A DNA stretch of 24,132 nucleotides from a virus. Each line of letters opens with the position of its first letter. Positions within the stretch are counted from its first letter, which is position 1. The translations under genes and the position numbers were made by a program. Below are positions 1-24,132 of this stretch, one piece after another. Location: positions 1-24,132 of IMG/VR virus record IMGVR_UViG_3300042861_000276. One strand, 5' to 3'. Under the pieces are notes generated by a model. That model ran no database searches. It had not been told where the DNA came from and was given only the letters and a program-made list of their open reading frames with translations.

Positions 1-508
1 ACATAGTGAACAAGGGCATCAGCGGAGCGATACCCAAGTTGTAAAAAAAATCTTTCGCACCTCCCTTGCTCAACTTCTCAAATACTTGCAGCTTCTGCTC
101 GTGTATATCAATGCTCACTGCCGCAGGGTTCTCATCTTCGCGCACGATCCAAGTCGCTGCAATGTTTAGCAAGATGTCGCGGTGAATAACAGTGTCTTGC
201 CTTTCGCGGATTATGTGGATGTAAGCAGCAACGAGCGCAGCATTCTTAGCGTTGCTTAGTCCTGCGCCAAGTGCCTTCTCCATTCCTTCCAGTATCAGCT
301 CCATCTCAGTGCCGCTTATGCCACAGCTCAATCTCTCAAGCAACCCCATCGACATACTGAACCGCTCCAATGGTAGGTTCAGCTCCTTCGGGAAGCGATA
401 GTATGTATGCCCTTCGTGCTCAAATACTTTTACTAAGTTGTACTCGCTTTTCTTCTTACTGCGGAAGATAGAGCGCACTTGCTCTTTTAATTTGTTTATG
501 TACTTCAT
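1..508 (-). CDS. Hypothetical phage protein, 3' part cut off by window edge
   Basis: An open frame starts with ATG at 508 (MKYINKLKEQVRS) and stays open for 169 codons to the left edge, so the C-terminus lies outside the window. The N-terminus is basic (RSIFRSKKKSEY), followed by a mixed helical protein with an EGHTYYRFP segment and an alanine-rich helix near residue 90. I do not recognise a family. Its start overlaps the 3' end of the upstream gene by 53 bp. It is the last visible gene of the packaging-side operon downstream of terminase; in tailed phages the portal often follows terminase, so a head-assembly role is possible by position only. Confidence 0.7.
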   Translation of the reverse strand, partial: MKYINKLKEQVRSIFRSKKKSEYNLVKVFEHEGHTYYRFPKELNLPLERFSMSMGLLERLSCGISGTEMELILEGMEKALGAGLSNAKNAALVAAYIHIIRERQDTVIHRDILLNIAATWIVREDENPAAVSIDIHEQKLQVFEKLSKGGAKDFFYNLGIAPLMPLFTM

Positions 509-713
509 TGATTGATTCTTTTATTTGCAATTCATTAGCGTTTGACATCTTTACAATTGTGCTTCTGCCATCGTGGAAGATATACATTATCTCATTTAAG
601 TTTACAATTATGTCAGTGTATCCAAGCTCCTCCGTTGTTAACTCTTGCAACTGCTCATCCTCAGTGTCCATAAACTGAATTAACTTAGTATGAACGTGGA
701 TAAACGCTGCCAT
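456..713 (-). CDS. Small hypothetical protein (85 aa)
   Basis: The chosen start, MAAFIHVHTKLIQF at 713, lies 2 nt after the stop of the upstream gene; an earlier ATG at 737 would overlap that gene by 22 bp and add a hydrophobic MSIWLLVA stretch. The rest is acidic (DTEDEQLQELTTEEL), followed by a beta-rich segment (IIVNLNEIMYIF, STIVKM) and a basic helical tail. The strand pattern resembles a small single-domain phage protein, but no family is recognised. The 3' end overlaps the next gene. Function unknown. Confidence 0.55.
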   Translation of the reverse strand: MAAFIHVHTKLIQFMDTEDEQLQELTTEELGYTDIIVNLNEIMYIFHDGRSTIVKMSNANELQIKESINEVHKQIKRASALYLPQ

Positions 714-715
714 CG

Positions 716-922
716 CTACCAATAACCAAATGGACACTGTGCATCTTCAACTCGCGTCTTTGCAGGCAGGAAGCAGCCGCACTCGTTGCAAGCGTTTAGC
801 TTTTTGTTCTTATGTTGGCATAAGTTGCATATCGCAGTTCGCGGCTTGCTCAGCTCAGTCTTCTTCTTGTTACTGGTAACATAATACCACCAACCTTCAA
901 CTATTGCAAATATCCTGCTCAT
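716..922 (-). CDS. Small cysteine-rich zinc-ribbon-like protein
   Basis: This 68-residue protein starts MSRIFAIVEGWWYY at 922, where its ATG overlaps the TGA of the upstream gene by 4 bp (ATGA); that overlap decides the start over a longer in-frame possibility reaching 1018. It carries C-x2-C at CNLC, a second C-x2-C at CNEC immediately followed by GC, and a last Cys near the C-terminus (AQCPFGYW). The first two pairs are spaced like a treble-clef or ribbon zinc site. Zinc binding is inferred from the cysteines; the role is unknown. It belongs to the chain of small genes after terminase. Confidence 0.65.
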   Translation of the reverse strand: MSRIFAIVEGWWYYVTSNKKKTELSKPRTAICNLCQHKNKKLNACNECGCFLPAKTRVEDAQCPFGYW

Positions 923-1233
923 TGTATCAATGCTGCTGAGAATGATAAACACTTGTAGATATCGCCATCGACTGTGATGTCTTCCTGCGTTTGTTGACCT
1001 GCGGTTAGTGTTACCCATATCGTATAACCTTGCATCGGGTCAAGGCTCAGCCCTTCAATAGTTATAATGCCGCCTTCATCGCTCTCAGCTTCAATCATCA
1101 TTATGTTGCCAGTAGCATTGTGCTGCACCCATACGAAGTATTCGGTATCAGGCTCAACAGCTCCGAAGGTGAAAGTACCCAAGCAAGCATCTATGTAGTT
1201 GCCTGCATTGTAACAAGGTGTGCATACGCTCAT
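919..1233 (-). CDS. Small beta-rich protein downstream of terminase
   Basis: A 104-residue protein coupled to the terminase gene by ATGA (start 1233, terminase stop 1230-1232) and to the next gene by another ATGA. The N-terminus has a CTPCYN motif; the remainder alternates short strands (TEYFVWVQH, NIMMIEAES, GIITIEGL, YTIWVTL) as in an immunoglobulin-like or fibre-associated domain. Another cysteine lies near residue 95. No family is recognised with certainty. A small virion or adaptor protein is a reasonable inference from strand content and position, not a demonstrated role. Confidence 0.6.
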   Translation of the reverse strand: MSVCTPCYNAGNYIDACLGTFTFGAVEPDTEYFVWVQHNATGNIMMIEAESDEGGIITIEGLSLDPMQGYTIWVTLTAGQQTQEDITVDGDIYKCLSFSAALIQ

Positions 1234-2507
1234 AAGTATCGTTTAAGTATTGCGTTTACAAAGTAACGAAAACAATCTAAGAAATCTGCACGCTCAGATA
1301 ATATTTTTCTGTTGCTCTTGATGATGCTGCCGTTGCTATCGCACTGCACTTGCTTTGCATCAAACACGAAGCCCTTGCACTTTACCGAGTTAGCCCTGAT
1401 GTCGAGCTTACGAAGCGCAGCATTACAATCGATGCGGCTGTTGTAGTGGGTCGGGTTGGCAGGAATAATTATCTGCGAATCGCTCAGGTGCAGCCTGCGC
1501 TTGATTTGCGTATATGCGCTTGAGTTGTCGCGCTGCTGTACTGTGCCGCCCTTACCCATCGCATCTCCAGTAATCCTTAGCAAGCCCATAGGTATTCCCA
1601 TCCGCTCGATGTAATCGCAGAACGCATCAACGCTGCCCTTCTCAATCTTTATCTCATCCACCACCACGCAGCCTCTTGGCAGTTGTTGAATGACCAGTGC
1701 GCAGAGTGGGTTAATGTTGAAATCGACACTAATGAAGATAGGTATGTTGCGATTGAGCGCAATGCTATCATCAATATGCTTCTCATCCTGCCATTCGTAA
1801 AGGAATGGGTTAGCAACATCATCGAGTATATCCCAATCGCCCTCAACGAACCTTTGGTATTGTACTGGCGGTAACTCTCGCAAGCTCTCAAGGTATTCAA
1901 TCGGTATATGCGGATTGTCGGTTATCTTCGATGGTATGTAGCTCCATCGCTCAGGCAAGCTGCCGTCTCGATATCTATCGTATATCACCGACTTAACCCA
2001 GTTGTTAGCAGGGTTGCAAGTTGCCAAGCAAACAATCGGAGGTTTGCCGTGTGCCTTGTTCCAACTGCCGATTCTCTCCTGCACCTTATAGAAGGTCGGC
2101 TCTTGCAGCTCGTTAACCTCATCAAGCCCTGCGCCGTTTACCTCAAGACCACGAAAGCGGTTGAGGTCTTTATCTTCATCAAAGCTCTCAGCCATAAAGA
2201 TAAGCTCGCTTCCGTTGTTGAATGTAACTACATTCGTATCTCTGTTCCAACTTCTAATGTGAGCATTAAGCCCATCGCCAAGCAAGCCAGTGAACGATGG
2301 AAACGTGGTGCGCTTTAAGTCGGGTAAGCTCTTGCGGATGATTACCCACCTTGAGCCGCCATAAGCTAAAGCCAAGTGAGACAAGGTAAGCAGCAGCCAA
2401 TACGTCTTACCCCCTCTTATGCTTCCTCCGAATACTATGACGCGGTAGTTTGCGCTCAACGCTTGGTCGAATGCAATCGTCTGAGTCTTAGTCAGCGTGT
2501 AGCTCAT
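1230..2507 (-). CDS. terL: Terminase large subunit (ATPase-nuclease)
   Basis: The DNA-packaging motor, which cuts concatemers and pumps DNA into the prohead. The 425-residue length suits a compact TerL. The N-terminal ATPase has Walker A GGSIRGGKT (about 27-35), Walker B ending in GLDE (about 127-130, D129/E130) and a coupling-motif region around LATCNP (161-166). The C-terminal RNase H-like nuclease shows its acidic residues at SVDFN (D262), TGDAMG (D315) and the ending ADFLDCFRYFVN (D411 region), which is characteristic of this family. It overlaps the preceding small-subunit gene by ATGA and the next gene by ATGA, so the three are translationally coupled. Both catalytic halves look intact. 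Confidence 0.95.
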   Translation of the reverse strand: MSYTLTKTQTIAFDQALSANYRVIVFGGSIRGGKTYWLLLTLSHLALAYGGSRWVIIRKSLPDLKRTTFPSFTGLLGDGLNAHIRSWNRDTNVVTFNNGSELIFMAESFDEDKDLNRFRGLEVNGAGLDEVNELQEPTFYKVQERIGSWNKAHGKPPIVCLATCNPANNWVKSVIYDRYRDGSLPERWSYIPSKITDNPHIPIEYLESLRELPPVQYQRFVEGDWDILDDVANPFLYEWQDEKHIDDSIALNRNIPIFISVDFNINPLCALVIQQLPRGCVVVDEIKIEKGSVDAFCDYIERMGIPMGLLRITGDAMGKGGTVQQRDNSSAYTQIKRRLHLSDSQIIIPANPTHYNSRIDCNAALRKLDIRANSVKCKGFVFDAKQVQCDSNGSIIKSNRKILSERADFLDCFRYFVNAILKRYL

Positions 2508-2809
2508 TCCTTCGGCTTGCTCTCCTCAGTGCGGATTATAACCAAAGGCTCGCTGCTTGTTATGTTAGTGTCGTGCGTTTGCTTAGGCTTGCCATAAGCT
2601 CGGTCAAGCAACACCTCAGCAGCTCTCACATCGCCTTTAGTAGCCCTTGCCCTAAGTGCTTTCAATATCGCCTCGCCTGCCGTTATGCCATCCTTCTCCT
2701 CGCCCAATACATCTGCCATTAGCTTATCCAATGCAGGTAGCTTGCGAGGTCGACCGCCGCCGTTGTCGCCTCCAGTTTTTAGTTTGCCGCCGTTCCTACC
2801 TTCTCTCAT
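2504..2809 (-). CDS. Terminase small subunit-like DNA-binding protein
   Basis: A 101-residue protein directly upstream of terL with a 4-bp ATGA overlap. It begins with a Gly/Arg-rich AT-hook-like stretch (GGDNGGGRPRKLP), continues with a helical core (AGEAILKALRARATKGDVRAAEVLLDRAYGKP) and ends in a flexible charged tail. The core resembles the small all-helical domains found next to TerL in many phages and annotated as terminase small subunit or DUF5681-like. Position and DNA-binding character support the recognition subunit; sequence alone does not prove it. Confidence 0.75.
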   Translation of the reverse strand: MREGRNGGKLKTGGDNGGGRPRKLPALDKLMADVLGEEKDGITAGEAILKALRARATKGDVRAAEVLLDRAYGKPKQTHDTNITSSEPLVIIRTEESKPKE

Positions 2810-2823
2810 TTTTTTACGAGCTT

Positions 2824-4095
2824 TTACGAGGTTATGTATTCAATACCGTTTCGCTTAACTTTAAGCGATGGGTCAAGTTTAAGCATCCTATCGACAATCA
2901 CTTGGCAATACTTCGGGTCGAGTTCCATTCCGTAGCATTTGCGTTTAAGCTGGTGTGATGCCACCATTGTTGAGCCGCTACCAAGAAATCCATCTGCAAC
3001 TAATTCTCCAATCTTAGAAGAGTTTTCTATTAATGGTGCTAATAATTTAATTGGTTTCATTGTTGGATGAACATCATTTTTATATGGTTTATCACAATGA
3101 ATAATGGATGTTTTTTGTTTATCAGAAGTTACTTCCTTTATTAAATCTAAAAGTTGCTTTTTGCTTAATTTTTTAAAATCAACTATGTCTTCAATAACAG
3201 TTGTTTTAGTTCTATCGTCAGTAAAATAATGTGCTGCTCCTTCTTTCCAACCATAAAGACACGGTTCGTGTTTCCAGTGATAATCTTGTCTTCCCATGAC
3301 TAATGCATTTTTAACCCATATTAAACATTGTTTTAATAACAATCCTGAATCTTTAAATGCTTGTCTAAAATTAGCACCTTCGCTATCAGCGTGCCAAACA
3401 TACCATGATCCGCCTGATTTTGTATATGATCCTAATGCTGTATAAAAATCGTATAAGAATTGATAAAATAAATCATTTGACATATTATCATTTTCAATTT
3501 TCAATCCATTACCTCCTTCATAATTAACATTATAAGGAGGATCTGTCATAACCATATCGCATAATTTATCTCCAAATAATTTTCCCCAAGTATCAATTTC
3601 TGTTGAGCTTCCACATAATAATTTATGCTGACCTATCTCAAATAAATCTCCAATAACAATATCTGTTTCAATTTCATTAGGTATCTCAAAGTTATCTTCT
3701 TCTGCTACCAATTCTATTATTTCTTCATCAAAGACTGGTACGTCTAACCCCCATGCTTCAAGCTCATCTTTATCCCAATCGTTAGCAAGCATCTGCCAAT
3801 CCCATTCACCTCCGCTCACATTATCTTTAATTAAGAACTCGCGCTGCTGCTCCTCTGTTAAGTTATCTGCAATAATAATCGGCACTTCTTTCAATCCTGC
3901 TTCTTTGCAAGCCTTTAAGCGCATATTGCCGCCAAGCACAACCATATCAGTATTGACTACGATAGGTCGAATGGCAAGCATCTGAGGTAAGTCTTTAATT
4001 GACTGCACCAATTTAGCAAACTTATCATCCTTAATTAATCGAGGATTGTTTGGGTTTACTTTTACATCGCTTATTTTAGCTACTATTGCTTGCAT
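2824..4095 (-). CDS. ParB-like domain fused to DNA (adenine-type) methyltransferase
   Basis: A two-domain protein of 423 residues starting MQAIVAKISDV at 4095, one nucleotide after the stop of the small gene upstream; a longer frame to 4140 would overlap that gene. Residues about 1-110 are a ParB/Srx-like domain with the GGNMRxxAC motif (55-63). Residues about 140-423 are a beta-class amino-methyltransferase with motif IV DPPY (185-188) placed before the SAM-binding motif FLGSGST (370-376). DPPY suggests N6-adenine methylation. ParB-MTase fusions are common in phages, where they may protect phage DNA from restriction or mark packaging or origin sites. The coding DNA from about 2995 to 3725 is much more AT-rich than both ends of the gene, suggesting replacement of the central methyltransferase part. 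Confidence 0.9.
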   Translation of the reverse strand: MQAIVAKISDVKVNPNNPRLIKDDKFAKLVQSIKDLPQMLAIRPIVVNTDMVVLGGNMRLKACKEAGLKEVPIIIADNLTEEQQREFLIKDNVSGGEWDWQMLANDWDKDELEAWGLDVPVFDEEIIELVAEEDNFEIPNEIETDIVIGDLFEIGQHKLLCGSSTEIDTWGKLFGDKLCDMVMTDPPYNVNYEGGNGLKIENDNMSNDLFYQFLYDFYTALGSYTKSGGSWYVWHADSEGANFRQAFKDSGLLLKQCLIWVKNALVMGRQDYHWKHEPCLYGWKEGAAHYFTDDRTKTTVIEDIVDFKKLSKKQLLDLIKEVTSDKQKTSIIHCDKPYKNDVHPTMKPIKLLAPLIENSSKIGELVADGFLGSGSTMVASHQLKRKCYGMELDPKYCQVIVDRMLKLDPSLKVKRNGIEYITS

Positions 4096-4096
4096 A

Positions 4097-4234
4097 TTAT
4101 AATTTTTTCTTTCTGCTCTTAGCAGCCTCTGCTTCTGCAATCGCCACCGCCTGCGCAGCAGGATATCCTTCGCTTACTAACTTGCGAATGTTCATTGCGA
4201 TAATTGCCTGCGAGTCTCCTTGAAATAGTGGCAT
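4097..4234 (-). CDS. Short conserved-looking phage protein (45 aa)
   Basis: A 45-codon open frame, ATG at 4234 and TAA at 4097-4099, ending one base before the ParB-methyltransferase start. The product begins MPLFQGDSQAIIAMNIRKL, then SEGYPAAQAVAIAEAEA, and ends in a basic KSRKKKL tail. This pattern (short N-terminus, NIRKL, G-x-P-x-x-QAVAIA, basic end) matches a type of very small protein commonly seen near head genes of phages, with no known function. A TAnnTTTG promoter-like box lies upstream at 4258-4265. Confidence 0.7.
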   Translation of the reverse strand: MPLFQGDSQAIIAMNIRKLVSEGYPAAQAVAIAEAEAAKSRKKKL

Positions 4235-4242
4235 AGTATCAG

Positions 4243-4554
4243 TTACTTTTTATTATACAAAGATATGTTTTTTGCAATATCAATTTGCTCCTGCGTGAGC
4301 TTCAATCTTACAACCTTGTTATACATTATCACATCAGCGGTAAGGTAGCCGTTATCATCGTGCGTAAGCATTCCAATTAAGTATTCATTAGGCACTTTCA
4401 CTTGTATATCTTGTGAATCTTCAATAATGCGCTGCATCCTTTCTAAGCCAAATCTTACAAGCGCATCCTGAGCACTGCCAATAATAGTCAAGTAACCTAC
4501 GAAGTGATCGTCTTCGATAACGAAGTAGCCACTGCGCCATCTATTTTTTTGCAT
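4243..4554 (-). CDS. Hypothetical protein (103 aa)
   Basis: Starts with ATG at 4554 (MQKNRWRSGYFVIEDD); a GTG two codons earlier is possible. It overlaps the upstream small gene by 14 bp. The protein alternates strands (GYFVIED, VGYLTIIGS, IQVKVPNEYLIGMLTHD, YLTADVIMYNKVVRLKL) and ends in a helix (TQEQIDIAKNISLYNKK). This is a plausible small alpha/beta domain, but I do not recognise it. It sits between nuclease/methyltransferase genes and the packaging genes. Confidence 0.65.
   Translation of the reverse strand: MQKNRWRSGYFVIEDDHFVGYLTIIGSAQDALVRFGLERMQRIIEDSQDIQVKVPNEYLIGMLTHDDNGYLTADVIMYNKVVRLKLTQEQIDIAKNISLYNKK
4258..4265 (-). promoter_or_regulatory. Possible -7 box upstream of packaging genes
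   Basis: On the minus strand the sequence TATCTTTG matches the Bacteroidota -7 consensus TAnnTTTG and would start transcription roughly 15-20 nt before the ATG at 4234. No TTG sits at the ideal 19-nt distance, and the box lies inside the 3' end of the preceding gene, so it may be chance. If real, it separates packaging genes from the early operon. Confidence 0.35.
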
Positions 4555-4717
4555 TGACACGATATTGTAATAAGTATTGTTTAATCATTTCTCTAACTTC
4601 CTCTTTGCGGCTTGCAGGAATCCTCACTGTGAGGTTGCAAGTTGCTTCGCCGTATGCAAACGGCGGACCAGCACCTTCGCGCACTCCGCCTCTACGTTCT
4701 ATCTTTGTTGCTTCCAT
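4541..4717 (-). CDS. Small DNA-binding-like protein (AT-hook-like start, RHH-like core)
   Basis: A 58-residue protein; the start MEATKIERRGG at 4717 is preferred over an upstream ATG at 4756 because it places the conserved element at the N-terminus and leaves a gap after the nuclease stop. GGVREGAGPP is a variant of the GGxRxGAGRP element seen in many small phage regulators, followed by TCNLTVRIPASRKEEVREMIKQYLLQY, a strand then two helices as in ribbon-helix-helix proteins. DNA binding is inferred. A TACCTTTG box ends 6 nt before the ATG, so a nearly leaderless transcript is possible. Confidence 0.65.
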   Translation of the reverse strand: MEATKIERRGGVREGAGPPFAYGEATCNLTVRIPASRKEEVREMIKQYLLQYRVNAKK

Positions 4718-4748
4718 CGAATGCAAAGGTATGAAAAAATAGTTTTGA

Positions 4749-5069
4749 TTACGCAATTACTTTTAAAAATTCTGCTTCACTTCTTACGATGTGGTATTCG
4801 TGCCCAAGCGAAAGGCAGAGCTGTTGGAACTTAACTTGCTCTGGCGACTGCTTTCCAGTTTCGGTCTTCCATTCAATCCAACAAGTTTTGCCTTCGGGTT
4901 TCAAATAACACATATCGGCTACGCCTGATACAACACCCATTGCTTTATTCATTGCGCCTCTTGCGCCTCCTACGCTGTTATTATTTATCGCAAACACGCG
5001 TCCCCGTAGGTCGGGGCGGCTATTCCATAAATTTTGGAATGCCTTAGATTGGATGGTAGCTTCGCTCAT
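4749..5069 (-). CDS. VRR-NUC family nuclease
   Basis: A 106-residue stand-alone VRR-NUC nuclease of the PD-(D/E)XK superfamily. The core is visible as GVVSGVADM (D52), then WIEWKTETG (E66-x-K68), then the Q-rich segment KQSPEQVKFQ, which is the hallmark of the family. The short length is normal for phage members, which are thought to act as structure-specific nucleases or Holliday-junction resolvases in replication and recombination. Its ATG overlaps the TGA of the upstream methyltransferase by 4 bp, so the two are made together. Cleavage specificity cannot be read from sequence. Confidence 0.85.
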   Translation of the reverse strand: MSEATIQSKAFQNLWNSRPDLRGRVFAINNNSVGGARGAMNKAMGVVSGVADMCYLKPEGKTCWIEWKTETGKQSPEQVKFQQLCLSLGHEYHIVRSEAEFLKVIA

Positions 5070-6127
5070 AAAAACATTCCTATTTCTTTATATAATCTAT
5101 TTTCTGCAATCTTTACATATTTAGGATTTAGTTCTATTCCTAAGTAGTTTCGATTTGATTTCCTTGCATAAATTCCAGTTGTTCCACTTCCAAAGAACGG
5201 ATCTAAAACAATACCATTTTCGGGGCATCCTGCTTTAATCATTTGTTCAACTAACCTTTGTGGATACGTAGCAAAGTGAGCGTCTGATGTTTGCTCTGTA
5301 TTTATACTCCAAACAGTCCTTGTATTTCTGGTCATAGTTCGAGCTTGAAATCCTTTATACTTTGAACTTTCTGATGCAGTTTGTCTTATTTCTTTTTTCA
5401 TTCTTGGCTCAATTACTTTTGCTTTTGTATCTTCTACTTGTTGCTCAAAGTAATATCCATTAGGCTGCTTCACAAAGAAAAATATTTTTTCAAAGTCAAC
5501 TGTAAATCTATCCTTTGCACTTGATGGCATTTGATTTGGTTTGTGCCAAATTATTTGATTTCTTAAACACCAACCTCTATCAATCATTTCTATTGCAAAT
5601 CTTTCAGGAACAAGGCAAAGACTCTTGTGCATATTTAAGTTAGGTTGTTTTATCTTCCTTGATTCATTGTGTCCATATTTTGGCTCAACATATCCGCCTG
5701 CCATACCTCCGCTTTGAGTTCCATAAGTATCTCCTAAATTTACAAAACAAGTTCCAATTGGTTTTAATACTCTTTGCACCTCATCAAAAACATTACAAAG
5801 ATTATTTACAAATTCTTTAAAATGCTTTTCGCTTCCAAGCTGTTCATCAGTTTTTGTAGCTCCGCATTCGCAAGTATCTTTATAAATTTTTACATCAGTA
5901 CCTTTATTTCCTTTTTGCTTATCGCTAAGTTCGTAATCAAATCTTGTCTTAATTCTTGCACTTTCGTGATTGCAGTTAATATCTCCACCATCCCACTTAG
6001 CAGTTCCGTAATCTCTCAATCCCCAGTATGGAGGTGATGTAATGCAGCAATCAATACTGTTGCTTTCCAATGTTTTCAATACTTCCAATGAGTTACCATT
6101 GATTATTTTATTTACAATATCTTTCAT
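5066..6127 (-). CDS. Site-specific DNA methyltransferase (beta class, SPPY type)
   Basis: A complete 353-residue amino-methyltransferase. Motif IV is TSPPYWGLRDYG (30-41) and the SAM-binding motif is DPFFGSGTTG (309-318) near the C-terminus, the beta-class order. SPPY is usual in N4-cytosine enzymes but also occurs in adenine enzymes, so the modified base is uncertain. A Cys-rich insertion (NCNH near 51, CECGA near 86-90) is a normal feature of this subfamily. The whole gene is more AT-rich than its neighbours, hinting at recent acquisition. No cognate restriction enzyme is apparent unless the coupled VRR-NUC serves that role; protection against host restriction is the usual function for such orphan enzymes. 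Confidence 0.9.
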   Translation of the reverse strand: MKDIVNKIINGNSLEVLKTLESNSIDCCITSPPYWGLRDYGTAKWDGGDINCNHESARIKTRFDYELSDKQKGNKGTDVKIYKDTCECGATKTDEQLGSEKHFKEFVNNLCNVFDEVQRVLKPIGTCFVNLGDTYGTQSGGMAGGYVEPKYGHNESRKIKQPNLNMHKSLCLVPERFAIEMIDRGWCLRNQIIWHKPNQMPSSAKDRFTVDFEKIFFFVKQPNGYYFEQQVEDTKAKVIEPRMKKEIRQTASESSKYKGFQARTMTRNTRTVWSINTEQTSDAHFATYPQRLVEQMIKAGCPENGIVLDPFFGSGTTGIYARKSNRNYLGIELNPKYVKIAENRLYKEIGMFL

Positions 6128-6141
6128 ATTTTTATTTATAA

Positions 6142-6351
6142 TGGACTACTTGGACTACTTGGACTACTTGTTTTTGCACTTTCCAAAGTAGCTAATGTAA
6201 TGTGTGTGTGTGTGCATATGTGTGTGTGTATATATATTACTGTTATTATTAGATAAGTAAGTAGTAAGTAGTCCAAAATCGCTGCGCTACTACTGCCGCA
6301 ACGGTTTCCAATGGACGACTTGCAAAATAGTAAGTAGTCCAAAGTAGTCCA
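6142..6351. repeat. Inverted nonamer array with TG/TA tract: candidate origin or regulator site
   Basis: The 224-bp gap between the primase-helicase and the methyltransferase holds three perfect tandem copies of TGGACTACT (6142-6150, 6151-6159, 6160-6168) on the left, and three copies of the reverse complement AGTAGTCCA on the right (6267-6275, 6333-6341, 6343-6351), plus a variant TGGACGACT at 6312-6320. Between the arms lies a (TG)n/(TA)n alternating tract (6201-6237). Repeats immediately next to a replication gene with an easily melted tract look like iterons of an origin. Alternatives are an operator for the methyltransferase or a structured transcript end. Confidence 0.6.
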
Positions 6352-8475
6352 CTACATAGAGAGTTTGGAGACAAAGTACATAGCTACTTTAGAATTGCCC
6401 CTTGTTTTGCGCTCTTTGGAATATCCGAGCGCAGTAAGGATTGAACCAATACGCTGAGTGTTGAGGTAATTAAATTTAGTTTCAATCATCAAGTATTGCT
6501 GAATGTCGGTAAGTGACATCCATTCTCCGAATGCTCTATCTCCAACTTCGAGCTTCTTATGGATTAAGTCCTCTTCAGGTGTTGAGTGCTTGAATGCCTC
6601 AGTTGATACGTTTAAAAGAGCGATTTCCTCTTTAAGTATAGTATACTCGACTCCTGCGCAGAACATCGCGTATAACTCGCGCCATAGCGCAGCCTTATCG
6701 CACTGGTTGTAAAACTGGTGATTGATATTATTGATGTGAATTGGTATCTGCCTGCGGTTGCCAGTAGGGTCGGATAGTATCTGCGTTTCATTTGATGTGC
6801 CGCAAAAGACTGCAAGCCTGCGAAGGTCTGTTGAGACTCTGCCATAAGGCTCGCGCACGTTTATAAACTCTTTCGAGGTAAGTTCCTTGAGCCGCTTCTC
6901 CTCTTTCTTAGATTTTCCTCCGTACTCATCATCGAGTATAAGGAGCTTCTTGGTCATAAGTATTTCATCATCTTTGCCTGCATCCATTTTGCTTTCTGCA
7001 AATAGGAAGCGCAGCTCTTTGGGTAGTAGATACCTGAACCAATGGGTCTTACCAGTGCCTTGCTTTTCTCCTGAGAAGATGAGCACCAATGGCGAGTGAA
7101 TGCCGTAAGCGGATGCAACTACTGAGATGAGCCACTTGGTAATAAACTTATCAGCGTTAGGAGTGTCTGAGTCGATGCTTGAAAGTAGCAGCGCAATGTT
7201 AGGGCAGTCATCACCGATGTGCAAGTCCTTCTCAAAGAACTCGTGTAGTGGGTTGTAGGTTTGAATACGATTTGAGAATAGTATGGAGGTAATTAAGTCT
7301 TTGGTTGACTCTTTGAATATGGCTTTTGAATCGAGGAAGATTGAGTTGATGTCGCTATCATCAATCGGCTTATTGTTAAGCTCCACGTTGCGAGTTATGG
7401 TATTTTTGCGAAGTGAAAAAGTATTGACAAATACTGCTATATCAGCACTTACATTCTCCGATTTATACTTTATATCCTTGCTTACTATTTGCTGCACTAT
7501 CTCAGTGCTTTGCTCTTGTGTAATGCCGCCAAACTTTTCGAGATTTTTTACTATTTCCTCTGAGCCAACTCCTGCTGCACGCTGCGAAGTTGCCGAGCGC
7601 ATTATCTCTTTAGTCTGATTTGAATAGGCATCGATTCCGTTCTGCTTTGCGTGAAAGTATATTGTTGCAATAGTTGACTTATTTCCTTTGCTTTCTGAAT
7701 GATTCTTAAGGCAAGCGGTGTACTGCCTATCGCAATCATCGGAGTTGTATTTGGATGAGTGCGAAGATAAAGTATGGAAGTGGTCGCGCCCTTGCTCACC
7801 GAACTCGGATACAAGCGCATAGCAAATTGAAATCCAATCTGAGTAATCTTCGCATAAGTTAAGCTGCTTGCGATCCATCTGCGCAATCATCTCATCAAAA
7901 TCAGTTTTTACAACAACTACCTTATTAAACTTGATTTCCTTTTTCTTGGGCAGATACTTCTTAAATACTGGAGCTTTAGTATTTTCATATAGGAAAGGGT
8001 CGTAAGAAGCAAACCTTGCGCGAGCAACATTCTTGCAGGACTGGTCGATAATTAGCTGATATGAATTGTAAAGGTAAGATGCGATGCCGTTGAAAGCATC
8101 AAGATGTCTGCTGCCATCAATGCGATAGATAACGCATAAGCCATTTCCACTAATGGAAACAAATACAGCATAAGTGTATGGGTCGGCACTTAACTGCTTG
8201 CGTGTCTCCTCGATATTTTCCACGTTATCTATGTCCATTGCGATAAAGCCTGAATGGCTTCTAAGCGCATCATCTTTGCGAGCTGCGAATGAGCCGCTGA
8301 TTGTTACCAGTGGAGCGGTCTTCTTAAGTAAGTCTCTGACTTCTTTGTTCGGAGCTGCCCTGCATTGCAGCACTATGTCTTGCCATCTTCCTGAGCGTAT
8401 GCCTTCAAGAAATGAGGTTATTTGGATGTCAACATCTTGGTCATCTTTGATGTTCTTGTAATAGGAAATCTGCAT
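6352..8475 (-). CDS. Primase-helicase, VirE/BT4734 type
   Basis: A 707-residue replication protein. The N-terminal part resembles the VirE-N/BT4734 primase-like domain: GFIAMDIDNV (77-86, paired Asp at 81 and 83) and the ISGNGLCVIYRID segment (108-120). About 195-285 fits a primase C-terminal helical domain (DWISICYAL, TIATIYFHAKQNG). The C-terminal third is a VirE-family P-loop ATPase with Walker A GEKQGTGKTH (469-478), Walker B LLILDDE (511-517), an SNE sensor (561-563) and a GNRRQIPI arginine segment (572-579). It would prime and unwind phage DNA. The start at 8475 overlaps the upstream helicase gene by 35 bp. The family is widespread in Bacteroidota mobile elements, supporting the host assignment. 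Confidence 0.9.
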   Translation of the reverse strand: MQISYYKNIKDDQDVDIQITSFLEGIRSGRWQDIVLQCRAAPNKEVRDLLKKTAPLVTISGSFAARKDDALRSHSGFIAMDIDNVENIEETRKQLSADPYTYAVFVSISGNGLCVIYRIDGSRHLDAFNGIASYLYNSYQLIIDQSCKNVARARFASYDPFLYENTKAPVFKKYLPKKKEIKFNKVVVVKTDFDEMIAQMDRKQLNLCEDYSDWISICYALVSEFGEQGRDHFHTLSSHSSKYNSDDCDRQYTACLKNHSESKGNKSTIATIYFHAKQNGIDAYSNQTKEIMRSATSQRAAGVGSEEIVKNLEKFGGITQEQSTEIVQQIVSKDIKYKSENVSADIAVFVNTFSLRKNTITRNVELNNKPIDDSDINSIFLDSKAIFKESTKDLITSILFSNRIQTYNPLHEFFEKDLHIGDDCPNIALLLSSIDSDTPNADKFITKWLISVVASAYGIHSPLVLIFSGEKQGTGKTHWFRYLLPKELRFLFAESKMDAGKDDEILMTKKLLILDDEYGGKSKKEEKRLKELTSKEFINVREPYGRVSTDLRRLAVFCGTSNETQILSDPTGNRRQIPIHINNINHQFYNQCDKAALWRELYAMFCAGVEYTILKEEIALLNVSTEAFKHSTPEEDLIHKKLEVGDRAFGEWMSLTDIQQYLMIETKFNYLNTQRIGSILTALGYSKERKTRGNSKVAMYFVSKLSM

Positions 8476-9931
8476 TGTATAATTGTTTTAGGGTTGTTTT
8501 AAGTTTATTGTCGACAAGCTCGCGATGGAAGCGGTTAAAATTCTTCTTTTTTTCCTTGCACCAAAGCCTCGCAATTTCGTGATTCTTTCTTTCGATGTGT
8601 AAGTAGTTATCCGAATTTATTTTTTTAATGTTCTTTTTAGCCATAAATGCTACGTGCTCAACTGAAAGAAAAAGGGAGCGATACTCTTTGTGGTTTGAGT
8701 TCATTGCGATGAGCTTCTTGATGTCAACGCTTTCGGTCATTAGGATAAAGTCATCGATGCCTGCATCAAGCACAATCTTTTTCGGGAACTCATAGCCGCA
8801 GGAGCATAGCATCTTTGAGGTGTGAAGTAGTGCCTGACACTTTGGGCATTCTTTTACTGGAGCTATTCCGTTGCCCGGCTTCTTAGGATTGTGAAAGATG
8901 CTTTCCCAATTGCGAGGGGATGCCCAAGAGCCGTGAGTAAGGCAGTTGCCGCCCAAGTCGATGATGGTAAATGTTAGCTTTACTGGATGCGGTCTTGCGC
9001 CCCTGCCGCACATCTGAAGCCATAAAGGCATTGAAGCGGTTGCTTTGTTAACGATGACTGTTTCGATGTCGGGTTGGTCAAAGCCAGTTGTTGCAATGCC
9101 GATGTTGTTTAAGATGGCATCGGGAGTATTGGCAAACCATTGCAGTATTTCCTCGCGGTCTGCTGAGGTTGCATCGAGGTGCTTAGAGTTGAAGCCTGCT
9201 TGCAGGAAGGCAGCATTGACCGCTTGCGAATGTTCGACATTGCAATTAAAGATAATTGTTTTGCGACCAAGTGAATGCTGCTTGTATGCGTTAATAGTTG
9301 AGTCGATATACTTTGGCTCTTTAAACATTGCGCCCATCTGCGCTTGGTCGAAGTCACCTGCGGTCATCTTTAGCTTAGCCCGTTCCACTATCTTGGCAGC
9401 GGAGTAGGTTTGCTCAGGGCATAAGAAACCTTGCTCAATTAGCTCAGGAATATCGATGCCGCAAACTATGTCGGAGAAGTAGTTGCGCAGTGGGTTGGTC
9501 TTTTTTGCTGCCAGTGGAGTTGCAGTGAAGCCGATTATGTACTGCTCTTTGAAGTGGTCAATTACCTTTGTGAAGTTGCCGATATGGCACTCATCAACTA
9601 TAACCATCCCGATGTTGGTAAATTGATGCAGTCTCTTGTAAGCCGATTCCACCATTGCAACATATACTCTTGCGCGAGGTATTGAGCGCATTCCTGCGAC
9701 TACTTGCTGCGTTGGTTGTTTTATCGCTTTAGTGGCTTGTAAGAGCAGTTCTTCGCGGTGAACAAGTATAAGTATATCTTGGCTTGACTTAGCGCAGAAG
9801 CGGTCACATATCGCAGAAAAGCAAACAGTCTTGCCTCCTCCAGTTGCGAGCTGAGCAACCACCTTGCGATGGCTGCGCAGCTTGTCGCTGATGTTGTTGA
9901 TAAATCGTTCTTGGTAGGGGCGGAGGGTCAT
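8441..9931 (-). CDS. Superfamily 2 DEAD/DEAH-type helicase with zinc ribbon
   Basis: A 496-residue SF2 helicase. Motifs visible in order: Q-like start LRPYQ (3-7), Walker A ATGGGKT (29-35), motif II VDECH (112-116), motif III FTATP (135-139), IIFNC (226-230), ATTGFDQP (280-287) and motif VI QMCGRGARP (306-314). After the helicase core a CxxC...CxC site (C362, C365, C376, C378) suggests a zinc ribbon, then a basic helical tail. Phage relatives unwind duplex DNA or recombination intermediates during replication. Its ATG couples with the upstream small gene by ATGA, and it overlaps the primase-helicase downstream. All catalytic motifs appear intact. Confidence 0.92.
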   Translation of the reverse strand: MTLRPYQERFINNISDKLRSHRKVVAQLATGGGKTVCFSAICDRFCAKSSQDILILVHREELLLQATKAIKQPTQQVVAGMRSIPRARVYVAMVESAYKRLHQFTNIGMVIVDECHIGNFTKVIDHFKEQYIIGFTATPLAAKKTNPLRNYFSDIVCGIDIPELIEQGFLCPEQTYSAAKIVERAKLKMTAGDFDQAQMGAMFKEPKYIDSTINAYKQHSLGRKTIIFNCNVEHSQAVNAAFLQAGFNSKHLDATSADREEILQWFANTPDAILNNIGIATTGFDQPDIETVIVNKATASMPLWLQMCGRGARPHPVKLTFTIIDLGGNCLTHGSWASPRNWESIFHNPKKPGNGIAPVKECPKCQALLHTSKMLCSCGYEFPKKIVLDAGIDDFILMTESVDIKKLIAMNSNHKEYRSLFLSVEHVAFMAKKNIKKINSDNYLHIERKNHEIARLWCKEKKKNFNRFHRELVDNKLKTTLKQLYNADFLLQEHQR

Positions 9932-10158
9932 TGGTACATTTCGTTGAAGTAGTGATTGTCTTGTTGAAATCCATTAAAATTTTCTTTTCCACCTTGCCAA
10001 TTCATTGCTCCAGCCCAATGAGCATCCATAATTTGCTCCTTTTCCATTTCTTTGGCTTGGTTAATTAAACTTTCCTTCCAACTAATATCAATTTGGGGGC
10101 ATTGATTTTCTATTTCTTGTACCAACCACTCAACTGCTGTTTGATTTTTGCTGCTCAT
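9928..10158 (-). CDS. Small paralogous phage protein A (76 aa)
   Basis: The N-terminus, SKNQTAVEWLVQEIENQ, matches in pattern the N-terminus of the next gene upstream (QTALNWLISELKK), and both follow with a helix carrying lysines and a mid-protein Q-I-(I/M)-D. The two are tandem paralogs. This type of QTAVEWL protein is common in Bacteroidota phages; no function is known to me. The C-terminus is rich in Asn, Gln and aromatic residues (NWQGGKENFNGFQQDNHYFNEMYQ region). ATGA overlaps couple it on both sides. Confidence 0.75.
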   Translation of the reverse strand: MSSKNQTAVEWLVQEIENQCPQIDISWKESLINQAKEMEKEQIMDAHWAGAMNWQGGKENFNGFQQDNHYFNEMYQ

Positions 10159-10367
10159 TTGTTATATTTTTTATTGTAAAATTGTTCACCAACGGACTTT
10201 CCGATGGCGATTTGCCCCCGAAAAATATCGGTTGCACACTCGTTGCAGTTGTCTATTATCTGCTTTTTATCTTTGCGCCTTGCCTCAGCAAATAGATGCG
10301 CAAATGCTTTTGCTTGTTCTGACTTCTTGAGCTCGCTTATGAGCCAGTTCAATGCTGTTTGTTCCAT
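10155..10367 (-). CDS. Small paralogous phage protein B (70 aa)
   Basis: Begins MEQTALNWLISELKKSEQAK and continues with DKKQIIDNCNECATDIFRG, including a CNEC pair. It shares its N-terminal pattern with the gene immediately downstream and is coupled to it by ATGA (10155-10158). Mostly helical; soluble. Function unknown. The tandem pair lies just upstream of the helicase, so a supporting role in replication or host interaction is possible by context only. Confidence 0.75.
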   Translation of the reverse strand: MEQTALNWLISELKKSEQAKAFAHLFAEARRKDKKQIIDNCNECATDIFRGQIAIGKSVGEQFYNKKYNK

Positions 10368-10570
10368 TTTTCTATTGAATATATGTCTGTTACTGATTCA
10401 TTAAACTTGTATTCGATTCTCCCTTTTGCACTCCAACAATGCTCAACATAGCGCACATCTTCTGCGAGGGTAACAAACACAGTCATATTATCTGCGTTGT
10501 TATAAAACATCCGAAGATGTCTCTGATAAATCTCTATGTATCTGAACTTTCGATGCAGAAAGTAGTGCAT
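10349..10570 (-). CDS. Hypothetical protein (73 aa or longer)
   Basis: Two starts are possible. ATG at 10570 (MHYFLHRKFRYIEIYQ) begins 22 nt after the exonuclease stop; ATG at 10642 (MPQNNLSESSW) would give 97 residues but overlap the exonuclease gene by 50 bp. The shorter form is preferred because the extra residues look like a shadow of the exonuclease frame. The protein is strongly basic and aromatic at the N-terminus, then has strands (NMTVFVTL, VRYVEHCWS, RIEYKF). The 3' end overlaps the next gene by 19 bp. Family not recognised. Confidence 0.5.
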   Translation of the reverse strand: MHYFLHRKFRYIEIYQRHLRMFYNNADNMTVFVTLAEDVRYVEHCWSAKGRIEYKFNESVTDIYSIEKWNKQH

Positions 10571-10592
10571 CACATTGGTGAAGGAGTAATTT

Positions 10593-11156
10593 TCAAATCC
10601 TTCGCAGGACCAAGAACTCTCGGATAAGTTGTTCTGCGGCATCGATTTCGGCTTGTGTATGTCTGTAAATAAAAAGTTCACCTTTGAACTTATTTGGCAC
10701 TCCTATATAGTAGAAGTTTGTTGCAGGAAAGCCAGTTAGGTAAGAGTACCAAACTGCTTGAATGTGATTGAAATGCTTGACCATATCGGAAGCAAAGCTC
10801 CGAAGGTTAGTGCAGGAAGTTGTCTTGATGTCGGCGTTGATTTGGAACTCAGGGCAGTGAATATCTAAAATGCCTTTTGCCGCGATAAGCTCGCCATCAA
10901 TCTCTATGTCTTTGATGAAGGTTATCTCCTTTGCTGACCTTTCGAATATTACACTAAGCATTGGATGCTTTGCGATTGCTTGATGCACTTGCCGAGCATT
11001 ACTCGGCATCTCACTCGGCAAAGTCTCAAGCAAATTGCGGTGAAACTCTGCGCCTCTCTCAAGAGCACCAGCAGCAAATATTAAGCTGCCGCTGTAATGC
11101 CTCTTGATAGATGATGCGTTAATTGCATCAATGTTGTTGTAGTGGTCGCGTGTCAT
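10593..11156 (-). CDS. PD-(D/E)XK exonuclease, RecE/DUF3799-like
   Basis: A 187-residue nuclease. The start at 11156 (MTRDHYNNIDAINASSIK) is preferred because its ATG overlaps the HTH gene stop as TAATG; an ATG seven codons earlier at 11177 is possible. Visible features: NASSIKRH near the N-terminus, GAEFH (35-39), GILDIH (96-100, D98) and NADIKTT (107-113, D109-x-K111), which together form the active site of RecE-like 5'-3' exonucleases. It would resect DNA ends for recombination with the SSB-like protein encoded nearby; no RecT/Redbeta annealase is recognisable in the window. Confidence 0.85.
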   Translation of the reverse strand: MTRDHYNNIDAINASSIKRHYSGSLIFAAGALERGAEFHRNLLETLPSEMPSNARQVHQAIAKHPMLSVIFERSAKEITFIKDIEIDGELIAAKGILDIHCPEFQINADIKTTSCTNLRSFASDMVKHFNHIQAVWYSYLTGFPATNFYYIGVPNKFKGELFIYRHTQAEIDAAEQLIREFLVLRRI

Positions 11157-11440
11157 TATAAACTTTGCTTTAGCCAAGCATCAATTTCCGATTTTAAAAA
11201 TCTTAACCTTTTGCCGCCTTTATGCAATGGGATTTGTTTTTTATTAACCCATCCGTAAACGGTCGCCTTACTGGGTTTGTCGGGGTGATATTCACAAAAC
11301 TCATCCATATTAAACCATTTATCTTCGTGTTGTTTTTCTGTTTCAATAAATTTATGGTGCTTTAAACACGCATTTACACAATCAATTATTATGGTAGATA
11401 ATTCATCGGGAGTGATTTGGACTATTGTTACTGCTTGCAT
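11156..11440 (-). CDS. Excisionase-like HTH DNA-binding protein
   Basis: A 94-residue protein whose C-terminal half is a MerR/excisionase-type helix-turn-helix: WFNMDEFCEYHPDKPSKATVYGWVNKKQIPLHKGGKRLRFLKSEIDAWLKQS, in which the turn, the wing (KGGKRLRFLKSEID) and the final W are typical of HTH_17. The N-terminal ~40 residues form an extra helical segment. In this family members act as excisionases or transcription regulators; position in a replication operon with no integrase in view makes a regulator or replication-accessory role more likely here than excision. TAATG overlap couples it to the exonuclease. Confidence 0.8.
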   Translation of the reverse strand: MQAVTIVQITPDELSTIIIDCVNACLKHHKFIETEKQHEDKWFNMDEFCEYHPDKPSKATVYGWVNKKQIPLHKGGKRLRFLKSEIDAWLKQSL

Positions 11441-11446
11441 TTTATT

Positions 11447-11659
11447 TTAAGGGTTTAAATTGGTTAATGAATTTTGTTGTACTCCTCGCGGCTCATAATG
11501 CTTTGGATAAGGTAAGCCTTGCTGACCGCTTTCGTATGCTTCGCGTAATGCGCACTTCATTTTCTCCTTAAGAGGTTGCGGCTTTTCGGTTGGCATAATT
11601 GTGTTGAGGTACTCAGTGAACTGATTGAACTCATCAACTATGTTGCTTAGGTAGGTCAT
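11447..11659 (-). CDS. Small hypothetical protein (70 aa)
   Basis: Begins MTYLSNIVDEFNQFTEYLNTIM at 11659 and is joined to the upstream gene by ATGA. A helical N-terminus is followed by a basic helix (KEKMKCALREAYESG) and a proline-containing tail (GLPYPKHYEPRG). No domain is recognised. Its coupling to the coiled-coil and SSB-like genes suggests a recombination or replication accessory. Confidence 0.65.
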   Translation of the reverse strand: MTYLSNIVDEFNQFTEYLNTIMPTEKPQPLKEKMKCALREAYESGQQGLPYPKHYEPRGVQQNSLTNLNP

Positions 11660-12309
11660 CGGATTACTTGGGTTTTAACATCGGTTAACTTGATTCCTTT
11701 GATAGTCGTTGTGCCAGTAAGCTCCATTGCTTTAGGCAGTTTGCGCATTAGCTCGATTACATCGAACATCTCTGCTCGCATAATTGTCATAAGCACCGCT
11801 TGCCAATCTACTTCGCCAACCATCTCAGCTCTCTTGCTGATGCGGATGTTTTTTGTATGGTCGTTGCTCAGCGTTGTTGTGGTCATAGCATCTGTAAAGT
11901 GAGCCATTATATCGGCAACCATTCCTGCACCACTATTCGCAAGTGCTGCTTTTGCTTCGGCTGCAATCTTTAAATCTGCTTCTGCTTTGATGCGCTCAAG
12001 CTCGTTTGAGTATTCTACCATTAAGCTCTTGCGTTGGTCAATGAAATCTCTGAGCGGCTGCGTTGCTGCTTTTTCAATGTCCATTAACTGCTTCTTAAAT
12101 GAGTCAAGCGGCAGAGTGATTGTTTTGCGGTGGGTTTCAATATGCTTGATGGCATCGTTAACAGTTTTGATTGCTTCTGCACTGGCATCATAGCTGAATT
12201 TGTCTTCTATTTTGGAAGGTACAGCCTTCATCATCTGCTGCGACTTAAGAACTTCCGCCGAATTTATCGCGTTGTGAAAGTTCGTAAGATTTTCTATATT
12301 TGTCTCCAT
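11656..12309 (-). CDS. Coiled-coil protein of the recombination/replication cluster
   Basis: A 217-residue, mostly helical protein starting METNIENLTNFHNAINSAE. A long coiled-coil-like middle (about 45-120) contains HRKTITLPLDSFKKQLMDIEKA and an alanine-rich stretch (AEADLKIAAEAKAAL), recalling phage proteins of the DUF1351 kind that sit beside RecT/exonuclease genes. The C-terminal 60 residues look like a small alpha/beta domain (VDWQAVLMTIM, TTIKGIKLTDVKTQV). Neighbours are an SSB-like gene upstream and exonuclease downstream, so a scaffold for recombination is plausible; the family assignment is not firm. Confidence 0.7.
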   Translation of the reverse strand: METNIENLTNFHNAINSAEVLKSQQMMKAVPSKIEDKFSYDASAEAIKTVNDAIKHIETHRKTITLPLDSFKKQLMDIEKAATQPLRDFIDQRKSLMVEYSNELERIKAEADLKIAAEAKAALANSGAGMVADIMAHFTDAMTTTTLSNDHTKNIRISKRAEMVGEVDWQAVLMTIMRAEMFDVIELMRKLPKAMELTGTTTIKGIKLTDVKTQVIR

Positions 12310-12330
12310 GTTTTAGGGATTTTAAAATTA

Positions 12331-12358
12331 GGGAGCGCAGCAAAGCGCCCCCTTTTTT
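12331..12358 (+). terminator. Hairpin plus T tract oriented rightward
   Basis: Arms GGGAGCGC (12331-12338) and GCGCCCCC (12345-12352) pair with one mismatch around a 6-nt loop, followed on the plus strand by TTTTTT (12353-12358). This is a classical intrinsic terminator for rightward transcription, yet the genes on both sides are leftward. For leftward RNA the hairpin is followed only by TAATTTT. It may stop antisense transcription or act as a processing or attenuation structure between the SSB-like and coiled-coil genes. Confidence 0.6.
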
Positions 12359-12363
12359 GTTTA

Positions 12364-12999
12364 TTAAAATGGTGCTTCATTATCATCTTCGCCAAGCCAA
12401 GCGGTTTCAACTGGTGCTCCAACATTAGGCTTAAATGGCTGAGAGATTCTTGCGATGTACTCATCTGAAATCTTGATTTTATCTTGAATAAAGTCGGGCA
12501 ACTTTAAGAAGGTAACTTCATCGTGCTCTTGCGTGTTATACATTAGCGGCTCGTTAAATGCAGGAGGGCAAACTAAGCCTTTAGGAAGCGGCGATATTCC
12601 AATTATGTTAGCGTATGTCGCATCGCCTTTTGTAACGTGGGTGATGTTTAAAAGGCAAGCCTTGCCGATTAATGAGAAGATGTCAAACTTTGCAGCGGTC
12701 TCATCGGGCATCTTCTTTCCTGCCCAAGATTCGATGTCGCGTCTAAGGACCGACTTGCTATTCATTGACAAGTTGTAGATTGCTCTTGCGTAGAAAGGCT
12801 TTAAGCCTTCGCCTTTTTCGAACTCGTAAGTTTCTGTTGGCAGCTCGAATATTAATTGAACTTTGCGTTTCTTGCCTGGAAACTGTCCTTGTTGCATAGT
12901 CGTACCTAAGTCGACAATTTGGTAACATCTTGCAGGAAATGCGCCTTCGGGCGCAATCTGACGGGAGGTGTTATTCCCTACTGGTGCTGTTAAAGCCAT
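12364..12999 (-). CDS. SSB-like single-stranded DNA-binding protein (phage type)
   Basis: A 211-residue protein with a beta-rich core (FPARCYQIVDLGTTMQ, RKVQLIFELPTETYEF, KACLLNITHVTK, YANIIGISPLP) and an acidic C-terminal tip ending EDDNEAPF, which resembles the DDDIPF-type tail through which SSB proteins recruit partner enzymes. Proteins of this size and tail occur at this spot in many phages with exonuclease and primase-helicase genes. Binding to ssDNA is inferred from the tail, the core pattern and the neighbourhood; a different replication accessory protein is the main alternative. Confidence 0.65.
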   Translation of the reverse strand: MALTAPVGNNTSRQIAPEGAFPARCYQIVDLGTTMQQGQFPGKKRKVQLIFELPTETYEFEKGEGLKPFYARAIYNLSMNSKSVLRRDIESWAGKKMPDETAAKFDIFSLIGKACLLNITHVTKGDATYANIIGISPLPKGLVCPPAFNEPLMYNTQEHDEVTFLKLPDFIQDKIKISDEYIARISQPFKPNVGAPVETAWLGEDDNEAPF

Positions 13000-13004
13000 A
13001 GTGA

Positions 13005-13304
13005 TTATTTATTAAGTGATTGATTAATTACAATTGAATCGAAGGCTATCATTGCCTCCTCGAATACCTTGCGATATTTATGGTGAAATTCTGCTTTGGA
13101 GCTTTCGAAGTACAAGCGATTGCAGTAAGGCACATCTTGTATCTTCTCTTTTGAAAATTGCCTTGCAACAGTGATAGCGTCTAAGTCGCATCTTTGGAAA
13201 ATGCCCTGCTTGCAGCCGTCATCTACGATGCAAAGTAGCAAGTTTTGAAGGTGGTCGTACTGCCAAAATTGTGTGTTGTCGAATGATTTAAAATATGTTT
13301 TCAT
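13005..13304 (-). CDS. Hypothetical early protein (99 aa)
   Basis: Starts MKTYFKSFDNTQFWQYDHLQ at 13304. Mainly helical, with three cysteines (LLLCIVDDGC, QRCDLD, PYCNRLYF) and several aromatic residues; ends VINQSLNK just before the SSB-like gene. No family recognised. It is the second gene of the leftward early operon behind the conserved promoter, a position that often holds host-takeover or small regulatory proteins. Confidence 0.65.
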   Translation of the reverse strand: MKTYFKSFDNTQFWQYDHLQNLLLCIVDDGCKQGIFQRCDLDAITVARQFSKEKIQDVPYCNRLYFESSKAEFHHKYRKVFEEAMIAFDSIVINQSLNK

Positions 13305-13318
13305 AGGGTTAAAATAGT

Positions 13319-13337
13319 GGGCGGTAATTAGCCGCCC
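13319..13337. other. GC-rich perfect hairpin between early genes
   Basis: GGGCGG (13319-13324) pairs with CCGCCC (13332-13337) around the 7-nt loop TAATTAG. Neither strand has a strong T tract after it (leftward side ACTATTTTAA), so it is a weak terminator at best and may act as an attenuator or RNA-stabilising stem after the first early gene. Confidence 0.5.
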
Positions 13338-13346
13338 GATTAGTGA

Positions 13347-13541
13347 TTAGTGATTAATATCGTTGCCAAGTTTATAAGCGCATAAGATAACTCCTTCAAG
13401 TTTTTTCATAGAAGTTACTAATCCATTGCCCGTATAAATTACATAAATAGTATTTTGTAATTTCCAAGATAATTCTCTTGCTTCCTCTGAAACAAGTTTA
13501 TAACTTAAAGTTTCTTTGATGTTTGCTGTTTCGATTTTCAT
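13347..13541 (-). CDS. First gene of leftward early operon, hypothetical (64 aa)
   Basis: The start MKIETANIKETLSYK at 13541 follows the conserved promoter by about 30 nt; an in-frame ATG at 13577 would fall inside the promoter region and is rejected. The product has a helical segment (SEEARELSWKLQ), then strands (TIYVIYTGNGLVTSM) and a helix (LEGVILCAYKLG). Unknown family. Being first behind a strong early-type promoter makes it a candidate host-takeover or regulatory protein. Confidence 0.65.
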   Translation of the reverse strand: MKIETANIKETLSYKLVSEEARELSWKLQNTIYVIYTGNGLVTSMKKLEGVILCAYKLGNDINH

Positions 13542-13551
13542 AGTGAGTAAA

Positions 13552-13604
13552 TGTTTGATTGAATAATTATAGGGCAAATGTAAAACTATATTTTAAATAC
13601 GCAA
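13552..13604 (-). promoter_or_regulatory. Conserved early promoter/operator, leftward copy
   Basis: On the minus strand TTG (13604-13602), exactly 19 nt, then TACATTTG (13582-13575): a perfect fit to the Bacteroidota consensus TTG-N19-TAnnTTTG. The spacer holds an odd palindrome TATTT-A-AAATA, and GCCCTATAATTATTCA follows the -7 box, including the palindrome ATAATTAT near the expected start of transcription. The whole ~50 bp matches the block at 23508-23560 with about five mismatches. Conservation of the spacer and downstream part, not just the core boxes, suggests a shared regulator binding site. Confidence 0.85.
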
Positions 13605-13681
13605 TACATAAACAAAAATAAATGCAAAGTTTTTTCACCTCGCAATGCAAGTTGTTGATAATCAGCCTATTTATTTTGTGC

Positions 13682-14305
13682 TTATTGCGCAGCCTTAGCA
13701 GCTCCGAAGCCGATTAAAGCTCCAACTCCTAACTTAAAAGCAGTTGTTTGATACCACTTCTTCTCCTGCTTGATGTAGATGTTCTGCATTCCAGTAATCT
13801 GCATTGATGGATTATCGATGCGCATACGGATCACTTTATCTCTGCGCTTAAATAATCCTTTGCGAATTGTATCACCAACTGCATAAGTGAAATCGGCATT
13901 CATAATTAACGAGTCAATCTGCAAGTTGCCTTTATTTGTCAGTGATCCACCAATAACCCAAAACTTCTCAGCCTTGTAGAACTTTAAAGGCAATCGCAAG
14001 TGTGGCACTCGGTCGATAATAACTGTATCAGCAACCTTGAACTCGGTCTTAATTACTGTGCGAGTTTTAAACTTAACTACCTCAACTGGATTCTCCAACT
14101 TGAGTTCAAGTGCTGCAATCTGCTTTGCCTGCATTGCCTCTTTAGAGTCGAACGCTGCAATGACTTGCGCCTGCGTTGCAATAGTTGTGCTATCCTCGAA
14201 TCGAGTTGATGTAAGCTTGCAAGGCACAGGTTGATTAGCGCAAGTCCTAATTAAGAGCAGCAGCAGTATGAGGCAGATTGTTATTAATAGCTTGTTGAAA
14301 TCCAT
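13682..14305 (-). CDS. Membrane-anchored protein, spanin-like candidate
   Basis: A 207-residue protein with an N-terminal hydrophobic anchor (LLITICLILLLLLIRTCANQ, about 6-25), in which the Cys followed by Ala-Asn is only loosely lipobox-like. The middle is an extended periplasmic-type region with a short coiled coil (QIAALELKLENP) and strands, and the C-terminus has a second weak hydrophobic segment (FKLGVGALIGFGAAKAAQ). It is the last gene of the lysis group, after lysozyme and holin candidates, where spanins that disrupt the outer membrane usually sit. Spanin function is inferred from topology and position. It overlaps the upstream gene by 59 bp. Confidence 0.6.
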   Translation of the reverse strand: MDFNKLLITICLILLLLLIRTCANQPVPCKLTSTRFEDSTTIATQAQVIAAFDSKEAMQAKQIAALELKLENPVEVVKFKTRTVIKTEFKVADTVIIDRVPHLRLPLKFYKAEKFWVIGGSLTNKGNLQIDSLIMNADFTYAVGDTIRKGLFKRRDKVIRMRIDNPSMQITGMQNIYIKQEKKWYQTTAFKLGVGALIGFGAAKAAQ

Positions 14306-14447
14306 CTTTTATGAGTTTAAAAAGTTTCTTCTTGCTCTTTACCAGTAGCCGCTTATCCTTAACTTCCGCCTCTAAAATATTGAGTGCCACGCAAACGGGC
14401 ATAAAGTTCTCAACTACGTGCAGCGATAGCTTCTCCTCAATTGTCAT
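14247..14447 (-). CDS. Small helical protein (66 aa)
   Basis: Starts MTIEEKLSLHVVENFMPVCVAL at 14447 with an ATGA overlap to the PAS-HisKA gene, and overlaps the spanin-like gene by 59 bp. It is helical and basic in the middle (KDKRLLVKSKKKLFKLIKDGF). The tight coupling argues it is real. Function unknown; because it is coupled to the HisKA protein it could be its partner. Confidence 0.6.
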   Translation of the reverse strand: MTIEEKLSLHVVENFMPVCVALNILEAEVKDKRLLVKSKKKLFKLIKDGFQQAINNNLPHTAAALN

Positions 14448-15004
14448 ATCTCGCGCGATGCTTTTTTTATCAATTGGCGCATTGCCTCATCGAGTTTATC
14501 AACGCAGGCATCCACCATTTCGAGCAGCGCAATCTTCTCATCATCGACATTTGTATCGCGTAGCATCTGAGTTAATGGCTTGATGTTTACGAATGGCTGA
14601 CGTAACTCGTGCGATAAGATAAATCGAAACTCCTCAAGCAATGCTCTTTGCCTTTCGTATTCGTGCGCAGTGATACTGGAAACATCTACGAGCTGAATGC
14701 CTATAAAAGTTATTCGAGTGCCAATTGCGAAGCAGTTCCATACATTATAGCGATGCACTAAGTTCTTATGCTTTGTTCTCGCGTAAACTCTTGCAGGATC
14801 AGGCGATTGTTTCTTGGCTTTTTTTATTGCCTCGATAAAATCTTCGCGGTCAGTTTCAATATCGATTATGTCGATAATCTTCTTAGGCTGAATGTGGCTA
14901 ACATAGCTTTTAAATAAGCTATTATTGGTTATTATGTTGCCGTCCATATCGGTAACAACATAAAACAAATCCAAGTTATTCTCTAAGATGAATAGTAGAG
15001 ACAT
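14444..15004 (-). CDS. PAS-HisKA protein lacking a kinase ATPase domain
   Basis: A 186-residue soluble protein. Residues about 1-112 look like a PAS domain (NLDLFYVVTDMDGNIITNN near the start, then FIGIQLVDVSSIT). Residues 113-186 are a histidine-kinase dimerisation/phosphoacceptor domain with the H-box FILSHELRQPFVNI (H132) and a second helix after a short turn (DDEKIALLEMVDACVDKLDEAMRQL). The protein ends there: no N, G1 or G2 boxes of a HATPase follow, in this or the next gene. So it cannot phosphorylate itself, but it could accept phosphate, dimerise with a host kinase or block one. It sits inside the lysis cassette, overlapping the upstream gene by 22 bp and coupled to the next by ATGA. 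Confidence 0.8.
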   Translation of the reverse strand: MSLLFILENNLDLFYVVTDMDGNIITNNSLFKSYVSHIQPKKIIDIIDIETDREDFIEAIKKAKKQSPDPARVYARTKHKNLVHRYNVWNCFAIGTRITFIGIQLVDVSSITAHEYERQRALLEEFRFILSHELRQPFVNIKPLTQMLRDTNVDDEKIALLEMVDACVDKLDEAMRQLIKKASREI

Positions 15005-15450
15005 TGGCGAAGTTCAGAATAAAGTTTCCCCCAAGAAGCAAGCGAGTTGTATAACCAATAAGCGGTGAGCAATATAGTAAAGCTAAACAGTAACCCCATC
15101 ACTGGCGCATCCATTGTATCCTTATGCTCAATCACTGTCTTCGGCTTTATCTCGATGCGCTGATATGGCTTAGGATGCACCAAGAATGGTGAGCTGCTCG
15201 GAGTAATTGTATCGCTTGCGTAAACATCGTGAATCATAGGCGTTTCTTGGTGCGGCATATTATAATAATCGTGCGCAAGTTCGTAGGTTTGACCCCATTG
15301 GTCAACTGCGTATTGCTTGCCAAAGATAGTGAACTTTTGCACTGGCTCGCCATAGTGCCAAACTTCATAATGCGTGTGCATCTTGCAGCCTTTGCCTAAG
15401 ATGCAGTTGTCGCTTAGAGTAACGATGGTATCAGTTCTTTCAGTTATCAT
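14983..15450 (-). CDS. Lysis-cassette membrane protein with C-terminal TM segment
   Basis: A 155-residue protein; start MITERTDTIVTLSDNC at 15450 overlaps the holin candidate by 11 bp and is preferred to an ATG at 15483. The N-terminal ~115 residues are polar, with two cysteines (NCILGKGC) and a strand-rich His/Tyr-rich section (MHTHYEVWHYGEPV). One clear transmembrane helix lies near 119-140 (APVMGLLFSFTILLTAYWLY). The family is not recognised. Position next to holin and lysozyme suggests a role in lysis timing or envelope disruption. Confidence 0.65.
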   Translation of the reverse strand: MITERTDTIVTLSDNCILGKGCKMHTHYEVWHYGEPVQKFTIFGKQYAVDQWGQTYELAHDYYNMPHQETPMIHDVYASDTITPSSSPFLVHPKPYQRIEIKPKTVIEHKDTMDAPVMGLLFSFTILLTAYWLYNSLASWGKLYSELRQCLYYSS

Positions 15451-15640
15451 CTTGGTTGGCTTTAGGTATGTATCCTGCTGCAATCATAGCTGCCACAATA
15501 GCGGCAAGTGTCTCGGTTGAAATAGCTTTAAAAATCAGCGCAAAGACGCTTGATAGAATTACCAGTGAGCCGATTGTGGAACGCCAGTGCTTAACAACAA
15601 TATCTACCATCTGCCTTGACTTGCTGATTTTTCTTCGCAT
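15440..15640 (-). CDS. Holin candidate (two short TM helices)
   Basis: A 66-residue protein directly after the lysozyme gene (6-nt gap). A basic N-terminus (MRRKISKSRQ) precedes two adjacent hydrophobic stretches, about 22-41 (TIGSLVILSSVFALIFKAIS) and 44-58 (LAAIVAAMIAAGYIP), then a charged tail ending ANQDDN. Small size, two TM helices and proximity to an endolysin are the usual holin criteria. The class is unclear, and holins have no shared catalytic motif, so this rests on topology and context. Confidence 0.65.
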   Translation of the reverse strand: MRRKISKSRQMVDIVVKHWRSTIGSLVILSSVFALIFKAISTETLAAIVAAMIAAGYIPKANQDDN

Positions 15641-15645
15641 AGAGT

Positions 15646-16101
15646 TTATACGCTCTTGAAGAAATAAAGTTCTGCTTCTAATCTTCTGCGCTTAACCAAG
15701 CCGTTGACCTTTTTGCCGCCTGCGTTCACCCACTTTCCAAACTCTCTTGATATTGCAGGATCGGCAGGATTCGCTTTTACTTTTGTCAGCAGCGTTGACT
15801 TAGCAAGCGCACCAGTTCCAAGATTAAAAGCAAAGCTAACCAACGCATCAAACTGATTTTGGTTGACTGCTGCCCCGTTAAGCAGTGCGCTAACATTCTG
15901 CTCGAAGTCGCGCACTGTTTTGCGCAATAGCGCATCTGCCTGCTCTTTGGTAATCTTATCTCCCATCTTAACCTTTTGGTCGTTCGCATAATAGGTGCTG
16001 CCGTAGCCGATAGTCGGCACATTAGCACTGCAAAGGTAAGCAGTTAACCGCAAGCCTTCGAATGATTTAATTAGCTCAAGACCTTTGGGGGAGGTGGTCA
16101 T
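15646..16101 (-). CDS. Endolysin: GH24 phage lysozyme
   Basis: A 151-residue muramidase that cleaves the N-acetylmuramic acid/N-acetylglucosamine bond of peptidoglycan. The catalytic glutamate is in SFEGLRLTAY (E15), and VPTIGYGST places Thr30 at the family position; the usual aspartate position is Cys24 (YLCSAN), a substitution seen in many functional phage lysozymes. Downstream family features are NQNQFDALVSFAFNLG (about 81-96) and KRRRLEAELY at the C-terminus. There is no signal peptide, so export would need a holin. The ATG overlaps the upstream stop as TAATG. Confidence 0.92.
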   Translation of the reverse strand: MTTSPKGLELIKSFEGLRLTAYLCSANVPTIGYGSTYYANDQKVKMGDKITKEQADALLRKTVRDFEQNVSALLNGAAVNQNQFDALVSFAFNLGTGALAKSTLLTKVKANPADPAISREFGKWVNAGGKKVNGLVKRRRLEAELYFFKSV

Positions 16102-16580
16102 TATTCTATATTATATTGAAATATTGCGTAAAATGGTAAATCTGCACCTGCAAATGATGTATCATCAGAACTAAATTGAATTAAGTTTTCTTTAACTAAT
16201 CCATTACATAAATTACCAGTATTAAGAGTTGCAGTACCAATTGCATTAACAGCAGTAATTGGTAATATTGGAAATGTAAATGTAAAATAACCTAAACCAC
16301 CTAAGCTAAAATCAACATCTACAAATCCTTGTATAGTACAAGTTACAGTATTCCCAACCCTTGAATATTTAGCTCCATTTAAAACAGGGTTTGAAAGGGT
16401 AAACACTCCACCACTAAATGTCGGTGTCCAAGTGCCGCTTTCAAAAAGATTATTAACCTCAATCTTCTTGGTTGTTCCTTCGGGCGATGAGGTGGTGTCG
16501 CTTACATCAACGATGCAAAGGTAGTCATCAGTTGCCGCTGTTGCGAGAGCTGTTAAGTCTGTTATTTTTATTCCTGCCAT
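16101..16580 (-). CDS. Probable fibre/appendage protein with exchangeable C-terminal part
   Basis: A 159-residue protein. The N-terminal ~45 residues (MAGIKITDLTALATAATDDYLCIVDVSDT, then PEGTTKKIEVNNLFE) match a motif found at the start of many phage tail-fibre and appendage proteins, ending in SGTWTPTFSGG. The rest is beta-rich (YSRVGNTVTCTIQGFVDV, YFTFTFPI), resembling a receptor-binding or glycan-binding tip. The DNA for the C-terminal part (about 16110-16440) is clearly more AT-rich than the N-terminal codons, a sign of tip exchange. It follows the small gene by 5 nt and overlaps lysozyme by 1 bp. Confidence 0.7.
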   Translation of the reverse strand: MAGIKITDLTALATAATDDYLCIVDVSDTTSSPEGTTKKIEVNNLFESGTWTPTFSGGVFTLSNPVLNGAKYSRVGNTVTCTIQGFVDVDFSLGGLGYFTFTFPILPITAVNAIGTATLNTGNLCNGLVKENLIQFSSDDTSFAGADLPFYAIFQYNIE

Positions 16581-16585
16581 AGTTT

Positions 16586-16756
16586 CTAAAAGTTTAGTAT
16601 AAAGAAAACCGCCTCGCTTGAGGTCGGGAAAGTTATGTTATTAATGGTGTACTGGTCAACGCTGATAAGCATAATGCCCTGCTCGGTTTCAAGATGGAAA
16701 GTGTTATCATCTACCACCTCGCAAAACTGCCCCTCTGTAATGTCTATATTTATCAT
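16586..16756 (-). CDS. Small protein after the long fibre gene (56 aa)
   Basis: ATG at 16756 overlaps the TGA of the long fibre gene as ATGA, and the frame runs to TAG at 16586-16588, filling what otherwise looks like a 170-bp gap. The product (MINIDITEGQFCEVVDDNTF, later GIMLISVDQYTINNITFP) is acidic and beta-rich. Coupling to the fibre suggests a chaperone or small tip protein; no family is recognised. Confidence 0.7.
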   Translation of the reverse strand: MINIDITEGQFCEVVDDNTFHLETEQGIMLISVDQYTINNITFPTSSEAVFFILNF

Positions 16757-19329
16757 TGCTTTATAATTTGGAAGTAAGAGATAACTGTTGAATCACCAAT
16801 CGCTGCATTCTGAATTGCAAAGATAATATATTGGTTGACTGTCCAATCAATATTAGAATTTGTTTGCACCCCGTTGAAGTTACCTAAGTCGCTAAATAGG
16901 CTTGATGCTGCATTGACTGACTGAGTTACAGTTGCACTTTTAATTAGTACTTGCCTCTCCGTTCCTAAGTAGTTGTTTGTTGTATTTGATGTTGCACTTG
17001 TTGCAATTAATGTTGCCGCAGGCACTGTCAAAGAATCGGCAGTGTTGATGTAGATTCTTAAGGTTGTTAAGCCAGTTGAAGTTGTTTTACCAAACCTGCA
17101 TTTTATTTCAATAATATCACCAACCGCAAAAGTATTTGCAGGCACTAACTGACTTACGACTTTTGTGTTTGCCGTTGTACCAGTTACCGCTGCTTGGTTG
17201 TTTAAGTCTTTATAAATTGAGCCAGTCTTATTGTTAAAGGTAGTCCAATTAGCAGCAGTCAAAAAGCCCTTGTTGCTTGCGCTTGCTGCTTGCCCATTAG
17301 CATAGTCAATACTTATTACTCCTGCCGTTGCCTCAAAATCATTTGCAGTAAAAGCCGCAGCCCCTTTAGTAGTGCCATCAGCCGCAGCATCTGCAATGCT
17401 TATTGCAGGAGTAGCACCACCGCTCGATGCTATTGGAGATGTTCCGCTTACCGAAGTAACCTTGCCATTGAATGTAATCCAATCCGCTGAGCTTAATGCG
17501 CCTCTATTTGCAGCCGATGCAGTTGGTAGGTTAAAGGTATGAGTATCTGTTGCCGATGATATTCCAAAGTCAGTGCCCGATGTTCCTACTGCAAAGTTTT
17601 GCACTTGAGCAGTCAAGCCGTTTAAGGAATTTAACCCAGTTGAAAAAGTTGTAATAACTTGGCATAGGTGACCATTCTCTGTGTGCAATGTTATTGTGCG
17701 CCCCGAGGTAGTTACAAATACACGCAAAGCAAGTCTATCAGTAAGCGCAAGTGTTGTGGCAGGCACTGCCAATGCAGTAAAATAAGCATCTAATGTAGTG
17801 CCGTTTGTAATACCTTCAGGTGTTGCTGAGTCAGTTGCAATCAAGGTAAATGTTGCACCATCATACTTGTACAACTCAACATAAAACGATGGACTTCCAC
17901 CGCTTGCCGATGAGCTAAAAAATAACTCAAGATTCCAATTGCCTGCCGGTATTGCTAACAGATTAGGATCACCTGCATCTGTGATAAATTGTGCAATCAA
18001 TCCATTGCCTTGAGCATTGGTTCTTTGAAAGTCAGTTCCAGCTCCTAAGATTGGTGTCCTGCTCATCTCGTAATAAGTAGAGCCGCCTATTGTACCTTGA
18101 TTAACTGATCCGTTGAGGTAGTAGCTAACACTTGATCCACCGCCGATTGATGTCGGAAAGTTTGAAAGCTGCCCATCGCCTCGAATATATTGGCTTGAAA
18201 GTCCTGCCGCTGCTACTGCCAATGTTCCGCTGCTTGTTACTGGATTGCCACTAACTGAAAATGCAGCAGGCATTGTTAGGTCAACCGAAGTCACTGTTCC
18301 GCTTGGAATTGTTGGGAATGGTGTCGGCGTTCCCGTTCCGTCTAAGTAGTCGGCATTAGTACCCGTAGGCACATCGAACTTGCCATCGAAGGTATTCCAA
18401 TCAGCAGAGCTGAGGTAGCCGTCGCTTGCTGCCCCTGCCTGACTGATTGAAATGTCGGGAGTAGCTCCGCCGCTTGATGCTATCGGAGCAGTGCCAGTAA
18501 CCGAAGTAACGCCGCCGCCGCCGCCGCCGCCTGCAACATTAACCTCAACCACTCCCGGCGATGTAAGCGAAGCCGTCACTCCTTCGCCAGTAAAGTTCAG
18601 AGTTGTTGCAACTGGTGTAACTTCTACTCCTTCATCCTCAATAGCTATCGCTCCGCCTCCGCCACCAACTGCGCTTAATGGGTCTGCTTCCGTTCCGTTT
18701 CCGATTATTGTAACCCCATCAACAGCAACTTCGGTCAAGCAAGGTGTGCAAGGTTGTAAGTCGGGTAATGGAATATCGCCAGTAGCGCAAGTATCATAGC
18801 AGCCATCTTCGCTTGAAGTGATTACTTGCACATCGACATCGACACTAACGCAAGCCCATTCGTAGTTGGCAGTTAATGTTTTAATCTCATTAATGTAGCC
18901 CGATGGTACAACTTCGTAATTAATAACCCCTATGCTCTGCTTAAATAATGGGTCAGTGCCACTTGCCAACTTGTAGATTCTTGAAGCAAGCCAGTCCTGC
19001 GCATCTTCGCTATCGCAAGGTAGATGAGATTTACGCACAATAGCATAAGCAGTTAGCGGAAAGGTTGTAATATATAACTGCTTGCATCCGCTCATCTTAT
19101 AAGCATCGGTCTTGCTAACTGTTACCTTGCTGCGCTTCGCCCAAAATAGCGTACCATTTTTAGCATCGAAGTTGGTAACAACCTCAGCCTGCCCGTTGCC
19201 GATGTAATGCACCCAAGCCTTATCATTGCCGTTAGCGTTAAGCTCACATAAGCCGAACTGCTTATCGAAGATATTAGCTACCTCGATGCGCTGATTTAGC
19301 CGTTCAATTATTGTCCGTAGTAGATTCAT
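16753..19329 (-). CDS. Long modular tail fibre / receptor-binding protein
   Basis: 858 residues. About 1-200 is a non-repetitive, cysteine-containing base domain (CYDTCATGD, CTPCLTE near 177-198). Glycine runs (222-226 and 267-273) then mark hinges. A shaft/tip follows with repeated modules: VTSVTGTAPIASSGGATPDISI at 274-295 returns nearly unchanged at 624-645, and SSADWNTFDGK (307-317) returns as SSADWITFNGK (613-623) and TAANWTTFNNK (691-701). Two beta-rich domains, about 400-560 and 705-858, look like jelly-roll tips. These modules are typical of fibres of Bacteroidota phages. It would bind the host surface. The start overlaps the upstream stop as TAATG. Confidence 0.85.
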   Translation of the reverse strand: MNLLRTIIERLNQRIEVANIFDKQFGLCELNANGNDKAWVHYIGNGQAEVVTNFDAKNGTLFWAKRSKVTVSKTDAYKMSGCKQLYITTFPLTAYAIVRKSHLPCDSEDAQDWLASRIYKLASGTDPLFKQSIGVINYEVVPSGYINEIKTLTANYEWACVSVDVDVQVITSSEDGCYDTCATGDIPLPDLQPCTPCLTEVAVDGVTIIGNGTEADPLSAVGGGGGAIAIEDEGVEVTPVATTLNFTGEGVTASLTSPGVVEVNVAGGGGGGGVTSVTGTAPIASSGGATPDISISQAGAASDGYLSSADWNTFDGKFDVPTGTNADYLDGTGTPTPFPTIPSGTVTSVDLTMPAAFSVSGNPVTSSGTLAVAAAGLSSQYIRGDGQLSNFPTSIGGGSSVSYYLNGSVNQGTIGGSTYYEMSRTPILGAGTDFQRTNAQGNGLIAQFITDAGDPNLLAIPAGNWNLELFFSSSASGGSPSFYVELYKYDGATFTLIATDSATPEGITNGTTLDAYFTALAVPATTLALTDRLALRVFVTTSGRTITLHTENGHLCQVITTFSTGLNSLNGLTAQVQNFAVGTSGTDFGISSATDTHTFNLPTASAANRGALSSADWITFNGKVTSVSGTSPIASSGGATPAISIADAAADGTTKGAAAFTANDFEATAGVISIDYANGQAASASNKGFLTAANWTTFNNKTGSIYKDLNNQAAVTGTTANTKVVSQLVPANTFAVGDIIEIKCRFGKTTSTGLTTLRIYINTADSLTVPAATLIATSATSNTTNNYLGTERQVLIKSATVTQSVNAASSLFSDLGNFNGVQTNSNIDWTVNQYIIFAIQNAAIGDSTVISYFQIIKQ
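17409..17460. repeat. Direct repeat unit 1 inside fibre gene
   Basis: This 52-bp unit is about 80 percent identical (about 10 differences by hand count) to 18459-18510 in the same orientation. It encodes the VTSV(S/T)GT(S/A)PIASSGGATP module. Repeats of this kind allow deletion or duplication of the intervening tip domain by recombination. Confidence 0.75.
18459..18531. repeat. Direct repeat unit 2 plus (GCC)7 triplet run
   Basis: The second copy of the 52-bp unit (18459-18510) is followed directly by seven perfect GCC triplets (18511-18531), which encode the polyglycine hinge of the fibre on the minus strand. Being trinucleotide, length changes would alter hinge length rather than reading frame. 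Confidence 0.8.
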
Positions 19330-19826
19330 TATTTCGATATATTGTTTGCGATTTGTTCTGCTAATAATTCTGCGTGCAATTGAAGCATTCTATCTTGCTC
19401 CTCTTTTGTTGGTTGAAAGATGATTCCATAACCTTTAAATTTTTTGTATTTTGGATTGCCGCTATTAACACCAAATTGCAATCCTGCTGCCTTTCCTGCT
19501 TCATCCGCTTGAATATAAATTGCTGAGCCAAAGCCTTGATTAAATACGCTCGATTGGTCAGTAGCAAATGACCTTTTTAAAAATCCAGTAAGTTCCAATG
19601 GGGGTCTCCCGTTTTCTGCTTTTATCTTTGCATATGCCTTAGTATATTTTACTGTTGGTAAGAAGTTCCCTGCTTGATTTTGTCCTCTGCCAGTATCAAT
19701 ACCGAAGATGCGAATGTACATCTCTCGCCGCATTTCTTGCACCGCAAAAAATAGCGGAGTAAAGCCGCCACTCCACTCTGCAAAGAGCGCATTAATTCTT
19801 TCGCTTACTTCTTTGACTGTTGCCAT
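19329..19826 (-). CDS. Structural protein, virion-morphogenesis or tail-completion-like
   Basis: 165 residues, start MATVKEVSERINALFAEW at 19826, which overlaps the upstream stop as TAATG; an upstream ATG at 19865 is rejected on that ground. The N-terminal helix is followed by REMYIRIFGIDTGRGQNQAG, then RPPLELTGFLKRSF, and a C-terminal strand-helix section (YGIIFQPTKEEQDRMLQLHAELLAEQI). The middle resembles phage neck or virion-morphogenesis proteins that contain an ELTG-L-(R/K)xS motif. Placement between another structural gene and the fibre supports a tail or neck role; the exact family is uncertain. Confidence 0.6.
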   Translation of the reverse strand: MATVKEVSERINALFAEWSGGFTPLFFAVQEMRREMYIRIFGIDTGRGQNQAGNFLPTVKYTKAYAKIKAENGRPPLELTGFLKRSFATDQSSVFNQGFGSAIYIQADEAGKAAGLQFGVNSGNPKYKKFKGYGIIFQPTKEEQDRMLQLHAELLAEQIANNISK

Positions 19827-20872
19827 TATGGAAGTGCTGTTACATACTTCATATTCTTGCGGCAATCAAAGCAGTTGCTATCATCAGGCAAGCGCATATT
19901 TTGCAACATCGCTGCAAGCTCCTCATTGTATCTTGTTGCTGCGACATCGCGAGCTGCTATCATTCCATCGTTTGCGTCTGCCGTTGCAAATGGCTTGCTT
20001 CCTATGTTAACGCTTACCGAAGTATTTACCCTTTGATTCGGGCTTATTTGCAAGCCATAATTAAATATCTCAACCGCAGTTGCATAAGCTAATGGCATCG
20101 CCATTAAGCCGCCGATGCTGCACAGCCAAGCCTCTCTGTCGCAATTTACATTGTAAACCATTGACATACCTTGCGTGTATTTCTTAGTCTTAGAAGATAG
20201 CACATTGAAGCCGTCTGTTGTTAGCTCAATTCCAATTGCATCAACAAATGGGCAGATGTGAACGGCTCTTATTCCGCCGCCGCAATCATAGCAACTGCCC
20301 TTCTTAGTTATCATTTTGGTTGTATCATATAGCGATTCGTAAACAAACGCTAAATCTAACTTGCGCCTATTCGCTTTGAATGTCCTGCCGATAAACTCCT
20401 CAACCGCTTCCGATTGATAAAAGAATGAATCGACTAACTTCTGCGTAGTCATATCAAAAACAAATATCTCAACTGGCGTTGCCATAGTATAGATGTCAAT
20501 TTGCAAGCTCGAAAGATAGAAGTTTAAAAAGCTCAATTGATTAGGATCTATTGTTACTCTGATGCCTGCGTACTTTCCTGCACCAAGAGCAACATCAATG
20601 TTGCTTGCGTTGGTCAATACTTGTCCAATGCGCTTGCTATCAATAACAGTGTCAGCCTTCATCATTGGAGACAAGCGCGAAAGCATATCACTTGACATCT
20701 TGCGCCAAGCAAACGCGAGCTTCGCATCAAATAGCTCAACTCCGCTCATATATTGGTTAGTTATTAACTGACCTAACAAAGTTTGATTGATTCCTAAATC
20801 ATCTATATATAGCCCCGTTGTTGGCTCTGCTCTATCGCAACCTTTTAATCCAAGTAATTTTTCGTAGCACAT
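19826..20872 (-). CDS. Probable virion structural protein (348 aa)
   Basis: Begins MCYEKLLGLKGCDRAEPTTG at 20872, about 10-12 nt after the expected start of transcription from the TATATTTG box. A mixed alpha/beta protein with helical N-terminal third, strands near 100-160 and two CxxC-type sites (SCYDCGGG about 193-200, NCFDCRKN about 332-339), plus VNCDREAWLC near 242. No standard family is recognised. It is first in the structural/lysis operon right after the capsid unit, a slot often held by head-tail connector or tail proteins. The cysteines may bind metal or form pairs. Confidence 0.6.
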   Translation of the reverse strand: MCYEKLLGLKGCDRAEPTTGLYIDDLGINQTLLGQLITNQYMSGVELFDAKLAFAWRKMSSDMLSRLSPMMKADTVIDSKRIGQVLTNASNIDVALGAGKYAGIRVTIDPNQLSFLNFYLSSLQIDIYTMATPVEIFVFDMTTQKLVDSFFYQSEAVEEFIGRTFKANRRKLDLAFVYESLYDTTKMITKKGSCYDCGGGIRAVHICPFVDAIGIELTTDGFNVLSSKTKKYTQGMSMVYNVNCDREAWLCSIGGLMAMPLAYATAVEIFNYGLQISPNQRVNTSVSVNIGSKPFATADANDGMIAARDVAATRYNEELAAMLQNMRLPDDSNCFDCRKNMKYVTALP

Positions 20873-20889
20873 TGGTTAAATTTTATTTG

Positions 20890-20897
20890 CAAATATA
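20890..20897 (-). promoter_or_regulatory. Promoter -7 box for the structural/lysis operon
   Basis: TATATTTG on the minus strand follows immediately from the T tract of the capsid terminator. At 19 nt upstream stands TTA rather than TTG. The predicted transcript start lies about 10-12 nt before the ATG at 20872. Placement directly before a gene after a terminator supports function. Confidence 0.55.
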
Positions 20898-20926
20898 AAA
20901 AAAAAGGAGAGGCTATTAACCTCTCC
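20897..20926 (-). terminator. Intrinsic terminator after the capsid gene
   Basis: On the minus strand, GGAGAGG (20926-20920) pairs perfectly with CCTCTCC (20912-20906) around a 7-nt loop, followed by nine T residues (20905-20897). The T tract runs into the TATATTTG box of the next operon. Confidence 0.9.
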
Positions 20927-20929
20927 AAT

Positions 20930-21010
20930 TTATTGCGTAAGAAGATTATCTCCGCTTTCACTCAACAGCTCATCTGAATCTTCGCTCAGTAGAGGCTGTG
21001 AGTCAACTAC
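20930..21010 (-). other. Possible -1 frameshift extension of the capsid protein (26 codons)
   Basis: The capsid frame ends AAC CCG TAG. The heptamer A-AAC-CCG (21016-21010) fits X_XXY_YYZ exactly. In the -1 frame the sequence is open for 26 codons, VVDSQPLLSEDSDELL then SESGDNLLTQ, and ends with TAA at 20930-20932, four bases from the terminator stem. No ATG, GTG or TTG start exists in this frame after the preceding in-frame stop, so frameshifting is the simplest way to translate it. The product would be an acidic tail with repeated LLSE/LLTQ units. A low-level longer capsid form, as in phage T7 gene 10, is the model. Confidence 0.5.
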
Positions 21011-22050
21011 GGGTTTACAATTGAAACGCAGTTTACATAGTTTACACCTGCAAACTTATCTGATGCCTCATAAATATCAGTTGGCAATGCCGCGATGATA
21101 CCAGTTGTAGTCATTACAATTGATAAGTTACCGCAATCATCCTTCATAGTCAAGTCAACTGGCAAGCCTGCTGGCGTAAACACCAAAGTCTTAGAGTAGT
21201 TGCTTCCTGCTACTGGAGTGATTCCTGCATTCCACTCAGCTAAGTTGAATGATAACCATTGGATTGCTCCTGCTGTTGTTATCAACGCTTTGTTTTGTGA
21301 ACCTTGTGCAGCAGCTAATCTTGAATCGTAAGCAAAGCCGAAACCGTTTTGCTGAGTGATTGCAAGTAAGTCGATGCCGTACTGAGTGCAGCACCCTGCT
21401 GCCATCGCGTTAGCATATCTTTGCATTGCAGCACCACCGAAAGCAATTGGAGCAGCAGGATAGTTTGCCATTCTTGTAGCTTGCTGAATGTCAGCGATAG
21501 CGAAAGCGTTAGGCTCATTAGTTCCTGCCATTGTTGAGATAACTAAGCAGTCAGAAGTTACAGTGTAGAAACCTTCAACATCAGTTCCCCAGTTACCGAT
21601 TGCAGCAACCGCTTGAACAGCAGCAGCAGAAGCAACCTTTCTATCTAACACATCCATCAAGCGCATAATGCTTTCAAGCACATAGCGGCTGTTCTCTTGA
21701 CAATGGCGAGCGATGTCCGCTGCATTGATTAATTGAGACGCTGTGTAAGTGTCAGTAGTTTCAACTGTGTAAGTTGTAGTTGTATCTCCGTAAGTGTTAT
21801 CGGAAGTACAAGTTAAGATGTTACCACCTTCCTCAACTTCCGTCTCAGGTAAGCGTTGAATCCAACGAGCTTGAACAGTTTTAAGTTTCCCGTTGCCCGG
21901 CGCAACTTCTGTTCTGATTAACTTAACATTCTCAGGAGACAATAAGAACTCTAAGAAAGGCAGTTGCTCGCGTTGACCAACTTCGATAAATAATTCGCCT
22001 AACGACATCTGTACGTTAGGACATTCTGATAAAATTCTTGAAATAGACAT
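21007..22050 (-). CDS. Probable major capsid protein
   Basis: 347 residues starting MSISRILSECPNVQMSLGEL. It follows a scaffold-like gene, has its own promoter and terminator, and has the size and composition of a capsid subunit: a helical N-terminus, then beta-rich regions (TDTYTASQLINAADIARHCQENSRYVLESIMRLMDVLDRKVASA is a long central helix area near 100-145), and a threonine/alanine-rich second half (GAIQWLSFNLAEWNAGITPV, LVFTPAGLPVDLTMKDDCGN). HK97-fold membership is suspected but not provable by eye. Monocistronic expression between two terminators fits a highly expressed product. See the frameshift entry for a possible longer form. Confidence 0.7.
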   Translation of the reverse strand: MSISRILSECPNVQMSLGELFIEVGQREQLPFLEFLLSPENVKLIRTEVAPGNGKLKTVQARWIQRLPETEVEEGGNILTCTSDNTYGDTTTTYTVETTDTYTASQLINAADIARHCQENSRYVLESIMRLMDVLDRKVASAAAVQAVAAIGNWGTDVEGFYTVTSDCLVISTMAGTNEPNAFAIADIQQATRMANYPAAPIAFGGAAMQRYANAMAAGCCTQYGIDLLAITQQNGFGFAYDSRLAAAQGSQNKALITTAGAIQWLSFNLAEWNAGITPVAGSNYSKTLVFTPAGLPVDLTMKDDCGNLSIVMTTTGIIAALPTDIYEASDKFAGVNYVNCVSIVNP

Positions 22051-22158
22051 ATGATATAGTCGTTTGTAGTTTTCAAAATTAGCATCGTATTCTAAAGGCT
22101 GATGCGATAATGCCTACTGGTTGCAGCTAAAGTCCTGCCGACTACACATAGAGAGTTG
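22051..22158 (-). other. Long leader of the capsid transcript
   Basis: About 100 nt separate the promoter-like box from the capsid ATG, unlike the 10-30 nt leaders elsewhere here. It contains an 11-codon open frame (MCSRQDFSCNQ, ATG at 22149). No strong hairpin or known riboswitch was recognised. It may stabilise or regulate the capsid mRNA. Confidence 0.4.
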
Positions 22159-22166
22159 CAAAGATA
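22159..22166 (-). promoter_or_regulatory. Promoter -7 box for the capsid gene
   Basis: TATCTTTG on the minus strand, directly after the T tract of the preceding terminator. The -33 position holds TTT at 19 nt, a near match to TTG. The arrangement repeats that at 20890-20926. Confidence 0.55.
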
Positions 22167-22167
22167 T

Positions 22168-22201
22168 AAAAAAAGTGCTGAACATAAACCGCTCAGCACT
22201 T
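22168..22201 (-). terminator. Intrinsic terminator before the capsid gene
   Basis: On the minus strand AAGTGCTGA (22201-22193) pairs perfectly with TCAGCACTT (22181-22173) around an 11-nt loop, continuing into T residues down to 22168. It closes the scaffold operon. A T-rich run also precedes the stem on the same strand, but the plus strand lacks a following T tract. Confidence 0.88.
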
Positions 22202-22242
22202 AAAAAAACATCAATCACCACGTTGCACTATACGCAAAGAAT

Positions 22243-22515
22243 TTAAGGAAGTTCTATTTTTCCGAAAAAAGGTTTATCGCTTACGGAGACTCTACCTTCG
22301 CAGGACCATAGCTGCCTCGCCCACCAATTAGGTGAATACTTCTTGCTTTCAATTCCTGCGCTTCTTGCACAATATGAATTGCCTGCATCAGTGCCAGGAT
22401 TTATGCGAAATCCTGATGCGCCGAAATGCACCTCGTTTCCTTCATCATCAACTGCTTTATACTTCTTGCCTTCTCTCTGCGATGCCGTTACATTGTAGCC
22501 TTCGTATAGTGGCAT
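22243..22515 (-). CDS. Small head-region protein (90 aa)
   Basis: Starts MPLYEGYNVTASQREGKKYKAV at 22515, 2 nt after the scaffold gene stop. GKKYKAVDDEGNEVHFGASGFRI has the look of a small beta domain (K-Y-x-A/V, hydrophobic-H-F-G) known from phage and plasmid proteins of DUF5754-like type, followed by GTDAGNSYCARSAGI and an aromatic segment (SPNWWARQLWSCEGR). Located between scaffold and capsid, it may be a minor head or decoration protein; the assignment is tentative. Confidence 0.65.
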   Translation of the reverse strand: MPLYEGYNVTASQREGKKYKAVDDEGNEVHFGASGFRINPGTDAGNSYCARSAGIESKKYSPNWWARQLWSCEGRVSVSDKPFFGKIELP

Positions 22516-22517
22516 AG

Positions 22518-23333
22518 TTACTTAGTGTAAAATCTTGGGTTAATCTTACTGAGCTTGCTGTTATTCACTTGCTCAAGTATTGGAGTGAACGGCGTTTGCT
22601 TTGGGAACTTAGTTCCTGCGTGCGGATTCTTTTGGATGATGCCTGCTTCTGTTGCTTCTTTTAATAGCACATCTGAGACGCTTAAGAATGATCCTGCTTT
22701 TTCTTTTGACTTTAATCTTTCGCCAGTCTTCTTGTCTTTAACAATAAAAGCTCCATCATCTTCTAAGTCGATTGAATACTTTTCAGTAACGGCAGATTTA
22801 AAGCCGCGAATAGTGTACTCATTAACTGTTGGGTCGAGTTTCAAATTCGCCAACTCTTTCTCGAATGAATTGTTAATCTTTGAAGTCTTAATGTCGGTTG
22901 CAACTTGCGTCTTGTACTGCTCGAATTGAGACATCACATCTTGCCTTGCAGAGTCAAGCTCGTTGCTCTTGCGCTCTAAAGTTTTGTATTTCTTTTCCCA
23001 CTCTTGGATAAGTGCCTCAGAGCCGTTGCCTGATGCTCGCTTTTCCCAATCCTCGCGCTGCTTTTCGTATTCGCTTTTGGCTTTTTCTGATGCGCTGCGG
23101 ATTACCTCCTCCACTTTCTGCCCTTTAAAATCTTCATCGGTTAGCACAATGCCAAACGGCTCAAATGCTTTGCGAGTTACGTTGGCAATAGTGCCAGTGA
23201 GCTTACCGATTTTAGAAGATACCTCCTCCTGCTTAATCCAATTTTCTTGGAACTTTTCTTTTGCTGCTTCGAGGTCTGTTGCCTCCTCCAAGTTTAGGAA
23301 CTTCAATAGCTCCATTGCTTCCTCTTGTTTCAT
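22518..23333 (-). CDS. Probable scaffolding protein
   Basis: 271 residues, highly charged and helical. A coiled coil spans about 30-155 (AKSEYEKQREDWEKRASG, EWEKKYKTLERKSNELDSARQDV), and the C-terminal part has KLDPTVNEYTIRGFKSAVTEKYSIDLEDDGAF and then a proline-containing basic end. This layout, together with its place before the capsid gene, matches phage scaffold (GP20-type) proteins, which shape the prohead and then leave. ATG at 23333 lies inside the 3' end of the small upstream frame; a second ATG at 23315 is possible. Confidence 0.75.
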   Translation of the reverse strand: MKQEEAMELLKFLNLEEATDLEAAKEKFQENWIKQEEVSSKIGKLTGTIANVTRKAFEPFGIVLTDEDFKGQKVEEVIRSASEKAKSEYEKQREDWEKRASGNGSEALIQEWEKKYKTLERKSNELDSARQDVMSQFEQYKTQVATDIKTSKINNSFEKELANLKLDPTVNEYTIRGFKSAVTEKYSIDLEDDGAFIVKDKKTGERLKSKEKAGSFLSVSDVLLKEATEAGIIQKNPHAGTKFPKQTPFTPILEQVNNSKLSKINPRFYTK

Positions 23334-23439
23334 ATTGTATATCTATTGGTATTGGTTGTAGTTTCAATTCCCTTGCGCCCCTTTTAATTAGCTCTTTGGC
23401 AACAACCTCAGTTGCTTGTTTTACTGTGCCATCGCTCAT
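23233..23439 (-). CDS. Small first gene of the scaffold operon (68 aa), uncertain
   Basis: MSDGTVKQATEVVAKELIKRGARELK starts at 23439 and the frame runs to 23233, overlapping the scaffold gene by about 100 bp. The first ~40 residues look like real protein, but the basic tail (GGGNRPRSSKRKVPRKLD) is the other-frame reading of the scaffold N-terminus. An ATG at 23454 adds MTYYI but would leave almost no leader after the TATCTTTG box. It could equally be a leader region of the scaffold mRNA. Confidence 0.45.
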   Translation of the reverse strand: MSDGTVKQATEVVAKELIKRGARELKLQPIPIDIQYETRGSNGAIEVPKLGGGNRPRSSKRKVPRKLD

Positions 23440-23458
23440 AATGTAGTAGGTCATTTGA

Positions 23459-23466
23459 CAAAGATA
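23459..23466 (-). promoter_or_regulatory. Leftward -7 box before scaffold operon
   Basis: TATCTTTG on the minus strand, 4 nt before the ATG at 23454 and about 20 nt before the ATG at 23439. No good TTG is found near 19 nt upstream. It forms a divergent pair with the rightward promoter at 23508-23560. Confidence 0.45.
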
Positions 23467-23507
23467 AATATATTTTGAAAATAAATTACATAATTATTTT
23501 GTTAATG

Positions 23508-23560
23508 TGTTGCATATTTAAAATATAGTATTATATTTGCCCTATAATTATTCACTCAAA
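23508..23560 (+). promoter_or_regulatory. Conserved early promoter/operator, rightward copy
   Basis: TTG (23510-23512), exactly 19 nt, then TATATTTG (23532-23539). The spacer has the TATTT-A-AAATA palindrome and the -7 box is followed by CCCTATAATTATTCA. It is nearly identical to the leftward block at 13552-13604. It would start transcription around 23545, giving a leader of about 25 nt to the ATG at 23572. Confidence 0.85.
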
Positions 23561-23571
23561 AAATCGAAAAC

Positions 23572-23952
23572 ATGAAAACAATTATCGGATACACAGACTC
23601 AATTAACGAATGCGATTGCTGCGGTAAAACAGAATTAAAAGGAACTTATTGTATAGACTTAGATGGCGTTGAGTTGTATTATGGTAGTGTATGTGCATTC
23701 AAAAGTCATGGCTTAACTACTGATGAGCAGAAGGAATTAAAATCAACATTTACTAAAGAGCAAAAAAATAAAAAACTTTATGATTTACATATTGCTCCTT
23801 TAAAAATTGAATTGGAAGAAAGAATTGAAAATACTTTTACTACTACTTATGATAATTTAACAGAAATAGCAAAAGAAATATATCATAATATTGAAGCTGA
23901 GTTTAATAGAGTTGCTGAGTTTAGAGCAGCAAAATATAAAATAACATTATAA
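23572..23952 (+). CDS. Cysteine-rich zinc-binding-like protein, rightward operon
   Basis: 126 residues beginning MKTIIGYTDSINECDCCGKT. The N-terminal domain has CDCCGKTELKGTYCI (Cys at about 14, 16, 17 and 27) and GSVCAFKSHG (Cys at about 41), matching a small zinc-binding domain found in phage and plasmid proteins with the pattern C-x2-C-G-(K)-x-L...YYGSVCA. The C-terminal half is a lysine/glutamate-rich helix (EQKELKSTFTKEQKNKKLYD and on). It is the first gene behind the conserved promoter copy, so probably early. Its role is unknown; host takeover or anti-defence is speculation. Confidence 0.75.
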   Translation: MKTIIGYTDSINECDCCGKTELKGTYCIDLDGVELYYGSVCAFKSHGLTTDEQKELKSTFTKEQKNKKLYDLHIAPLKIELEERIENTFTTTYDNLTEIAKEIYHNIEAEFNRVAEFRAAKYKITL

Positions 23953-23953
23953 T

Positions 23954-24132
23954 ATGAGACACCGCCTTAGAATTATTGACTGCACCCGATGTGAGGGTGC
24001 AGGCTTTGAGCTTGAGCACCCGATACATTGCTTTATAAACGATTGCGAGCTTTCAACTATTTGCAGCGATTGCACCGATGATTGCAAAACAAAGCATACA
24101 ACCGAGTGCCGCCAGTGCGATGGCACTGGAGA
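23954..24132 (+). CDS. Cysteine-rich protein, cut by right edge
   Basis: Starts with ATG at 23954, one base after the previous stop, and remains open to the window end (59 codons). It is dense in cysteines: DCTRCEGAG, IHCF, NDCEL, TICSDCTDDC and ECRQCDGTGE. The C-x2-C-x-G-x-G units recall the DnaJ-type zinc finger found in small phage proteins. Co-transcribed with the preceding gene. The C-terminus and function are unknown. Confidence 0.65.
   Translation, partial: MRHRLRIIDCTRCEGAGFELEHPIHCFINDCELSTICSDCTDDCKTKHTTECRQCDGTG

Follow-up and report, generated by a model that had tools for sequence, protein, structure and literature searches.

Duplicated host-type early promoters as probable fixed docks for exchangeable small genes in a family of uncultured phages

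A phage fragment of 24,132 bases from an IMG/VR record (the window, by which we mean the whole stretch analyzed) carries two copies of a promoter-shaped block on opposite strands, and the first gene behind each copy is replaced by unrelated genes in related phages. We think it probable that these blocks are duplicated early promoters, read by the host RNA polymerase, which provide small, exchangeable genes with a fixed place to dock. Each block would be a strong, probably early promoter recognized by the primary RNA polymerase of the host (sigma-ABfr type); its short, unstructured, G-poor leader would suit any gene, and a single-gene slot would follow. Promoter and leader stay in place, while the ORF in the slot is exchanged, nearly codon-exactly from start to stop, for unrelated small ORFs; these would come from a pool common to different clades and to several such slots.

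The first-pass annotation had described twin blocks of ~52 bp, each with an exact TTG-N19-TAnnTTTG. This motif does have two exact matches in the window, on the strands described (13604–13575, minus; 23510–23539, plus); since 0.61 sites are expected there by chance, the two boxes alone prove little. The 45-nt block TTGNNTATTTAAAATATAGTNTTAYATTTGCCCTATAATTATTCA is confined to the same two places within the window and had no match in 100 dinucleotide shuffles, even when 3 mismatches were allowed. A comparison without preset limits returned the two copies as a 64-nt inverted repeat that is 91% complementary (Table 1). The twin block is real, and its extent was underestimated, as it runs further upstream than described. 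As had also been claimed, both copies are promoter-shaped and lie just 5' of genes on the correct strands. They are 9.9 kb apart in the window and ~10 kb apart in relatives. The search for more copies that the annotation had called for found just these two in the window, and both sites recur in related contigs (L004, L005, L037, L043, and L045), which argues that the twin block is no assembly accident.

Table 1. Positions of the promoter blocks, slots, and neighboring features in the window.
Feature	Position	Strand	Basis or remark
Copy 1 of block: upstream T-tract, TTGC, spacer, -7 box, leader start	13554..13617	minus	inverted repeat with copy 2; present in relatives
Copy 1 -33 element TTG, then C	13602..13604	minus	sequence
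Copy 1 -7 element TACATTTG	13575..13582	minus	sequence
Copy 1 leader, 33 nt, G-free	13542..13574	minus	fold 0 kcal/mol (13542-13572 folded)
Slot 1 cargo ORF, 64 aa (MKIETANIKETLSYK...)	13347..13541	minus	unrelated ORFs take its place in relatives
Terminator-like hairpin GGGCGG-7-CCGCCC, past the cargo and before F0	13319..13337	minus	-12.3 kcal/mol, z -3.45; terminator scan
Conserved first gene F0 of replication operon, 99 aa	13005..13304	minus	comparison of sites
Gene F1, second in the operon, similar to putative ssDNA-binding proteins	12364..12999	minus	sequence similarity
-7 box TATCTTTG of divergent structural-operon promoter, ATG 4 nt downstream	23459..23466	minus	sequence
Inverted repeat AAAATAA-9-TTATTTT, ~-54 from copy 2 start, overlaps divergent structural promoter	23478..23500		sequence; class tested in relatives
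Copy 2 of block	23497..23560	plus	64-nt inverted repeat
Copy 2 -33 element TTG	23510..23512	plus	sequence
Copy 2 -7 element TATATTTG	23532..23539	plus	sequence
Copy 2 leader, 32 nt	23540..23571	plus	kept to ATG in most close relatives though gene changes
Slot 2 cargo ORF, 126 aa	23572..23952	plus	replaced in relatives
Cys-rich gene F3, conserved second gene of copy 2 operon, runs off window	23954..24132	plus	comparison of sites

We collected relatives through the putative major capsid protein (21007–22050, minus strand), so called from the position of its gene; IMG/VR contains 213 relatives of this protein, and we retrieved 80 of them. It gave no PHROG match, and no relative was found among isolated phages or in 84,980 bacterial genomes, so host identification through this protein was dropped. 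By the number of these capsid relatives in IMG/VR, the phage family is apparently abundant, and it is without an isolate. The longer relatives are mostly 34–37 kb, and a terminal repeat of 126–127 bases, as in circular assemblies, was present in four of the ten records inspected. The primase is similar to those of Nonlabens, Cellulophaga, and Flavobacterium phages, and both this resemblance and the type of promoter suggest a host in the Bacteroidota. The blocks had been thought to serve two divergent arms, one of them replicative. The copy 1 operon does hold replication genes; the picture of two arms did not survive, because G001, the near-complete relative closest to the window, has almost all of its genes on one strand, and the copy 2 operon, an exception, comprises only three small genes (~0.7 kb). 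Elsewhere in the window, Pfam places a ParB-N domain fused to an N6/N4 DNA methylase (2824–4140, minus), and a small protein near the lysozyme gene (14444–15004, minus) has a weak HisKA match below the cut-off (E 4e-5).

The promoter type of both blocks is already known: promoters of the sigma-ABfr type (TTTG/TAnnTTTG) have been collected in Bacteroides (PMC7366714), and those of Flavobacterium johnsoniae have TAHHTTTG, a start 4–5 nt past this box, and a mean leader of 33 nt (PMC6847099). We number positions after the latter study, with the box at -12 to -5 and the start 4–5 nt further. Both blocks share with this type the -7 box TAHHTTTG (TACATTTG and TATATTTG are without G at both n positions), a TTG near -33 at N19, an AT-rich spacer, and a leader of ~33 nt. 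They differ in having a fixed TYAAA, the N19 spacing, and upstream tracts, and whereas the -33 motif is much less evident in F. johnsoniae (PMC6847099), the phage TTG is present in a fixed register. Judged from its sequence, each block would be a strong-looking Bacteroidota-type promoter (TTG-N19-TAYATTTG), and the genes downstream suggest that it acts early.

Much of this architecture is kept across the family. We profiled the early class on 22 non-redundant sites, at loci chosen by capsid only; because these sites were picked on TTG, TYAAA, and the box, the free columns are the others. Upstream, the profile has an A-tract (-65 to -60), a T-tract (-51 to -44), and G-37 T-36 A-35; its core consists of TTGC (-34 to -31), TYAAA (-26 to -22), GTT (-16 to -14), and an A at -9 in the box. 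The upstream A/T tracts recur across this uncultured 34–37-kb phage family. Among 41 sites chosen just by box, G-poor leader, and ORF, 23 have the TTG at N19, and TYAAA occupies the same spacer position in 19 of 23 non-redundant TTG-N19 sites, compared with 1.3% of shuffled spacers. The claim that conservation extends beyond the two core boxes therefore holds, and spacer conservation is family-wide, as TYAAA rather than as a palindrome. The expectation that relatives would keep both spacer and start region was right for the former; identity of the start region between the two copies is confined to the close clade, outside of which only its G-poor composition and its length are kept. Early leaders are 23–37 nt long and unfolded (0 kcal/mol), with 4.5% G versus 22% in the genomes. 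We also considered whether the upstream T-tract is solely the tail of a structural-operon terminator. At some copy 1 sites a hairpin does accompany the tract, but copy 2 carries this tract and no hairpin, which makes a promoter role for the tract more likely.

The promoters of structural genes form a contrasting class, with no clear TTG, no upstream tracts, and a C at -9 in 96%. The ATG lies 4 nt past the box in 60 of the 73 cases counted, so structural mRNAs should be leaderless. The structural-operon promoter that diverges from copy 2 (TATCTTTG-N4-ATG; 23454–23466, minus), predicted to give a leaderless late mRNA, is kept across the family, and a third promoter, before the gene near 4541–4756, has similarly short spacing.

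The first gene behind the early promoters is hypervariable, a feature absent from the first-pass annotation. Over 153 non-redundant sites, part of which were fetched with promoter patterns and include some unrelated phages, it falls into 81 families, and the probability that two sites have the same family, P(same), is 0.014; very distant relatives may be split among these, because the families were defined by BLASTP at 1e-3. The second and third genes of the same set give P(same) values of 0.185 and 0.206. The 28 copy 1-type sites in or near the close clade have many unrelated first genes, mostly followed by F0, F1, and F2. At nine copy 2 sites there are eight first-gene families, and the Cys-rich F3 comes next for seven of these; in the window and in L207, the next gene was judged by eye to be F3. 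Cargo is missing from nine copy 1-type sites and consists of two genes at eleven, with the assignment of slot type limited at many sites where contigs end. In some clades (G200, G199, G193, and L041), a single record has three or four early promoters, and a separate slot gene lies behind each one.

Comparison of closely related sites shows how sharply the variable segment is delimited. Among the 56 sites preceding F0, there are 161 pairs whose F0 proteins are at least 85% identical, and the cargo is common to 15 of these pairs; in some pairs, F0 is 99% identical and the cargo is unrelated. Where cargo is shared, it is more alike than F0 in all 36 pairs listed (for example, 90% versus 59%), which we read as the mark of transfer. 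Pair identity is 0.80–0.90 in the promoter and 0.69–0.78 in the leader, drops to 0.57 and 0.53 at the ends of the cargo (0.53 when shuffled), and beyond them is back at 0.77 and 0.90. The collapse of similarity is bounded by the start and stop codons, and identity inside the ORF is at the shuffled level. Promoter identity is the same whether cargo is shared or not (0.71 versus 0.71), and leader identity hardly differs (0.54 versus 0.51). The equal promoter identity rules out a promoter that travels with its cargo and argues that the ORF moves by itself. Certain cargo families occur at more than one slot type, four of them by slot label (F7, F10, F27, and F51) and two by neighboring genes (F16 and F46). 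Short TCACT repeats often flank the slot 1 ORF in the close clade, possibly as microhomology.

The cargo proteins are 46–158 aa long (median 69), of mixed charge, and have no predicted membrane segments. Searches of Pfam, PHROGs, NCBIfam, and PADLOC gave few, weak, and scattered matches and no recognized function, and no anti-defence family was recognized among the 75 cargo proteins searched. The cargo would most likely be an anti-defence or host-takeover protein.

At most copy 1-type sites, a perfect GC stem lies between the slot 1 cargo and F0. Its sequence varies (GGGCGG/CCGCCC, 39; AGGGAGG/CCTCCCT, 11; GGGGGC/GCCCCC, 6; GGGCAG/CTGCCC, 5; AGGGAG/CTCCCT, 3) while pairing is kept, which indicates compensatory changes. 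A T-rich tail follows in 38 of 64 hairpins; under the rule used, the other 26, among them the frequent GGGCGG form of the close clade, are without a clear one, so termination may be partial. At slot 1, this hairpin would act as a terminator or attenuator for most transcripts, so that cargo mRNA would be abundant while fewer transcripts continue into the replication operon. The Cys-rich gene lies directly 3' of the cargo at slot 2.

We weighed three other explanations. Inverted orientation, a distance of 9.9 kb, and 91% identity are what would be seen if the 64-nt repeats acted as recombination arms and flipped the structural block of ~10 kb. Among relatives selected by capsid protein, however, copy 1-like sites lie on the capsid-gene strand in 18 of 18 cases and copy 2-like sites on the opposite strand in 13 of 13, no inverted arrangement was seen, and copies 1 and 2 diverge more in distant clades. 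We regard inversion as extremely improbable and dropped it. The blocks might instead be ordinary strong host-type promoters whose spacer and leader identity reflects a recent duplication in this clade. The extended form TTGN5TCAAAATANNGTTNTACATTTG does occur in bacterial chromosomes, with four exact matches in a 257-Gb genome collection, all in Bacteroidales (including Paludibacter and Prevotella) and one of them upstream of rho. This site (L090, 7705–7734), whose downstream gene resembles rho, offers a natural host comparison for the phage promoter. Furthermore, a scan of 149 Bacteroidia genomes gave 13 sites among the matches listed and none for reversed-pattern controls, and the looser form has seven matches and no controls in one 4.2-Mb Bacteroidales genome, picked for holding a match. 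But the extended form, rare in chromosomes, is common in viral contigs (65 matches in the viral collection, one to four in each relative that has any), and the looser form has 46 matches versus no controls in 36 related records (~1.1 Mb). These counts suggest that hosts use such promoters rarely and these phages heavily. A distant BLASTN search of isolated phages found no copy of the block. TYAAA persists family-wide in both copies and at other sites, which argues that it is selected and not merely recently copied, and a host-type promoter with recent duplication leaves the slot unexplained. We consider this account somewhat unlikely.

The remaining possibility is a phage-wide operator, at which one phage or host regulator would bind both blocks and switch both operons. 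The first-pass annotation had proposed two palindromes for this role, TATTT-A-AAATA in the spacer and ATAATTAT near the start. Both are present in the window, but the spacers of relatives read TAATTAAAATA, GATTCAAAATA, or GAATCAAAATAA, and ATAATTAT is absent from the leaders of distant relatives; neither being conserved, we discarded them as operators. The proposal can be kept by moving the site upstream, where conservation extends beyond the core boxes (about -65 to -35). An A-tract/T-tract inverted repeat (AAAATAA-N6 to 9-TTATTTT), counted when its arms reach 7 or more, is found there in 13 of 51 regions versus 1.8 when shuffled, often centered near -54.5 and at copy 1, copy 2, and other sites. 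Its role might be that of an UP element or of a site bound by a protein; A/T tracts at -40 to -65 also resemble an UP element for the alpha subunit of the polymerase. In the window, moreover, the repeat is distinct at copy 2 but weak at copy 1, and we could link no regulator to the site. From -12 to +21 relative to the TTG, the two copies are slightly more alike within than between genomes (6 of 720 permutations with six genomes). Conversion or a common binding partner could explain this, but the region was picked after the fact, and in so small a test concerted evolution of the copies is suggestive at most. We judge a phage-wide operator unlikely. If the blocks are docks, the likeness of the copies around the start in the close clade needs no operators, because this region would be the common part of two docks.

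We conclude that the simplest account is an exchangeable ORF set in a fixed expression frame, which consists of promoter and leader plus an attenuator or terminator at slot 1. More tentatively, it is possible that standardized docks, each a fixed promoter with a universal leader that runs up to the start codon, swap single ORFs from start to stop across docks and lineages, and so sample a large, probably counter-defence pool with regulation untouched. With the DNA sequence alone, the early genes that change fastest in this family can be located by taking the first ORF past TTGCnnAnTYAAAA...TAYATTTG. The 81 families found in this way, almost all without recognized relatives, are prime candidates for new anti-defence proteins, and the promoter-leader pieces are candidate expression parts for Bacteroidota.

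Three known systems resemble this arrangement. PeSL cassettes were reportedly described by Arbiol in 2010 and Comeau in 2014. They are composite promoter/stem-loop cassettes of T4-like phages, and gene shuffling around such repeated motifs is known (PMC4503421). The likeness lies in a repeated early promoter and a stem-loop that accompany genes exchanged among relatives, and the window has two promoter copies, each with a hypervariable first gene. The phage group is unrelated and its polymerase specificity different: ours are phages of 34–37 kb whose capsid protein has no PHROG or isolate match and whose primase is of the Flavobacterium/Cellulophaga/Nonlabens type. There are here one or two genes per slot, the stem-loop lies mainly behind the cargo (some copy 1 sites have a hairpin just upstream as well), and the promoters stay when the cargo moves. 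In the gene 0.3 slot of T7 and T3, a variable first early gene, encoding Ocr or a SAM hydrolase, stands behind strong host-read promoters. The docks share with it a first early gene behind promoters of this kind that differs between close relatives; they differ from it in having far more alternatives, several slots per genome, and cargo of no recognized function. Phage moron loci place an additional gene, equipped with a promoter and a terminator of its own, amid conserved genes. The slots share these traits, but their regulatory frame does not change and is itself the promoter of core operons, and only the ORF is exchanged. The docks thus differ from the known slot systems in host group, in layout, and in a promoter that stays behind.
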